From Bacilli bacterium (GTDB lineage: Bacteria; Bacillota_I; Bacilli_A; RFN20; CAG-826): a stretch of 64,000 bases of DNA. Of the stretch, positions 1 to 64,000 are shown piece by piece; positions within the stretch are counted from its first letter, which is position 1, and every line of letters starts with the position of its first letter. A program made the position numbers and the translations under genes. The stretch covers positions 305,699-369,698 of the forward strand of contig JAKVOO010000001.1 in NCBI GenBank assembly GCA_022482735.1, in the 5' to 3' direction. Under the pieces are notes generated by a model. It did no database searches. It saw nothing but the letters and a program-made list of their open reading frames with translations, and was not told the DNA's origin.

Positions 1-1445
1 AATTCTTCATTTTTTAACATTTTATCCATCGTGTTTGTATCAGTATTCAAAGGTTTTCCACGAAGAGGTAAAATCGCTTGATGAATGCGATCGCGTCCCG
101 TTCTAGCGGTTCCTCCTGCCGATTCACCTTCGACGATAAAAAGCTCGTTGCTTTTATAATCTTTGCTCTGCGCCGGAGTTAATTTACCGGAGAGAATTAT
201 GTCATTGCGGGGCTTTTTGCTCTTGCGTGCCTCATCTTTAGCCTTGCGCGCCGCTAATCTAGCATTTTGAGCATCGATGCATTTTTTAATTAAACTAACG
301 GCAAATTCATGGTGCTCCTTTAGATAATAAGTCAAATTAGTGTAGACAAAGTTATTAACCGCTGTCATCGCATCAGGCGTTCCTAATTTCCCTTTGGTCT
401 GTCCTTCAAATTCAAGTATCTCCTCAGGTATTCTTAACGAAATAATCGCAGTTAATCCTTCGCGAATATCTCCGCCTTCCAATTTCATTTTCCCTCGCAA
501 AAGACTATTATCAACTGCAAAATCATTAACCGCCCTGGTAAGCCCCATCCGCAGTCCAGTTTCATGAGTTCCACCATCATGGGTACGAACATTGTTGACG
601 TAACTTAAAACTGTTTCTCCGTAATCGCCATTGCAATACTGCATTGCCAATTCCATTTGAATCGGCTCTAAATTATTGTTGCGATCGGATGAATTATAGA
701 CATCATCAAAAGAAATAATGTCGCTCATCGGCTCTTTATTTTGATTAATTACGCCTATATACTGACTGAGCCCATCTTCGTAAAAGAAATCTTCGCTTAA
801 TCCGTTGCGCTCGTCAACGACGTAAAAGTGGACTTTCTTTAACAAAAATGCACTTTCTTGCAAATGGTTGCAAATTGTATCCCATTTAAAATCGATGGTC
901 GAAAAAATCTTGGCATCCGGCTTAAAAGTTACAAGTGTGCCATGACGGTTGGTATTGCCGACGATTTCTAGGGGCACTACTAATCTGCCACCATTTTCAA
1001 AACGCAAATGATGAATTTTACCGTCGCGATAAACTGTCACATCGCAGTATTCACTTAAAGCATTGGTTACTGAAGCCCCAACCCCGTGTAAACCTGCGCT
1101 AGTTTTATATGCCGACTCCGTAAATTTTCCTCCAGAATGAAGCGTGGAAAAAATAAGTTGCACCGCAGGAATTTTTGTTTTCTTATGGATACCAACCGGA
1201 ATTCCCCGACCTTCATCTTGAACACTGATTGATCCATCTTTATGAATCGTAACCGTAATTTTGTCGCCAAAACCCGACATAGCCTCATCAACCGAGTTAT
1301 CGACAACTTCCCAAACAAGGTGATGAAGACCTGTGGCATTCGTCGAGCCAATGTACATCGCTGGCCGTTTACGAACCCCCTCTAGTCCTTCAAGAACCTC
1401 AATGCTGTCTTCGTTATAGTTGTTATAATTAATTTTATCTGCCAC
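1..1445 (-). CDS. parE: DNA topoisomerase IV subunit B (ParE), 3' end outside window
   Basis: ATPase subunit of topoisomerase IV, which decatenates daughter chromosomes with ParC. I translated the first 481 codons: an N-terminal GHKL ATPase with the DNSVDEA and GRGIPV motifs, a transducer domain, and the start of the TOPRIM domain with VEGESAGG. The usual motif reads EGDSAGG, so Asp is Glu here. The sequence following the TOPRIM motif, ending in KMLKNEE, reads like ParE rather than GyrB, and the divergent plsY neighbour matches the Bacillus parE context as I remember it. The start is a GTG at 1443-1445, seven bases after a GGAGG ribosome binding site; an ATG overlapping that site runs straight into a stop. 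GyrB is the only serious alternative. Confidence 0.9.
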   Translation of the reverse strand, partial: MADKINYNNYNEDSIEVLEGLEGVRKRPAMYIGSTNATGLHHLVWEVVDNSVDEAMSGFGDKITVTIHKDGSISVQDEGRGIPVGIHKKTKIPAVQLIFSTLHSGGKFTESAYKTSAGLHGVGASVTNALSEYCDVTVYRDGKIHHLRFENGGRLVVPLEIVGNTNRHGTLVTFKPDAKIFSTIDFKWDTICNHLQESAFLLKKVHFYVVDERNGLSEDFFYEDGLSQYIGVINQNKEPMSDIISFDDVYNSSDRNNNLEPIQMELAMQYCNGDYGETVLSYVNNVRTHDGGTHETGLRMGLTRAVNDFAVDNSLLRGKMKLEGGDIREGLTAIISLRIPEEILEFEGQTKGKLGTPDAMTAVNNFVYTNLTYYLKEHHEFAVSLIKKCIDAQNARLAARKAKDEARKSKKPRNDIILSGKLTPAQSKDYKSNELFIVEGESAGGTARTGRDRIHQAILPLRGKPLNTDTNTMDKMLKNEE

Positions 1446-1503
1446 AGAACATCCTCCAAAAATCCAAAACAGCCCTTAAAATCTAGTATAATTATATCAA
1501 AGT

Positions 1504-1532
1504 TTGCAATTTGCTACTAGGGTAAATATAAT
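1504..1532 (+). promoter_or_regulatory. Promoter of plsY
   Basis: TTGCAA at 1504-1509, a 17-base spacer and TATAAT at 1527-1532, followed by GGAGG about ten bases before the plsY ATG. The TTGCAA box is palindromic and could also serve as the -35 of the divergent parE promoter, with TATACT on the minus strand 15 bases away. Confidence 0.7.
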
Positions 1533-1559
1533 GGTAAAGTTAACTGGAGGGCAAATAAA

Positions 1560-2240
1560 ATGCCAACTTTACTTTTGACTATTATCGTTTATTTACTTGC
1601 TATCGTTTTGAGTTATTTGTTGGGATCTATTTCCACTTCAATTATTGTCAGTAAACATTTTTATCATAAAGATATCCGAGAATTTGGCTCTAAAAATGCC
1701 GGTGGAACAAATGTTGGCCGCGTATTGGGAAAAAAAGCTGGAATCGTGGTGATTCTTATCGATATGGCAAAGGCTGCTTTTGTCTATTGGGGTGTATATT
1801 TGTTAGTGAAAATACCCGCCCTAAATGATGTTTTTGCCCCTGATTTATTGATATCATTAGCAATTACAGCGTTACTAATCGGCCATTGTTATCCGCTATT
1901 CTTTAATTTTCGGGGCGGAAAAGCCGTAAGCACTCTCGCCGGATTTACCATAGCAAGCAATTGGATATTTACAATAACCGGTCTACTAATTTTTCTTGGT
2001 GTTTTAAAATGGAAAAAATACGTCTCTTTATCTTCGATTGTAACTGGACTATTTCTTATGATTGCTAGCTGGATTTTGTTTTTTATTAAAAGTCCATTTG
2101 GCTTCTATCTTTCAAGCACAAATTTGCTCTTCTACGCCTTATCGATGACGGCCTACGCCTTAATCTTGATTTATCGCCATCGCGAAAACATAAAGCGATT
2201 ATTTAAAAAAGGGGAGAGAAAAATTACTTGGATGAAATAA
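1560..2240 (+). CDS. plsY: Glycerol-3-phosphate acyltransferase PlsY
   Basis: Integral membrane acyltransferase that moves an acyl group from acyl-phosphate to glycerol-3-phosphate, the first step of phospholipid synthesis. The 226-residue product has about five hydrophobic segments and the family motifs: SxGAGGTN-like residues in GSKNAGGTNVGRVLG, GHCYPLFFNFRGGKAVST in the middle, and a C-terminal YRHRENIKRL. A few basic residues extend it slightly past the usual length of around 200. A GGAGG lies upstream of the ATG. It is divergent from parE and convergent with the gene ending at 2261. The later acylation enzyme PlsC is encoded at 57 kb. Confidence 0.95.
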   Translation: MPTLLLTIIVYLLAIVLSYLLGSISTSIIVSKHFYHKDIREFGSKNAGGTNVGRVLGKKAGIVVILIDMAKAAFVYWGVYLLVKIPALNDVFAPDLLISLAITALLIGHCYPLFFNFRGGKAVSTLAGFTIASNWIFTITGLLIFLGVLKWKKYVSLSSIVTGLFLMIASWILFFIKSPFGFYLSSTNLLFYALSMTAYALILIYRHRENIKRLFKKGERKITWMK

Positions 2241-2260
2241 AGTTGCTTTTTAGTATATTA

Positions 2261-3298
2261 TTAGTAGTTATTAAGTAAATATTTAAAGCAAGGTCCATCG
2301 GGAGTTTCCGGAGGCATATTATCATCCCCATGTCCGTTTCCCGGATGGTCTATTTCAAAATTCCCGCTTTTGCCATTCGATTCATGAAAAACGTTAAAGC
2401 AGTCATCATTATCTTCAACAATAAATTCAATTTCATTTTCACCCGGTGCGACAAATGAGATTTTGTAAGCGAAACCCTCCTGGCCACTCTCGTTATAGCC
2501 AATTGAAAAGCTGAGGGCAAAATCTTGATTTTGACCATTAAAACACTGATAATCAATTTTTTGAATTCCATTATTAATGCCAAATTTAGTACTTAAATGC
2601 CGAGTTTCTGCGGTTGAGGAATTAACTGGTAAAATTTCGATTTCGCCTATCCCATTTTTATCCGCCGAAGCCGCTATAGAAAAGGTACCATTTTCGCCGA
2701 CAAAATAACCATTGATCTGCGTTTCTTTCTTACCGATTTCTTCTCCAGAATAATAGAAATAATAATCATTAGCAATCGAAATTCGATAGTCAAAAATCTT
2801 CCCTTCAAAAAGAAAGAATCCACTGTCGCTTTCGACATTAAAATCGTTTTTAAAAGAATAAAATTGATCAATTAATTTACTGAATTTGTTGTAGGCGGCC
2901 GAGGCTTTATCTTTTTCACTTTGATTGTTGCCATTTTCTTTCTTTCCTAGCGTTTCATCTTCAGGATAAAATAGTTGCTCGCCAGTAATAAGCTGTAGCG
3001 ATACCGCTTTTAAAGGATCGTCCGTAAATGGACGTGCGACGAAGTTTATATTCGATTTTGTTATGAACAAATTATAACCGCCAAAAGCAAAGAATGACCC
3101 AATAACTAAGCCTAAAGCGCCAAAGCTAAGGGAAAACGAGCGAACTAGTCGATTGGCAAATAAGCGTTCAAAAAACGGCTTTTTTTCCGGCAAAATAGGT
3201 TGGCGATGATAAACCGACATAATATCCGTTGGTTCGGTTTTTACATCATGATTGCTATGACTGACTATGATATTTTCTAACTCATCATACTTTTTCAT
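2261..3298 (-). CDS. Single-pass membrane protein, probable anti-sigma factor
   Basis: I do not recognise the family. The 345-residue product has about 50 cytoplasmic residues, one transmembrane segment near residues 53-75, and roughly 270 outside residues rich in Asp, Glu, Asn and aromatics, ending in a Gly/Pro/Asp-rich tail. Its start codon lies inside the end of the ECF sigma gene, with a 14-base overlap, so translation is probably coupled. That arrangement and topology are typical of anti-sigma factors, but no ZAS-type HxxxCxxC zinc motif is visible in the cytoplasmic part. Function is inferred from context only. Confidence 0.6.
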   Translation of the reverse strand: MKKYDELENIIVSHSNHDVKTEPTDIMSVYHRQPILPEKKPFFERLFANRLVRSFSLSFGALGLVIGSFFAFGGYNLFITKSNINFVARPFTDDPLKAVSLQLITGEQLFYPEDETLGKKENGNNQSEKDKASAAYNKFSKLIDQFYSFKNDFNVESDSGFFLFEGKIFDYRISIANDYYFYYSGEEIGKKETQINGYFVGENGTFSIAASADKNGIGEIEILPVNSSTAETRHLSTKFGINNGIQKIDYQCFNGQNQDFALSFSIGYNESGQEGFAYKISFVAPGENEIEFIVEDNDDCFNVFHESNGKSGNFEIDHPGNGHGDDNMPPETPDGPCFKYLLNNY

Positions 3299-3833
3299 AC
3301 TTCTTTCGCTCCTTATCTAGTTTCTTAATTGCTTGTTGATAGATCCATGTGACACTTCCCAGTGGTCGCTTGACAATTTTTGCTATCTCACGATGAGGAA
3401 GATCATTGATGACATGCAGAATAACGATTTGGTATTCAATTGGTTTGAGACAACTACGCATCCAATTGAAGAAGGTCTCATCGCCTGCTTTTGTATAATC
3501 GTTAAAATCAGGGACACTGCTTTCATCAAAGTTTTCTGGAAAAGAAATTTCCCGTTTACGTTTTTTGAGTAGACTCAAAGCCGAGTTTCGAGCAATAACC
3601 AATAAAAAACCAAATGGGCTTTGCTCTTTTTTTATCCGCGAATGGCTATCGATAAACTTTATGAATGTCTCTTGAACGATATCCTCACTATCGCTTTCAT
3701 TTCCTAAAATCGAAAATGCGGTGTAAAAAACTGCCTTTTTGGTTAAATTAAAAAATTCAGTGAAATTAACAAGATTTCCTTGACTAATCTCATCCGCCAA
3801 GCTCGCAATCCGGCTCTCGTCATTCGAATTCAT
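3285..3833 (-). CDS. ECF-type RNA polymerase sigma factor
   Basis: Extracytoplasmic-function sigma-70 family factor of 182 residues. Region 2 is visible as DSEDIVQETFIKFI with the following FLLVIARNSALSLLKKRKRE, and region 4 as a C-terminal helix-turn-helix (LPHREIAKIVKRPLGSVTW). The start at 3833 is chosen because GGGAG lies just upstream; the frame remains open 12 codons further but without a ribosome binding site. The gene overlaps the membrane protein gene 2261-3298, so the two probably form a sigma/anti-sigma pair responding to an envelope signal. The target genes cannot be told from this window. Confidence 0.88.
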   Translation of the reverse strand: MNSNDESRIASLADEISQGNLVNFTEFFNLTKKAVFYTAFSILGNESDSEDIVQETFIKFIDSHSRIKKEQSPFGFLLVIARNSALSLLKKRKREISFPENFDESSVPDFNDYTKAGDETFFNWMRSCLKPIEYQIVILHVINDLPHREIAKIVKRPLGSVTWIYQQAIKKLDKERKKYEKV

Positions 3834-4041
3834 AACTAACTCCCATCCGTAGCGAATAAAGATTATCAAATATTTATTTTGAAATCATCCTTAAGGCCAT
3901 TGTATCACGACTATTCATTCACCGAAAATAAACAATCCCCCCATTTTTTCAAAGTCATCCGTCATCTACTCATAGCTTTCATAAAGTATATGCCAACAAA
4001 ATAACCCATTATAAATACTAGTTTATTGATGTTTTTATTGG
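3834..4041. other. Intergenic region upstream of the ECF sigma gene
   Basis: About 210 bases without a gene. It must carry the promoter of the sigma operon on the minus strand, but I see no convincing sigma-A or ECF-type -35/-10 pair. Confidence 0.4.
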
Positions 4042-4070
4042 AAAAAAAAGCACCCATTCAATGGATGCTC
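4042..4070 (-). terminator. Rho-independent terminator after yneF
   Basis: On the minus strand GCATCCATT, a short loop and AATGGGTGC form a stem with one G-T pair, followed by eight T. It closes the efp-yneF unit. Confidence 0.85.
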
Positions 4071-4085
4071 TTATCTTTTACTTAG

Positions 4086-4319
4086 TTAGCGACTTTTATT
4101 GACGCTATTCATGATTTGCCGAATTTGTGCTTCCGATGGTTTACGTCCCATCTGTGCATACATCACGCGAATCATCTGTTCATTAATTGGGGGATTCTTG
4201 TCCAATTCTTTCTTAAAATACCAACGGGAAATGAAGAAGCCACCCACGGCTCCCAAAACCACTCCTAAAAGAATCCAGCCAAGACTAACCAACCAACCGG
4301 TGGTTGCTAAAATAATCAT
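4086..4319 (-). CDS. yneF: UPF0154 family (YneF-like) small membrane protein
   Basis: 77-residue protein with one N-terminal membrane helix (about residues 8-30), then the family signature KNPPINEQMIRVMYAQMGRKPSEAQIRQIM. UPF0154 proteins are widespread in Firmicutes and have no firmly assigned role. It starts 20 bases after the efp stop codon with no strong ribosome binding site of its own, so it is probably translationally coupled to efp. The terminator at 4042-4070 follows. Confidence 0.85.
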   Translation of the reverse strand: MIILATTGWLVSLGWILLGVVLGAVGGFFISRWYFKKELDKNPPINEQMIRVMYAQMGRKPSEAQIRQIMNSVNKSR

Positions 4320-4340
4320 TGCAATTAAATTAATGATGGC

Positions 4341-4898
4341 TTAAGCCCGGCCATCATATTCACCCGTATCAGTTCGAACCGAAACGGTCTCTCCTTCCTC
4401 AATAAATAAGGGAACACGAATCGTAATTCCCGTTTCTAAAACGGCATCTTTAGTCGCACTCGTGACTGTGTTTCCCCGAACGCCAGGAGCACACTCAGTA
4501 ATTTTTAGTGCCACTTTTGCCGGTAGAGTAATCCCCATAATCTCGCCATCATAAGAGGCGATGTCTACTTCTGAATTAGCTACTAAAAAACGCATTTCCC
4601 ATTCAAGCCGATCTTTTGAAACTTCGACTTGCTCATAGGTATCTTGATCCATAAAGACAAGGAAATTTCCCGAATCATACAAGTAAGTCATCTTACGCTT
4701 GTCGATGGTAATTCTCTCAATTGCATAGCCTGAATTGAAACTCATTTCCGTTGTTGAACCGGTACGAACATTTTTGACTTTTAATTTTGCCACCATTTTC
4801 CGCATCGCTGTCTTATTAAGTAAGATATCTAAAACATTATAAATTTGGCCATCTTCAATAAAATAATTTCCTGGCCGCAACTCGGTAACATTAATCAT
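4341..4898 (-). CDS. efp: Translation elongation factor P
   Basis: EF-P relieves ribosome stalling at polyproline stretches. The 185-residue length and three-domain pattern are normal, from the N-terminal ELRPGNYFIEDG to the C-terminal GITIRVPLFIEEGETVSVRTDTGEYDGRA. The domain I tip is not normal. A gap-free comparison with B. subtilis EF-P (from memory) puts Met32 where the modified Lys32 of KPGKG sits; the loop reads KTAMRK. Its own promoter lies at 4924-4951 at the end of mntR, and it has AGGAGG as ribosome binding site. Co-transcribed with yneF. Confidence 0.95.
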   Translation of the reverse strand: MINVTELRPGNYFIEDGQIYNVLDILLNKTAMRKMVAKLKVKNVRTGSTTEMSFNSGYAIERITIDKRKMTYLYDSGNFLVFMDQDTYEQVEVSKDRLEWEMRFLVANSEVDIASYDGEIMGITLPAKVALKITECAPGVRGNTVTSATKDAVLETGITIRVPLFIEEGETVSVRTDTGEYDGRA

Positions 4899-4923
4899 AA
4901 TAATCCTCCTGTTAGCCTTTGAT

Positions 4924-4951
4924 ATTATACCAAAACTATTAATTAAATCAA
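4924..4951 (-). promoter_or_regulatory. Promoter of efp
   Basis: On the minus strand TTGATT, a 16-base spacer and TATAAT, ending about 25 bases before the efp start. It abuts the mntR stop codon, so efp-yneF can be expressed independently of the metal transport operon. Confidence 0.7.
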
Positions 4952-4952
4952 T

Positions 4953-5603
4953 TTAGGAATGCATATTAGAAGATAATACGAAGATTTTTTTTGCTTCCGC
5001 TTGCGTTAGATTAATAATTGCACCATCCGCCAATTGAATTTTAACTCCGTCATGATTATGGGCGACGATTGTAACTTTGCTCAACTCAGGCAAAAGTTTG
5101 CGTTTGGCATTTTCAATATCGGGATTTTTAGCAATTATTTGCCGGCTTCCAACTTCTTCTTCCCATAGCGAATAATGGGTGATAGGAGGGATAGTTCCAT
5201 CTGGGCGGGGTATCGGGTGACCATGGTGACAATACTTGGGCTGGCCAAGATAAAAATATAATTTATCAAGCATGCTTTTGCTAGATGCATGCTCTAAAGC
5301 ATCAGCTTGTTCTATTAACTCTTCATCAGAAAAATTGAGTTCTTTTAAAAGAAATGCTTCCCAAATTCGATGACTCCTGATTAGTTCGATAGCAATTTTT
5401 TTACCATCATCCGATAGTTTGACCCCTTGATAAGGAATAAAAACGACTAAATTCTGTTCGACCAAGCGCTTGATCATTTCGTTTACACTTTGCGAAGTAA
5501 AACCAAGACTTTTTGCAAGTGATGATAATTTTACAAATTCATTATCATGATGAAGAGATAATTCATAAATGCTCTTAAGATAGTTTTCTGTCGCGCGATT
5601 CAT
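4953..5603 (-). CDS. mntR: DtxR/MntR-family metal-dependent repressor
   Basis: 216-residue repressor. An N-terminal winged helix (residues 1-65, with TSQSVNEMIKRL as recognition helix) precedes the metal-binding dimerisation domain, with LEHASSKSMLDKL and CHHGHPIPRPDG (usual form CPHGNPIP), and a C-terminal FeoA/SH3-like domain. It is the last gene of the importer operon and overlaps the permease gene before it by 29 bases, the same A-B-C-D-R order as the troABCDR operon of Treponema. It probably represses the operon promoter at 9470-9498 through the two inverted repeats there when Mn or a related metal is replete. Confidence 0.9.
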   Translation of the reverse strand: MNRATENYLKSIYELSLHHDNEFVKLSSLAKSLGFTSQSVNEMIKRLVEQNLVVFIPYQGVKLSDDGKKIAIELIRSHRIWEAFLLKELNFSDEELIEQADALEHASSKSMLDKLYFYLGQPKYCHHGHPIPRPDGTIPPITHYSLWEEEVGSRQIIAKNPDIENAKRKLLPELSKVTIVAHNHDGVKIQLADGAIINLTQAEAKKIFVLSSNMHS

Positions 5604-6720
5604 ATACTTCCTCCTCGTTGTTTCGTAATAGGTAATTCTTAATATAATTATGTCCCTGAATACTCAGACAATAATTTGAGTTAATTTCCACAATGTAATG
5701 CTTATTTTTTGCTTTTCGCAAATAATATTTGATTTTCTTTTTTGACCAATGCAAGTGATTGATAATCATATTATTTTCGTTAGCACAGATTTTAATCCCT
5801 TCAAGTTCATGATGATGAAAATGTATCAAGAGACTTATTAAATCATAATTGCTCTTTTTCCTACTGCGGATAACACTAGCGCCAATCACTCCTCGTGTCG
5901 GGTGGAAAATTACAACCACTAAATAGACCAGAAAAATTAATGTGCTCAATGAAGGTGCTAAAGGTAAGTTTAATCCATTAGCGATGATAAAAGCAAGTGT
6001 TGTCTCAATAGCAGTCAATAGTATAGTTAAAATTATCATCTGTTCCTGTGATTTAGCAAAAAACTTAACGCTCAAACTTGGCCCAATCATAACGGCAATA
6101 ATCGCAATCGAGCCCAAAACATTAAAATTCATCACTGTTGTAAATGAAGTCAAGGCCATAAGTACATTTATGATAATCGTCGGTAATAGTCCACCTAAAA
6201 GGGCCAAAGATTGATCAAATATAGCAATTTTTAGTTCCTTATTAAAAACAACGGCAAAGACAACATTCAATGCGAGCATCAATCCAGCGATATAAAGCGC
6301 AACCGGGCCGATATTTATATCAAATATCACTAGAGATTTGAGTTCAGCAAATTCTGCTCGGCCAAAAAGAACTGCTTCAAGATCAATTGGCGTGTTTCGA
6401 AAATAAAGCGATATAATGATTATCGCAATGGCAAAGAATAACGAGTAAATTAAGGCTATCGAGTCGTGATGACTAGCCATCTTTTTTTGTACTAGCCATT
6501 CAATCATCGCCAAGGAAAGATAGCCGATTAATCCGGCGATGAAAAGGAGAAGGGGGCTATTTATATCCCTTGTTAGTGCAAAGCCAATGACAATTCCCAG
6601 TAACGTAGTATGAGCCAAGGCGTCACTGAGCATCGACTTATGACTTAAAACGATAAAACATCCGATAATTGACACACTTAATGCCGATATCAGAAGAATT
6701 AACCATGTCATAAAACCCAT
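5575..6720 (-). CDS. mntD: Metal ABC transporter permease with C-terminal extension (TroD/MntD-type)
   Basis: Membrane subunit of the ABC-3 family for Mn/Zn/Fe import, 381 residues with about eight hydrophobic segments. Family signatures include LSVSIIGCFIVLSHKSMLSDALAHTTLLG at the start (seen in shorter stretches) and MNFNVLGSIAIIAVMIGPSLSVKFF late in the domain. Members are usually about 280 residues; here about 90 extra hydrophilic residues follow the last membrane segment, with a basic, helical, winged-helix-like look. B. subtilis MntC also has a soluble C-terminal extension, so this is a known variation. It overlaps the other permease gene by 13 bases. Confidence 0.9.
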   Translation of the reverse strand: MGFMTWLILLISALSVSIIGCFIVLSHKSMLSDALAHTTLLGIVIGFALTRDINSPLLLFIAGLIGYLSLAMIEWLVQKKMASHHDSIALIYSLFFAIAIIIISLYFRNTPIDLEAVLFGRAEFAELKSLVIFDINIGPVALYIAGLMLALNVVFAVVFNKELKIAIFDQSLALLGGLLPTIIINVLMALTSFTTVMNFNVLGSIAIIAVMIGPSLSVKFFAKSQEQMIILTILLTAIETTLAFIIANGLNLPLAPSLSTLIFLVYLVVVIFHPTRGVIGASVIRSRKKSNYDLISLLIHFHHHELEGIKICANENNMIINHLHWSKKKIKYYLRKAKNKHYIVEINSNYCLSIQGHNYIKNYLLRNNEEEVYESRDRKLS

Positions 6721-7745
6721 AATTTATCCTCAACAATCATTTTTTCAATTGCTTTTTTGCTTGTTGAATCTAAAACTTTAAATTCTTTTCTTAACTCTTC
6801 TAAATCTTCGTCTTTAATCGAAATCGGGTATAAAAGGTGATACTGAAAACGTAGAGGATACATTTTTATTTTCTTATTGAGAAGTTTTTTCTTTATTAAG
6901 CGACTTAAAAGGCTTTCATACCTACCAAAGATAAAACTTAAAAAAGTAATAATTGCTAAGACTAGAACAATTGTCGGACCCGGAGAAAGTAAGGGATTAA
7001 TCGTCGCTAATCCAGGGCCAATCAGGCCAGAGAAAGCACCTAATATAGAGGCAACTAGCAATTGGTTATTGAACTTTTTTACCCAATGTTTAGCGGCAAT
7101 ATAAGGTATCGCAATTAGCGATGAAATTAGAATAACTCCTACTGTCGAAAGCCCAATTACAATTACAGCGATAGTTAAAAAAGAAAAAATAAATTCGATT
7201 AGGTAACTATTAAAACCACTGATGCGCATAAATTGCTTATCAAAGGAATAACCACTTAGTTCCTTTTTAAAAAATACAATTATGATTATTGTAATCAGGG
7301 CCATTATCCATAGAAGAAGCGCATCACTTTTTAGCATTGTCGCCGCTTCACCAAAAATAAAACCATCAAGCGATGATTGGTTGCTTCCAGGTCTTAAATA
7401 GGATAATGAGCGAAGAACAAGTTGCCCTAAGCCAAACATTCCCGCCATTGTGAGTGCCATTGTTCCGTCAATATTATGCTTAAATAACCGCCCGATAACA
7501 TTGATTAAAATCATACTGATAATAGCGGCGATTAAAGCTCCAATTAATAACGTGGGAATATCGGTCTTTCCACTCAAAAGAAAAGCCAAGACCACGCCCG
7601 GAAATGAGGAGTGGGCAATCGCATCGCCGATCATTGATTGCTGGCGATTGGACAAAAAGCCACCGAAAAGTCCCCCCATTACTCCTAAAGCAACTGTGCC
7701 AAGGGTAACAATCAATAGAGTATAAGAAAAAAAATTGCTTCCCAT
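6708..7745 (-). CDS. mntC: Metal ABC transporter permease (TroC/MntC-type)
   Basis: Second ABC-3 family permease of the operon, 345 residues. The N-terminal GVMGGLFGGFLSNRQQSMIGDAIAHSSFPG region and VIVIGLSTVGVILISSLIAIPYIAA are family-typical. It probably pairs with the 5575-6720 permease as a heterodimer around one ATPase. About 60 extra soluble residues follow the membrane domain (RRL.. to the end DSTSKKAIEKMIVEDKLWVL), shorter than in its partner. It begins three bases after the ATPase gene ends. Confidence 0.9.
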   Translation of the reverse strand: MGSNFFSYTLLIVTLGTVALGVMGGLFGGFLSNRQQSMIGDAIAHSSFPGVVLAFLLSGKTDIPTLLIGALIAAIISMILINVIGRLFKHNIDGTMALTMAGMFGLGQLVLRSLSYLRPGSNQSSLDGFIFGEAATMLKSDALLLWIMALITIIIIVFFKKELSGYSFDKQFMRISGFNSYLIEFIFSFLTIAVIVIGLSTVGVILISSLIAIPYIAAKHWVKKFNNQLLVASILGAFSGLIGPGLATINPLLSPGPTIVLVLAIITFLSFIFGRYESLLSRLIKKKLLNKKIKMYPLRFQYHLLYPISIKDEDLEELRKEFKVLDSTSKKAIEKMIVEDKLWVL

Positions 7746-7747
7746 AT

Positions 7748-8458
7748 TTATTTCCTATAGGTCCGATTGATGTTTTCTTGTGTTAAAACATCCTTGGCTT
7801 TACCAAACGCTATTAGACCCACATTTAAAAGCAAAATATCCGAAAAATAATCCTGAGCCGTCTGTAAATTGTGATGGACAGCAATTATTGTCTTGCCCTG
7901 AGAATGGAGATTCTTGAGAACTTGAACAATTGTTTTCTCCGAATAGATATCAACTCCTTGAAATGGTTCATCTAAAAACAGCACTTCCGCTTCACTCGCC
8001 AACGCTCGCGCCAGAAAAACTCTTTGCTGTTGACCTCCGCTAAGTTCAGCTATTTGCTGATTCTTCAGTTCCAATAATCCCACTTGCTCTAGGGCGGAAT
8101 TCACAATTTTTCGATCATAACTTTTAGGAGTTTTAAACCATCCCAACTTTCCATAACGTCCCATCATTACCGCTTGAAAAACGGTCATTGGAAATGACCA
8201 GTCAACCGTTTCCTTTTGCGGGACATAAGTAATGTTCTTTTTATATGTGGAAAAAGGGTTATTGAAATACTCAATTACGCCCGATATGGGTTTTACTAAG
8301 CCCAACATTCCTTTTAATACGGTTGATTTACCGGCTCCATTAGGGCCAATAATTGCCACCATCATTCCTTTTTTGATGTTAAAGGACAAATCAAAAACAA
8401 CTGGTTTTAAATCATAAGCAAGAGTTAAATTTTTTACTGTTATATATTCATTTTCCAT
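7748..8458 (-). CDS. mntB: Metal ABC transporter ATP-binding protein
   Basis: 236-residue ABC ATPase. Walker A is GPNGAGKST, the Q-loop lies in VPQKETVDW, the signature is LSGGQQQR, Walker B is EVLFLDEPF, and the switch His is in AVHHNLQ. The short form and the YVPQ..VDWSFP segment fit the Mn/Zn (MntB/TroB) branch. It sits between the binding protein and the permeases with only two or three bases between genes, consistent with one transcript from the operator-controlled promoter at 9470-9498. Confidence 0.93.
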   Translation of the reverse strand: MENEYITVKNLTLAYDLKPVVFDLSFNIKKGMMVAIIGPNGAGKSTVLKGMLGLVKPISGVIEYFNNPFSTYKKNITYVPQKETVDWSFPMTVFQAVMMGRYGKLGWFKTPKSYDRKIVNSALEQVGLLELKNQQIAELSGGQQQRVFLARALASEAEVLFLDEPFQGVDIYSEKTIVQVLKNLHSQGKTIIAVHHNLQTAQDYFSDILLLNVGLIAFGKAKDVLTQENINRTYRK

Positions 8459-8460
8459 TG

Positions 8461-9429
8461 TTATGCCAAAGCGGAAACAATCCGCTCAATATCCGTCTTC
8501 ATCATTTTAACATATGTGTCCGCACTATCCTCAGCGCTTCCCAATGTATCGGTGAATAACTCACCCCCGATGCTCAAGTTATAGTTAATTGCTTCGGCGG
8601 CTTCAATCACCGCTCGAGTAGATTTGTCAGAGAGACCATCTTCTAGAAAAATAGCTTTAACATTCAATTCTTTTGCCGTTTGAGCAATGTTATTAAGCGC
8701 CGTGGTAGAGATTTCTCCATCGGTCGATATTCCCTGCAACGAATAAACATCAAAACCATAGGCCCGGGCAAAGTAGCTCAAAGCATCGTGGGTGGTAAGA
8801 AGAATACGCTTATTAGCTTCTAAACTCAATGCTTTTTGGCCAACATAGGTATCTACTTCTTCTAATTGAGTAACGTAAGTCGATAAGTTGCTGGCAAAAT
8901 ATTCGCTTTCATCTACGCGATAGGTGGCAAGAAAATCACTCAAACCCGTGACCGCCTTAATGGAAAGTGAAGCATCAAGCCAGAAATGAGGATCATAAAG
9001 ACCATGATCATGATCTTCTTCATCTCCTTCATCTTCTTCATGACTAGCTTCCAATAAATCGGTACTGTCAAGCCCATCACTCAAGGTATAGAAGGCCTTG
9101 TCCTTTGAAGATGAAAACGAATCAAGCACATCTTCAATCCGGCTTTCTAACTCTAAGCCACTCGTCAAAATCAAATCGGCTGCTTTCAAATATTTCAAAT
9201 CGGCTGGAGTGGTGTTGTATGTATGAGCATCCATGCCGGATTTTATCATATTGTATATCACGACTCGATCTTGGCCTATTTCTTGAGCAAAATTAGCCAC
9301 AATTGAGGTTGTGGCAACGATTTTTATCTTATCGGAATTTACAAAATTTGTATACTCCGCATCATTATAACAACCATTCAAAGCCAAAATAATTGGCAAA
9401 GCCATCATGTAGGCAAAAGTCTTCTTCAT
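8461..9429 (-). CDS. mntA: Metal ABC transporter substrate-binding lipoprotein (TroA/MntA-type)
   Basis: Extracellular metal-binding lipoprotein of cluster A-I, 322 residues. A signal peptide (MKKTFAYMMALPIILALNGC) ends in a lipobox cysteine. Probable ligands are His in GMDAHTYNTTP, His in DPHFWLD, His in LTTHDALSYFARAYG and Asp in GELFTDTLG, the His-His-His-Asp set of TroA. An acidic/His loop before DPHFW is common in zinc binders, so zinc and manganese both remain possible. The start at 9429 is chosen because AAGGAGAG precedes it and the signal peptide begins there; the frame is open 23 codons further into the promoter. Confidence 0.93.
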   Translation of the reverse strand: MKKTFAYMMALPIILALNGCYNDAEYTNFVNSDKIKIVATTSIVANFAQEIGQDRVVIYNMIKSGMDAHTYNTTPADLKYLKAADLILTSGLELESRIEDVLDSFSSSKDKAFYTLSDGLDSTDLLEASHEEDEGDEEDHDHGLYDPHFWLDASLSIKAVTGLSDFLATYRVDESEYFASNLSTYVTQLEEVDTYVGQKALSLEANKRILLTTHDALSYFARAYGFDVYSLQGISTDGEISTTALNNIAQTAKELNVKAIFLEDGLSDKSTRAVIEAAEAINYNLSIGGELFTDTLGSAEDSADTYVKMMKTDIERIVSALA

Positions 9430-9445
9430 AGCACTCTCTCCTTTT

Positions 9446-9461
9446 TTAAGGCATACCTTAA
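9446..9461. promoter_or_regulatory. Operator 1, downstream of the mnt promoter
   Basis: Perfect inverted repeat TTAAGG-CATA-CCTTAA. It lies just downstream of the expected transcription start and before the ribosome binding site of mntA. It shares the TAAGGC...ACCTTA core with the site at 9474-9487, centre-to-centre 27 bases. A DtxR-family protein encoded in the same operon (4953-5603) is the obvious candidate to bind. Confidence 0.75.
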
Positions 9462-9469
9462 TATTCGTA

Positions 9470-9498
9470 ATTATAAGGCGGACCTTAAAATCGGTCAA
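9470..9498 (-). promoter_or_regulatory. Promoter of the mnt operon with operator 2 in the spacer
   Basis: On the minus strand TTGACC, a 17-base spacer and TATAAT. The inverted repeat TAAGG-CGGA-CCTTA at 9474-9487 fills the spacer and overlaps two bases of the -10 box, so a bound repressor would exclude RNA polymerase. Confidence 0.82.
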
Positions 9499-9510
9499 TG
9501 AAAATGCTCA

Positions 9511-10143
9511 TTAATAATATAAAAAGAAACGATTATATTTTAATTCGTCTTCCATTGTGGTTTTTTTGTCATGTCCCGGATATAAAATTGTTGTAAGTGG
9601 TATTTCCTTACGAATATAGTTCAAACTATTCGCTATGTCTTTTGCTGATCCGCCAAATAAATCAGTTCGCCCAATTGAACGCTTAAAAATTGTATCGCCG
9701 GTAAAAGCGATGTTTTCTTGAGCAAAATAGAAGATAACGCTACCCGGTGTATGAAAGGGCGTATGCAAAACGCTAATCGGTGTGGAAAGAAGATTAAGTG
9801 TCATTTTATCTTCGATATATACAATGTAGTCTTTAAGTCCCTGCAAGTAATCGACACCTGAGTTAAATCGTTCGTTTTCGCAAAGCATCGCATCGCGAGC
9901 ATTGATAAAAACGGGAACATGAAAGTTATCAACGATGGTCTTAACTCCACGTATATGGTCATAATGGCCATGTGTTAATAAAACGGCCTTTAAATCTATT
10001 TTATTAGTTGAAAGATACTCCACCAATCCAAGGCCAGTTTGGCCGGGATCAATTACAATTGAAGCCCCTTTCTCATCAGTAACAATATAGGTATTAGAGC
10101 TAAAACTTTTCTCCGGATAAGTAAGTGGTAAAACTTTAATCAT
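9511..10143 (-). CDS. MBL-fold metallohydrolase (glyoxalase II-like, YqgX-type)
   Basis: 210-residue metallo-beta-lactamase fold hydrolase. The zinc motif THGHYDHIRG, a second His in HTPFHTPGS, the Asp in FTGDTIF and the last His in YPGHDKKT are all present, so it should bind two metals. The short form without a separate C-terminal substrate domain resembles B. subtilis YqgX rather than classical GloB; the true substrate is unknown. It lies 29 bases after rpmG, behind a terminator hairpin, near ispG as in Bacillus. Confidence 0.9.
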   Translation of the reverse strand: MIKVLPLTYPEKSFSSNTYIVTDEKGASIVIDPGQTGLGLVEYLSTNKIDLKAVLLTHGHYDHIRGVKTIVDNFHVPVFINARDAMLCENERFNSGVDYLQGLKDYIVYIEDKMTLNLLSTPISVLHTPFHTPGSVIFYFAQENIAFTGDTIFKRSIGRTDLFGGSAKDIANSLNYIRKEIPLTTILYPGHDKKTTMEDELKYNRFFLYY

Positions 10144-10150
10144 GGTATAA

Positions 10151-10178
10151 ACAAAAAAATAAAGCGTGAGCTTTATTT
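10151..10178 (-). terminator. Terminator after rpmG
   Basis: AAATAAAGC, loop GTGA, GCTTTATTT, then a run of T on the minus strand. The upstream arm overlaps the rpmG stop codon, separating rpmG from the MBL gene. Confidence 0.8.
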
Positions 10179-10322
10179 CTTTTCCTTATGAACGGTGACT
10201 TTGTTGCAACGCGGGCAATATTTTTTAACTTCCATCCGATCTGGATGAAGCTTTTTATTCTTGGTCGTAATATAGTTTTCCTCGCCGCAATCAGTACACT
10301 TCAAAATAATGTTTTCACGCAT
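10173..10322 (-). CDS. rpmG: 50S ribosomal protein L33
   Basis: Small large-subunit ribosomal protein of 49 residues. It is the zinc-binding (C+) form: CTDC near the N-terminus and CPRC near the C-terminus, with the typical [20 protein letters not shown] between them. The start at 10322 is chosen because GGAGGTGG lies just before the ATG; the open frame 13 codons longer has no ribosome binding site. L32 in this window is also the zinc form. Confidence 0.95.
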
Positions 10323-10570
10323 AACTCCACCTCCGGTGCTTACATTTCCGTATTGTATCATACCTGTGGTTTTTATTCTATAAATATTTACTCAAATTTC
10401 CCCAATTTTTCTTAGAATTAACAATTCTTTTAAATATCATATTTTTATTGAATAATTTTTTTATTAAGGTTACGCTAAATGACTATTTTGTATTCTAATC
10501 ATATTCATAGGAACTTAAATAATTTTTTCAATCGCACTATGATAAAATAAGAAAGTAAGAGGTTCAAAAA
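10323..10570. other. Divergent intergenic region rpmG/ispG
   Basis: About 250 very AT-rich bases between divergent genes. A TACAAT at the minus-strand side (upstream of rpmG) and a TAAAAT about 20 bases before ispG are candidate -10 boxes, both with poor -35 matches. Nothing else is visible. Confidence 0.4.
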
Positions 10571-11623
10571 ATGATTTTAAGAATTAATACCCGCCCAGTT
10601 CACGTTGGAAACGTTCAAATTGGGGGTCAAGATAAAGTTGTAATTCAAAGTATGTGCAACATCAAAACGAGTCATGTGGCAGAAGTCGCAAAGCAAATTA
10701 ACGAAGCGACCACTTTAGGAGCGGAGATTATGCGTTTAGCGGTTCTTGATCTTGAGGATGCCAAAGCGATAAGCGAAATTAAAAAACTTATTTCTATTCC
10801 TCTTGTGGCCGATATTCATTTTGATTATCGCTTAGCGCTGGCGGCTATGGAGGCTGGAGTAGATGCCATTAGATTAAATCCGGGAAATATTGGCTCTATC
10901 GATAGAATTAGGCAAGTTGTCGATATGGCAAAGGCGTTGAGCGTTCCTATTCGTATTGGCGTAAATTCTGGCTCTATTGATCGTAGCATTTATAGTTATG
11001 ATCAAGAATTAACAGCCCAGCATCTTGTTAATAGCGCTAAAAAGCACGTTAAAATACTTGAGGATTTAGGTTTTTTTGACATTGTGATTTCCTTAAAAGG
11101 AACTGATGTCAAAGAGACGATTGCGGCTTATAGATTAGCTTCAGAAACATTTCCCTACCCACTTCATCTAGGAATTACGGAAGCGGGGACAAAGGAAATC
11201 GGCATTATTCGCTCAGCCGCTGGTCTATCGCCACTACTATTATCCGGAATCGGAGATACGATTCGCATTTCTCTTAGCGCCAGCCCTTTAGATGAAATCG
11301 TAACCGCCAAACGACTCCTACATGATTTAGGCCTTTATCCTAATTATCCAACTTTGATAAGTTGCCCAACATGCGGAAGAACCCAAGTTGATGTTATCGC
11401 CTTGGCCAATAAAGTATTAACCTATATCGAAAAGGTCAATAAGCCAATTACGGTTGCGGTCATGGGTTGCGTTGTTAATGGTCCGGGTGAAGCAAGTAAT
11501 GCTGACATTGGACTAGCCGGAGGCCGGGGTCAGTATGCAATATTTAAAAAAGGCAAAGTAATTGCCTCCTGCCCAGAAGATGAGGCTTTTGCTAGATTAA
11601 AAAAGGAAATCGATAATCTATAA
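10571..11623 (+). CDS. ispG: 4-hydroxy-3-methylbut-2-en-1-yl diphosphate synthase
   Basis: Iron-sulfur enzyme of the MEP isoprenoid pathway (GcpE), converting the cyclic diphosphate MEcPP to HMBPP. The 350-residue product has the TIM-barrel N-terminus (RPVHVGNVQIGGQDKVVIQSM) and the cluster ligands CPTCGRT plus the Cys in VMGCVVNGPGEA. Length and motifs match the short bacterial form. ispH, the next enzyme of the pathway, lies only 1.4 kb away at 13066-13944, so both iron-sulfur steps of the pathway are close together. GAGG precedes the ATG. Confidence 0.97.
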   Translation: MILRINTRPVHVGNVQIGGQDKVVIQSMCNIKTSHVAEVAKQINEATTLGAEIMRLAVLDLEDAKAISEIKKLISIPLVADIHFDYRLALAAMEAGVDAIRLNPGNIGSIDRIRQVVDMAKALSVPIRIGVNSGSIDRSIYSYDQELTAQHLVNSAKKHVKILEDLGFFDIVISLKGTDVKETIAAYRLASETFPYPLHLGITEAGTKEIGIIRSAAGLSPLLLSGIGDTIRISLSASPLDEIVTAKRLLHDLGLYPNYPTLISCPTCGRTQVDVIALANKVLTYIEKVNKPITVAVMGCVVNGPGEASNADIGLAGGRGQYAIFKKGKVIASCPEDEAFARLKKEIDNL

Positions 11624-11638
11624 TGATTTCCTTTTTTT
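11601..11638. terminator. Bidirectional terminator between ispG and cshB
   Basis: GGAAATC...GATTTCC stem with seven T on the plus strand and six on the minus strand. The stem overlaps the last codons of ispG. It serves ispG on the plus strand and the DEAD-box gene on the minus strand. Confidence 0.8.
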
Positions 11639-11640
11639 AA

Positions 11641-12996
11641 TTACTTGTCCGAATTATTTTGCCGTTTGCGTTCTTCGACCTGACGACGGATATCTTTTCT
11701 AATTATTTCTTGTCGATGCTTGCGTTTTACCTTATCAATCGCTTGCTTAACTTTTTTCTTATATCCGGGCTTAACCTTTTTACTCCGGTTCATAGCCACG
11801 GCTTTTTTTATTTTCGCGGTCAAATCCGGATTTTCTTTTTTAATTATCGTTTTACGCGCTTTCTGAGTCGAAGTCACAAACTCTTTATCCCGATAAACTA
11901 AGTATTGAAAAGAAATATTTCTTTTTATTAATTCATTTAAATCATCCAATTGATCATTGTCATAAAGTAAAAAAGAATTGCCGTTTCGATCATAGCGCGC
12001 TGTTCGTCCCGCTCGATGAAAATAGTAGGCCATATCTGAAGGAAATCCGACATTTAAAATATCACTTACATCGGGTAAATCTATTCCACGGGCTGCCACA
12101 TCGCTAGCTACGACAACACTAAACTCTTTGTTTCGAATCCGTTTCATCATTATTTTACGTTCCCGTGGATTCAAATCACCATGCAATTCCCCTACACTCA
12201 TCCCCTGCTGATTGAGGTATTTAGCGTAATTCCTCGCTTCCTCATTCGTTTTAGCAAAAATTAAAAGAAAATAAGGATGGTAGAAGGTGACAAAATTTTT
12301 AATAACTTCTTCAATTGGCTGATGACGCGTATCGACAGCAAAATGAGTAACGCGAGACGAAGTTGGATCTTTGGGTGCAAGCTGAATAACGCGGGCTCCC
12401 TTAAGATAATGATTAATTAAATTAGCCAAAGCAGGAGTCATCGTTGCCGAGAAAACCATCACTTGGCTAGCAATTTTTCCTAAGAGTCCATCAATCAAAT
12501 TAAAGAAACCACTGTCAAGAAGCATATCAGCCTCATCAAGCACAATCGTTTTAACGTGTGCCATTGAGGTAACCGTGTTTTCCACCCCTAAATCATATAA
12601 CCTACCGGGCGTTCCAATTATTATATGGGGATGAGAAAAGAGTTTTGCTTCATCACGATTTTTGTCATTGCCACCCGCAATAAGAGCAATATTTATCCCC
12701 AAAGTTCCGCTACTAACTAATTGAATGGCAAAATCATATATTTGTTTAGCTAATTCGCGCGTCGGCGACAAAATAATGGCTTGTATCTCGTGGTCATCAA
12801 CCTTGATATTATTAATAATCGGTATAAGAAAGGAATGAGTTTTTCCTGAGCCAGTCGGAGCTTGAACAACTAAAGATTTTCCGCGCATAGCATCGGGAAT
12901 AACTTCCGCTTGAACAGGAGTCAAACTATCATATCCGTGATTTTGTAGAGCATTTAATAGACTACTCTTGATTGCATATTGACTAAATTTGGCCAT
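11641..12996 (-). CDS. cshB: DEAD-box RNA helicase (CshB-like)
   Basis: 451-residue ATP-dependent RNA helicase. Motif Q and Walker A appear as LTPVQAEVIP and QAPTGSGKT, then PTRELA, TPGRL, LDEADMLLDSG, SAT, and in domain 2 VVASDVAARGIDLPDV and HRAGRTAR. A strongly basic C-terminal tail of about 80 residues (KKxxKPGYKKKVKQ and similar) should bind RNA. Size and position next to ispH and ispG match CshB (YqfR) of B. subtilis, a helicase linked to cold adaptation and ribosome/mRNA handling. The helicase assignment is firm, the symbol less so. Confidence 0.9.
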   Translation of the reverse strand: MAKFSQYAIKSSLLNALQNHGYDSLTPVQAEVIPDAMRGKSLVVQAPTGSGKTHSFLIPIINNIKVDDHEIQAIILSPTRELAKQIYDFAIQLVSSGTLGINIALIAGGNDKNRDEAKLFSHPHIIIGTPGRLYDLGVENTVTSMAHVKTIVLDEADMLLDSGFFNLIDGLLGKIASQVMVFSATMTPALANLINHYLKGARVIQLAPKDPTSSRVTHFAVDTRHQPIEEVIKNFVTFYHPYFLLIFAKTNEEARNYAKYLNQQGMSVGELHGDLNPRERKIMMKRIRNKEFSVVVASDVAARGIDLPDVSDILNVGFPSDMAYYFHRAGRTARYDRNGNSFLLYDNDQLDDLNELIKRNISFQYLVYRDKEFVTSTQKARKTIIKKENPDLTAKIKKAVAMNRSKKVKPGYKKKVKQAIDKVKRKHRQEIIRKDIRRQVEERKRQNNSDK

Positions 12997-13065
12997 AAAA
13001 TTCTCCGTGTATTATTATACATAATTTTTTTGCTCGTATGGTATTATTGTAGCGAAAGGATAATT

Positions 13066-13944
13066 ATGAAAGTTTTTGTTTGTCAACCGCACGGGTATTG
13101 TGAAGGTGTAATTAAGGCCATTAATTTAGCTTTAAAAACCCGAGAAAATTATCCGTTGAGACCGATATATATAATCGGCATGCTCGTCCATAATGAACAC
13201 GTCAATAATATACTTCTTGAACATAAAATTACGACTCTCGATTATACATTTTCCGAACTTAAAGATGTAATGAGCGAGTTACCATCTGAAAGTATTGTTG
13301 TCTTTACTGCTCATGGACATCCGGCTAGTCTTGAGTCATATGCCCGAAAACTAAACTTGACAATTGTGGACGCGACCTGCTCTTATGTCAGTGACAATCT
13401 ACATTTAATCCAGGAAGCCACGAACAATGGTCAAAAAGTAATATACATTGGGAAAGAAAACCATCCCGAAACGCTTTCTGCCTTATCAATTGGCCAGAAT
13501 GTTTTTCTTTATCGCAAGGATGACCTAGATTATTACCGAACATTTTGTCAGGATTCAATTCCCCCTTTAGTCATAAATCAAACAACCCTTGCCTACGATT
13601 CCCTGTTGCCAATTCACTATCAAATCCGTAACGTAATTCCCCAAGCCATTTTTGCTGAGGAAATATGTCCGGCAACCCGTCTTAGACAAAATGCGGTCAA
13701 AAATATACCTCAGGAAGTTGATGCCATTTTAGTTGTGGGCTCAAAACGTTCGGCTAATACCAATCATTTGGTTTCTATTGCTAAAGAATCTCACCCCAAA
13801 GCCGAAGTTTATTTAATTGACTCAATTAATGATTTAGATCTTACTAAGGTTAGACATTTTAAATTTGTGGCTGTATCCGCTGGGGCTTCCACTCCTCTTG
13901 AAGTAACCGAAAAAGTTATATCTGCGCTTAAGGCAATTGAATGA
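13066..13944 (+). CDS. ispH: 4-hydroxy-3-methylbut-2-enyl diphosphate reductase
   Basis: Last enzyme of the MEP pathway, reducing HMBPP to IPP and DMAPP with a 4Fe-4S cluster. The 292-residue product keeps the three cluster cysteines: in QPHGYCEGV, DATCSYV and EEICPATRL. The HGHP and QTTLAYDS segments for substrate binding are present. The start at 13066 follows AAAGGATAATT; a longer open frame of 29 codons would encode a spurious hydrophobic leader overlapping the divergent helicase gene. The last 17 bases overlap the end of the convergent Nif3-like gene. Confidence 0.95.
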   Translation: MKVFVCQPHGYCEGVIKAINLALKTRENYPLRPIYIIGMLVHNEHVNNILLEHKITTLDYTFSELKDVMSELPSESIVVFTAHGHPASLESYARKLNLTIVDATCSYVSDNLHLIQEATNNGQKVIYIGKENHPETLSALSIGQNVFLYRKDDLDYYRTFCQDSIPPLVINQTTLAYDSLLPIHYQIRNVIPQAIFAEEICPATRLRQNAVKNIPQEVDAILVVGSKRSANTNHLVSIAKESHPKAEVYLIDSINDLDLTKVRHFKFVAVSAGASTPLEVTEKVISALKAIE

Positions 13945-14710
13945 CGGGTGGAACTTTCTCTTGATCGATAATAATGATTTCTAAAGTCGGATCGATCTCC
14001 AGCAATATTTTTTGCATTTGTCCAAGAAATATTCTCTCCACTTCATGGGGAACGTCTAGATAATTAAACTGATAACGAATAATGTCTCTTCGAACATGAT
14101 GAGGGGTATCACCACTGATAAAAATATCGAATCCTTCAGCCGCAGCTTTTCGCCAACTTCGCGAGCCACCTCCGCCGATAATTGCCACTCTTTCTATTGT
14201 CTTCTTCCCCGCATTTATGATACTGCCATAGGGAACGTCAAGGCGCAAAAGAGCATATTTTACAAATTCATCGATAGCCATTGGTTGAGGAAGATTTCCA
14301 CCCCGAGCCATTTTTTCTGTCTCTAAGGGGTGAATATTATCTAGGCCCAATGCCTCGGCTAAAGCATCATTCATGCCATCTTTACCCTCATCAAAATTCG
14401 TGTGCAGGCTATAGACCGGTACCAAGGCCTCATCTAGACGGTTGACCAGTTCCAATTTTAATGGGTCGCTATTTAGCACCGCCATTCGCGGCCCAAAAAT
14501 AAACGGGTGATGAGTTAAGACCAGATCGGGGTTAATATCTAGCACTTGATTAGCAATCGTCTCGTCTAAATCAAGAGCCAGAACAATCCGTGATGTCCAC
14601 TCTTTTAACTTTCCTGTTTGTAGGCCAATTCTTCGGTCATGATTCTTATAGGCGATGGATTTAGGAAAGCGAACCGCCAATTTTCGAATTAGAACTTTTG
14701 TTTTGACCAT
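13928..14710 (-). CDS. Nif3-like dinuclear metal centre protein (YqfO family)
   Basis: 260-residue member of the Nif3/YqfO family, hexameric proteins with a two-metal site and no agreed function (GTP cyclohydrolase I type 2 in older annotation). Metal ligands are visible in LTHHPF, LHTNFD, SGDTPHH and VPHEVE. The form is the short one without the PII/CutA-like insertion found in Bacillus YqfO. It overlaps the end of trmK by 22 bases, as in the conserved sigA-trmK-yqfO order. Confidence 0.9.
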   Translation of the reverse strand: MVKTKVLIRKLAVRFPKSIAYKNHDRRIGLQTGKLKEWTSRIVLALDLDETIANQVLDINPDLVLTHHPFIFGPRMAVLNSDPLKLELVNRLDEALVPVYSLHTNFDEGKDGMNDALAEALGLDNIHPLETEKMARGGNLPQPMAIDEFVKYALLRLDVPYGSIINAGKKTIERVAIIGGGGSRSWRKAAAEGFDIFISGDTPHHVRRDIIRYQFNYLDVPHEVERIFLGQMQKILLEIDPTLEIIIIDQEKVPPVIQLP

Positions 14711-15366
14711 AACGTTTCAATTTTCTCCTGTTCTGCTAGAATCTGGTCCCGCCGATGGTCATCGATATTTTCTGATAATAGCTTCTCATTTCGCTCGTAA
14801 CGCTCCCGCCACATCTTAATGAAAGAAGCGCTCTTTTGATTTAAATTAACCGGGCCAAAGACCAATTCAAGCCCGCAATAAATATGACGTTTGGGTACCA
14901 TAACAATTATTTCATAGAAATGATTATCCTCTTGAACCACCATTTCATCTTCAAAACTAAAACCATAAAAAGCCATCAGCGAACGCACCTCATCCGCTTT
15001 AGTGTGAGGTACTAAAATTATTTTTTTTATTTGGTCTAATTTATCAATTGAGTTGTTGATTATATCGCAAATAACGTCACCACCCATACCAGATATAACA
15101 ACTGTATTGATATCTTCTGGCATTCTTTTCAGTCCGTCAGCTAAATCAACTTGAATTTGCTTGTCCAAACTAGCTTCCATTACTGCTTTGTGAAGGATGT
15201 TAAAAGGTCCCTCTTTATTGTCGGAAGCATAAACTCGTGTCAAATGGCGTTCTTCCACTAAAAATAACGGTAAAAGGCCATGATCAGAGCCGATATCCGC
15301 AACGCGATCCTCCACATTTATATGATCAACTATTGCCATTAACCGAGGAGGTAATTGAATGCTCAT
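14689..15366 (-). CDS. trmK: tRNA (adenine(22)-N1)-methyltransferase
   Basis: Class I SAM methyltransferase of 225 residues modifying A22 in tRNA. The N-terminal [11 protein letters not shown] and [14 protein letters not shown] (SAM-binding motif I), then [14 protein letters not shown] and [14 protein letters not shown], are characteristic of TrmK (YqfN). A C-terminal helical segment with [13 protein letters not shown] follows. It overlaps the sigA stop codon by four bases and is directly downstream of sigA, the standard Firmicute position. Confidence 0.94.
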
Positions 15367-16628
15367 TCTTTAAAATTCCTATAATCTTGTAGGCGCTTCA
15401 TCCGACTTGGTGCCCGCATTTTGCGGATGGCTTTAGCCTCAATCTGCCGAATACGTTCTCTAGTAACGCCAAATTCTTTCCCTACTTCTTCTAAGGTCCG
15501 TGGCCGATTATCATCTAGACCATAACGGAGACGAATCACCCGATCCTCACGATCGGTTAAGCAATCATGCATAACTTCATATATCTCTTCAACTAAAAGA
15601 ATATTGCTTGTATAATCCGTTGGAGACAAGGTATCCTTATCTTCAATAAAATCACCAATATGACTATCTTCTTCTTCACCGATTGGTGTTTCTAACGAAA
15701 CTGGCTCTAAGGCGATTCGTTGAATTTCGCGAATTCTCTCTGGCGGCATTGCACCGTCAAGTTTATCGCTAATTTCTTCAGCGGTTGGATCCCGGCCTAA
15801 CTCTTGAACTAACTGACGTTGTACTCGGGTAATTTTGTTGATTGTTTCAACCATATGCACGGGTATACGAATTGTCCGAGCCTGATCAGCAATCGCCCGG
15901 GTAATGGCCTGTCGAATCCACCAGGTAGCATAGGTGGAAAACTTAAATCCTTTTTTATAATCGAACTTTTCTACCGCCTTCATCAAACCAAGATTGCCTT
16001 CTTGAATCAAATCTAAGAATTGCATCCCACGCCCTAAATAATGCTTAGCAATGTTAACCACTAACCGTAAATTACAGTTTATCAAACGATCTTTAGCGTC
16101 ATCATCACCAGCTTCAATTCGTTTGGCCAAGTCTACTTCTTCGTCTGGCTTTAACAATTCATGATGACCAATTTCATGTAAATACATTTTAACGGAGTCG
16201 TTGACTTTAACATCGCCATTTGCTAAACGGTTAAAGCGATCGACATCTAAATCGTCAATATTTTCTTCTTCGTTACTATCATCAAAACTATCATCAAACA
16301 TGACATCTTCGTCTTCGACAATATCCTGATTTAATTTCTTTTCATCTAAGTTTTTGGCATCGATATCGATGTTATCTAAATCTTCCCCATCTTCGTCGCC
16401 GATAACATTAATGCCTTTTTGCTTAAAGTAATCCAAAAGCGCATCCATATCTTCATCCGATAAATCCAAATGTTGAATGGCTTCAAAGATTTCATCCTGA
16501 TCTAAATAACCGGCCGTTTTTCCTTTTTTCTCAAGTTTTTTCTTAATTGTATCAAGGCTTTCAACAGCCTCATCATCATCATCGGAAATTAGACTTAAAT
16601 CATCTTCCACTATTTTCTTTTTTTTCAT
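15363..16628 (-). CDS. sigA: Primary RNA polymerase sigma factor SigA/RpoD
   Basis: Housekeeping sigma-70, 421 residues. An acidic, Lys-rich N-terminal region with region 1.1 (residues 40-80) is followed by region 1.2 ([11 protein letters not shown]), region 2 with [20 protein letters not shown], region 3 and region 4 with [26 protein letters not shown]. These DNA-contact residues fit the TTGACA/TATAAT promoters found throughout the window. It lies 11 bases after dnaG in the classical dnaG-sigA macromolecular synthesis arrangement. Confidence 0.98.
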
Positions 16629-16639
16629 ATTAACTCCTC

Positions 16640-18451
16640 TTAGTTAGGTTTCCTTTCTTTATCTAAAACCGGTAAATTATCATCTTTATTTTTACGGTAA
16701 TACTGAGCATAAATTGCTGCTTTTTCAGCATCCGATTTACCCTTTGTCTGCTCCAACAAATCACGTTCCTTCATCTCTTTATTTCGTTCAGCTTCAATTG
16801 TAAGCCGCAATTCATCCATAGATTTATCTGAATAGGCCGGCAGATCGTTGCGCAGTGACAAGGATGATACCTCTTCAATAATGTCCTGCACACCTTCAGT
16901 ATCATTGCTAGCAATGGTATTAATTAGTTCCGCCACATCAATAGCCTCATGATTGTCGTAATAATCAATTAAAAAATTAGCAATGGAACGATATATGTCG
17001 TCATATAGATAATTAATGTTTGCCTCATAATAAGTGGCTGCGCGCTTATCGTGTAGCATATAAATTATCACATCTCGTTCCGCGAAGGAAAAATGACGAA
17101 TCAATTCCCGTTCAGGGTGTACTTCCCTAAACGATGGTATGGTTTTATTAGAGCGTTTTCGATATAAATCCAAGCTCTTTTTAAGCGATTCCAGGGGAAA
17201 ATTGGTCAATGACTTTAGTATCAGCAAACCATCCATCAATTCTTCTTGATTGGTAATAGTGTCAATAATCGGTAGCATTTCGACCACCAAGCGCCGCCGA
17301 TCATTAGTTGTTTCTGCTTTGCCATGAAGACGATAATACTGCATTGCAAAGACCGAATGTGAAATGCGCTTATCTAAATATTTTAACAGTGCTTCCTTGC
17401 CATCCTGCGTTAAAATTTCGTCTGGATCGCGCTGTTCGTTACTGCTATCGACAAATGAATAACTAAGCCCACTATTGCTCAATTCCTTGGCGATTTTGAG
17501 CATACCCATTTGGCCAGCCAAGTCACCATCAAGGCAAATTCTTAACTCGGCATTTAACGAACGCAACATTGCAATGTGCTCTTTAGTTAATGCCGTTCCC
17601 ATCAAAGCTACGGCGCTATTTATTCCAGCGCGATATAGAGCGAAAACATCCATGAATCCCTCGAGAATGTATACATAGCCATCATGGCGAGCCGTTGTTT
17701 TTGCTCGATCAAAATTATAGAGAATCTGACTTTTTTTAAAAACGGGCGTCTCTGGCGAATTAACATACTTACCGACATCTTTTCGCTTTTGTAAAATTCG
17801 TCCGCTGAAGCCAACAATTTTACCATCGCGATCGGCAATTGGAAACATTACTCTCCCTCGATTACGGTCAAATGGTTGATTTAGTTCGCCACCCATAATG
17901 CCAATTGCCTCAATCGTTTTTATTGAATGCCCGCGTTTCTGCAAGAATTCAATTGAAGCTTCACCATTATTAAGTGCATACCCAAGGCGAAATGTCTGCT
18001 CAATATCACCGGCTAAGCCCCGCTGATCAAGATAATTCTTTGCTTCTTTGCCTTCTTCCGTAAGAAGACAGTATTGATAATACTTCGTCAAATCTTCAAG
18101 GCAGTTGTAAAGAGGAACAAGCGTATGATCAATCTTATTAAGATGCTGATATTGCTTTAGTCGCTCATCATCGAAACCTATTAAATCAGCAACTTTTTTT
18201 AAAGCATCACCAAAGGATATTTTTTCATAATTTTGCACAAATGAAATCGCATTTCCGCCCGCGCCACATGCAAAACACTTATATATTTGTTTGTCTTTAG
18301 AGATATGTAAGGATGGATTCTTATCATCATGAAAAGGACATATAGCAACATAATTCCGACCTTTTTTGGTTACAGGAATATAGTTGCTTATGACTTCCAC
18401 AATATCCGCACGATGAAGGATTTCGTCTGCTAAATTTGATTTAAATGCCAT
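16640..18451 (-). CDS. dnaG: DNA primase
   Basis: 603-residue primase synthesising RNA primers at the replication fork. The N-terminal zinc domain has [14 protein letters not shown] and CFACGAGG; the TOPRIM catalytic core has [11 protein letters not shown] and the LDGDLAGQ acidic motif; a C-terminal helicase-binding domain of about 150 residues follows, ending in a Lys/Glu-rich stretch. It is the second gene in the glyS-dnaG-sigA-trmK-nif3 unit. rpsU, its partner in many genomes, is 5 kb upstream here. Confidence 0.97.
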
Positions 18452-18465
18452 CTAAATTTCTCTTT

Positions 18466-19839
18466 CTAAAAGGATGTTTTTTCTTCTAAAAACGCGTCTA
18501 GCTCGGTAATTGACATTCTAATCTGTTCCATCGAATCACGGCTTCGAATCGTAACTTGATTATCTTCCAAAGTATCAAAATCAACCGTTATGCAAAACGG
18601 AGTTCCAATTGCATCTTCACGCCGATAGCGTTTGCCAATTGAACCAGTTTCATCATATGTAACCATAAAGTGCTTTTGAAGATGGGCGTATATTTCGCCC
18701 GCCTTTTCATTTAACTTTTTTGATAAAGGTAAGACGGCCGCTTTATATGGAGCTAAGGCCGGATGCAGATGCATAACAATTCGCATATCATCATTAGGTA
18801 GACTCTCTTCATCATACGCATCCGTCAAGGCCATCAAAATCAGACGATCAAGACCAACTGAGGGTTCAATACAATAAGGAACATATTTTTCATTTGTCTC
18901 CGGATCTAGATACTCAAGATTTTCACCGCTATACTGCATATGGCGTTTCAAATCGTAATCTGTTCGATCGGCGATTCCCCATATTTCGCCCCAACCAAAT
19001 GGAAACAAATATTCAATATCCGTTGTCGCTTTCGAATAGAACGCCAATTCTTCTAACTCATGATCCCGAAAACGAAGATTTTCTTTTTTAATTCCAAGAG
19101 CACCGACAAAGTCAATGCAATGTTGCTTCCAATATTTAAACCACTCTAAATCTGATCCCGGCTTACAGAAAAATTCCATTTCCATCTGTTCAAACTCGCG
19201 AGTCCGAAAGGTAAAATTTCCAGGAGTGATTTCATTTCTAAATGATTTACCCGTCTGACAGATGCCAAAGGGAAGTTTTTTCCGGGCTGAACGCATAACA
19301 TTTTTAAAATTAACAAAAATTCCCTGCGCCGTTTCCGGTCGAAGATACACTTCGCTCTTGCTATCGTCGGTAACGCCAATATGTGTTTTAAACATCATAT
19401 TGAATTGCCTAATATCCGTAAAATTACTTTTGCCACATACGGGGCAAACAACATTATTATGTCGAATAAAATCCATCATTTCTGCCTGGCTCATCCCATT
19501 GACATCGGCCTCTGGAAATTGAGTCTCAATTAGAGTATCAGCCCGGTGTCGAGCATGGCACGATTTGCAATCGATTAAAGGATCGGAAAAAGTTGCCACA
19601 TGTCCAGTTGCTTCCCAAACCTTTGGATTCATCAAAATTGCCGCATCAATACCAACGTTTTCTTTGCTTTCTTGAACAAATTTCTTCCACCATGCGCGGC
19701 GAATATTATTCTTTATTTCAACACCAAGCGGCCCATAATCCCAAGTATTCGATAAACCACCATATATTTCCGAACCCTGAAAAACGTATCCGCTTGTCTG
19801 CAAATGAACCACAATCTTATCAAATGAATGTTCTGGCAT
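18466..19839 (-). CDS. glyS: Glycine--tRNA ligase, homodimeric type
   Basis: Class II aminoacyl-tRNA synthetase of 457 residues, the alpha2 (eukaryote/Gram-positive) type rather than the GlyQ/GlyS tetramer. Visible: [24 protein letters not shown] at the start (given here only as landmark; [11 protein letters not shown] is the key part), motif 2 [21 protein letters not shown], motif 3 [14 protein letters not shown], and the C-terminal anticodon-binding domain. B. subtilis uses the tetramer at this locus, so the gene is at the conserved place but of the other type. First gene of the unit, with the promoter at 19870-19897. Confidence 0.96.
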
Positions 19840-19869
19840 AAATTTCTCCCGGCCCTAAGGCACAGAGTG

Positions 19870-19897
19870 ATTATACTTTAAGCCAGCACTTTGTCAA
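19870..19897 (-). promoter_or_regulatory. Promoter of the glyS-dnaG-sigA unit
   Basis: TTGACA, 16-base spacer, TATAAT on the minus strand, the -10 ending about 30 bases before the glyS start. A near-consensus sigma-A promoter. I see no T-box in the short leader. Confidence 0.82.
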
Positions 19898-19912
19898 CCT
19901 ATTATAAGTGTA

Positions 19913-20638
19913 TTAGGCCTGCAAAATTGAAATAAAATCGTTATATTTTTTTAGTTTAATGCCAAGCGAATCGCTTAAATATTGATTTAGTTCGCTAAGA
20001 ATTAAAAGATTGTCTTTCGCCGCAAAGGATACACGGCATATATCTTCAGGACTTATTTTGAACGCATAGCGATACATATTTAAAAGATGTGTGCTTCGTT
20101 GCTCAATTTGTGACTCGAAAGCACAATTTTGGCAAATAAATCCGCCTTCCTCAAACGAAAAACCAACAATTTTACGTTTGGAACCGCAGATAACACATTG
20201 ATTAACTTCCGGACCGAAACCTGCAACTTTAATTGCGGTTGCCAAATAGAGCATAACTAAGGATAATTCATCAAACTTATCGATGTTTTGAATAGCTTTC
20301 TCTAGAAAGGGGAAAATTTTTTGAGCATCTTCCTCTTCTTTAATAATTGATAAAGTAATTTCTCCCAACAAAAAAAGGGCAGTCATTTTTTCCAATTGAT
20401 TTAGGCTAGCCTCACTTGTAAAAATCGTACTTGCCGACTTTAAAACATTTCCGGCCTTGCCTTCGGTTAAATCGACAATCAACTCATTAAAAGGCTGAAT
20501 AAGCGCTCCATTATGAGAACTAATTTTCATTATTCCTCGTGCCGAAAAGGAAACGTAACCTTCTGAACTAATTGCAGTTACAATAGCATCTGATTCTTTG
20601 TATTGAGTTAAACGAAGAATAATGACTTTATCTTCCAT
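19913..20638 (-). CDS. recO: DNA repair protein RecO
   Basis: 241-residue recombination mediator that helps load RecA with RecF and RecR. An N-terminal OB fold (IILRLTQYKESDAIVTAIS) is followed by a helical domain and a four-cysteine zinc site, CVICGSKRKIVGFSFEEGGFIC with a further C three residues on. Length is normal. It starts two bases after era ends, in the ybeY-cdd-era-recO cluster. Confidence 0.94.
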   Translation of the reverse strand: MEDKVIILRLTQYKESDAIVTAISSEGYVSFSARGIMKISSHNGALIQPFNELIVDLTEGKAGNVLKSASTIFTSEASLNQLEKMTALFLLGEITLSIIKEEEDAQKIFPFLEKAIQNIDKFDELSLVMLYLATAIKVAGFGPEVNQCVICGSKRKIVGFSFEEGGFICQNCAFESQIEQRSTHLLNMYRYAFKISPEDICRVSFAAKDNLLILSELNQYLSDSLGIKLKKYNDFISILQA

Positions 20639-20640
20639 TT

Positions 20641-21525
20641 CTACTCCTCGTCGTTAATGCCAAAAGACTTAAGTGATTTTAAGTCATCGCGCCAATTTTC
20701 CTTCACACGCACGAACAATTCCATGCGAATTGTTTTATGAAGTAAATGCTCCAACTGTTTAGTAGCATCTAAACGTATTTGGCGAATAAGTCGACCACCC
20801 TTGCCGATTAAAATTCCTTTTTGAGAATCCTTCTCTACAATTATATCCGCGACAACATCCATTTTATCATCGCCAATCAGTTCTTTTTTAACAAGATTAA
20901 CCGCCACACTATGTGGAATTTCTTGGCGGGTAAGCAGCATAATACGCTCGCGTATAACTTCTGAAATCAAAAAATCATCGCCTCGATCAGAAGTCATATT
21001 AGACGGAAAATATTGTGGACCTTCAGGAAGAATTTTAATAATTTCTGCTACGATAACATCCAAATTGACGTTACGAATGGCGCTCACTTCGATCTGGTGT
21101 GCCGCAGGATATTTTTCTTTATAGATAGACTTGAGCTTTTCCATACTGGCAAAAGTAGCAAGGTCAATTTTATTAAAGACAATAAATAGGGGAGAGCGAA
21201 TAGTCAAGTTATCAATCAAAAACTGATCTCCCGGTCCAAAACTTTGTCCCGCATCAACAACCAAAATTGTCGCTTCCGCTTCTCTTAATGAATGATAAGC
21301 CATCTTATTCATTTCATTTCCAATTTGGAGGTACGGTTTATGAATTCCTGGAGTATCAATAAATATTAACTGCGCTTCAGCCGTCGTTAAAATTCCGCGA
21401 ATAATATTTCGTGTTGTCTGAGGTTTAGAAGTGGTAATTGCTACTTTGGTGCCAACGATGGCATTGATAATGGTTGACTTACCAACGTTCGGCCGGCCAA
21501 CAATGCTAATAAATCCGCTTTTCAT
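20641..21525 (-). CDS. era: GTPase Era
   Basis: 294-residue GTPase required for 30S subunit assembly, binding the 3' end of 16S rRNA. G1 is GRPNVGKST, G3 DTPGIHKP, G4 NKID, and the KH domain has GILIGKGGRLIRQIRLDA. Length and both domains are complete. It lies between cdd and recO with two-base gaps, the conserved Bacillus order. Confidence 0.97.
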   Translation of the reverse strand: MKSGFISIVGRPNVGKSTIINAIVGTKVAITTSKPQTTRNIIRGILTTAEAQLIFIDTPGIHKPYLQIGNEMNKMAYHSLREAEATILVVDAGQSFGPGDQFLIDNLTIRSPLFIVFNKIDLATFASMEKLKSIYKEKYPAAHQIEVSAIRNVNLDVIVAEIIKILPEGPQYFPSNMTSDRGDDFLISEVIRERIMLLTRQEIPHSVAVNLVKKELIGDDKMDVVADIIVEKDSQKGILIGKGGRLIRQIRLDATKQLEHLLHKTIRMELFVRVKENWRDDLKSLKSFGINDEE

Positions 21526-21527
21526 GC

Positions 21528-21929
21528 TTATAAATCCTGATCGTCAAATGCAAAAGGCAATAATTCTTTTGCGTTGGTCTTTCTTACTTCGCCTTTTAAA
21601 TTGGCGAGAATAATTGGCTTATCTGCCGGGTAAAGTTCAGAAATAACTTGTCGGCACGATCCGCACGGAGAAACTGGTTCACCCGTATCAGCAATTACTG
21701 ATAGTAGAGCTAGATCTTCTTTATGGCAGCCGTGCATATAGGCATTAAAAATAGCGTTTCTCTCTGCACACATAGAAAGTCCATAGGCTGCATTTTCAAT
21801 ATTTGCACCTTCAAATACCCGTCCATCGTTTGTAACAATAACTGCTCCGACTGCAAATTTCGAATAGGGAGAATAACTTTTCTTACGTGCTTCTAAAGCC
21901 AAAGCGACAGCTTGTTTTTCATCAATCAT
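21528..21929 (-). CDS. cdd: Cytidine deaminase
   Basis: 133-residue zinc enzyme deaminating cytidine and deoxycytidine to uridine for pyrimidine salvage. Catalytic CAERNAIF supplies one zinc Cys and the Glu; PCGSCRQV supplies the other two Cys. Overlaps the ybeY end by eight bases. Works with the pyrimidine-nucleoside phosphorylase at 54-55 kb and deoC at 23.9 kb in nucleoside breakdown. Confidence 0.96.
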   Translation of the reverse strand: MIDEKQAVALALEARKKSYSPYSKFAVGAVIVTNDGRVFEGANIENAAYGLSMCAERNAIFNAYMHGCHKEDLALLSVIADTGEPVSPCGSCRQVISELYPADKPIILANLKGEVRKTNAKELLPFAFDDQDL

Positions 21930-22389
21930 TTTTCATAATCCTCTTTCCAAGTATTTTATCTTGTAAATCAAACATTTCTTTTTCATCTTCCTTTGTTTGG
22001 TGATCATAGCCAAGCAAGTGAAGCAAACCATGAAGAAAAAGAAATTTCATTTCACGATGGAATGAATGTCCATATTCAAGGGCTTGGGATTTAGCGCGGT
22101 CCACTGAAATAATGATATTACCTAATAGCATCGGCAAATCGTCAGTTTTAATTTTCACTTCCCCTTCCACCTCGTCGTTAAAGGCAAATGAAATAACATC
22201 AGTTTCACGATCTATTGCTCGGTAATCGCGATTTATCTCATGGATGCGGTCATTGTCAACTAAGTCCACCTCGAGAACGTAATGGTCAATAATATGTAAG
22301 TGTTGTAACGTCTTGTTTGCTAAGCGACGATACACCTGACGATAATTTCCAAGTTCTTGAGGATATTCGTTATTAAAATCAATTCTCAT
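21922..22389 (-). CDS. ybeY: Endoribonuclease YbeY
   Basis: 155-residue metalloprotein for 16S rRNA maturation and ribosome quality control. The zinc motif is complete as HGLLHLLGYDH near residues 114-124. The central TDVISFAFND is also typical. It leads the ybeY-cdd-era-recO genes. In Bacillus, pgpH and phoH stand upstream; here the upstream gene is the C39/membrane protein. Confidence 0.95.
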   Translation of the reverse strand: MRIDFNNEYPQELGNYRQVYRRLANKTLQHLHIIDHYVLEVDLVDNDRIHEINRDYRAIDRETDVISFAFNDEVEGEVKIKTDDLPMLLGNIIISVDRAKSQALEYGHSFHREMKFLFLHGLLHLLGYDHQTKEDEKEMFDLQDKILGKRIMKND

Positions 22390-22450
22390 AAGTTCACCTT
22401 GAGTATTGATATTTTAGCACAATATTGATTTTTTGGTCTTTTTTTTACAT

Positions 22451-23560
22451 TTAAATAGCTTTATTTAAATAATCGTCATTTTTTCTAAGCCAATAAATCA
22501 ACTGCAATAACTCATATAAGGCAAACCGAACAAGGAAAAAATAGAATAAGGCGTAATTTAACCGCGCTTTATTTTCGACGATAAGCATAAGTATAACAAT
22601 AAGTAAGGGAATAATTTCTTTTGCAAGAGCGACGATAGTCTTTTTAAAAGTTAACAATTCGGCTTTTCGCTGCAATTGTTTAATTTGTAATAAATTAATT
22701 TTGTCGTTTTTTTCCATTTGCTGCTCAATTTTTTTGATATCCAGAATTATTTGTCCAGGCTGATAATAATTAATGAGTAAAACCGTCAACAAGAAAAAAA
22801 CGAAAATAGAAATTAAGCCAAGGAATAAACTGTTGTATATGATTAATCCCAAGGACAAAATTATGCTTGTGATTTTGGCGATAACTTGAAATAAAAAGTT
22901 GTTCTTACGCGTCGAATCGCGTATATATTTAGTAAAATGAGTGTATTTTCCTTCTTCAATATGGGCAAACAAATTATGAGTACGATAAATTTTCTCATAA
23001 AGATAAAAAAGTATCGCTAGAAACAAGAGACCAATCGACACTAGATAATCACTGCCATCATTTACCAAGTATAATGCTGTTGCAAGGGCGGTTAATGTGC
23101 TTAGTTGCAAAAAAATCGTTAACATGAAAGGTAGAACATTTTTTCTTTTTAACGGCTCCCGTTTGGTTTTTTTAACTTTTTGACCAGCCTGAATAAAAAT
23201 AATATTTCCATCAATTGCCGCCATTAATTGATCGGAAGTGAGCGCGTATATTCCTAAATCTGGGTCTAAGATAATAAAACGACGATTAAGACGAGATTTA
23301 ATGGTTACAAAGTGTCCATTTCCCTCCGGCTGATGAGCAATATACCAAAAGTTTGGCTCTAATTGCCGTATGGAGGAAATTTTTATTGCCTTAGCCACTA
23401 CTCCTTTGGCTTTCAAAAAAGTTAAAATGTCCAAAAAACTCGCTGGACCTGATGGAACACTATCGTATATATAATCTTCGATATGGAACGAGTTGGCCAA
23501 CAACATCATGGCCGCATCATAACCGCAACTGCTCTTATGCGTCTTTTTACGATAAAACAT
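22451..23560 (-). CDS. C39-family peptidase fused to an exporter-like membrane domain, no ATPase
   Basis: 369-residue protein of unknown role. Residues 1-125 look like a C39 peptidase of bacteriocin exporters, with Cys12 in SSCGYDAAMMLL, His83 in GHFVTI and Asp99 in LDPDLG as a plausible triad. The Gln normally six residues before the Cys is Lys here. Residues 140-369 hold about six hydrophobic segments resembling an ABC exporter membrane domain, but the gene stops there. No nucleotide-binding domain follows in any frame before ybeY starts 61 bases later, and no double-glycine leader peptide gene is nearby. It stands where Bacillus has pgpH/phoH. An accessory peptidase or a relic of an exporter are both possible. 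Confidence 0.7.
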   Translation of the reverse strand: MFYRKKTHKSSCGYDAAMMLLANSFHIEDYIYDSVPSGPASFLDILTFLKAKGVVAKAIKISSIRQLEPNFWYIAHQPEGNGHFVTIKSRLNRRFIILDPDLGIYALTSDQLMAAIDGNIIFIQAGQKVKKTKREPLKRKNVLPFMLTIFLQLSTLTALATALYLVNDGSDYLVSIGLLFLAILFYLYEKIYRTHNLFAHIEEGKYTHFTKYIRDSTRKNNFLFQVIAKITSIILSLGLIIYNSLFLGLISIFVFFLLTVLLINYYQPGQIILDIKKIEQQMEKNDKINLLQIKQLQRKAELLTFKKTIVALAKEIIPLLIVILMLIVENKARLNYALFYFFLVRFALYELLQLIYWLRKNDDYLNKAI

Positions 23561-23603
23561 AATTCCTCCCTACTAGTAAATAGAGAAAAATTGCTTTTAT
23601 AGA

Positions 23604-23635
23604 ATAAAAAAAGCACCTCTCGGTGCTTATTTTTC
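23604..23635 (-). terminator. Terminator after rpsU
   Basis: AAGCACC-TCTC-GGTGCTT stem at 23611-23628 followed by seven T on the minus strand. It separates rpsU from the C39 gene. Confidence 0.85.
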
Positions 23636-23812
23636 TTAACGACGTCCTTTGCGACGAGCTTGTTCAGACTTAAGTTTGCGCTTAAGACCTGGCTTTAAAT
23701 AAAACTCACGCTTACGAGCTTCCGTTAAAGTTCCCGCCTTGTTGACTTGGCGCTTGAACCGACGAAGAGCTTCATCAAGCGATTCGTTGTCACGTACGAT
23801 TGTTTTCGGCAT
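23636..23812 (-). CDS. rpsU: 30S ribosomal protein S21
   Basis: 58-residue small-subunit protein, read directly from the minus strand: it begins [19 protein letters not shown] and ends QARRKGRR, the standard S21 ends. GAAGGAG lies ten bases before the ATG. It has its own promoter and terminator, so it is a single-gene unit. Confidence 0.96.
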
Positions 23813-23856
23813 TTTTTCTCAACTCCTTCGGAGCATATAAGCTTTTAACCTTAAAC

Positions 23857-23885
23857 ATTATATCGGTCATTAATCGGCTTTGCAA
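23857..23885 (-). promoter_or_regulatory. Promoter of rpsU
   Basis: TTGCAA, 17-base spacer, TATAAT on the minus strand, with about 45 bases to the rpsU start. Confidence 0.78.
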
Positions 23886-23907
23886 GAAAAAATTACCTAT
23901 TGATATC

Positions 23908-24543
23908 TTAAATAATTTGCGGGCCGCTGCTCGCTCCAATACGTGTGGCCCCCGCCTCTACTAAAGCCACCATTTGTTCATGGCTATGAATGCCACCGCT
24001 AGCTTTTACCCCCATATTGGGTCCAACTGTTTTACGCATTAAAGCGATATCATGCACATTGGCTCCGCCAGTGGAAAAACCGGTTGAAGTTTTCACAAAA
24101 TCAGCTCCGGCTGCTACTGCAAGTTGGCAAGCCCGAACCTTCTGCTCATCGGTCAATAAACAAGTTTCAATAATTACTTTTAAGACTTTGCTTCCGCAAG
24201 CTTTTTTTAACGAGCGAATCTCGTCTTCGACATATTGATCATCATGAGCTATCAATCGTCCGATATTAATAACCATATCGACTTCTGTAGCTCCGTCTTT
24301 CAAAGCGATTTCTGTCTCTTGAAGTTTAGCTTCGCTCGCCATCGCTCCTAATGGAAAGCCGACAACGGTGCAAACATCGACGCCAGAGTTTTTTAACTCT
24401 TGAGCGGCAAGACGCACATAGCCACCATTAACACATACGCTGGCAAACCCATATTCCTTAGCTTCGCTACAAAGTTTAATAATCTTATCTGGGGTTGCAT
24501 CTGGCTTCAGTAAAGTATGGTCGATCATTTTGTTGTAATTCAT
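23908..24543 (-). CDS. deoC: Deoxyribose-phosphate aldolase
   Basis: 211-residue class I aldolase cleaving 2-deoxyribose-5-phosphate to glyceraldehyde-3-phosphate and acetaldehyde. Motifs: [10 protein letters not shown] at the start, VVGFPLGA, the Schiff-base lysine in [10 protein letters not shown], and VKASGGI. The C-terminus (GASSGPQII) is a few residues shorter than most homologues, but all catalytic parts are present. It acts after the nucleoside phosphorylase at 54 kb in deoxynucleoside catabolism. Confidence 0.96.
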
Positions 24544-24621
24544 TTTTTTCTCCTTTTAGATCCGCTTACCGGAAATAATCAAATTAAATTCAACATGCGG
24601 ATGTATTATACAATAAATATT

Positions 24622-24647
24622 AAAAAAAGTTGAGTTTCCTCAACTTT
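24622..24647 (-). terminator. Terminator after rpmF
   Basis: AAAGTTGAG-TTTC-CTCAACTTT stem, then seven T on the minus strand; the promoter-proximal arm overlaps the rpmF stop codon. Confidence 0.82.
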
Positions 24648-24927
24648 ATTCGGCTTTCTCTTCGGCAACAGTTGAAGTTTCAGCCACTTTTTTATCGCCG
24701 GCTTTCTTCTTTCCTTTTGTCGCTTTAGCTTTAGGAGCGGTTGATGCTTCTTCCACCGGTCCAATAACTTTTTCGCCTTTATAGTATCCACATTTTGGGC
24801 AAACTGTATGTGCAGGAATCAATGCACCACAATGGGGGCAAGTGACTAATCCAGGAACACCAAGTTTGAAGTGGGTACGCCGCATTCTCTTCCGAGTTTT
24901 GCTGGTACGTCTAAATGGTACTGCCAT
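24646..24927 (-). CDS. rpmF: 50S ribosomal protein L32 with long C-terminal extension
   Basis: 93 residues. The first 55 are a standard zinc-type L32 ([19 protein letters not shown], then CPHC and CPKC). Typical L32 is 56-60 residues; here about 35 low-complexity residues rich in Ala, Lys, Glu and Thr follow. No frameshift is needed to explain the tail. It has a consensus promoter, AAGGAGG, and its own terminator. Confidence 0.93.
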
Positions 24928-24961
24928 ATGAAAAATCCTCCTTCTTTGAATTCACGAACGT

Positions 24962-24990
24962 ATTATATATAGATAAACGGCTTCCGTCAA
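24962..24990 (-). promoter_or_regulatory. Promoter of rpmF
   Basis: TTGACG, 17-base spacer, TATAAT on the minus strand, about 30 bases before the ribosome binding site AAGGAGG. Confidence 0.82.
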
Positions 24991-25038
24991 TATTTTTTAG
25001 ACATTTTATTGAAAATATTAAAAAAGGCTGATTGATAC

Positions 25039-26328
25039 TTATTTTTTATTTATGTCATGTGTATAAATTTGAAAGATAATATCCTTTATTTGACCGTGAA
25101 TAGCAACGGGTGAAGGATATTTAGCAACTAGGTAATTGGATGTATGGCCAATAGCAAAATGGCTAGTCTCATCATATTCTTCAAAAATAACCTCAACTTT
25201 TCTACCGATAAATCTTCTTTCATAATCCGCTTCCAATTCTTCCGATAGCGAAATCAGGCGATTTACTCTTTCTTTTTTTACTTCCGGAGAAACTTGATTT
25301 TTCATTCGCGCCGCGCTAGTCCCGCTCCGAGGGGAAAAAGGGAAAACATGAAGTCGCATAAAATTAGCTTGTTTTATAAAATTATATGTCTCAGTGAATT
25401 CTTCTTCGGTCTCACCTGGAAAGCCGACTATAACATCGGTCGAAAGGGCGATATCGGGTAGATAGTCACGAATCATTTTTACTTTGGCTAAAAAAGCCGC
25501 CGTATCGTACTTTCGATTCATACGCTTTAAAACACTGCTGCTGCCACTTTGAAGCGGCAGATGAAGATGACGAGCCATCACTGACGACTGCGCCATAATA
25601 TTTAATAAATCGGGTGTAACCTCATTTTCTTCAATTGAAGAAATACGTAGGCGAAATAAGTTAGGAACTTCGCGCAGTATCGTCGCCACTAAATCAGAAA
25701 AAGTAAATCCATCTAGATCACTTCCATAGCCACCCGTATGAATACCAGTCAAAATAATCTCCTTATACCCATGGCTTACCAAATCTTTGATTTCAGTAAT
25801 GATTGATTCCACCGGCCGCGATCTAAGTCTTCCGCGCGAATAAGGGATTATACAATAACTGCAAAAATTATCGCAGCCATCTTGAATTTTTAAGTAAGCC
25901 CGTGAATTATGGGTAAAACTTGTAACTCCAAAGTCCTCATAATCAAAATTACGTTGGTTTTTTTCGACGGTAATAATGGCTTGCGAGTGCTGTTTGTACT
26001 GCTCAATTAAATCCGGAATCCGATGGCGGTCGCTCGCTCCAACTACTATAGCCACCCCGGGCAGAGAACTAACACTTTCAGGATCAACCTGCGCATAACA
26101 GCCCATTACGACAATGATCGCCTCTGGATACAATTTGTGAAATTTCCGAATATGCTGCCGGGACTTTTGATCGCTAGTCGACGTCACGGAGCATGTATTG
26201 ATTATGATTACATCAACTATTTCGTTTTCATTCGCCTCATGATAGCCACGAGCATTTAAAAGGGAAGCTACCGCATCGGTTTCATAGGCATTAACCTTGC
26301 AACCGAGCGTAAATGTTTTATATGTCAT
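25039..26328 (-). CDS. mtaB: tRNA t6A37 methylthiotransferase MtaB
   Basis: 429-residue radical-SAM enzyme adding a methylthio group to N6-threonylcarbamoyladenosine-37. The N-terminal UPF0004 domain carries cluster cysteines in TLGCKVNAYE, NTCSVT and MGCYAQ; the radical-SAM motif is DGCDNFCSYCIIP; a TRAM domain ends the protein. The opening LGCKVN identifies MtaB rather than MiaB or RimO. In B. subtilis (YqeV) it follows rsmE directly; here an unknown gene lies between. Confidence 0.94.
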   Translation of the reverse strand: MTYKTFTLGCKVNAYETDAVASLLNARGYHEANENEIVDVIIINTCSVTSTSDQKSRQHIRKFHKLYPEAIIVVMGCYAQVDPESVSSLPGVAIVVGASDRHRIPDLIEQYKQHSQAIITVEKNQRNFDYEDFGVTSFTHNSRAYLKIQDGCDNFCSYCIIPYSRGRLRSRPVESIITEIKDLVSHGYKEIILTGIHTGGYGSDLDGFTFSDLVATILREVPNLFRLRISSIEENEVTPDLLNIMAQSSVMARHLHLPLQSGSSSVLKRMNRKYDTAAFLAKVKMIRDYLPDIALSTDVIVGFPGETEEEFTETYNFIKQANFMRLHVFPFSPRSGTSAARMKNQVSPEVKKERVNRLISLSEELEADYERRFIGRKVEVIFEEYDETSHFAIGHTSNYLVAKYPSPVAIHGQIKDIIFQIYTHDINKK

Positions 26329-26331
26329 AAA

Positions 26332-27090
26332 TCACACCATTTTTCCTAAAAGAAGATTATAAGCATAACTAGATATGAATTCTCCTTGGTAAAGCATATC
26401 AATCATCTTAATACGGTTGTTATCATAGTAAGCCTGAATAACTGGTTTTAAGCGTGAAATAATATGACTGGTATTTATATTGCGGATTTTACTATCAAAA
26501 AGAGTAATCTTAGTATCTAATGTTCCTTGACGATTAACGATAAAAACCATTTGAAAATCTAGATGATAATAGGCGCGAGTTGTTTTGTCTCCTCCAACAA
26601 GAACCAATTGGGTAAAATTACTTCCAAAAAGTGGAAAATTATACTCCTCGAAAGGATCGACCATTTCCCCATCTAATTCCTCAATCATCCGATTTAAAGG
26701 CAAAGAAAAAAGTTTGACACTATCAACGCCATATATAAGATTAAAAACGCGGGAAAACAAAGGAAAATAGGCTTCCTCATCCTCAATAAAAAAATATGGT
26801 GCATTCTTAAAAATTGTCGCGAATACTGCCTTCAAGCGACTATCATCCATCTTGTTCGTATCAAGCCCAAGTTTTTGAATGGCCGTATTTAAAGTTTTTA
26901 GGGTATCGAGCGAGCGAAGAATAATATTAGCTCGGACAATGTCAAACTCATTATCCACCTCATAAAGAGCACTATACCGTGGTCGTAAAAGCAATTCATC
27001 ACGGTGCTTTAAAAAATACTCGCCATCGACGGTTAAATCTAAATTTCGAGCTTTTTGATGTCGATACAAATATTCATACAAGTGAATCAT
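26332..27090 (-). CDS. Unrecognised 252-residue protein
   Basis: I do not recognise a family. The product is soluble-looking, rich in aromatic and charged residues, with no signal peptide, membrane segment, Cys cluster or nucleotide-binding motif. It reads as two parts: a helical N-terminal half (residues 1-125) and a second half with beta-rich segments such as FTQLVLVGGDKTTRAYYHLDF (key part LVLVGG) and a short helical end. It lies three bases before mtaB and about 16 bases after the corrected rsmE end, so it is probably co-transcribed with RNA-modification genes, but that does not assign a function. Confidence 0.6.
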   Translation of the reverse strand: MIHLYEYLYRHQKARNLDLTVDGEYFLKHRDELLLRPRYSALYEVDNEFDIVRANIILRSLDTLKTLNTAIQKLGLDTNKMDDSRLKAVFATIFKNAPYFFIEDEEAYFPLFSRVFNLIYGVDSVKLFSLPLNRMIEELDGEMVDPFEEYNFPLFGSNFTQLVLVGGDKTTRAYYHLDFQMVFIVNRQGTLDTKITLFDSKIRNINTSHIISRLKPVIQAYYDNNRIKMIDMLYQGEFISSYAYNLLLGKMV

Positions 27091-27106
27091 ATTTTCTCCT
27101 AACTCA

Positions 27107-27836
27107 TCAATAATCCAAAAGACTAAAGAGTGACGCGGCCGTAATCGCCGCCGTTTCCGCTCGAAGTATGCGGGGGACCGAGTGAAAGACTGGCAAATTT
27201 CATCTGGTGAAACAAAGCTATTTCGTTGGGGCTAAACCCACCCTCCGGTCCAATCGCAATAGTAATTGAATCTCCGTTTTCAATAGAAGCTTGAGCCGCC
27301 TTAATAGACCAAATCTTCCCTTCTTCAACACGGGTTGTATCGCAGACAAACCGATGCTTTGAACAATCGCTACTTAGTGCTTCTTGCAAAGACATTGGGC
27401 CGCTTATCTTTGGTATTACCAATCGATGACATTGCTCGCTAGCTTCTTTAGCAATCGCCATATAACGATTAAGTTTGTTCTCGATTCGTGACACATCAAT
27501 TTTAACCACCGCATGTTCACTTGCAAAAAGGATAATTCGCTTAATTCCTAATTCGGTGCACTTTTGAATTACCAGATCTGGTTTTTCACCCTTAGCAAGG
27601 GCGAAAAGGATTGTAACTTCGCGTTCATTCTCGCTATTTTCAAATAAGGGTCGCCGTACAATTACTTTTAACGGATTGACATTTACAATTTCACCAAGAA
27701 AGAGTTTATTTTCGAAAACGACCTCGAGCATTTGCGAAACTTTAAAACGCATAACTCGCAAAATATGAAATTCATCTTCCCGAGTGAATTCAATTTCTTG
27801 ATTACTCCTAATATCTTTAACAAAATATCGTTGCAT
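27107..27836 (-). CDS. rsmE: 16S rRNA (uracil(1498)-N3)-methyltransferase RsmE, C-terminus frameshifted
   Basis: SPOUT-class methyltransferase. The N-terminal PUA-like domain and the SPOUT core (ALAKGEKPDLVIQKCTELG, SEQCHRLVIP, IAIGPEGGFSPNE) are intact. As read, the frame ends at 27123 with an unrelated tail after LSLGP. With one G fewer in the GGGGG at 27172-27176 (plus strand), the frame continues RILRAETAAITAASLFSLLD and stops at 27107. That is exactly the expected knot motif (LGPRILRAETAA) that binds SAM. The total would be 242 residues, normal for the family. As given, the knot is lost. The start overlaps the previous stop (ATGA). Confidence 0.9.
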
Positions 27837-28279
27837 CAGCGTAAAAGCTCCTCTTCGGCATCCTTAACCCCAGATGCAAACAAAAAATACAATCCAAAGC
27901 CAATGTTAACACAATAAACAATCCCCATCACTACCAAAATATATAGCCAGGCAGGATGGTCTTGCGTTTGATAGACAATTCCCAATGTCGAGAGGCCGAC
28001 AATAAATAAGAGCGAGCCAAGAAGCCATAACGCGCCCTTGATTTTATTGCCCAAATAAAAGAAACCCGCTCCTGTCCAACCAGCCAAGCAAAACAAAAGA
28101 CAGGTGGTTTTTCTTGTTCGCATCCGATATAACTCATACTCAGGCATAACCGGATCTAATCGACTTGTAAAGTCATTGCTAATTTCTTTGGATAATCCTG
28201 CGGGATAGGCAATTCCGCAATGAGGACAAATGCGCTCGTCATTACCAATTTCCCCTCCGCAGTTTCGACATTTTGACAT
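27836..28279 (-). CDS. Zinc-ribbon membrane protein with TM2-like domain
   Basis: 147 residues. An N-terminal zinc ribbon (CRNCGGEIGNDERICPHCG, residues 4-22) is joined by a linker to three or four membrane segments (about residues 58-140); the first pair with the GAGFFYLGNKIKGALW turn resembles a TM2 domain. Function unknown; such proteins are common in low-GC Gram-positives. It stands where Bacillus has prmA, between dnaJ and rsmE, and shares four bases with rsmE. A terminator at 28326-28354 separates it from dnaJ. Confidence 0.75.
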   Translation of the reverse strand: MSKCRNCGGEIGNDERICPHCGIAYPAGLSKEISNDFTSRLDPVMPEYELYRMRTRKTTCLLFCLAGWTGAGFFYLGNKIKGALWLLGSLLFIVGLSTLGIVYQTQDHPAWLYILVVMGIVYCVNIGFGLYFLFASGVKDAEEELLR

Positions 28280-28325
28280 AGGTAATCTCCTTATTATTTA
28301 TTATATCAATAAACGATAACAAGTG

Positions 28326-28354
28326 AAAAAAAAGTAAGGGAATAAATCCCTTAC
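28326..28354 (-). terminator. Terminator after dnaJ
   Basis: GTAAGGGA-TTTAT-TCCCTTAC on the minus strand followed by eight T; it overlaps the dnaJ stop codon and ends the heat-shock operon. Confidence 0.88.
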
Positions 28355-29487
28355 CATTTAAATTTCTTTTTAAATCTTTCAAAAAAACTTTCATCTCCGC
28401 TATCCGCATTTTTTAATTGTTCCAAAAGGTCTTTTTGCTTCTTGCTAAGATTGGTCGGGGTTTTGACTTCCAATTCAACATATTGATCACCAACTGAGCC
28501 CCGCAGATCTTTTACTCCCTTGCCTTTCAAGCGCAAAACAGTACCTGGCTGCGTTCCCGCTGGAATTTTCATTTTTACATCGCCATAAACCGTCGGAACA
28601 TCAACTTCTGTTCCTAAGGCGGCCTCCATAAAGCTGAGCGGCACTTTAAGATGAATATTGCTTCCATCCCGAACAAAGTACTCGTGTTCAGCAACTACGA
28701 CTTCAATAAAGAGATCGCCATTTGTGCCACCATTTAATCCGCGATTGCCCTTACCTGGAATTCTAATTTGCTGGCCATTATTGATTCCGGCCGGAATTTT
28801 CACTTTCAAATCAGTCTTAACGCGAGAATAGCCACTGCCTCCGCAGACATGGCATTTATTGGTGACTTCTTTGCCCGTTCCATTACATGTTGGACACGGG
28901 GATTGAGTCTCCATTGTTCCTAAAATTGTTTGGCGTTGGCTACGAACATAACCACTGCCGCCGCATGTATGACAAGTATGGATATCGCTTGGACTATCGG
29001 CCCCCGTTCCATGACAATGCGCACATGGTTCATCGTAGGTTACCTTTAAAGTAATATCCTTACCATTGATAGCGTCCATAAAGGATATCTTTACCCGGGT
29101 TAATGAGTCATCGCCCCTTTGCGGGCCATTGGCTGAACGGGTTCGCCGAGAGGATCCTCCACCAAAGAAGGAACTAAAAATATCTCCGAGATCAACATCT
29201 TGGAATCCGCCGCTAAATCCACCTCCAAATCCACCATTAAAGGGGTTTTGACCGGCGGCTTGATCAAAAGCAGCATGTCCAAAGCGATCGTAAGCGGCCC
29301 GTTTTTGATCGTCCTTTAATACATCATAGGCCTCTTGTACTTCTTTGAATTTTTCTTCTGCTCCCGCCTCTTTATTGATATCCGGATGATATTTTTTGGC
29401 AAGTTTTCGATAGGCTTGGCGTATTTCGTCAGCCGAAGCTGTCTTACTTACGCCTAAGACCTCATAATAATCACGCTTTTCAGCCAT
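28351..29487 (-). CDS. dnaJ: Chaperone protein DnaJ
   Basis: 378-residue co-chaperone stimulating DnaK ATPase. J domain with HPD in KKYHPDINK, Gly/Phe-rich linker ([11 protein letters not shown]), four zinc repeats ([32 protein letters not shown]) and the C-terminal substrate domain. The start at 29487 is chosen because AAGGAAGGA precedes that ATG; a TTG seven codons upstream would lie before the ribosome binding site. Last gene of hrcA-grpE-dnaK-dnaJ. Confidence 0.97.
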
Positions 29488-29508
29488 ATCGTCCTTCCTT
29501 TCCAGCAA

Positions 29509-29533
29509 GGGCTGAGAGTTTTCCCCTCAGCCC
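29509..29533 (-). other. Intercistronic hairpin between dnaK and dnaJ
   Basis: GGGCTGAG and CTCAGCCC form a perfect eight-base stem with a nine-base loop. On the minus strand no T-run follows, so it is more likely an mRNA stability or processing structure, or a weak attenuator, than a terminator. Confidence 0.65.
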
Positions 29534-29552
29534 GAAAATTTAATTCAATCGT

Positions 29553-31391
29553 TTACTTCTTCTTGTCTTCCGTAAAATCAGCATCGACTACATCATCGCC
29601 TTTACTACCAGAATTATCTTTACTATCCGTGGCAGTTTCCTCTGGCTTACCGCCTTGATCTGCTTGCATTTGAGCCATCATTTCGGCAGCTTTTTCCAAT
29701 TCGCTAATTTTGCTGCGCAATGTATCCATATCGTTAGCATCGAGTGCCTTCTTCAATTCATCACGAAGCTTTTCCGTTTCTTCTTTTTGTTTAGCGTCCA
29801 TCGAAGCGCCTTTTTCCTTCAGACCTTCATCAATTGAATTGATAAAACTTTCGGCCTTATTCTTAAGTTCAACTTCTTCTTTCCGCTTTTCATCAGCATC
29901 TTTGTTTGCTTCCGCTTCCTTCACCATCCGATCAATTTCATCTTTGCTCAAACCGGATGATCCAGTAATTGTAATTTGCTGTTCCTTAGCCGTATCAAGA
30001 TCTTTTGCCGTCACTTTAACAATACCATTAACATCAATGGAGAAAGTAACTTCAATACGGGGTTGACCACGCCGAGCAGGCTTAATGCCATCAAGCCGGA
30101 AGTGACCTAAAAGTTTATTGTCACGCGCCATTGGTCTTTCGCCTTGATAGACCATAATGTCAACGCTAGGTTGATTGTCGGCCGCTGTAGAGAATATTTG
30201 GCTCTTGGTTGTCGGAATGGTTGTGTTACGTTGAATAAGCGGAGTCATTACTTCACCCATAGTCTCGATACCCAAGGTTAAAGGCGTAACATCGAGAAGG
30301 ACCACGTCCTTGACATCGCCACTGACGATTCCACCCTGTACTGAAGCACCAATGGAAACAGCTTCATCTGGGTTAATTGATAAATTAGGACTCTTACCAG
30401 TTAATTGCTTAACAAGTTCTTGAACGGCCGGCATCCGAATGGATCCACCGATTAAGAGTACTTCGTCAAGATCACTAGCACTCATTTTTGCATCGGCAAG
30501 GGCTCTACGAACTGGTTCCTCTGTTCGCCGGAGTAAATCTTTGGTCATCTCTTGGAACTTGGCTCTCGTTAGCGTCGTTTCAAAACTAATTGGTCCGTCT
30601 TTTCCCATACCAATAAATGGTAAAGAAATTGTCGTCGATAATTGCGCACTTAATTCAATTTTTGCTTTCTCAGCCGCATCCCGGAAACGTTGGATAGCCA
30701 TCTTGTCATTAAGATCAACTCCGTATTGAGAACGAATTTGGTCATGAATCCAATCCGCTACCACCTTATCCCAGTCATCGCCGCCTAAGCGATTATCACC
30801 CGAGGTAGCAATAACTTCAAATGTGCCATCGCCAATTTCCAAAATGGAAACATCGAATGTTCCACCGCCTAAGTCAAAGACAAGAATTTTTTCTTCTTTC
30901 TTATTTTCAAGTCCATAAGCTAAACTAGCTGCCGTTGGTTCGTTGATAATCCGAACGACATCAAGACCAGCAATTTGCCCGGCATCTTTTGTGGCCTGCC
31001 GTTGAGCGTCATTAAAGTAAGCTGGTACAGTAATAACGGCTTTTGAAACTTTTTGACCAAGATTTTCCTCAGCGTACTTTTTCATATAGGCCAAGACTTT
31101 GGCTGAAATTTCCTGAGGAGTAAAATCCTTATTTAAACAGCTAACACGAACCTTTTCATTGGTTCCCATTTTCCGTTTAATACTCATAACCGTATCTGGG
31201 TTGGTGATTGCCTGCCGTTTGGCCGCATCACCAACAATTTCTTCACCATTACTCTTAAAGGCAACCACCGATGGGGTTGTATTGTGTCCCTCGGGGTTGG
31301 GAATAACTTTCACTGAACCATCGGCTTGCATGTAGCTAACGACGGAATTAGTTGTTCCTAAGTCAATACCTAAAATAATTTCCTTTGCCAT
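29553..31391 (-). CDS. dnaK: Chaperone protein DnaK (Hsp70)
   Basis: 612-residue Hsp70. Phosphate 1 motif [21 protein letters not shown], phosphate 2 [10 protein letters not shown] and adenosine motif [12 protein letters not shown] in the ATPase domain; a substrate-binding domain with [13 protein letters not shown]; a C-terminal lid and a low-complexity acidic tail ending [10 protein letters not shown]. Gram-positive type, lacking the insertion of the E. coli form. Works with DnaJ and GrpE of the same operon. Confidence 0.98.
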
Positions 31392-31409
31392 AATTAATAA
31401 TCTCCTTTT

Positions 31410-32027
31410 TTAATTAAGATTTTGCTCTTCTTTCTTTTCTTGTTTATTTTCATCTGCTTGTTCGGGTTGTTGAACGACCTTCTCTTTTGAAACTCTGACT
31501 TGAGCCGGCCGAACTAACCGATCAACCAAAATGTAACCATTTGTAAAGACATGCACCACTTGATTGGCCGGAATATCATCATGCTCTTCCGTATCCACGG
31601 CATGCATCTTCCGTTCATCAAATTGATCTCCAATTTTGGGGGCGATTTCTTTAACCCCTTCTGAATCGAGGACTTCGACCATCTGCCGATAGATATATTG
31701 GAAGCCGGTCAAGTAATTCTTTAAAACCGGATCAGCAACTTCCTTACCTAGAACCATATGGAAATTGTCGAGTATGGGCAGAAGTTTGTCGACAAACCCC
31801 ATCGCGCGATATTTAATAAATTCCCGTTGGTCTTTTTCATATTGTTTCCGAAGATTCTCGGTATCAGCAAAAGCTAAATAGTACTTGTTTTTCCAATCTT
31901 CAATTTGCTTTTCCAACTCACCGATTTGTTCCTCCGGTGTCAACTTTTTCTCCTCTTTAGGCTTTGATGTAGCTTCCGCTTCTTGCTTTGGATTCAATTC
32001 TTTATCTTGCTTTTCTTTCACAGTCAT
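31410..32027 (-). CDS. grpE: Nucleotide exchange factor GrpE
   Basis: 205 residues. A charged, disordered N-terminus is followed by a long coiled coil (about residues 30-90, with KYYLAFADTENLRKQYEKD) and the beta-wing domain with GVKEIAPKIGDQFDERKMHAV and VVHVFTNGYILVDRLVRPAQV. It releases ADP from DnaK. Its start overlaps the hrcA stop by four bases (ATGA). Confidence 0.96.
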   Translation of the reverse strand: MTVKEKQDKELNPKQEAEATSKPKEEKKLTPEEQIGELEKQIEDWKNKYYLAFADTENLRKQYEKDQREFIKYRAMGFVDKLLPILDNFHMVLGKEVADPVLKNYLTGFQYIYRQMVEVLDSEGVKEIAPKIGDQFDERKMHAVDTEEHDDIPANQVVHVFTNGYILVDRLVRPAQVRVSKEKVVQQPEQADENKQEKKEEQNLN

Positions 32028-33049
32028 TCATCCTCACTTTCACTGTCGAAATCTTCAAAATAATCTTCAAGTTCTTTGACAACATACTCAAGGGTTGAAA
32101 CTATTCGATCATAGTCCATTCTGGTTGGGCCCATAACCGCGATTGTTCCCGGCTGGTGACCTGGAATACGAACCTTTGCAGTTACAACCGATATATCCTT
32201 GTCATCATCGGCATCGCCGATTTTAACGCTGACTTGATCTTTACTAGCCAAGAGTTCAGATAGTTGTTTCTTATTGTCAAGTAACGAGATTAAACGTTTT
32301 AATTTGTCGGCATCATTCTTATATTCCGGCTGATTAAGAAGTGATGATTTACCATACATGGACAAACGGTCTTGAGCGAACCGTAAAAACGCATCCGCAA
32401 AAGCTTGGTATATTACTGTATGTTCGATGACATAGTCACTCACCATCGGTTTTAGACTATCCATTTTATCGATAACATCGGAAATCGGTGTTCCCGTTAG
32501 TCGATCATTAAGAATAACGAGACATTTTTTAACCTCATCAACATTAGTTTTTTCGGGAATAACAAAGGTTTTGTTTTCTACATATCCCTGATCAGTCACA
32601 AATATCGCAGTGGCGGTATTCGCATTAATGGGAATAATTTGAATTGAAAGCAACTTCTCCTCACTCGCATTTGGCCCCAAAACCACACTTGCTAAATTGG
32701 TCATGTGTGCCAGTATTTCGCAACTGGATTTTATAACCTCTTCTACCGTAGCAGTTTTTTCTTCGAGCACCGTTTGAATTTGCATTTTGACGCTTTCTTC
32801 AACTGAATGACCGCGAAGGTGATCTACATAGTAACGATAACCTTTTGAGGAAGGAACTCGGCCAGAAGAAGTGTGAGTTTTCTCAAGAAAGCCTTCACTC
32901 TCTAGCATATTCATTTCATTACGAATCGTTGCAGATGAATATGATAAGTCATACTCATCAAGTAAGGTTTGACTGCCCACAGGAGTGGCGGTTTTTATAA
33001 AGAATTCAACGATGTATTTTAGAATCAATTCACGTCTTGAAAGATCCAT
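32024..33049 (-). CDS. hrcA: Heat-inducible transcription repressor HrcA
   Basis: 341-residue repressor of class I heat-shock genes, which binds CIRCE and depends on chaperones for folding. N-terminal winged helix with TPVGSQTLLDEYDLSYSSATIRNEM, GAF-like middle domain and the characteristic SSGRVPSSKGYRYYVDHL. First gene of the operon, so it controls its own synthesis through two CIRCE elements at 33062-33088 and 33108-33134. A short acidic tail follows the usual end. Confidence 0.97.
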   Translation of the reverse strand: MDLSRRELILKYIVEFFIKTATPVGSQTLLDEYDLSYSSATIRNEMNMLESEGFLEKTHTSSGRVPSSKGYRYYVDHLRGHSVEESVKMQIQTVLEEKTATVEEVIKSSCEILAHMTNLASVVLGPNASEEKLLSIQIIPINANTATAIFVTDQGYVENKTFVIPEKTNVDEVKKCLVILNDRLTGTPISDVIDKMDSLKPMVSDYVIEHTVIYQAFADAFLRFAQDRLSMYGKSSLLNQPEYKNDADKLKRLISLLDNKKQLSELLASKDQVSVKIGDADDDKDISVVTAKVRIPGHQPGTIAVMGPTRMDYDRIVSTLEYVVKELEDYFEDFDSESEDE

Positions 33050-33061
33050 AATTCCACTCCT

Positions 33062-33088
33062 TTAGCACTCGCATTTTCAAAGTGCTAA
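33062..33088. promoter_or_regulatory. CIRCE element 1
   Basis: TTAGCACTC, nine bases, AAGTGCTAA. One base differs from the consensus (GAGTGCTAA). It lies between the -10 box and the hrcA start, over the transcription start. Confidence 0.95.
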
Positions 33089-33092
33089 CTAT

Positions 33093-33120
33093 ATTATAAA
33101 CATTCGCTTAGCACTGTCAA
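33093..33120 (-). promoter_or_regulatory. Promoter of the hrcA operon
   Basis: TTGACA, 16-base spacer, TATAAT on the minus strand, set between and partly inside two CIRCE elements. Confidence 0.88.
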
Positions 33121-33134
33121 CAATAAAGTGCCAA
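33108..33134. promoter_or_regulatory. CIRCE element 2, degenerate
   Basis: TTAGCACTG, nine bases, AAGTGCCAA: the same 9-9-9 layout as CIRCE 1, with three departures from consensus. It covers the -35 box of the hrcA promoter. Confidence 0.8.
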
Positions 33135-33137
33135 AAA

Positions 33138-34249
33138 TTATAAAATTGTTATTAACGACAAGAGAACATAATTTAATTTTTCAGTTCCTTCATCGGTTGT
33201 AAAAAAGCGATTATCCTTGACTGCAACTAGATTATTACTTTTTAGATTGGCTAATGGATGGGCAAATTTCTCTAAAAAATCAACGCCAAAACACTGCCTA
33301 AAATCGGTCAGCAAAAACCCTTCTTGAAGGCGTAGATTAGTAATCAAAAAATATTCAATTTCATCATTTTGGCTAATAGTTTCTACTTCGCCTAAATAGT
33401 AACCGTCTAAATATTTTTTTAAATTCCGCGTGTTTTGGTAACGATTGTTTTCAATGTATCCCGCGGCGCCCTAAACCCACTCCATAATAATGTTGATTAT
33501 GCCAGTATGTGAGATTATGCTGGCTGTAGTATCCTCTTTTGGCAAAATTACTCACCTCGTAACGCTCATAGCCATTTTTACGCAAAAAAGAAGTGGCGAG
33601 TCGATAAAAGGACAATGAATCATCCTCACTTACTTCCTTTACTTGGCGATAACTAAATAATGTTCCTGGATTTACCGTTAAGGAGTAAAGCGAAACATGA
33701 GGCGGATCTAAAGTAATGACTTTTTTCAAATCAAGCAAAAACAAATCCTGCGTTTGTTCGGGTAATCCATAGATTAAATCTAAACTGTAGTTTGTAAAGC
33801 CACACTTTTTTATAAGTTTCAAAGCTGCTAACGCTTCTTGTCCACTATGTTTTCGATCGCAGGCTTTTAAAACATTGTCATCAAAAGACTGAACACCGAT
33901 GGAAATTCGATTTATTCCCTGCGCCTTTGAATAATTTCAACTTTTCCAAATTTGTATTTTCAACGTTTAATTCGATTGTTTTCTCAACAGCCGAAGCCAT
34001 ATAAGGGGCTAAAATAACAAAAAGGCGCTCCAATTGCTTTAAATTAAGCGCACTTGGCGTTCCGCCACCTATATAAATTGTCTTAATATCGCTTGGATTA
34101 ATCGCCCGAGCGCCGATTTCTTGCTGTAAGGCCAAAAGATAATCATCCACCCATGCAGGGTTATAAATCATTTTTGTAAAGTCACAATAGCCACAGATAT
34201 GTTCACAAAAGGGAATATGCACATATAACGCATGTGCCGAATTAGACAT
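33138..34249 (-). pseudogene. hemW: HemW-like radical-SAM heme chaperone, broken by two single-base insertions
   Basis: HemW (formerly annotated as coproporphyrinogen III oxidase HemN) is a radical-SAM protein implicated in heme trafficking. The N-terminal CEHICGYCDFTK is the HemW-type cluster motif. The coding sequence changes frame twice. Removing one T from TTT at 33926-33928 gives KLFKAQGINRISIGVQSF, and removing one C from CCC at 33469-33471 gives GVGLGAAGYIENNRYQ. With both corrections it reads as one 369-residue protein of normal length, with the expected SLDLIYGLP and YEVSNFAK segments and no other defects. Position between lepA and hrcA matches Bacillus. Confidence 0.88.
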
Positions 34250-34255
34250 CTTTAT

Positions 34256-34489
34256 TTATTCCTCGTCACTATTATCGTCTTTTTTCTTTTCTTCCTTGTA
34301 CTCAACTAAGACGCGATCAAGCTCTTCTTGAACTTGTTTGGCCTCATCAGTTGGTTTGATATCATCTCGAAAAGCCGGAACTTTTTTACGGATAATGTAA
34401 ACTAAAAGGGCAATTAATCCAAAGAAGGCTAAGAGGATTAATAAAACAAATAGCGAATTGTCGAGAATGGAATAAACTGTATAATTCAT
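34256..34489 (-). CDS. Small single-pass membrane protein
   Basis: 77 residues with one strong membrane helix (about residues 11-33) followed by a charged Lys/Glu/Asp-rich cytoplasmic tail, probably coiled coil. No family recognised. It lies six bases before hemW and ten bases after the Fic-like gene, all on one strand. Confidence 0.65.
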   Translation of the reverse strand: MNYTVYSILDNSLFVLLILLAFFGLIALLVYIIRKKVPAFRDDIKPTDEAKQVQEELDRVLVEYKEEKKKDDNSDEE

Positions 34490-34499
34490 AATTACCTCA

Positions 34500-35939
34500 T
34501 TAACGCCGCGGTATCGGCGTATAAATAAACTTATTTTTTAACTGTTCCTTACGATAATATCCATTCATTGCCAAATGATCCATCGCAGTGCGAGCAGTCT
34601 CATAAGCGCATTTCAGAAGGCGCTTATATTGAGCGATTGTATAAAATTTTCCTATCGTGCAATGACGAGCATAGAAGGAAGCCTCACCACGTTTTAAATT
34701 GGGATCAAGTTCCAACAAATGTTGTTCAAGCTTTTGAGCATCACTTTCATCAAGGCCAACAGGCAAATGTTCCAAAGCTAGTCGAACATCATTTTCTATT
34801 CCACTGCGCTCGGTTAGCCGCTCAGTGAAATTGGTATCATTGCGATCTAAAAACCGCTCACTAGGAGGAATGAATGTTTCTTCTTGCGAAATTGGTTTAA
34901 CATCTTCCCGCGCTTGATTATGCACTTCTATAGATAATTCGTCAACTGCATAACTTTCTTCAGCTACCATTTGTCGTTCATCTTTTAAAATTAGCGCCGA
35001 TAGCGAAGCGATAATTTCATCAAAAATTGGATTGAGTAAAGAAATGACATAGGTTAAATCGCCAGTTTTCTTTGTCTGTAAAGATGCCTCTTCAAACTTT
35101 GCTTTATAGCCACCTAGAACTTTTTCGAGATTAATGAGGCTAGCGATATCATCAAATTCTTCGCTTGCTAAAACCATTTTTCCCAAAATAATCGCCATTA
35201 TTTCTGAATGGTAGGAAAAAGGAGCAATGTAGGATGAATAAAAAATTGCCGTCGCCAATTTAATCATTACCGGTTGCGAATTATCGGATAAAAGAGCAAA
35301 AAGACCCTCCATCATATCCTCAATTCTCGCTGTCGGTGCGTGAATATAAATGCGATTAACTTGAGCTTGCTCCCGTGAATCGGCAATTTCTTCTTTTCGA
35401 TAATAAGTCGAGCTAGGTTGACTACCATCTAAAATAAAAAATAAATTAGCGAAGAAAGAGGCTGAAGGTAAAAGCGCCCCTTGCTTTTGAATTTCGTCAA
35501 TCACTGAATTGTAGCGCAAAAGAATTAAATCTTCACTTTTAAGAGTCGATATATTATTCTCGGCAATTAAATATAAAAGATTCACATCTGTCTTTAGTCC
35601 ATAAGCCAAAGAAACTTGCTCCAAGATATCAACTTTAGCCATTCGCCGAAAACGAGAATACGCTTCAATAGAGCGACCTAAGCGAGAGGTTCTTCTTGCG
35701 AGCGAAGTTAAGCGCAAAGTAATGCGATTCATATCGTCTACAAGACGAGGGGTCAAGACAATCTTAATTGGATCTCTTGTGACCATACGCAAAGAGAGCT
35801 CATGCGTATATGGAGCCCGATAGTTTATTATTTTTTCCCACACTCCATCGACAAGAGTTGTATTAAGTTCACGTTGAACTTCACTTTTACTGGCGTAAAT
35901 CTCATCGGTGAAATGGCTCGCCATTTTATCATTATCCAT
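34500..35939 (-). CDS. Degenerate Fic-fold protein with C-terminal winged helix
   Basis: 479 residues from the chosen start. The middle resembles a Fic domain: TYYRKEE, then IHAPTARIEDMMEGLFALLSD, then PVMIKLATAIFYSSYIAPF. In active Fic enzymes the last part reads IHPFxDGNGR; here the catalytic His is Ala (about residue 239) and the following GNGR is absent, replaced by SYHSEI. A C-terminal winged helix follows (FYTIAQYKRLLKCAYETART, to VYTPIP-like FIYTPIPRR), as in many Fic proteins. AMP transfer is therefore unlikely; a regulatory or structural role is more plausible. The start at 35939 is chosen for an upstream AAGAGG; codons 7 and 1 of the longer frame lack a ribosome site. Confidence 0.65.
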   Translation of the reverse strand: MDNDKMASHFTDEIYASKSEVQRELNTTLVDGVWEKIINYRAPYTHELSLRMVTRDPIKIVLTPRLVDDMNRITLRLTSLARRTSRLGRSIEAYSRFRRMAKVDILEQVSLAYGLKTDVNLLYLIAENNISTLKSEDLILLRYNSVIDEIQKQGALLPSASFFANLFFILDGSQPSSTYYRKEEIADSREQAQVNRIYIHAPTARIEDMMEGLFALLSDNSQPVMIKLATAIFYSSYIAPFSYHSEIMAIILGKMVLASEEFDDIASLINLEKVLGGYKAKFEEASLQTKKTGDLTYVISLLNPIFDEIIASLSALILKDERQMVAEESYAVDELSIEVHNQAREDVKPISQEETFIPPSERFLDRNDTNFTERLTERSGIENDVRLALEHLPVGLDESDAQKLEQHLLELDPNLKRGEASFYARHCTIGKFYTIAQYKRLLKCAYETARTAMDHLAMNGYYRKEQLKNKFIYTPIPRR

Positions 35940-36007
35940 GAGCCATAACCTCTTATTCATCTTAACAAATGAAACCAAAAAAATAAATTGGAACCGTAAT
36001 TTGTTCG

Positions 36008-37822
36008 TTACTTTTCATCATCGAGGGAAAGAACGCTCATAAAAGCCTCTTGGGGGAGTTCAACCGAACCGACGGCTTTCATGCGCTTTTTGCCGGCTTT
36101 TTGCTTTTCAAGTAACTTTTTTTTGCGGCTTATGTCACCTCCGTAACATTTTGCCAAAACATCTTTCCGCACGGCCTTAACATCTGCCCGAGCGATAATT
36201 TTATTGTTAATTGCCGCTTGGATAGGAACTTCAAACAACTGTCGAGGAATGATGTCTTTCAATTTGCTAACTATGGCTAGGCCTCGATGGTAGGCATCCG
36301 GTTTATATACGACCACCGAAAGAGCATCAACGACTTCGCCATTTAGTAATATGTCCATTTTTACGAGATTAGCGGCATGGTAGCCAGCAAGATGGTAATC
36401 GAAACTAGCATATCCTTTTGAATAACTTTTAAGTTTATCAAAGAAATTATAAATAATTTCGCTTAGTGGTAATTCATAATGCAATATCATTCGTGTTTCA
36501 TCAAAATAGTCGAGGTTTAGATAAGTTCCTCTCCGTTCTTGGCAGAGTTCCATAATCGGCCCAACATAGTCCTTTGGGGTCATTATTTCCGCTTCTACAA
36601 AAGGTTCTTCAATTGATTTAATGGTCGTAGGGTCAGGATAATCAAAAGGATTATCCAAACGAATTTGCGATCCGTCGCTTAGATTAATGTGATAAATAAC
36701 ACTTGGAGCGGTTAGAATTAAATTTAATCCGTATTCGCGTTCAAGCCGCTCTTGAATAACATCCATGTGCAGTAATCCCAGAAAGCCACAGCGAAAACCA
36801 AAGCCAAGCGCTTGCGATGCTTCTGGTTCGTAACGAAGACTTGAATCGTTAAGGCTCAGTTTTTCAAGAGCGTCTTTTAAATCGGCATAATTTTTACTAT
36901 CGACTGGATAAAGACCACAATAGACCATAGGGTTAATCTCGCGATATCCAGGTAAGGCTTTGGCTGCTTTGTTGTTGGCCAAAGTAATAGTATCACCAGT
37001 ATGAATATCATGAATATCCTTAATTTGTGCGCAGATATATCCCACCTCGCCAGCATATAGTTCGTCTTGTCTTATTTCACTTGGGGCCCGATAGCCGACC
37101 TCCGTCACCAAATATTCTTTTCCATTAGACATCAATTGAATTTGATCGCCTACTTTTACCATTCCTTCCTTGATTCTAACTAACACAACCACGCCTCGAT
37201 ATGAGTCATAGTAACTATCGAAAATTAAGGCCTGAAGAGGATTGCTTTTATTACCATTCGGACAAGGAATCTGCGTAACGATAGCTTCCAAAACTTGCTC
37301 AACATTCAATCCTGTCTTTGCAGAAATAGGAATAGCCTCGCTACCATCTAGTCCAATTCTTTTTTCAATTTCATCCCGTGCCAAATCGACATTTGCACTG
37401 GGCAAATCTATCTTATTAATTACTGGTAAAATTGCTAAATCGTTATCGATGGCTAAATACACATTAGCTAAAGTTTGAGCTTCAACTCCTTGCGTAGCAT
37501 CAACGACCAAAATTGCGCCTTCACAGGCAGCAAGCGATCGCGATACTTCATATGTAAAATCGACATGCCCAGGAGTGTCAATAAGATTGAAAAGATAATC
37601 CTCACCATTTTGTGCATGATAAATAAGGCTTACCGCGTTCAACTTGATGGTAATACCCCGTTCACGTTCAAGATCCATATTATCCAATATTTGCTCTTTC
37701 ATCAGCCGCTTTTCGACGGTGCCGGTCATTTCAATGAGCCGATCAGCCAAAGTCGACTTTCCGTGATCAATGTGGGCAATTATCGAAAAGTTTCGGATAT
37801 GTTGGTTATCAAAATTCATCAA
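36008..37822 (-). CDS. lepA: Elongation factor 4 (LepA)
   Basis: 604-residue translational GTPase. G1 [10 protein letters not shown]2 with [14 protein letters not shown]3 DTPGHVDF, G4 NKIDLP; the C-terminal domain ends with the LepA-specific [29 protein letters not shown] (key part KAGKKRMK). Length is standard. The position between fmt/helicase and hemW matches the Bacillus lepA-hemW order. Confidence 0.98.
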
Positions 37823-37873
37823 AGCGCTCCTAACTATTTGCTGGTAAATTATACCAAATCTACACTGATTTCG

Positions 37874-40228
37874 TTAATTTATTTTCCAAAAATCAGCGCA
37901 AATATTTTTAACATCTTCGGGACTAGTAACGACTTCATAGTCATCCCATTCGGTTTTAAATAGATGCCGATATCGATCTTGAAGATAGCGCTCATCCAAA
38001 AGTAAGGCGATCCCTCGATCGTTTTCACTTCTGATAAGGCGACCAACAGCTTGCATAACTCTATTCATACCGGGATTAACATAACTATATTCAAAACCAG
38101 AAATTTCTTTTTCATCATAAAATTTTCTGATTAAATCTCGTTCAAATGAAATCTGCGGCAAGCCAACACCCACGATTACAACTCCAATTAAGCGGTCATC
38201 GACGAGATCGATACCCTCACTAAATGCGCCGCCTAAAACGGCAAGACCAATGCGCGTTTTTTGTGGTTTAGGAACAAATTTTGAAAGAAAAACTTCCTGT
38301 TCATCCCGGCTCATTTCCTTGTCTTGCGCCATTAAAATAAAGTCGTCTTTCTCTTTGAGATCTTCCAAAAAAGGTTTTACGTTATTTAAGTATTCATACG
38401 AAGGAAAAAAACAAATGTAATTACCAATTTGCTTTGAGTATAAAGCTTGAATATAGTCGGCAATCAATCCATAACTAGTATCCCTTTTGCGATATGTAGT
38501 CCGAACATCGGGAGCGATTAATAATCGCCGATTCTTACGTGGAAAGGGATTGGGTAAAATTAGACGAGGGGAATCTTTGCTTCCACCGAGGAGATTAACG
38601 TAATAATCAATCGGTGAAAGAGTAGCAGAAAAAATTACCGAGCCAAAAACATTTCCAAGACAATTTCTAATTAAGTTGCTTGGGTTTAAGTTATAATTTT
38701 TAAGAATTAAATTACTTTTCCCTTGTCTATAGATGAATAGACGAAATTCACTTGAGTAGTAATCCCAAATCTTCATAAAACGATTAACATTAAAAAACAG
38801 TTCCTTGAAGGGTTCATCGGCAAACTGAACATGATTCTTCATTACATCTTGACCCGCTAGCAGAAACAAATTTAAATTGTTTAGTAGGGGACTTGGAATT
38901 GTATCAATGATCGTCGGTGAATCTTTATCGGCAATTAAACTGTTTAATTCACGTAGATTCTTTATAAGTCGACGCAATGCCGTTTTAATGTGTGGATGAA
39001 CGAGTTTTCGCAAGTGCTTCTGCATGCTAATAAACTGCTCCAAGTTTAATTCCGAACTATACATATCACGTACTCGCTCAATTAAATTATGGGCTTCGTC
39101 AATTAATGCAAAATAGGAACTACCACCCGTCTCAAAGTACCTTCTTAAATAAACGAGGGGATCAAATAAATAGTTATAGTCGCAAATGATGACATCGCAA
39201 AAAAGGGATAAATCAAGTTGAAATTCAAAAGGACAAATTTCATTTTCTAAAGCCAGTTTTATTATTGTTTCCTTCGAAAAATCATTTTCGTAAAGAAGGG
39301 CTTTTAAAAGAGCATCTTGAATTTTATTGTAGTAGTTACGGGCGTAAGGACATTCATCTGGATTACATCCCTTCCCGGGATTAAAGCAAATACGGTCCTT
39401 GGCGGTTATGACAATTGGAAAGACATCCGCCCCACTTTTCTTAAGTATTTCCATCGCCCCATGAGCAGAATCTTGCCCACTCGTCTTTGCTGTTAGATAA
39501 AATATTTTGTTTATTTTCTCACGAGCAAACGCCGATATCGCAGGATATAGTGTCGACATCGTTTTACCAATGCCCGTCGGTGCTTCCGCATAAAGCACTC
39601 CTCCTTGCGCAGTCATCGCATAGGTATATTGAGCCAGTTTTTTTTGCCCTTTTCGAAATGACGAGAAAGGGAAGTGAAAATTTTGCATACTGGCATTGCG
39701 ATTAATCTCATGGCGATAAACCGTATTATAGAAATTCAAGTAGCGACGAATCAATGTCGTAACAAAATCTTCCAAGTCATGGGTCGAAAAAATATATTCC
39801 TTAATTTTTTGCTCGTTAGTGGTTTGATGAATATAAGTTAATCGTATTTTTACTTGATCGATTTTTCGCTCGTGGGCAAGCATTAAGGCATAGCATTGGG
39901 CTTGGCCCAGATGCCAATTTTCATTCTCCCGATGGAATTCATCAATGTCAATTACGGTCGATTTTATCTCATCGATAATATACTCGTTGTCGGTAACAAT
40001 AATGCCATCTGCTCTTCCCTCTAAAGTAAGATTATATTCATCGACAAAAAATGTTTCCCGCAAAAAATATTCAGATAAGTACTCATTACCCTGACGACTT
40101 TGGTAAAAGGCATGGAGACGAACTCCCTCGCTCATGGAAGCCTTATTAAAAACCCGCGTATCGATACTACCGCTACGTAGCAAAAAATCGACCAACTGAT
40201 GGACTGATAACGTCAATTCTTTATTCAT
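37874..40228 (-). CDS. PD-(D/E)XK nuclease fused to XPD/DinG-type helicase
   Basis: 784 residues. The N-terminal 170 residues look like a Cas4/RecB-type nuclease: GRADGII with Asp74, Glu87 and Lys89 in DEIKS, and Gln109/Tyr113 in the QxxxY motif. The helicase has Walker A EAPTGIGKT, an iron-sulfur cluster domain with cysteines in RICFNPGKGCNPDECPY and EICPFE, DEAH in LIDEAHNL, and motif VI QAVGRLIRSENDRG. Such fusions are known among Rad3-related helicases of Firmicutes. Probable role: DNA repair or processing of branched intermediates. It lies two bases after fmt. Confidence 0.88.
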   Translation of the reverse strand: MNKELTLSVHQLVDFLLRSGSIDTRVFNKASMSEGVRLHAFYQSRQGNEYLSEYFLRETFFVDEYNLTLEGRADGIIVTDNEYIIDEIKSTVIDIDEFHRENENWHLGQAQCYALMLAHERKIDQVKIRLTYIHQTTNEQKIKEYIFSTHDLEDFVTTLIRRYLNFYNTVYRHEINRNASMQNFHFPFSSFRKGQKKLAQYTYAMTAQGGVLYAEAPTGIGKTMSTLYPAISAFAREKINKIFYLTAKTSGQDSAHGAMEILKKSGADVFPIVITAKDRICFNPGKGCNPDECPYARNYYNKIQDALLKALLYENDFSKETIIKLALENEICPFEFQLDLSLFCDVIICDYNYLFDPLVYLRRYFETGGSSYFALIDEAHNLIERVRDMYSSELNLEQFISMQKHLRKLVHPHIKTALRRLIKNLRELNSLIADKDSPTIIDTIPSPLLNNLNLFLLAGQDVMKNHVQFADEPFKELFFNVNRFMKIWDYYSSEFRLFIYRQGKSNLILKNYNLNPSNLIRNCLGNVFGSVIFSATLSPIDYYVNLLGGSKDSPRLILPNPFPRKNRRLLIAPDVRTTYRKRDTSYGLIADYIQALYSKQIGNYICFFPSYEYLNNVKPFLEDLKEKDDFILMAQDKEMSRDEQEVFLSKFVPKPQKTRIGLAVLGGAFSEGIDLVDDRLIGVVIVGVGLPQISFERDLIRKFYDEKEISGFEYSYVNPGMNRVMQAVGRLIRSENDRGIALLLDERYLQDRYRHLFKTEWDDYEVVTSPEDVKNICADFWKIN

Positions 40229-40229
40229 T

Positions 40230-41171
40230 CTATTTTAAAACTGTTCCTTTAAACTGAGGTTCACCATTTACAAAATCCCGAAAACCGACAATTTTCTTTC
40301 CCGGCTTTTGCAATTTTAAAAGATTAATCTGCCCATCTATTAATTGGAGAATAATACCATTTTTACTAGCAGAAACAACCGTTCCCGGTAAAGCTTCTAT
40401 AGTTTCACTATAATCTTCCGCTTCAAATATTTTCACCATCTGATTATTATCACGATATAAATAGGCTCCTGGTTCTATGCTTAAAGCACGAATCCATCCG
40501 ATAATTTTTGCTTTAGGTAAGGTAAGATCAAGGTGTTCTTGCTCTTTTTTTATTAACCCCGCATAGGTAACAAGTGCCTCATTTTGTTCTTCCTTGACTA
40601 ACTGACCATCAATATATAAAGGCAGCTTATCAAGCGCTAATTTAAGAGCAGCCGAAGCCATTTTTTGTGAAAGAGAAGTATAGTTATCCTCTAAACTTAT
40701 CGGAACAACTATTTTACCAAACATACCCCCGGCATCCATTTTATCAACCATTTGCATAAGGGTTATGCCCGTTTCTTTTTCACCATTGATTAAGGCATAT
40801 TGCATCGGCGCTGCTCCCCGATACTTTGGTAGTAAAGAACCATGAAGATTTATCGATCCCAAAGGTGGAATATCAAGAAGTTGCTGCGGAATAATCTGTC
40901 CATAGGCAAAGCAGAGGATTAAATCCGGATGCAAATCCTTAGCAAATTCGTAATCAAGGCGAATTTTTAATGGCTGAAAAACTGGTATGCCAAACTCTTC
41001 AGCCACGACTTTCGTTGGTACAAATTCAATTTTCTTTCCCCGGCCGATCGGTTTATCTGGTTGAGCGACTACCCCAATAACATTATAGCCAGCTAAAATC
41101 AGTCCTCGTAAAACATGAGCGCTAATTTCTGGGGTTCCTAGATATAAAATTCGTGTTTTATTACTTAGCAT
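40230..41171 (-). CDS. fmt: Methionyl-tRNA formyltransferase
   Basis: 313-residue enzyme that formylates initiator Met-tRNA using 10-formyl-THF. The N-terminal FLGTPEISA-like segment, HGSLLPKYRGAAPMQYALINGE with the catalytic His, and TLMQMVDKMDAGGM are family motifs; the C-terminal tRNA-binding beta barrel is complete. Usual neighbours def and rsmB/sun are not adjacent here. Confidence 0.97.
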   Translation of the reverse strand: MLSNKTRILYLGTPEISAHVLRGLILAGYNVIGVVAQPDKPIGRGKKIEFVPTKVVAEEFGIPVFQPLKIRLDYEFAKDLHPDLILCFAYGQIIPQQLLDIPPLGSINLHGSLLPKYRGAAPMQYALINGEKETGITLMQMVDKMDAGGMFGKIVVPISLEDNYTSLSQKMASAALKLALDKLPLYIDGQLVKEEQNEALVTYAGLIKKEQEHLDLTLPKAKIIGWIRALSIEPGAYLYRDNNQMVKIFEAEDYSETIEALPGTVVSASKNGIILQLIDGQINLLKLQKPGKKIVGFRDFVNGEPQFKGTVLK

Positions 41172-41269
41172 ATCGCTTGATCCTCACTTCTTTATTTATT
41201 ATACAATAGCCACGATTATAAATTGAAAAAAACCGCGTTTTTTTGATTGGAGTAATAAGGAAAAAGTTG

Positions 41270-41298
41270 TTGCCGTTATATTACTATTTTGCTATAAT
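41270..41298 (+). promoter_or_regulatory. Promoter of rpsT
   Basis: TTGCCG, 17-base spacer and TATAAT with an extended -10 (TGC directly before). About 29 bases lead to the rpsT start. Confidence 0.8.
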
Positions 41299-41326
41299 GC
41301 AAAGCGTATCGAAAGAGGTGAAGACA

Positions 41327-41590
41327 ATGGCAAATATTAAATCCCAAATTAAACGGGTTGGAACCAACGAAAAAGCGCGCTTAAGAAATGTTAACTATAA
41401 AACACAAATTAAGACTGCAAGCAAAAAAGTTGTATCCGCGGTTAATGCTGGCGACAAAGTTTTAGCACAAAATGAACTCAATGCTGCCAATCGCTTGATT
41501 GATAAGTCAGTCAGCAAGGGCATTACCCATTACCGGACAGCCGCTCGGCAAAAGAGTCACTTGGCTGGTCTCGTCAATTCAATAAACTAA
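41327..41590 (+). CDS. rpsT: 30S ribosomal protein S20
   Basis: 87 residues, beginning MANIKSQIKRVGTNEKAR and ending with HLAGLVNSIN, standard for S20. The start at 41327 follows GAAAGAGGTG and the promoter at 41270; the longer open frame of 28 codons would run through the promoter. It is the only plus-strand gene between fmt and greA, flanked by holA as in Bacillus. Confidence 0.97.
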   Translation: MANIKSQIKRVGTNEKARLRNVNYKTQIKTASKKVVSAVNAGDKVLAQNELNAANRLIDKSVSKGITHYRTAARQKSHLAGLVNSIN

Positions 41591-41612
41591 CCGGAATCAT
41601 CCGGTTTTTTTA
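41589..41612 (+). terminator. Terminator after rpsT
   Basis: AACCGGA-ATCA-TCCGGTT followed by a T-run, directly after the stop codon. Confidence 0.88.
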
Positions 41613-41620
41613 TTGCCATC

Positions 41621-42571
41621 TTAACAAGATTCAATTAAGAAAAAATCAAATCCTTCTTTCGCATCAATCGTTCCACTCTTGATTTTATAATCGAGCAAAA
41701 ACAAATGATCAAGAATATTTAGTATATCTTTGCTCGTGCGGCGTCCAAGATCTTTTAAAATCATCTTTAAGCGATATGGATGAAGTTTTAAGTCACTGGC
41801 AATTTGACTTTCAGGGATGTTATTTTCTTTTTGATATGCAACTAGCGAAAACATACGTAGTTGATTGGATAAAGTCGAAATTAAAACAACAGGTTGTAAA
41901 TTTTGCATCATCAAATCTTCAACCAACTCAAGTGCTGGCTTTAATCTTTTTTGCAAAAGATAACTGGTCAAAAGATAGCTTTTCTCCTCCAATGGTCTTG
42001 GGACAAGCATTTCCACATCCTCCAAGCGGACATGAGATGTATAGGTGGAAAGTTTATTGGCTTCATTAACAAAACTAGATACATTATTGTTTACCCGTTG
42101 CAACAGTTCGTCGCGGGCATCATCATCAATTATTGCGCCATTTTTTTCAAATGTGCGCCGAACAAGTTCTGGCCAGGTGGCGGAAGTAATTGTTTGTAGT
42201 TCCAACACTTTTACGCTCTTCGGTAAGATGGAAATCAATGGATTTTTTTTATTTATTGATTCCCCAATTACTGTAAAAATTAAACTATTTAAAGATCCCT
42301 CATCGGCAAAAAAACTTTGAAATCGATCTAAAACATCAGCATCAATTTTCTTTGCATCTTTTAAAAAATCGGCGTGGTTATAAACTATGACTTTTTGCTC
42401 GCCGGTTAATGAGTTGGTTTCAATCTCATCCAAAAGCTGTTCAAGCGATGTATCGCCCGCCTCAAGTTGCGAGTAATTAAAACTATTCGGTTCCTTGATA
42501 AGTGAAATCATCGTCTTCTTAACTGTATTGCGTATCAAAAGCGGCTCTTTGCCAAAGATTATATAAATCAT
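41621..42571 (-). CDS. holA: DNA polymerase III subunit delta
   Basis: 316-residue clamp-loader subunit (YqeN/HolA). The N-terminal YIIFGKEPLLI and the pattern of AAA+-like domain without Walker motifs are typical; the family segments SLIFTVIGESINKKNPLI and LLTSYLLQKRLKPALELVEDLM are recognisable. Position between comEC and rpsT matches Bacillus. Confidence 0.93.
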   Translation of the reverse strand: MIYIIFGKEPLLIRNTVKKTMISLIKEPNSFNYSQLEAGDTSLEQLLDEIETNSLTGEQKVIVYNHADFLKDAKKIDADVLDRFQSFFADEGSLNSLIFTVIGESINKKNPLISILPKSVKVLELQTITSATWPELVRRTFEKNGAIIDDDARDELLQRVNNNVSSFVNEANKLSTYTSHVRLEDVEMLVPRPLEEKSYLLTSYLLQKRLKPALELVEDLMMQNLQPVVLISTLSNQLRMFSLVAYQKENNIPESQIASDLKLHPYRLKMILKDLGRRTSKDILNILDHLFLLDYKIKSGTIDAKEGFDFFLIESC

Positions 42572-42596
42572 ATTTTCATTATATCAAATGGTATCT

Positions 42597-44587
42597 CTAT
42601 GCGAAATAAATTGTTCCTTCTTTATCGGTTCGTCGGATTTTGATTTCATATTCCATCAATATATTTAAGACACTTTGGTGAGGATGCCCATAAGAATTTT
42701 TTCCAACCGATATAATCGCTTGACTTGGTCTAATCTGCTCGATAAAACCTCTCCCAGTCGAGGTACTACTTCCATGATGACCAATTTTTATTACGTCGCA
42801 CTGAAGAAAAGGATTATTTTGAATAATATGATTTTCCACTGCCACTGGAGCATCACCCATAAAGAGCCATTTTTTATTTATAAACTCCATATAAATTACC
42901 AGCGATTGGTCGTTATCGTCTTTTCCTTCAATAAAATTCAAATTATGTAATTTAAGATCAGCAAATGTAACTGGAATTGATTTCTACTAACATAGATGTT
43001 TTCAATTAAAAAGTGGCTTTGAAGCGAATTTAAAGCTCCATTATGATCAAAGTCATTATGTGTAATAATTACTCCATTAAGTTTTTTTATTGCCTGACGA
43101 CGAAAAAAAGGAATTAATACCTCTTGGGCAATATCAATTTTTATTGAGCCCCCGGTATCGATTAATAATGCCTGATTCTGCCTTCGAACCAAAATGGCAT
43201 CACCCTGACCGACATTGATAAAGTAAACTCCATTTGTAAAGTGATTTTCAATGGGGAAAAATGGCGAAATAACTCCTATACAATAAGTAGCAATAGCTAC
43301 TTTCCTACCAATATTTAATTTTAAGCTTTCAGTTATTTCTAAAAGCAGAAACAAAGCGTAATAAATTACTCGATGCCAAAAAGTAATTGTTCCAAAAACA
43401 TTAAACCTATCCATTGAACTTATAAAAGTAAAGAAGGAAATTAATAACTGACATAGCATTTCAAAGACCACACTAAATGGTGGCAAGAGAATTGTTATTG
43501 AGCCAATTAAATAGAGAATGTTGGTATATCCAAGTAATAGCAATTGAAGAAAAGGCGCTAAAATATTTATATTTCCCTGTGTTTCTAGAAAAAATGGCAG
43601 CATTATAAGATAGAATTTAATTGTTCGTTTTACTTTTTCTTGCACGGATAAGGTTTTTTTATAAAAGCAAAACTCATTTATTAACCGTAGACTAAACGGC
43701 AGATAGAATTTGGCTTGCAAGGCTAAAAATGGATCTATGCTTAGAAATACCAGACCTTCAAAACATATTTTTCTAAACCTATTTAGTCTTTTTTTCCTAT
43801 ATAGAGTATGCGTGAGTGTTATTTTCAAGAAAAGCCGCCAAAATGCAAATTGATGAGGGTTTAAAACAAATAAACTTCCAATTACTATTAGCGATAAAGC
43901 ATATCCTAGTTTTTTGTTTTTGAAGAAAAAATGAAACATTCTTTGGCAAATATAAAATGTAAATGTAATGTGCACTCCGCTATTGCTTAGAAGTGACAAA
44001 ATGTTCCACTTATCAGCTTGCGTAATTATTGCCAAAGAATAATCTGCTTCATTTAATATCAACGATGAAAAAATCATTTTGGATGATGGAGAATTAAATC
44101 TTTTTAACCATTCATCCTTAGGAATACGTAACGTAGACAATAGATCCATTAAAACTTCTTTTTCCCCAATATAACTATTCGCTATTCCTTTTTGATTTAG
44201 ATATACTTCAAAGTCGAATTGGCTCTCTAGTCGATAAAAATCTAATTTATCAATTGAACCAGGTAAATATATAATTTGACCAAATTGTAAGCCACCATCA
44301 TTAGTTGAATACAAACGTTGAAAGGGAGTAATTATAATTACATAACTATCCTTGCTATTTAAAACCACCCCATAGGGAAGTAATAGGTAATCAAGATTAT
44401 TCAAAATAAATAGAATTGCATATCCTAAGATAATCATTAAGTAGAGTAAGTAAATTCTTTTTAACCTTGTATGATTGATTTTTTTGAAAAATACGATAAT
44501 AACAATTATTAATAACCAACACCAGCGCCCATCACTGACCGCATTGATGGTCATAAATGTTAAAAGCAATAAGTAAAGAAGATCCAT
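42597..44587 (-). pseudogene. comEC: DNA internalisation protein ComEC, one frameshift
   Basis: ComEC forms the DNA channel for natural transformation. The first 530 residues hold an OB-like domain and about ten hydrophobic segments, then the metallo-beta-lactamase-like domain starts (INVGQGDAILVRRQNQALLIDTGG in parts, THNDFDHNGAL). The frame then breaks. Adding one base in the TTT at 42981-42983 restores VSRKSIPVTFADLKLHNLNFIEG and the rest of the domain (IGHHGSSTS, ISVGKNSYGHPHQSVLNIL). The corrected protein is about 663 residues, near complete. Overlaps the comEA stop by one base; comEB is absent. Confidence 0.88.
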
Positions 44588-45117
44588 TACTGAAGAACAA
44601 TATAATTGCGAATTTTAGTATAGGTTGAGGTGCCGACTCCGGACACGTTCATTATATCTTCTAAATAGGTGAATATACCTTTATCTTCTCTATGTCTAAT
44701 TATCGCTTGTGATATCGTAGACCCAATTCCATTTATCGTTTGCAGAGCATCAGATTTATCTGAGTTTATGTTTACCTTAACTATCGGTGAATCATTACAA
44801 ACATCATTATCGTCGTAAAGTGAACCGATAAAATAAGTCATTCCCCCAATTAACTTCGTATCCAAAAAATATGTCTTTTCGTCAGTGTTAGCGGTTGGAC
44901 CTCCCGCTGCTACAATTAAATCGTCCATTGTTGATCCTTTTTGAAGAACATACGCTCCGGGTTTGGTGACTGCCCCACTTATTGTAATCGTATAATAGTT
45001 TGCGTCGCTTAGTTGGGAAGCAGCGCTAACATTATTGGCAATATTGGGATCGATTTTTGACATTACAAAAAGTGACACGATTGTTATCAACAACACGACA
45101 ATAAGAATTTTACCCAT
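44587..45117 (-). CDS. comEA: Competence DNA receptor ComEA
   Basis: 176-residue membrane-anchored DNA-binding protein. N-terminal membrane helix (residues 4-22), an SLBB domain (YTITISGAVTKPGAYVLQKG), and a C-terminal helix-hairpin-helix pair (LQTINGIGSTISQAIIRHRE and LEDIMNVSGVGTSTYTKIRN). It hands DNA to ComEC. Its ribosome binding site GGAGG lies in the 3' arm of the terminator at 45118-45148. Confidence 0.92.
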   Translation of the reverse strand: MGKILIVVLLITIVSLFVMSKIDPNIANNVSAASQLSDANYYTITISGAVTKPGAYVLQKGSTMDDLIVAAGGPTANTDEKTYFLDTKLIGGMTYFIGSLYDDNDVCNDSPIVKVNINSDKSDALQTINGIGSTISQAIIRHREDKGIFTYLEDIMNVSGVGTSTYTKIRNYIVLQ

Positions 45118-45148
45118 AAAAAAACCTCCTACTAGTAGATAGGAGGTT
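45118..45148 (-). terminator. Terminator after greA, containing the comEA ribosome binding site
   Basis: AACCTCCTA, eight-base loop, TAGGAGGTT: a perfect nine-base stem, followed by seven T and then directly the comEA ATG. GGAGG in the 3' arm is the only ribosome binding site for comEA. Confidence 0.85.
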
Positions 45149-45165
45149 ATTTTTTATTTTGGCAA

Positions 45166-45642
45166 TTAGTCGCCAATTTTTATTTTTAAAATTTCGACGT
45201 TATATGGTGGCTCGGTCTTAACAACACAAACATCACCAACACCTTTGCCTAAAATCGCCTCGCCTAAAGGGCAAGTTGTTGAAATTGATCCTTCTAAAGG
45301 TTTGGCTTCAATCGTGCCTACCAACTTATAAACATATTGAGCATTCTCACTTTGATCAAGAATGGTAACCGTGCAACCCAGCGAAACAATATCATTATTA
45401 GTCGATGATTCTACAACGGTGGAATTAGCTAAAATATTCTCAATTTGTTGAATCCGACCTTCAACTTCGGCTTGCCGAGAACGAGCAGCGTCATAATCGG
45501 CATTTTCACTTAAGTCACCTTGCGCTCTTGCCGCACCAAGATCTTCAATAACTTGCGGACGATCCGTATTAATTAAGCGACTTAATTCGTTTTGTAATTT
45601 TTCTAAACCCTCTTGAGTAAGAGTAAACTTTTGGTTTTCCAT
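45166..45642 (-). CDS. greA: Transcription elongation factor GreA
   Basis: 158 residues. N-terminal coiled coil with the acidic tip (ARAQGDLSENADYDAARSRQ) inserted in the RNA polymerase secondary channel, and the C-terminal FKBP-like domain ending PPYNVEILKIKIGD. It rescues backtracked polymerase. The start at 45642 follows an AGG-type ribosome site; 21 upstream codons in frame run through the promoter (TATAAT at 45671-45676 with extended TG). Confidence 0.97.
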   Translation of the reverse strand: MENQKFTLTQEGLEKLQNELSRLINTDRPQVIEDLGAARAQGDLSENADYDAARSRQAEVEGRIQQIENILANSTVVESSTNNDIVSLGCTVTILDQSENAQYVYKLVGTIEAKPLEGSISTTCPLGEAILGKGVGDVCVVKTEPPYNVEILKIKIGD

Positions 45643-45670
45643 AGTAATACCTGCCTTTTTGCACGCACGT

Positions 45671-45676
45671 ATTATA
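45671..45676 (-). promoter_or_regulatory. -10 box of greA
   Basis: TATAAT on the minus strand preceded by TGC (extended -10). The -35 region 17 bases upstream, TGGATT, is weak. Confidence 0.6.
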
Positions 45677-45734
45677 GCAAAATTGCCGAACATAATCCAG
45701 CACAATATTTTATGGAAAAAAAACGCTTTTTTGT

Positions 45735-45740
45735 TATAAT
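45735..45740 (+). promoter_or_regulatory. -10 box of the chromate transporter pair
   Basis: TATAAT on the plus strand about 16 bases before the chrA ATG, with GGGAGG between them. The -35 match is poor. Divergent from the greA promoter, sharing about 60 bases. Confidence 0.55.
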
Positions 45741-45756
45741 GTCTCGGGAGGCAGAA

Positions 45757-46335
45757 ATGGAAAAATTAACACGGATAAAAACCCTTTTTTTTACTTTTTT
45801 AAAAATCGGATTATTCACTTTCGGTGGGGGATATGCCATGATTCCTCTTATTCAAAGCGAAATTACCGAACGGCATAAATGGATGACTACCGAAGACATA
45901 TTTAATATTATTGTTATCGCCGAATCAACTCCAGGACCAATATCTGTTAATAGCGCCACTTATGTCGGTTATAAAGTTGCCGGCTTTTGGGGAGCGCTTT
46001 TTGCAACATTAGGATTGATTACGCCTTCTTTTATTATCATTTACATAATTTCACTATTTTTAGACAAATTTTTGGCAATCACAATTGTTAATAATGCCTT
46101 TCTCGGCATCCAAGCGGCGGTGGCAATTCTAATTATTGATGCCGGTATAACTTTAGGCAAAAAGATGCAACGAAACTTTTTCTCCATCTTTATTTTGCTT
46201 ATTGCTTTTACTGCCCAAATTTTAATTAATGTTTTCGAATGGAATTTCTCTTCAATTTATTTCATTATTATCGGTTTGACTTTAGGGCTACTTTTTTACG
46301 GATTAATAAATAACACGAAACGAGGTGTTATTTAA
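45757..46335 (+). CDS. Chromate transporter family, half-size protein 1
   Basis: 192-residue CHR-domain membrane protein. FFTFLKIGLFTFGGGYAMIPLIQSEI and the second-motif ESTPGPISVNSATYVGYK are the family hallmarks. Full-length ChrA carries two such domains; here the two halves are separate adjacent genes. The start at 45757 follows GGGAGGCAGA. Substrate could be chromate/sulfate or another anion; chromate export is not shown by the sequence. Confidence 0.9.
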   Translation: MEKLTRIKTLFFTFLKIGLFTFGGGYAMIPLIQSEITERHKWMTTEDIFNIIVIAESTPGPISVNSATYVGYKVAGFWGALFATLGLITPSFIIIYIISLFLDKFLAITIVNNAFLGIQAAVAILIIDAGITLGKKMQRNFFSIFILLIAFTAQILINVFEWNFSSIYFIIIGLTLGLLFYGLINNTKRGVI

Positions 46336-46913
46336 TGGGCATCATTTTAAAAATGCTTGATATTTTTTGGACTTTCTTCAAAATTGGTCTATTCACTTTC
46401 GGTGGTGGCTATGCCATGATTCCTCTAATGCAAAGCGAGGTCGTTAGCAAGGGATGGATGGGCTACGAGGAGGTCGTGCGCTTTATTGCTATTAGCGAGT
46501 CAACTCCGGGACCATTCGCCATTAATATGGCAACTTTTATCGGTTCTAGTCAATTGGGAATACTTGGAAGTTTAACCGCTACATTTGCCGTTGTTTTACC
46601 ATCGTTTTTAATTATTCTTATCATCGCTTCCATTTTTAAGAGTTTTGAAAAAAACCGTTACGTCCAAGCAGCTATCAAAGGGGTTCAGCCCATCATTGTG
46701 GCGCTTATCATCTCAACTGGAGTCATCCTTGTACTAAAAAACGTCTTCCCTTTATTTCCGCTTATCTCTTCCGATTTTGACCGCATATCTCTGGTTTTAA
46801 TGTTTGATGCTGGACTCATATATTGGGGGCATAAAATAGTCTTTAAAAAGAAATTATCACCGATTATATTAATTGTCATCGCCGCCGCATTAGGAATAAT
46901 CGCATATGCATAA
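46335..46913 (+). CDS. Chromate transporter family, half-size protein 2
   Basis: Second 192-residue CHR-domain protein, its ATG overlapping the preceding stop (TAATG). FFKIGLFTFGGGYAMIPLMQSEV and ESTPGPFAINMATFIG repeat the hallmarks of its partner, and about five hydrophobic segments follow. Short CHR pairs act as heterodimers in B. subtilis (YwrA/YwrB). Translational coupling fits equal amounts of both halves. Confidence 0.9.
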   Translation: MGIILKMLDIFWTFFKIGLFTFGGGYAMIPLMQSEVVSKGWMGYEEVVRFIAISESTPGPFAINMATFIGSSQLGILGSLTATFAVVLPSFLIILIIASIFKSFEKNRYVQAAIKGVQPIIVALIISTGVILVLKNVFPLFPLISSDFDRISLVLMFDAGLIYWGHKIVFKKKLSPIILIVIAAALGIIAYA

Positions 46914-46946
46914 AAAAACCAGTTCGTTATGTGAACTGGTTTTTAT
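46914..46946. terminator. Bidirectional terminator
   Basis: AACCAGTTC, seven-base loop, GAACTGGTT, with T-runs on both strands. It ends the CHR pair on the plus strand and the alaS-ruvX-DUF1292 unit on the minus strand. Confidence 0.88.
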
Positions 46947-47213
46947 TTACTTCAATTGTGGATCTTCATTATACGTGTTTAAAATCTCATTAGCCTCATT
47001 GAACTCATCGTCGTTAAGTTCCATATCTAAAGTTCCATCATCTTCGTAGCGAGCAATCATAATCTCTTCCGGACTTGCTGGATCGAAGAATAAAACGTAA
47101 CTGGCTCCTCGTTCTTCATTATCATAGGTAAAGAGAATCTCAAAGCGATATTCATTTCCATCCTCATCAGTAAGCGTTAATTCTTTTTCGGAATTTTCAA
47201 TTTTTGGTTCCAT
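46947..47213 (-). CDS. yrzB: DUF1292 family protein (YrzB-like)
   Basis: 88-residue acidic protein. LTLTDEDGNEYRFEILFTYDNEERGASYVLFFDPA and the ending LNDDEFNEANEILNTY are typical (key parts given). Function unknown; it regularly follows ruvX in Firmicutes, as here, with a 17-base overlap. Confidence 0.9.
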   Translation of the reverse strand: MEPKIENSEKELTLTDEDGNEYRFEILFTYDNEERGASYVLFFDPASPEEIMIARYEDDGTLDMELNDDEFNEANEILNTYNEDPQLK

Positions 47214-47646
47214 CGTTTTTTTCCTCTCTTTGGGCCAAATAGGTTTCTAATATGACTTTGGCCGCCCACGTGTCGACCAATTCTTTTTGTTTCGCCTTAT
47301 TATAACCTAAAGCCTTAAGTCTTTCATAGGCTTCGATTGTGGAAAGGCGCTCATCTACAAACTTAATTTGTGATAATGGGAAAAATGCACCCATAAGTTG
47401 CTTAAATTTTTCAACGGCCTCCACGCGTGGACCTTTGCGATCATCCATATTTAGTGGATAGCCAATAATAATTGTTTCGACATCCTCTTCTTGAAGTATT
47501 TGCTCAATTCGTTTAGCGGCCGTCATATAATCGTTGGGATTAAACCGAACGGTTTCCATTCCAAGTACAAACTTTTGATCGCTAGAAGTAATCGCGACTC
47601 CAAGTGTTTTCGTTCCAAGATCAAGTCCGATTATTTTCTTGCTCAT
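47197..47646 (-). CDS. ruvX: Holliday junction resolvase-like protein RuvX (YqgF)
   Basis: 149-residue RNase H-fold nuclease implicated in pre-16S rRNA processing and recombination. Catalytic acidic residues are expected in GLDLGTKTLGVA, VDERLST and the C-terminal KELVDTWAAKVIL. Overlaps the alaS stop by four bases. The ireB gene usually found between alaS and ruvX is missing. Confidence 0.95.
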   Translation of the reverse strand: MSKKIIGLDLGTKTLGVAITSSDQKFVLGMETVRFNPNDYMTAAKRIEQILQEEDVETIIIGYPLNMDDRKGPRVEAVEKFKQLMGAFFPLSQIKFVDERLSTIEAYERLKALGYNKAKQKELVDTWAAKVILETYLAQREEKNDGTKN

Positions 47647-50255
47647 TTAATTAAACTTTCAAGATAGGGCAAGACTTTGTCCTGCTTAGAAGCATCTTTA
47701 GCGGCTCCACTTGCTAAATCAGAACGACCACCACCAGATCCCCCTAAAATTGATGTTAATTCTCGTATAATCTTTCCGGCCTCAATGCCCATTTTTATAA
47801 CTGAATTTGAGCAGTACGCCACCAGAGGATATTTTCCATCCTTATCGCCCAGTAAAACAATAATTGCTTGCTCATATTGGGATTTAAGACCATCGATTAC
47901 CTTTAGAAGCCCATCACGATCATAGCCTTTAACATAAGCGGAAAGAACATTCACCTGGTTTTTGGTAATAAAACGGGATTTTAAATCATTGCTTAATGAT
48001 GAAGCAAGACGATCTTTAAGGGCAACTGATTCCTGTTTTAGCCCTTCTTTTTCCTTTTTTAAAGAATCGACAGCCAGAAGAATATCCCCAAAAGATTTAA
48101 CTTTTAACTCGCGAGAAATCTCAGCTAATAAGTTCTTTCTTTCAATAACTAAATCATATGCTTTGGCGCCCGTTACTGCTTCGATTCGTCTGATTCCGCT
48201 TGCGATTGATTTTTCGCTAACAATTAGAAAAAGGCCGATTTCCGAAGTATTTGCAACATGCGTACCTCCACAGAATTCCTTGCTCACATCGCCAAAACAA
48301 ACCACACGAACAACATCGCCATATTTTTCGTCAAATAAGGATTTGGCGTGAAGTTTTTTAGCTTCATTAATTGGAAGTACTTTCGTTTCTTGGATAAGGG
48401 AAGCTCTAATTAACTCGTTAACTCGCGCTTCAATTTTTTCTAGCTGAGAGGTAGAAAGAGCCTCATTAGCATTAAAGTCAAAACGAAGATAATCAGGACC
48501 AACAAAACTTCCCGCTTGATGAGTATCTTCCCCAACAAATTCACTTAAAGCCGTATCCAAGAGATGTGTAGCCGAATGGTTACGCATGATATCCCGCCGG
48601 CGGATAAGATCTAAAGTAATGGTCAATTCATCACCGACATGAATAATTCCTGAATTTAACACGACATGATGTAAGTGTTGATGATTAGGGGCTTTTTTAA
48701 CTTCGCTTACTTCCGCATCTACCTCACTATTACTCATCCTTCCAGAGTCAGAAACCTGACCACCACTTTCAGCATAAAAATTCGTTTTATCAAGAATAAT
48801 GTCGCCCTCTTCATCAATCGCATCCACTTTTTGACCATTAACAAAGGCAGCAACCACCTTGGCTTTCATCGGCTCAAGTAAAGCATAAATAAATTCACTA
48901 GCTACTTGGCAACTCATTAAATCAGCGGATTGAATCGCCATGCTTTGACTGCTATTTCTAGCTTCTCGCGCCCGGTTCTTTTGCTCTTCTAATAATTCGT
49001 TAAACCGCTTGATATCAACCGGGCATTTTTGCTCCGAGGCAATTTCCACGGTCAAATCAATCGGGAAGCCATAGGTATCATATAATTTAAATGCATCATC
49101 ACCCGCAAGCGCCGTTCCTGGTACAAGCATGTTCCGCAGCATCAGCTCACCACTATTGAGAGTTTTAATAAACTTTTCTTCTTCCGCCTTGATTAACTTG
49201 CTGACTCTTTCCTCTTCCTTGACTAAATAGGGATAAAAATCCTTAAAGTTAGCAACAACCACCTTAACTAAAAGGTAAAGAAAAGGTTGATTGATATTTA
49301 TTTTCCGTCCATAGCGCATTGCTCTTCTTAATAATCGCCGCAAAACATATCCCCGACCTTCATTAGAAAAAGTTGCTCCATCCGCTAAAGCGAAAGTACA
49401 GGCTCTAATATGGTCCGCAATAACGCGGTAGGCCATCAAGTTAGCACCCTCATATGGCTGCTTACTTATTTTCATTGTTTCTTTAATAATAGGTAGAAAT
49501 AAATCAGTCTCAAAATTGGTCGGCGTTTCCTGTAAAACGCAGGCAATTCGTTCTAGGCCCGCACCCGTATCAATGTTTTTCTTAGGAAGTTCTTTATAGT
49601 CAGCCCTATTCACACCCTCAACCGCATTGTATTGGCTAAAGACAATTCCCCAAATTTCAATGTAGCGATCATTTTCTTCATCATTTTTTAATAGGTCGAT
49701 TCCGCGATGAAGGGGATCATATTTTTCACCGCGATCGAAGAACACTTCGGTGTTGGGTCCACAAGGTCCTTCCCCAATTTGCCAAAAGTTACCCTCTAAA
49801 GGAATAAGATGATCCTCTTTTACGCCTACTTTCCGCCATAAGTTATAGGTATCTTTGTCCGTAGGCAAATAGGTAAAATAAACCTTATCCTTGGGCAGAG
49901 CAAAATACTCTTCACTAGTTAAAATTTCATAAGCCCATGGAATGACTGATTCACGAAAATAATCACCGATGGAAAAATTGCCGAGCATTTCAAAAAACGT
50001 ATGATGGCGAGCTGTCTTACCGACATTTTCGATATCATTGGTTCGAATTGACTTTTGGACATTAGTAATTCGGTGGTTGGCTGGTATCACCGATCCATCG
50101 AAATATTTCTTTAACGCCGCCACTCCCGAATTAATCCATAAAAGCGTGGGATCATTATGGGGAATTAAGGATGCACCCGGTTCAATTGCATGACCATGCT
50201 TCTTAAAAAAATCAAGCCACATCAATCTAATTTCATTGCCTGTTAATTTTTTCAT
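47643..50255 (-). CDS. alaS: Alanine--tRNA ligase
   Basis: 870-residue class IIc synthetase. Catalytic core starts with GNEIRLMWLDFFKKHGH and includes HHTFFEMLGNFSIGDYF and GAGLERIACVLQ; the editing domain has the zinc motif in HSATHLLD and CFGDVSKEFCGGTH; the C-terminal oligomerisation/C-Ala domain ends with GGSGGGRSDLASGAAKD. Regulated by an upstream T-box leader (50276-50470). AAGGAG precedes the ATG. Confidence 0.98.
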   Translation of the reverse strand: MKKLTGNEIRLMWLDFFKKHGHAIEPGASLIPHNDPTLLWINSGVAALKKYFDGSVIPANHRITNVQKSIRTNDIENVGKTARHHTFFEMLGNFSIGDYFRESVIPWAYEILTSEEYFALPKDKVYFTYLPTDKDTYNLWRKVGVKEDHLIPLEGNFWQIGEGPCGPNTEVFFDRGEKYDPLHRGIDLLKNDEENDRYIEIWGIVFSQYNAVEGVNRADYKELPKKNIDTGAGLERIACVLQETPTNFETDLFLPIIKETMKISKQPYEGANLMAYRVIADHIRACTFALADGATFSNEGRGYVLRRLLRRAMRYGRKININQPFLYLLVKVVVANFKDFYPYLVKEEERVSKLIKAEEEKFIKTLNSGELMLRNMLVPGTALAGDDAFKLYDTYGFPIDLTVEIASEQKCPVDIKRFNELLEEQKNRAREARNSSQSMAIQSADLMSCQVASEFIYALLEPMKAKVVAAFVNGQKVDAIDEEGDIILDKTNFYAESGGQVSDSGRMSNSEVDAEVSEVKKAPNHQHLHHVVLNSGIIHVGDELTITLDLIRRRDIMRNHSATHLLDTALSEFVGEDTHQAGSFVGPDYLRFDFNANEALSTSQLEKIEARVNELIRASLIQETKVLPINEAKKLHAKSLFDEKYGDVVRVVCFGDVSKEFCGGTHVANTSEIGLFLIVSEKSIASGIRRIEAVTGAKAYDLVIERKNLLAEISRELKVKSFGDILLAVDSLKKEKEGLKQESVALKDRLASSLSNDLKSRFITKNQVNVLSAYVKGYDRDGLLKVIDGLKSQYEQAIIVLLGDKDGKYPLVAYCSNSVIKMGIEAGKIIRELTSILGGSGGGRSDLASGAAKDASKQDKVLPYLESLIK

Positions 50256-50275
50256 ATTAAATCTCCTTAAAACAT

Positions 50276-50470
50276 AAAAAAAGGTACGCTAAGGAACGAA
50301 AATCCGCGGTACCATCCTTATTCATTGCTCTGCAATGCTCTTAATTTTCCTTAACGCGGATTGACGGAAAGTATTAGTTTCATCAGGAAAGTGGCGCGTT
50401 TTCTATTCTGCTTTTTCACCCCGGCAGCAGTCGCTAAAATCAGAAAACTTAGCAATCCTATCGATTTCGC
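50276..50470 (-). promoter_or_regulatory. T-box riboswitch leader of alaS
   Basis: The T-box motif AGGATGGTACCGCG is on the minus strand (plus coordinates 50305-50318), one base off the consensus. A small stem, CATTGC-AGA-GCAATG (50323-50337), precedes it as stem III. A terminator follows: GGTACCGC pairs with GCGTACC and seven T follow at 50276-50282. Upstream is a structured region with adjacent Ala codons GCT-GCC (50423-50428) as candidate specifier. Uncharged tRNA-Ala should stabilise the antiterminator and turn on alaS. Stem I was not folded in full. Confidence 0.85.
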
Positions 50471-50474
50471 TATG

Positions 50475-50480
50475 ATTATA
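50475..50480 (-). promoter_or_regulatory. Extended -10 of the alaS leader
   Basis: TATAAT preceded by TGC on the minus strand; the -35 region is only T-rich. Confidence 0.7.
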
Positions 50481-50499
50481 GCATAAACGAAATAAAAAA

Positions 50500-50968
50500 A
50501 ATATTTTCTCTAATTAATTATTTAAAATATTGTGAATTCTTCAGATAACTGGTGTGATGTCTTTTCGATTAAAAAATATTAGTTCGTTAGTAATAGATAT
50601 TTCTTTTGAAACAAAAACAACTATGTACTAATAGTCGGTCACGACAATCCTTGTTAGTAATGCCTTAATAACTTCATCACTTCGCACCTTTAAACCATAA
50701 TCTAAGAAAACCTTACGTGGGGTGCTTTAATCTTTTTCAAGGACAGTAGTTTTTTCAGTTTCCCAGCAAAGGTGAGCAAAAATCGATTGTGCGATTAACA
50801 ACACAATCATTTCTCAAAAATTTGCTTTTTCTGTGGACTGTCCAAAAAAAGCCTTCATTAAGGTGCATGGTTTTAGACTTCCATTACTAAAATATCTTTA
50901 AGGAAATCGGATTTGCTTTAAACATATATAGATTTTTTTAAATATAAAACCAAATTAAAATTACGCTT
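50500..50968. other. Gene-free region, possible coding relic
   Basis: About 470 bases without an intact gene. On the minus strand a frame between about 50815 and 50550 reads as short open stretches interrupted by stop codons. One piece reads STPRKVFLDYGLKVRSDEV and continues IKALLTRIVVTDY; another is hydrophobic, MIVLLIAQSIFAHLCW. It looks like the decayed end of a protein gene, perhaps a transposase, but I cannot name the family and chance is not excluded. Confidence 0.3.
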
Positions 50969-51211
50969 CTATTGGGTTATTCTTTGCAAAAGATCGGCTA
51001 AAAATCCCATCTGAAACATAATAAACACCACAATTAACACAAGAATTATGAAACAAAAATAACTCCGGGCAAAGTTTCTACGGGCGATGTAAGACGAATC
51101 AAGAGCAAAGATAATAAGCGAAATAAATCCAATTAGCGGAATAGAAAAAAGTATCTGATAGCCAAAGTATCCCCAAGAACTCATCGGTCTAAATTTTTCA
51201 CTGTATTCCAT
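50969..51211 (-). CDS. Small protein with two membrane segments
   Basis: 80 residues: a short N-terminal polar part with Trp/Tyr/Phe (SSWGYFGYQ), a membrane helix at about 19-40, a polar loop with ARRNFARSYF, and a second helix at about 53-72. No family assigned. It stands alone between alaS and mnmA. Confidence 0.6.
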   Translation of the reverse strand: MEYSEKFRPMSSWGYFGYQILFSIPLIGFISLIIFALDSSYIARRNFARSYFCFIILVLIVVFIMFQMGFLADLLQRITQ

Positions 51212-51297
51212 ATTAACCCCTTTTTATTTAATTATAGCTTTAATTCTAATAATCGATAAATATTTTTCAAAAATATTAACAAACGTCCTTTAACTAT

Positions 51298-52443
51298 TTA
51301 TAAAACGCGCTTGCCATCCCGGTAAACTTCATCGATAATTCCACCACCAAGACAAATATCGCCATCGTAGAAAACCGCCGCTTGGCCAGGAGTAACGGCT
51401 TTGACTGGCGAAGAATAAATCACTTTCACTGTATTGCTGTCGATAAATGAGAGTTTGACGTTTTGATCAGGCTGCCGATAACGAAATTTTGCTCCGTAAG
51501 TTTTTTCTTCCGTAGGGGTACCACTTATCCAATTTAAATTTCTTACTAAGCAATAGTCACTAAAAAGATGCTCATCGTTACTACCGCTAGCAACGAGCAA
51601 ATAATTCTTTTTAACGTCCTTGCCAACAACGGTCCATCCTATAGCGTCCTGTCCACTTATTCCTCCGATACCTAAGCCTTTTCGTTGGCCGATAGTGTAA
51701 TAGAGCACCCCATCGTGCGTACCAATTTTTTTCCTAGTATTAATGTCAATTATATCGCCTTTTTTTGCTGGTAAGTAATTCATCAAGAATTCCTTAAATC
51801 TCCGTTCGCCAATAAAACAAACACCAGTTGAATCTTTTTTGTCCATCACCGATTTCAAATTTAATTCATGAGCGATCGTTCTTACTTGGGGCTTACTAAT
51901 ATTACCCAATGGAAAAAGACAACTTGCAACCTGCTGTTGCGAAATTTGGGAAAGAAAATAACTTTGATCTTTATTAATATCTTCCGCTTTTAAAAGAAAG
52001 GTTACATTATCGCAATCTTTCCGTTTGGCATAGTGGCCCATGGCAATAAAATCAAAGCCATTTTTTTTTGCAAAATTTAAAAAAGCGTCGAATTTGATGT
52101 ATTTATTACAAAAGATATCCGGATTAGGAGTTCGTCCTTTTTCATACTCGGAAAGAAAATAGGCGAAAACATCATTCCAATACTCCTCGATAAAATCGAC
52201 TCGTAAAAGTTCAATTCCCAGTTTATCGGCCACCGCTTTTGCATCATCATAGTCACTTTCTTGGGGGCACTGTTGATCGCTAATTGTCGGGTTGCCCAAA
52301 ATGTCGTTGTTAGCCATCGCATCCCAGTTGCGCATAAATCCGCCAACGACTTGGTAGCCTGCTTTTTTTAGTAAGTAGGCAGCGACGGCACTATCAACGC
52401 CCCCGCTAAGCCCAATTAACACTCGTGCACCTTTTTTAATCAC
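51298..52443 (-). CDS. mnmA: tRNA-specific 2-thiouridylase MnmA
   Basis: 381-residue ATP-dependent enzyme making 2-thiouridine at U34 of Lys, Glu and Gln tRNAs. PP-loop GLSGGVDSAVAAYLLK, first catalytic Cys in PNPDIFCNKYIKF, second in STGVCFIGER. Complete. Overlaps the dtd end by eight bases. Confidence 0.97.
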   Translation of the reverse strand: MIKKGARVLIGLSGGVDSAVAAYLLKKAGYQVVGGFMRNWDAMANNDILGNPTISDQQCPQESDYDDAKAVADKLGIELLRVDFIEEYWNDVFAYFLSEYEKGRTPNPDIFCNKYIKFDAFLNFAKKNGFDFIAMGHYAKRKDCDNVTFLLKAEDINKDQSYFLSQISQQQVASCLFPLGNISKPQVRTIAHELNLKSVMDKKDSTGVCFIGERRFKEFLMNYLPAKKGDIIDINTRKKIGTHDGVLYYTIGQRKGLGIGGISGQDAIGWTVVGKDVKKNYLLVASGSNDEHLFSDYCLVRNLNWISGTPTEEKTYGAKFRYRQPDQNVKLSFIDSNTVKVIYSSPVKAVTPGQAAVFYDGDICLGGGIIDEVYRDGKRVL

Positions 52444-52891
52444 AAACTAACTCCTCACTATCCAATATTAAGGTAAAAGGCCCATCATTTACTAATGTCA
52501 CCTTCATGTCGGCTCCGTAAATACCCGTGGCAATTCTACCACACTTGTCCGCAATGAGGCTATTAAAAAGATTATAGAGTTTCTCTCCCTCTTCATAGGG
52601 CGCCGAATCGGTAAAAGATGGTCGTCTTCCATGTTGAACATTACCATAAAGCGTAAACTGTGATACGCTCAATATTTCGCCTTCAATATCCGATAGTGAT
52701 TTATTAGTTTTACCATTTTCGTCCGGAAAGACTCTTAATTTAAGAAGCTTCTCGACCATTTTTTCAACAATTATACTATTGTCCTTGATTGAAAAACCGA
52801 CAAGCAAAAGCCAACCGCGAGCAATATTACCCGTTATTTTTCCCTCAACTTCAACTTTAGCGCTCACGACATTTTGTAATACAATTCGCAT
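52436..52891 (-). CDS. dtd: D-aminoacyl-tRNA deacylase
   Basis: 151-residue dimeric proofreading enzyme that removes D-amino acids from tRNA. The motif SVSQFTLYG (residues about 77-85) and the gatekeeper segment near NDGPFTLILDSE (usually NxGPVT) are present; Phe for Val is a minor variation. The start at 52891 follows GAGGTGAGAA; the longer frame of 12 codons extends into the divergent promoter region of rarA. Confidence 0.95.
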   Translation of the reverse strand: MRIVLQNVVSAKVEVEGKITGNIARGWLLLVGFSIKDNSIIVEKMVEKLLKLRVFPDENGKTNKSLSDIEGEILSVSQFTLYGNVQHGRRPSFTDSAPYEEGEKLYNLFNSLIADKCGRIATGIYGADMKVTLVNDGPFTLILDSEELVCD

Positions 52892-52956
52892 TTTCTCACC
52901 TCGTTTTATTATAGTGTTTATGAGCATAAATTGGTATACTTTATCCGGAGGTAATT

Positions 52957-54225
52957 ATGCTCGCACCACTCGCACATCGTCTACGTCCAACTAAACTTGC
53001 TGACATAATTGGGCAAAAGCACCTCGTTGGTGAAGGTGGATTTCTTTATGAAGCCCTTCAAAATCATCTTCTAGTATCAATTATCTTTTTTGGCCCACCC
53101 GGGTCGGGAAAGACAACCATTGCTGAAGCCTTTGCTAAAGAGATGAATGTTCATTACAAGAAGCTTAATGCTGTTACATCAACTAAAAAAGATATTGAAT
53201 TAGCAATTGATGAAGCAAAACTATATCCCGAGGCCATTCTTATCGTCGATGAGGTTCATCGTTTAAATAAAGATAAGCAGGATCTCTTGCTTCCTTACAT
53301 TGAAGAAGGAACTATTTTTCTATTAGGAATGACGACGGCTAATCCTTATATCGCCATTAATCCCGCAATTCGTTCTCGTTGCCATCTTTTGGAAGTGAAA
53401 CCATTAAGTCGCGAGGATATAGTTATCGGTATTAATCGGGCGCTTTCATCATTTAACGGTCTTGATAATCATATTTCAATGGATGATGACGCCAAAAAAT
53501 TATTAGCTACCCTTGCCGGTGGTGATTTACGTTTTGCCTATAACTATTTAGAGGTTTTATCCCTAAGTAAAAATCAAAATATTTCGATGGATGATATTAA
53601 AAGTGTTATCCGTGTTCCCAACTATCTCATGGATCAAAATGAAGAAGAGCATTATGATTCGGTATCTGCTTTACAAAAGAGCATTCGCGGAAGCGATGTT
53701 GATGCTGCTTTATATTATTTGGCCCGGCTTTGCGCCGCTAATGACCTGGAATCAATTGAAAGACGGTTATTGGTTACCGCCTATGAAGACATTGGACTAG
53801 CCAATCCTCAGGCGGTAGAACGCTGTGCTATTGCCCTTGAAAGTGCCCGCAAAGTTGGATTTCCCGAAGCGGTAATTCCTTTAGGCTTTACGGTTTGTGA
53901 TCTAGCGCTATCGCCAAAGTCAAAGGCGGCCGCCACTTCCATTCAATCGGCGATGGACTATGCAAAAGACCATCAATTAAACGTCCTTGATTACTTAAAA
54001 TTAACCCCTGTCAATGCGCAAGAAATTGATAAGTACCCCTATGATCGCCCCGATTTATGGGAAAAAATGCAATATCTTCCTGAACTAATTAAAGAAATGC
54101 AGTTTTACCAAGAATCTGACGCTTCTCAATATGAGAAAGTTTTAAATGCCAATTACCATCGACTGAAAAAGAATGCGCGAACTAGTAATTTAGCCTTTCT
54201 TAAATCTAAAAAACCCCGGGAATAA
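52957..54225 (+). CDS. rarA: Replication-associated recombination protein RarA (MgsA)
   Basis: 422-residue AAA+ ATPase acting at stalled forks. Opening LAPLAHRLRPTKLADIIGQ, Walker A FFGPPGSGKTT, Walker B ILIVDEVHRLN, and C-terminal segments YEDIGLANPQA and YPYDRP-like KYPYDRPDLWEKMQYLP. GGAGG lies before the ATG. It is divergent from dtd. Confidence 0.96.
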   Translation: MLAPLAHRLRPTKLADIIGQKHLVGEGGFLYEALQNHLLVSIIFFGPPGSGKTTIAEAFAKEMNVHYKKLNAVTSTKKDIELAIDEAKLYPEAILIVDEVHRLNKDKQDLLLPYIEEGTIFLLGMTTANPYIAINPAIRSRCHLLEVKPLSREDIVIGINRALSSFNGLDNHISMDDDAKKLLATLAGGDLRFAYNYLEVLSLSKNQNISMDDIKSVIRVPNYLMDQNEEEHYDSVSALQKSIRGSDVDAALYYLARLCAANDLESIERRLLVTAYEDIGLANPQAVERCAIALESARKVGFPEAVIPLGFTVCDLALSPKSKAAATSIQSAMDYAKDHQLNVLDYLKLTPVNAQEIDKYPYDRPDLWEKMQYLPELIKEMQFYQESDASQYEKVLNANYHRLKKNARTSNLAFLKSKKPRE

Positions 54226-54228
54226 TAA

Positions 54229-54293
54229 AAAGGAGCCAGTATGATTGCGACTAGAAATCAAGTCCTTCGCTGGTTCCTTTTTTTAAATGTTTA
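54229..54293. terminator. Long-stem bidirectional terminator between rarA and pdp
   Basis: AAGGAGCCAG and CTGGTTCCTT arms with a 30-base loop that can pair further, T-runs on both strands. It serves rarA and the convergent pdp gene. Confidence 0.7.
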
Positions 54294-54294
54294 T

Positions 54295-55602
54295 TTATTC
54301 GATTATTTCATAGACAATCGGACGGGGAGTAACTTCGTCTTTTTGAAGTTTAAACGCCCGCTGAATATCCACAATAACCGGTTGATAACTAACGGCATCG
54401 ACATCGGTATAGATATCAGCCAATTTATCCCCTTTAGAAACTTTGGCTCCGACCTTTTTATCGACGATAATTCCCGCCGCTGGATCAATCACATCGTCTT
54501 TCGTCGCCCGTCCGGCTCCAAGCTGCATCGCAGCCACGCCAATCTCTAGGCAATCAATCCGACCAACATATCCATCCGCATCCGCGTAAACTTCCTCATG
54601 ATGTTTTGAAACAACAAATTGGCTTGGATTATCGATGTAGGATACATCTCCACCTTGGGCTTTTACCATTGCTTTAAATTTATTGAGCGCACTGCCATCT
54701 TTAATTTTTGCCCGCGCAAGAGCTTCACCTTCCTCAAGCGTCGAAACCACTTTTCCCTGGACTAAAATAACTCCCGCTGCCTTGATACATAAAGTAACAA
54801 AATCATCCGGTCCATGACCATTTAAGGTGTCAATCGCTTCCTTTACCTCAAGATTGTTGCCAACCGCACGACCAAGAGGTTGATCCATATCGGTTAAAAT
54901 TGCTCTTGTATCCCGCTTTACGCCATCACCAATTTCCACCATTGTTCGGGCTAATTTACGGGCATCCTCGATGGTTTTCATAAAAGCGCCACTACCGAAT
55001 TTTACATCCAAAAGAATTGTATCCGCCCCACTTGCTAATTTCTTGCTCATAATGGAAGAGGCGATTAAAGGAATACTTTCAACTGTTCCCGTCACGTCGC
55101 GAAGAGCATATAGTTTTTTGTCAGCGGGGACTAAATCAGCTGTTTGACCGATAATCGCAATGCCAATATCATTTACTTGCTTGATAAACCGCCCGATAGG
55201 AAGCGAGATGCTCATACCCGGAATTGATTCTAATTTATCTAAAGTACCACCGGTATGACCCAATCCTCGGCCGCTCATTTTCGCCAAGCGAACACCACAG
55301 CTGGCAACGATTGGTCCAACGACCATGCTGGTTTTATCACCCACGCCACCCGTGGAATGCTTGTCGACTTTCACACCTTTAATTTGCGAAAGATCGACCA
55401 CATCGCCCGAGTACATCATCGCCTTGGTTAAAGCGACCGTCTCATCTTTATTCATCCCCTGAAAAACAATTGCCATCGCTAATGCGCTCGCTTGGTAATC
55501 AGGAATTGTTCCTTTCGTATATCCTTCGACAAAAAAATTGATTTCTTGTTCACTAAGAACGCCACCATCGCGCTTCTTGGTGATAATATCTGCCATTCTC
55601 AT
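54295..55602 (-). CDS. pdp: Pyrimidine-nucleoside phosphorylase
   Basis: 435-residue enzyme cleaving thymidine, deoxyuridine and uridine with phosphate. Signature SGRGLGHTGGTLDKLESIPG, phosphate site KHSTGGVGDKTS, and the C-terminal biotinyl-like domain (GIIVDKKVGAKVSKGD). The mode of active-site residues suits Gram-positive Pdp, broader than E. coli DeoA. With deoC (23.9 kb) and cdd (21.5 kb) it makes a nucleoside salvage set, though the genes are scattered. Confidence 0.95.
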   Translation of the reverse strand: MRMADIITKKRDGGVLSEQEINFFVEGYTKGTIPDYQASALAMAIVFQGMNKDETVALTKAMMYSGDVVDLSQIKGVKVDKHSTGGVGDKTSMVVGPIVASCGVRLAKMSGRGLGHTGGTLDKLESIPGMSISLPIGRFIKQVNDIGIAIIGQTADLVPADKKLYALRDVTGTVESIPLIASSIMSKKLASGADTILLDVKFGSGAFMKTIEDARKLARTMVEIGDGVKRDTRAILTDMDQPLGRAVGNNLEVKEAIDTLNGHGPDDFVTLCIKAAGVILVQGKVVSTLEEGEALARAKIKDGSALNKFKAMVKAQGGDVSYIDNPSQFVVSKHHEEVYADADGYVGRIDCLEIGVAAMQLGAGRATKDDVIDPAAGIIVDKKVGAKVSKGDKLADIYTDVDAVSYQPVIVDIQRAFKLQKDEVTPRPIVYEIIE

Positions 55603-55689
55603 AATTTAAAACTCCTTGGCTATATTATATAATAAAAAAGTATATTTAGTTGGCAATTTTATTTTTTTCTTAAAAAAAGAGGCTTTTTC

Positions 55690-56952
55690 ATGAATATTGA
55701 AGAATACATTGAGTCGATTTTTCCCGTTAATATCGCTACCCCTTTAATTGAATCTTTATCAAAGCCAGCAATTCACGCTGCTTTGCTTAATCCCAAGAAG
55801 ATTTCGGATGATCATTTTTTGGAGTTGTTTCCTCTAGCTCAAAAGCATCCTCTGGTTCCCCATGCCTTTATATACAATCCTGCAATTTACGATTTAGGCA
55901 AAACCATCTATCACGACGCTGGTGCGTTTTATCTTCAAGATCCCAGCGCTATGAGCGTAGCCAACTTTTTTCAGTATGAAGCTAATGATGTCATATTAGA
56001 TTTTGCCGCCGCTCCCGGCGGAAAAACCATTCAGGCGGCGATGCGACTTAACGATAAAGGCACTATTATAAGCAATGATATTGATGGGCTTCGCGCGCTA
56101 ACTCTTTCAAAAAACGTTGAACGTATGGGTTTAGGAAATGTTATCGTTACAAATAATGATCTTCAAAATGTCGACTTTAAAAATCTTTTATTTGATAAAA
56201 TATTTCTCGATGCCCCCTGCTCCGGAAGCGGTATGCTTCGTAAAAGCCAAGCGATGCACGACGATTGGTCGTTAGCAAAAGTTTTACGGTTTGCGGATAT
56301 TCAAAAAAAACTGATAATCCGCGCGTTTGATCTTCTTAAACCAGGAGGAAAACTTTTATATTCGACCTGCTCTTTTTCCTATGAGGAAAATGAAGCAATT
56401 GTCGAGCATCTTTTAAAACAAAGAGCGGCCATTATTCTTCCTTTAACCACTGAAGAATATGTTCATCATTCGCCAAAAATAAAAGAGGCAATTTATTTTC
56501 TTCCCTCCATTTTTCCGGGTGAAGGGCAATTTGTTGCTTGTCTTCAAAAACCAAATGAAAGTTCAGTGAATCATTTTATTTCCCCTGAATGCCATTCATT
56601 TTTTAATTATCCATTAAAAGGACAACTATTAAAAAGAAACGACGAATTTTATCTTTTAAATCCTGCGATTGAAATCAGTAAAAGTTTTAATATCTTACGC
56701 TCGGGAGTAAAAGTAGCCGTCGCTCGTGGTGACCATCTACTACCGGATCATCACCTTGCTCACTATTTAGACTGGGAAAATAGTATTGAACTTACCGCGG
56801 ATGAAATGAAAAAGTATCGCCATGGCGATACTTTACCGCGCCAAATAGCTAACGGCTTTTATGTAGTAAGTTATGATCATATCAACCTTGGTTGGGTAAA
56901 AGCCGTTGATGGCATTCTCAAAAATCACTATCCGAAAGGACTAAGACACTAG
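55690..56952 (+). CDS. rRNA cytosine-C5 methyltransferase, RsmF-like
   Basis: 420-residue NOL1/NOP2/Sun-family methyltransferase. SAM motif I DFAAAPGGKTIQAA, motif IV DAPCSGSGMLRK with the releasing Cys, motif VI STCSFSYEENEAIV with the catalytic Cys in TCS. A C-terminal PUA-like extension of about 130 residues (RHGDTL and GLGWVK-type segments) fits RsmF or the Firmicute YebU-like group rather than RsmB. Its end overlaps the convergent plsC gene by four bases. Confidence 0.9.
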   Translation: MNIEEYIESIFPVNIATPLIESLSKPAIHAALLNPKKISDDHFLELFPLAQKHPLVPHAFIYNPAIYDLGKTIYHDAGAFYLQDPSAMSVANFFQYEANDVILDFAAAPGGKTIQAAMRLNDKGTIISNDIDGLRALTLSKNVERMGLGNVIVTNNDLQNVDFKNLLFDKIFLDAPCSGSGMLRKSQAMHDDWSLAKVLRFADIQKKLIIRAFDLLKPGGKLLYSTCSFSYEENEAIVEHLLKQRAAIILPLTTEEYVHHSPKIKEAIYFLPSIFPGEGQFVACLQKPNESSVNHFISPECHSFFNYPLKGQLLKRNDEFYLLNPAIEISKSFNILRSGVKVAVARGDHLLPDHHLAHYLDWENSIELTADEMKKYRHGDTLPRQIANGFYVVSYDHINLGWVKAVDGILKNHYPKGLRH

Positions 56953-57728
56953 TTGCTAATTAATTCTTTCTGACGTTTGGTGAGAAAAGCCGAAATACGA
57001 TTATTCTCCTTTTCACGAATATCATTAACCATCGATTGCATGAGTTCCTGAAATTTTTTGCTGAGTCCAACACTGCCTAACTTTTCACTGGAAGGTAAAT
57101 AGGGTGGCATAATTAAAACCTCAATTGGAAATGTCTTCCAATTAGTGGATAAAAGTAAGGCAAATTGGGTTCCAATTACGGCAACAGGAACAATTTCGAC
57201 ATCCAAAACTTCCGGCACTTTAAAGGCTCCCGGTTTAAACATTCCTAAATCCGCCGAGTATTTGCGGTTGCGGGTTCCTTCGGGAAAAATCACTACTGTT
57301 CGTCCTCCCTGGAGAATTTTCTTAACCTTTGACATTGCTTTAACTTCTTGTTTTAAATCTTCTCGATTAAGAAAAACAGCATCAATAGACTGAAGAATTC
57401 GACCGATAAAAGGCATCTTTTTTGCCTCTTTTTTTGCAACAAACAACAGAGGTTTGTCGGTAATTGCCATGATGACAATTGGATCAAGAAAACCAAAGTG
57501 ATTAACGATAATATACTGGGGTTTTTGACGCCGGATATACCCTAATCCTTGATGATGAACATCCAGTCGAATATCCTTAACAAATTGCAGACATAATTTG
57601 TGAGCCTTCGCATATCTTTGCGAGAGCGGATACTTCTCGGGATGCCGAGAGTAAGCGAAAATCCAAGCAAAATATGCCCATATTAATTTCGGTACAAAGA
57701 CAAACACTAGCCGTAGGTATTTCCACAT
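56949..57728 (-). CDS. plsC: 1-acyl-sn-glycerol-3-phosphate acyltransferase
   Basis: 259-residue membrane-associated acyltransferase making phosphatidic acid. Motif I NHFGFLD (HxxxxD), motif III FPEGTRNRK, and an N-terminal hydrophobic segment are present. It acts after PlsY (1560-2240). About nine bases follow the pulA stop. Confidence 0.92.
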   Translation of the reverse strand: MWKYLRLVFVFVPKLIWAYFAWIFAYSRHPEKYPLSQRYAKAHKLCLQFVKDIRLDVHHQGLGYIRRQKPQYIIVNHFGFLDPIVIMAITDKPLLFVAKKEAKKMPFIGRILQSIDAVFLNREDLKQEVKAMSKVKKILQGGRTVVIFPEGTRNRKYSADLGMFKPGAFKVPEVLDVEIVPVAVIGTQFALLLSTNWKTFPIEVLIMPPYLPSSEKLGSVGLSKKFQELMQSMVNDIREKENNRISAFLTKRQKELISN

Positions 57729-57737
57729 AATAAGCCC

Positions 57738-59900
57738 CTATAATTCAAAATCATCTTCATGACGAAGCCCTACAATTATAACACTGAGGGGCGGAATCAT
57801 TACGCGACGAACAAAAGTTTCTAACTTTCCCGCTACATAGCCCGAACTAGAAAAAATTATTTTCGCGTAATTCTTTAGTTCATAAAAAATGTTTTCTTTG
57901 CTCGGATTGATAAAGACCGAAAATTGCTTATAAGCATCTTGGGGCGGAAGTTTCACGTAGTCAATTAAGAGCCCCCCTGAAGGTAGGTCTTCAAATTCAA
58001 TCATATCTTCAATATGGTTGGTTTGGTCTTCCCGCAAAAATCCACAATCTTTACGTAATTTGGTTAATTCGTAAAAATAATTGGCCATCTCTAAGCGATC
58101 ATCCAATTTAACATAGGCGAATTGATTAACTTTATCCCCACTCTTATAGGAGTTAAAATCACCAAACTTGCTGAGGCCAATCTCCTGTCCCTGATGAAAA
58201 AAAGGCACACCAAAAGCTATCATATTAACGGCATTTATCAATTTTATCCTTTGTAGAATATCCCGTTCGCTATCTTCGGGGGTTGCGATTACCAACTTAT
58301 CAAAAAGCGTACTATTATCATGGCATTCAACATAGTTGATCGATTGATGTGGAAATTGGAATTTAGGTTTAAAAACTAAGTCCAAAGAACTTCCCACATA
58401 GGCAAATTTAAAGCCTAATCGATATTCTTCCGCTCCCGACAGATAGCCTTTATCCGCTAAATGATCATCGGCCGTCGGACCCTTGACAATGTCGCGGAAT
58501 GAATCGTTAAAAAAAGCATATCCGGGTAAAAGATGAGCATTATCCATTGTTGCTCTTTCGCTGCTAGAAAGCGCAGTCGGCATATTCCAGCCTTCCCCAT
58601 AAAGCATAAATCCGGCTTTAAGTTTACGCGTTTCTTCGGCGATAATTTTCATCGTCGAAATATCCAATATGCCCATCAAATCAAATCGATAACCATCAAT
58701 TCCATAAAATGTAATCCAATGTTTGATGGCCTGAATAATTAAATGCCGAACCATCGGTCTTTCGCTAGCCAAATCATTTCCGCAAAACGATCCATTTGAT
58801 AGTTTGCCATCCTCTTGCCGTCGAAAGTAAAAATTAGGAACAACGCGCTCAAAAACACTGGTTGATGATTCGTAAACATGATTAAAGACCACATCCATAT
58901 TGACCCTGATCCCCGCCTGGTGAAACGCAGAAACCATCGATCTCACCTCTTTAATCCGAGTGTAAGGATCACTTGGATTGGTAGACAATGAACCTTCGGG
59001 AACAAGGTATTGCGCTGGATCATATCCCCAATTATAGGAGGCATGCGGGTTAGTTTCATCAACGGTGGCAAAATCATATATCGGCATTAACTGCAAATGG
59101 GTAATACCGAGGGATACCAAGTAATCAATTCCCACCTTATTACCTTGCCGCGTTTTGGCCCGATGCTCAATTAAGCCACGATATGTTCCCTTGCTGCGGA
59201 TAGTTGTCGTCTTATCAATGGTCATATCGCGAACGCTTGCCTCATAAATAATCGCATCATTATAGTTGCTAAAAGGCGGCAGCTTGTTCTCATATAATGG
59301 CGTTTTAATTCGAGCTAAATTTACCACCGCCGAGCGATGGCCATTTTCCGTTGATGCTATGGCATAAGGATCGGTAGTTGAAACTATCTGTCCGGAATTA
59401 ACAATCGAAAAATAATATCTTGCTCCATCAAGATTCTTATCAATCCGAGCCCGAAAAACGCCTTTTTCTTCGCGTCGCATCATCTGCCGATACTCATGGG
59501 CATGAAGTTCATACACCACTTCAACTTGCGAGGCTAATGGTGCCCATAATTGAAAAATAGTCGCCTTAGTTGTATAGACAAATCCCAAAGGTTCGGGATA
59601 ATAAAATTTTTCGTCAAAGTCGGCAAACTCGGTAGCTTTAGTTACATCGAGAGCAGTCCGGCCAAAGTTGGCGCTTATAATATCGTAGGCGTGGCCCAAC
59701 TCCAATGGCGCGTCCAGCCGTATATCATAGGCATAAGTATTAAACTGCACCGTCACTTTTTCAATATTGGAGAGTTTTTGCGTAGTTCCATCCTTCACCA
59801 TAGTAAAACTGGGGTTATCAAGTTTAGAAAGGTGAGCATAAATGAGCACCCGAATTAAATCTGGTTCAAGTAGTTTGGCTTTAAAAATATAATCCGACAT
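57738..59900 (-). CDS. pulA: Type I pullulanase
   Basis: 720-residue glycoside hydrolase family 13 debranching enzyme, cutting alpha-1,6 links in pullulan and glycogen-like chains. N-terminal beta domain, the type I signature YNWGYDPAQY, nucleophile Asp in GYRFDLMGI, acid/base Glu in LYGEGW and the third Asp in ECHDNSTLFDKL. No signal peptide, so intracellular, as for B. subtilis AmyX. It is placed between lipid genes with spacing of about ten bases and two bases to acpS. Confidence 0.95.
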   Translation of the reverse strand: MSDYIFKAKLLEPDLIRVLIYAHLSKLDNPSFTMVKDGTTQKLSNIEKVTVQFNTYAYDIRLDAPLELGHAYDIISANFGRTALDVTKATEFADFDEKFYYPEPLGFVYTTKATIFQLWAPLASQVEVVYELHAHEYRQMMRREEKGVFRARIDKNLDGARYYFSIVNSGQIVSTTDPYAIASTENGHRSAVVNLARIKTPLYENKLPPFSNYNDAIIYEASVRDMTIDKTTTIRSKGTYRGLIEHRAKTRQGNKVGIDYLVSLGITHLQLMPIYDFATVDETNPHASYNWGYDPAQYLVPEGSLSTNPSDPYTRIKEVRSMVSAFHQAGIRVNMDVVFNHVYESSTSVFERVVPNFYFRRQEDGKLSNGSFCGNDLASERPMVRHLIIQAIKHWITFYGIDGYRFDLMGILDISTMKIIAEETRKLKAGFMLYGEGWNMPTALSSSERATMDNAHLLPGYAFFNDSFRDIVKGPTADDHLADKGYLSGAEEYRLGFKFAYVGSSLDLVFKPKFQFPHQSINYVECHDNSTLFDKLVIATPEDSERDILQRIKLINAVNMIAFGVPFFHQGQEIGLSKFGDFNSYKSGDKVNQFAYVKLDDRLEMANYFYELTKLRKDCGFLREDQTNHIEDMIEFEDLPSGGLLIDYVKLPPQDAYKQFSVFINPSKENIFYELKNYAKIIFSSSGYVAGKLETFVRRVMIPPLSVIIVGLRHEDDFEL

Positions 59901-59902
59901 AA

Positions 59903-60229
59903 TTATTTTCCTTCTTCGATATTGACGATAGCAATGGCAATTCCTCCATCGTGACTAATCGAAACATTATCATAGATTCCCTTTTCAAAATAAATATAAG
60001 GTCGTCCATTGTCAAAGTATAGTATTTCAATCCGCTTAAATGCAACTTGATGCTCAAAGCGATTAGCTTTTAAAAAAGCTTCCTTAGCAGCGAAGTGACC
60101 CGCAACAAATTCGAGGCTCTCTTTTCTTCGCTTATACTCATTAAACTCATTCGTACTTAAGACCCGGGCAATCAAGTTCGGTTTGTCCTTAAATCTTTGA
60201 ATGGAAACAATATCGATACCAATGCTCAT
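59903..60229 (-). CDS. acpS: Holo-[acyl-carrier-protein] synthase
   Basis: 108-residue phosphopantetheinyl transferase activating acyl carrier protein. GIDIVSIQRF, the metal motif FAAKEAFLKA, and VSISHDGGIAIAIV are present. The start at 60229 is chosen to match the family; 12 more codons in frame overlap ftsK. Its stop is two bases before pulA. Confidence 0.95.
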   Translation of the reverse strand: MSIGIDIVSIQRFKDKPNLIARVLSTNEFNEYKRRKESLEFVAGHFAAKEAFLKANRFEHQVAFKRIEILYFDNGRPYIYFEKGIYDNVSISHDGGIAIAIVNIEEGK

Positions 60230-60230
60230 A

Positions 60231-62705
60231 TTAGTAATCCCCGTGATCAATTTTTGTTTCCTCAATTGATTGAGGATTGCGTTTTATAACTAAAGACCCG
60301 CGGGCGGAATTTGACTCTGAACTATCATCGACAATTCCTTCACTTTGCAGTTTACGGAAAATTCTCATTGCCCGCGGAAACCCAAAGTTAAATGTCCGCT
60401 GAATTTTGGATATCGACGTATACTCTTGACTCATGACCCATTTTTTAACTTCCAAATAGGCATCATCGTGATCACTTCCTTCGCCATCAAAACTTGGTCC
60501 CATTGCGCTATGATCAGTCAGGTCAAAGAAGTTATCATCATACTCGGTTTTAAATTGATGCTTTAAGTAATCAACTACCCGTCGAATTTCACGGCCATCG
60601 ATAAAAGCACCCTGTACCCGAACAAAACCATTACGGGAAACCTGAGGACAATCTACCAACATATCCCCATTTCCTAATAGTTGTTCCGCGCCACCTTCAT
60701 TTAAAATAGTGGTCGAATCAACCGTTGAGGCCATCATTAAGGCCACACGCACTGGAAGATTGGCCTTTATTACACCGGTAATAACATTGACAGAAGGTCG
60801 TTGTGTAGAAATAACCAGGTGAATTCCAGCAGCTCGTGATTTTTGGGCTAGTCTTACAATGGGAGTTGCGATGTCCTTGGCTCCTTCAACTAAATCCGCA
60901 TATTCATCAATAACAACGACTATTTTAGGCATCATTGGTAATCCATTACCAATTGCATAGTCATTATATTGACTGATTTTCGATACCCCCGCCTCTTCAA
61001 ACCGTAAATAGCGATCTTCCATCTCCCCCACTAAACGTGACATCGCGGTTTTAGCTTCCGCATAGTCGGAAATTATAGGGCAAAAGAGGTGCGGCATGTC
61101 GCGATAGCGAGCCATTTCCACTCGCTTGGGATCAATCACAATTAAACGTAATTCGTCGGGAGAATTTCGCATTATCAAACTCATGATAAGCGAATGCATG
61201 AAAATTGATTTTCCGCTTCCCGTTGATCCGGATACCAACAGGTGAGGAAACTCTTCTAAGGGAGCCATCACCACTTCACCCGCGATATTTTTTCCAAATG
61301 GAAAGACCAGTTTGTTAGGAAGTTCCGTTGGTAAAGCTTCAAAGCATTCACGGAAACTAACTAGGGATGTTTTGCCATTAGCAATCTCTAAGCCCGATGT
61401 TGATTTTCCAGGAACAATCGTCTCAAAGCGAGCAGGAATTCCTCCTAACCGAATCGAAATATCGGGAATAACCTTCGATACCTGACTAACGGAAACATCC
61501 GGGTTCATCTTTATATCATAACGGGTTACCGCTGGGCCAATGGTATAGGAAACAGCGGAAGCTCCAACATTTAAGTTGTTAAAAGTTTGATTGATAATCG
61601 TTACCCGTTTGTCGGCTAAATCACGATTTTCTTGCGAGTTTAGATTGTCATGATGCTCATCAAGCAAAGAAGAATCAGGCAATCTTCCGCCAAGTAATGG
61701 TGAAAAGCCGCTGTCAGTTTGATAATTCATCTTTTCAACGGGAATCGTTACCCGCTCACTGACTTTATTTTCGGGATTAGGAATGGAAAAGACACTAACT
61801 TCCTCCTCGCGAATCGGCATGACCTCATCTGGGGGAGTAATGGTTGGCTCCTCCGGGGTTATAATTTCACGTTTGATCTCCTCGTGCATGTTCTCATCAG
61901 AAACAGTTGATTTAAGGACTAAAGCTTTTCTTTCCGTTTCTAAACTAGAGGCGGACTCTTCAACAAAAACCGCCTTTTGCATGCTACCAAGAGCAAGATT
62001 GGTTTGTAGATTACGATCTTTGGCTAGTGATCTATTTTTGGTAGTACCCTCTTCAGTATTTTGGTTAATAGGTTGAAGGTTCTCTAAATTACCGGCTTCG
62101 GAGAAAAAGTTCTTCTTTTTCCGTTTACTTGTCAGCGAAACCTTTATCTTAGCGGCCAATCGCCGCAAGAGCGACCAAAAAACAATCATTAAGCCGATAA
62201 AGGCTAAGCAACTCAAGGCCACTAAAGCCCCTGCTTCTTTCAGTCCGAGATATAATCCAAAATAAATGGCATTACCAAAAATGCCGCCTCCATGAAAAGC
62301 AAATGACAATGGAGTGGACATTGACTCTTGAAAATCGATTCCTAAATAAGCCGTTTGATTAAGAAAGATTGTTTTAAATGCAAAGTCAGCTGGATTTCTT
62401 TTTTCTAAATAGGCCATAAATCCAGACAAAGCGAGCAAAATCAATATGATGCCAACCGTTACCGAAGCCCGAAGCGGAAAATGCCTTTCCCGAATAAAAA
62501 TAAGCCGAACTCCCATCACAAAAAGGAGCAATACCGGTATCACATATAGGGTTCCAAAAACCCAGGTTAGGGTATAGGTTAAAAATGCTCCGATCCATTG
62601 GTTAAGAATAATCAACAAGCCAAAAAGGGCAAGCATGATGCCCCAGGGGACATCAATACGTGCCGATCGGTTCTTTTTAGAGGTTGATTCCGTACTTTTA
62701 CTCAT
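60231..62705 (-). CDS. ftsK: DNA translocase FtsK/SpoIIIE
   Basis: 824-residue translocase for chromosome segregation. Four membrane segments in the first 190 residues, a low-complexity linker (about 200-350), then the motor with Walker A VSGSTGSGKS, DPKRVEMARY, Walker B VVVIDEYADLV, STQRPSVNVITGVIKAN and the C-terminal gamma winged helix (SISKIQRTFNFGFPRA). The start at 62705 follows AGGTGG; a GTG four codons upstream would overlap it. Directly after the RNase J gene, as rnjB and spoIIIE are near each other in Bacillus. Confidence 0.97.
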   Translation of the reverse strand: MSKSTESTSKKNRSARIDVPWGIMLALFGLLIILNQWIGAFLTYTLTWVFGTLYVIPVLLLFVMGVRLIFIRERHFPLRASVTVGIILILLALSGFMAYLEKRNPADFAFKTIFLNQTAYLGIDFQESMSTPLSFAFHGGGIFGNAIYFGLYLGLKEAGALVALSCLAFIGLMIVFWSLLRRLAAKIKVSLTSKRKKKNFFSEAGNLENLQPINQNTEEGTTKNRSLAKDRNLQTNLALGSMQKAVFVEESASSLETERKALVLKSTVSDENMHEEIKREIITPEEPTITPPDEVMPIREEEVSVFSIPNPENKVSERVTIPVEKMNYQTDSGFSPLLGGRLPDSSLLDEHHDNLNSQENRDLADKRVTIINQTFNNLNVGASAVSYTIGPAVTRYDIKMNPDVSVSQVSKVIPDISIRLGGIPARFETIVPGKSTSGLEIANGKTSLVSFRECFEALPTELPNKLVFPFGKNIAGEVVMAPLEEFPHLLVSGSTGSGKSIFMHSLIMSLIMRNSPDELRLIVIDPKRVEMARYRDMPHLFCPIISDYAEAKTAMSRLVGEMEDRYLRFEEAGVSKISQYNDYAIGNGLPMMPKIVVVIDEYADLVEGAKDIATPIVRLAQKSRAAGIHLVISTQRPSVNVITGVIKANLPVRVALMMASTVDSTTILNEGGAEQLLGNGDMLVDCPQVSRNGFVRVQGAFIDGREIRRVVDYLKHQFKTEYDDNFFDLTDHSAMGPSFDGEGSDHDDAYLEVKKWVMSQEYTSISKIQRTFNFGFPRAMRIFRKLQSEGIVDDSSESNSARGSLVIKRNPQSIEETKIDHGDY

Positions 62706-62781
62706 AGATAAGTCCACCTATCGGTATATGTTAATTATACCTAGAAGTGGAATTTGAATAAACCTAAACTTTCATTTAAAT

Positions 62782-64000
62782 TCAGTCTACTACCGAAATT
62801 AAAGGCAAAATCATCGGACTGCGTCTTGTCTCTCGCCACACAAAGCGCTTTGCACGCTCACTTATATCTTCCGCACACTTATCTGCATTAAAGGAGCCTT
62901 TTTTCAAGAAGTCATTTACACTTGTAACCAAAAGCTTCGTAAGTTCATTAATAATAGCGTCGTTTTCGCGAACAAAAACAAATCCCCGCATTTGAATATC
63001 TGGTCCAGCAACCACCTTAGCGGCAGATTTTGAAACCGCGATACCCATGACAATTACGCCATCATCGGAAAGAATGGTTCGATCGTCAAGAACGGTGGAT
63101 GTTGTATCACCAACCCCCGTGCCGTCAATATATAAATCTCCGGTGGGAACAACTTCGTCTCCAGCCGCATAAAGTCGAGCTTTACCTTCAGTAAACTTGA
63201 TAGTCATACCATTGTCTAAAAGAAAAATATTGTTGTGGGAAAGTTGAACATCCATGCCAACCGCTAATTTAGCATTAGCCATCAATTGCTTATATTCACC
63301 TTTGACAGGAATGTAATATTGCGGTTTAAGAAGTGATATCATCATCTTTAAATCTTCTTCGCTCGCGTGCATCGGTGACATCATTTTTCGATTAATTTCG
63401 TAAACTTTGACCCCGGTTTGATATAGGCAATCAATCGCATCGGTGGCCAACAATTCAAAGTTGGGAGCCGGTGGAGCGGCAACGATAAAAGTATCTTCCG
63501 GATTTAAAACAATACGCTTATCCTCGTTTTCGCCATTAGCTAAAGCTTCAATTTCCCGATATAAATCATCACCTTGCGCCATCATTAAAATAACCATATC
63601 ATTTTTCCGAACCCGCAACAAATCATCGGGGGAGACAAGATTAATTTGAGGGATTTTAAGCATGCCAATGGAATTAAACCGAGCAAAATAGTCGCGGACA
63701 TACTCATCATATAAATAGAGTTTTTTATGGTGTTTCTTAACCATATCTATAATCTCTTCCAAGTGATAAGTCGACTGATTATATAGGGAAATAAAAACCC
63801 GTCCCTGTGAATCTTGAAGGGAGCAGTAATATGGGGAGTTAAGCGATGATTTGGGGAAGTATAACCAGCCTTTTCTGCTCCTTCGCTCTCGCTTAGTAAA
63901 GCGAGAATTGGGCGTTCAGCAATCTTCGCTAGAGCATTTAAATCGTGGCGATAATGGGGGTTAGCATTATACTCAACCAAGAAATCACCACTATAAACAA
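62782..64000 (-). pseudogene. rnjB: Ribonuclease J (RnjB/J2-like), one frameshift, 5' end outside window
   Basis: Beta-CASP nuclease family. From the window edge it reads VYSGDFLVEYNANPHYRHD and ALLSESEGAEKAGYTSPNHR, then the frame breaks. Adding one base near 63814-63815 (TT) restores DSQGRVFISLYNQSTYHLEE and the rest to the RPMILPLISVVD end. The metal motif usually PxHGEY reads PVKGEY, and HxSGH is altered to SPMHAS, which fits the catalytically weak RNase J2 as I remember it. It lies directly upstream of ftsK. The N-terminal active site is outside the window. Confidence 0.82.

Follow-up and report, generated by a model that had tools for sequence, protein, structure and literature searches.

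A C39 cysteine-peptidase gene with an ABC-exporter-like membrane domain and no ATPase, conserved upstream of ybeY in an order of Bacilli

The gene that precedes ybeY in the window (the whole stretch of 64,000 nucleotides of Bacilli DNA analysed here) encodes a C39 cysteine-peptidase domain followed by six helices with the fold of an ABC exporter, and it encodes no ATPase. C39 domains are familiar from ATP-driven peptide exporters, of which they form the front end. In our view the best interpretation, to which we assign a probability of about 0.58, is that the protein is a membrane-anchored housekeeping C39 peptidase which was derived by stripping a peptidase-containing ABC transporter (PCAT). 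The ancestor would have been an old ybeY-linked PCAT. Deletion of its ATPase domain and of both coupling helices, which transmit the work of ATP, would have left the C39 peptidase in the cytosol together with a six-helix membrane domain of reduced length. On the cytosolic side the peptidase would cut one of the cell's own proteins or peptides, perhaps behind a Gly-Gly-like site, and the membrane domain would keep the enzyme, and possibly its substrate, at the membrane with no ATP-driven export.

Domain architecture and locus in the window

Pfam places Peptidase_C39 (PF03412) at residues 7–125 of the window protein, with 38.4 bits against a curated cut-off of 22. Neither ABC_tran nor ABC_membrane was matched by Pfam in this protein, the membrane half of which lies below the reach of that database. 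The sole NCBIfam match is to the Mbov_0121 family (NF045998), over residues 79–159 with an E value of 3.7e-4; this model describes a 673-position transporter and has a curated cut-off of 500 bits, whereas the window protein scores 18.9.

An AlphaFold model computed with 24 relatives (pLDDT 80, pTM 0.63) contains the C39 domain and six long helices (residues 142–167, 172–202, 220–242, 246–265, 290–328 and 334–368), and a typical relative, L048, was modelled with a pLDDT of 90 and a pTM of 0.85. The top solved match of both models in Foldseek was PCAT1, extending over the C39 and transmembrane domains (E values of 1.3e-11 and 4.3e-14 for the window protein and L048, respectively). Other matches were to type IV exporters and to the C39 peptidase domains of ComA, PCAT1 and a LahT-type protease; SbmA (9g3d, E = 0.028) and C39-like domains were also listed. 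When only the membrane halves were compared as profiles with ABC transmembrane domains, the two aligned colinearly over 254 columns with a probability of 95% (E = 6e-9), and the reversed control gave 25% (E = 1.5e-4). The initial annotation, made before any database search, had read the gene as a C39 domain joined to an exporter-like membrane domain and had proposed a structural comparison with PCAT1; the Pfam match, the profile comparison and the PCAT1-like fold all agree with that reading, and the C39 half of the model does match C39. By analogy with PCAT1, the C39 domain is probably cytosolic.

The protein thus resembles PCAT1 and the C39 bacteriocin exporters in carrying a C39 domain followed by a type IV ABC transmembrane domain, and in its catalytic Cys-His-Asp residues. 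It differs from PCAT1 and the other PCATs in having neither a nucleotide-binding domain nor coupling helices, and from PCATs generally in its housekeeping locus; no cognate double-glycine peptide was found for it.

The gene order at the locus is rpmF–deoC–rpsU–C39 gene–ybeY–cdd–era–recO–glyS–dnaG–rpoD. The reading frame is intact and ends after helix 6, and since ybeY begins 61 nt past the stop codon there is no room for an ATPase domain 3' of the open reading frame (Table 1). The order in Bacillus is phoH–pgpH–ybeY, and the C39 gene occupies the place of pgpH (window positions 22390–23640). None of 39 genomes of the order gave an above-threshold match to PF07698, the membrane domain of PgpH. 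Elsewhere at the locus, rpmF (L32; 93 aa, window positions 24646–24927) has a long C-terminal extension rich in Ala, Lys and Glu, and it is long also in L002 and L012.

Table 1. Features of the C39 gene and its neighbours (window positions; empty cells, no entry)
Feature	Positions	Strand	Basis or remarks
Gene for the ATPase-less C39-membrane protein, 369 aa	22451..23560	-	ATG at 23560; order-wide orthologues
Shine-Dalgarno-like GGGAGG	23565..23570	-	Four bases 5' of the ATG
C39 peptidase domain, residues 1-127	23180..23560	-	Pfam PF03412, E=1.3e-9; model match to solved C39 domains
Catalytic Cys12	23525..23527	-	Invariant, 73/73
Catalytic His83	23312..23314	-	Invariant, 73/73
Catalytic Asp99	23264..23266	-	Invariant, 73/73
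Lys6 (AAG) replacing the oxyanion-hole Gln	23543..23545	-	Gln in 68/73 aligned
Six-helix ABC-exporter-like membrane domain	22457..23137	-	AlphaFold model, Foldseek, profile match
Shortened cytosolic loop 1, residues 202-219, without coupling helix 1	22904..22957	-	Anchor distances
Shortened cytosolic loop 2, about residues 284-290, without coupling helix 2	22691..22711	-	Anchor distances
ybeY, next gene downstream, usual neighbour of the family	21922..22389	-	
rpsU (S21), upstream neighbour in the window	23636..23812	-	In relatives dnaJ, phoH-like or others

Conservation across the order and loss of the coupling helices

A C39 search was positive in 85 of 95 genomes of the order, and the family profile was positive in 119 of the 123 genomes of the taxonomic family to which the window belongs. 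Nearly all of the positives are single ATPase-less open reading frames of about 380–450 aa, which means that the window gene is not a truncation of an ATPase-bearing type; the absence of the ATPase, as initially annotated, is therefore common to the gene and its homologues in the order. Six of the ten C39-negative genomes also have no detectable ybeY, and in these the locus was probably not assembled. As for the four negatives with ybeY, a contig edge cuts the gene in G015, G028 has a run of N and G071 carries a C39-only form that the search missed, which leaves only G001 (0.4 Mb) as truly without the gene. The named records that carry the family come from uncultured Bacilli, for the most part of rumen and gut origin, and no description of the family was found in literature searches.

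The placement in a housekeeping neighbourhood between rpsU and ybeY, also proposed initially, proved to be general. Across the order ybeY lies directly downstream in most loci, with a median gap of 35 nt; gene orders were used alongside the script count of adjacency, which missed some cases owing to an apparently fused ybeY–cdd gene and to insertions. Upstream of the C39 gene the relatives have dnaJ, rpsU, phoH-like or yqfD-like genes. In a few genera other genes intervene before ybeY, as in g33 (L063, L064 and L066), where those downstream of the C39 gene look like larC, larB and larE. In f5, ybeY and cdd are seemingly one fused gene of about 290–296 aa (L007:2693-3568, L011:2693-3568, L015:2702-3592 and L116:4238-5110). 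The C39-membrane frame itself is split in two in L116:3024-4228 and L117:2833-4040, by either a gene split or a frameshift.

The Cys, His and Asp triad, which the initial annotation had recognized, is invariant in aligned C39 proteins of all architectures, and this conservation suggests peptidase activity. The lysine noted in place of the oxyanion glutamine is indeed present in the window protein but is peculiar to that copy. The other proteins counted without the glutamine are three from f4, which have Val or Leu, and L147, the start of which falls after this position. Loss of this catalytic residue in the window copy and in f4 counts against the peptidase reading. Since the window copy has Lys for Gln and is fast-evolving, its own activity is uncertain and may be weak.

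Over long distances the membrane half changes more, mean identity being 28% for the C39 half and 17% for the membrane half. Within genera of the family dN/dS is about 0.03–0.14 in both domains, so that neither half drifts freely; together with the conservation across the order, these values exclude chance. The purifying selection on the membrane domain suggests that it may do more than anchor the enzyme.

In type IV exporters, coupling helices 1 and 2 hold the ATPase. In a profile alignment the family has two gaps opposite the ABC segments rFFstRdiGDIi and IeniETIK, which we take to be the sites of coupling helices 1 and 2, respectively. Loop lengths were measured between anchors conserved in both the family and the ABC forms. 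For loop 1 (anchors D/E202 to N243) the distance is 42 residues in the window protein, with a median of 53 in the family compared with 67 in the ABC forms; the corresponding values for loop 2 (N243 to 332) are 90, 92.5 and 116 residues. The arms range over 45–58 residues in the family against 62–67 in the ABC forms for loop 1, and over 82–97 against 99–116 for loop 2. The coupling-helix-1 motif occurs in none of 36 family members, compared with 15 of 29 ABC forms. As judged from these alignments, the loss of the coupling helices is orderly and family-wide.

Other C39 genes upstream of ybeY

The immediate upstream neighbour of ybeY in f20 encodes a full C39-TMD-ATPase protein of about 670–690 aa, intact in eight loci and split in one. 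Mycoplasma-type genomes, in which TGA encodes Trp, likewise have a full C39-ABC gene upstream of ybeY, the distance being a few hundred bases in several of them; this direct or nearly direct linkage may be a further likeness to the Mbov_0121 family. Because other orders of the class still have a complete exporter at this locus, the initial suggestion of a membrane peptidase of a new type stands only in part: a membrane peptidase appears to be the best reading of the sequences, but the type is rather that of a PCAT minus its ATPase and coupling helices.

Reduction has gone further in some relatives. Inside the order, f2 retains C39 and one helix (167–171 aa) and f4 retains C39 with one helix or none (120–156 aa). 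In f25, a family outside the order, a gene for C39 alone abuts ybeY; it is exemplified by L147:5235-5618, which encodes a stand-alone C39 protein of 127 aa, lies directly upstream of ybeY and follows obg, rpmA and rplU. The triad is kept in all three. That the exporter has been pared to C39 with at most one helix in f2, f4 and f25 indicates that the peptidase is the part that persists. In a tree of C39 domains, the 36 sampled ATPase-less proteins fall on one side of a branch with support of 99/96, and a longer tree recovered the same grouping at 100/100 with the window protein included, the branch of which is very long (1.85–2.26).

A different form is found in f11, which uses genetic code 4. 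Twelve ybeY-linked loci in this family encode C39 proteins of about 600–680 aa without a Walker A motif (six loci in g58, one in g133, one in g194 and four in g186; L145:6045-7883, L195–L199, L201–L205 and L210). These proteins keep the C39 residues, except that one start misses the Cys region. Pfam did not find ABC_tran in L145, the one such form scanned, but the C-terminal part is recognizable as an ATPase remnant by hhalign, with a probability of 99.7% and an E value of 2.7e-24 against 0.1% for the reversed control. Sister genera within f11 retain Walker A. In the gene tree, the grouping of the dead-ATPase forms relative to the ATPase-less family has support of 75/76, and holding the f11 forms together gave a p-AU of 0.475, values compatible with a single shared loss as well as with two. 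Judged by taxonomic families, the decay of the ATPase in f11 and its loss in the order of the window look like separate events. That the motor should decay similarly in mycoplasma-type genomes suggests that cutting, not export, is what the cells need.

One core gene is thus seen as a whole exporter, with a dead ATPase, with no ATPase, with one helix and as the protease alone. The retention of the protease through these stages of dismantling argues for an unrecognized housekeeping C39 cleavage in small-genome Bacilli and possibly in mycoplasmas. Mycoplasma C39 proteins without double-glycine substrates, including that of JCVI-syn3A, have been noted as unexplained (PMC6609329). Gene 0401 of JCVI-syn3A, for which lipoyl-peptide uptake and transamidation were tentatively guessed, likewise encodes a protein with a C39 domain, and no double-glycine substrate is known from its genome (PMC6609329). 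We predict that these unexplained mycoplasma proteins may be further cases of the kind described here; gene 0401 would then be expected beside ybeY and, if it belongs with the f11 forms, would carry a dead ATPase.

Competing explanations and double-glycine peptides

A bolder form of the proposal, which we regard as rather unlikely, is that a PCAT became an ATP-independent, protease-coupled membrane machine, namely a secondary transporter or channel with a C39 protease. This machine, encoded at the ybeY locus throughout the order, would act on a housekeeping substrate, and mycoplasma-type bacteria would have lost the ATPase in parallel. The chief rival to the anchored peptidase is related to it and is also improbable in our estimation: a peptide transporter driven by protons instead of ATP, which contains its own protease and is convergent with SbmA/BacA (SLiPT). 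The SLiPTs arose from an ABC exporter by loss of the ATPase and the coupling helices (PMC13316013), and the window gene combines the same transmembrane fold with the same two losses. The appearance of SbmA among the fold matches and the purifying selection on the membrane domain also favour this rival, as do the conserved charged positions Asp206, Lys231 and Glu295 of L048. However, these were the only such positions conserved across the set, and they appear to lie on cytosolic extensions of the helices; a conserved glutamate ladder of the SLiPT type was not found in the membrane cavity. Glu191, in helix 2, is conserved (80%) in the closer set but not order-wide. The SLiPTs differ further in having no C39 domain and in possessing an extra TM0 besides their glutamate ladder, and little or nothing of the membrane domain is left in f2 and f4, which nevertheless retain the triad. 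The ATPase-less family may be a second case, beside SbmA, of an ABC transmembrane domain without a motor.

Somewhat less probable is the view that in the lineage of the window C39 is no longer catalytic and acts as a module for binding, as the C39-like domain of HlyB does. The exchange of Gln for Lys at the oxyanion hole, the very long branch with its short loops and the C39-like domains listed by the structure search would be consistent with such a role, and the HlyB-type exporters also have a C39 fold joined to an ABC transmembrane domain. However, the C39-like domain of the HlyB type has no catalytic Cys and these exporters keep their ATPase, whereas the window protein has lost the ATPase and retains Cys, His and Asp. 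The explanation would moreover apply at most to the window copy and f4, not to the family.

We consider it very doubtful that the protein is still an exporter, powered by an ATPase from another locus. Sharing of ATPases does occur among some ABC importers, and the fold is PCAT-like, but the locus has no linked ATPase gene, the segments on which an ATPase would dock are shortened in every member aligned, and the family-wide loss of the coupling helices makes such an arrangement unlikely; the failure to find a double-glycine peptide in the window genome also counts against it. Least probable of all is that the gene is a pseudogene, truncated or in decay, or that it arose as an artefact of assembly. 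The divergence of the window copy, the split frames in two relatives (G084 and G254) and the ATPase decay in mycoplasma-type genomes might suggest this, but it is at odds with an intact frame preceded by a ribosome-binding site, with the same architecture in more than 100 genomes and with dN/dS far below 1 in relatives.

The search for double-glycine peptides proposed in the initial annotation was run on the window genome as one of 58, using a 15-position profile of weak power, and found no leader over the cut-off there; a motif scan of the window gave just two implausible double-glycine open reading frames. Leaders over the cut-off were present in seven of the 58 genomes. All four genomes with an additional C39-ABC protein of 720 aa have them, compared with three of the 54 others (hypergeometric p of about 8e-5, calculated by hand). 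This supports the view that double-glycine peptides tend to go with separate full-length exporters and not with the C39-membrane gene. A query modelled on a double-glycine peptide of f17 had no match in the order, a negative that carries no weight, the last letters of this query being approximate and the search being run without a positive control. In f17 itself, a C39-ABC exporter gene is followed by a short conserved gene for a double-glycine peptide (L119:8896-9063, L121:8408-8578 and L122:3918-4127) and then by rpsU, an arrangement that looks like a chromosomal peptide-export cassette.
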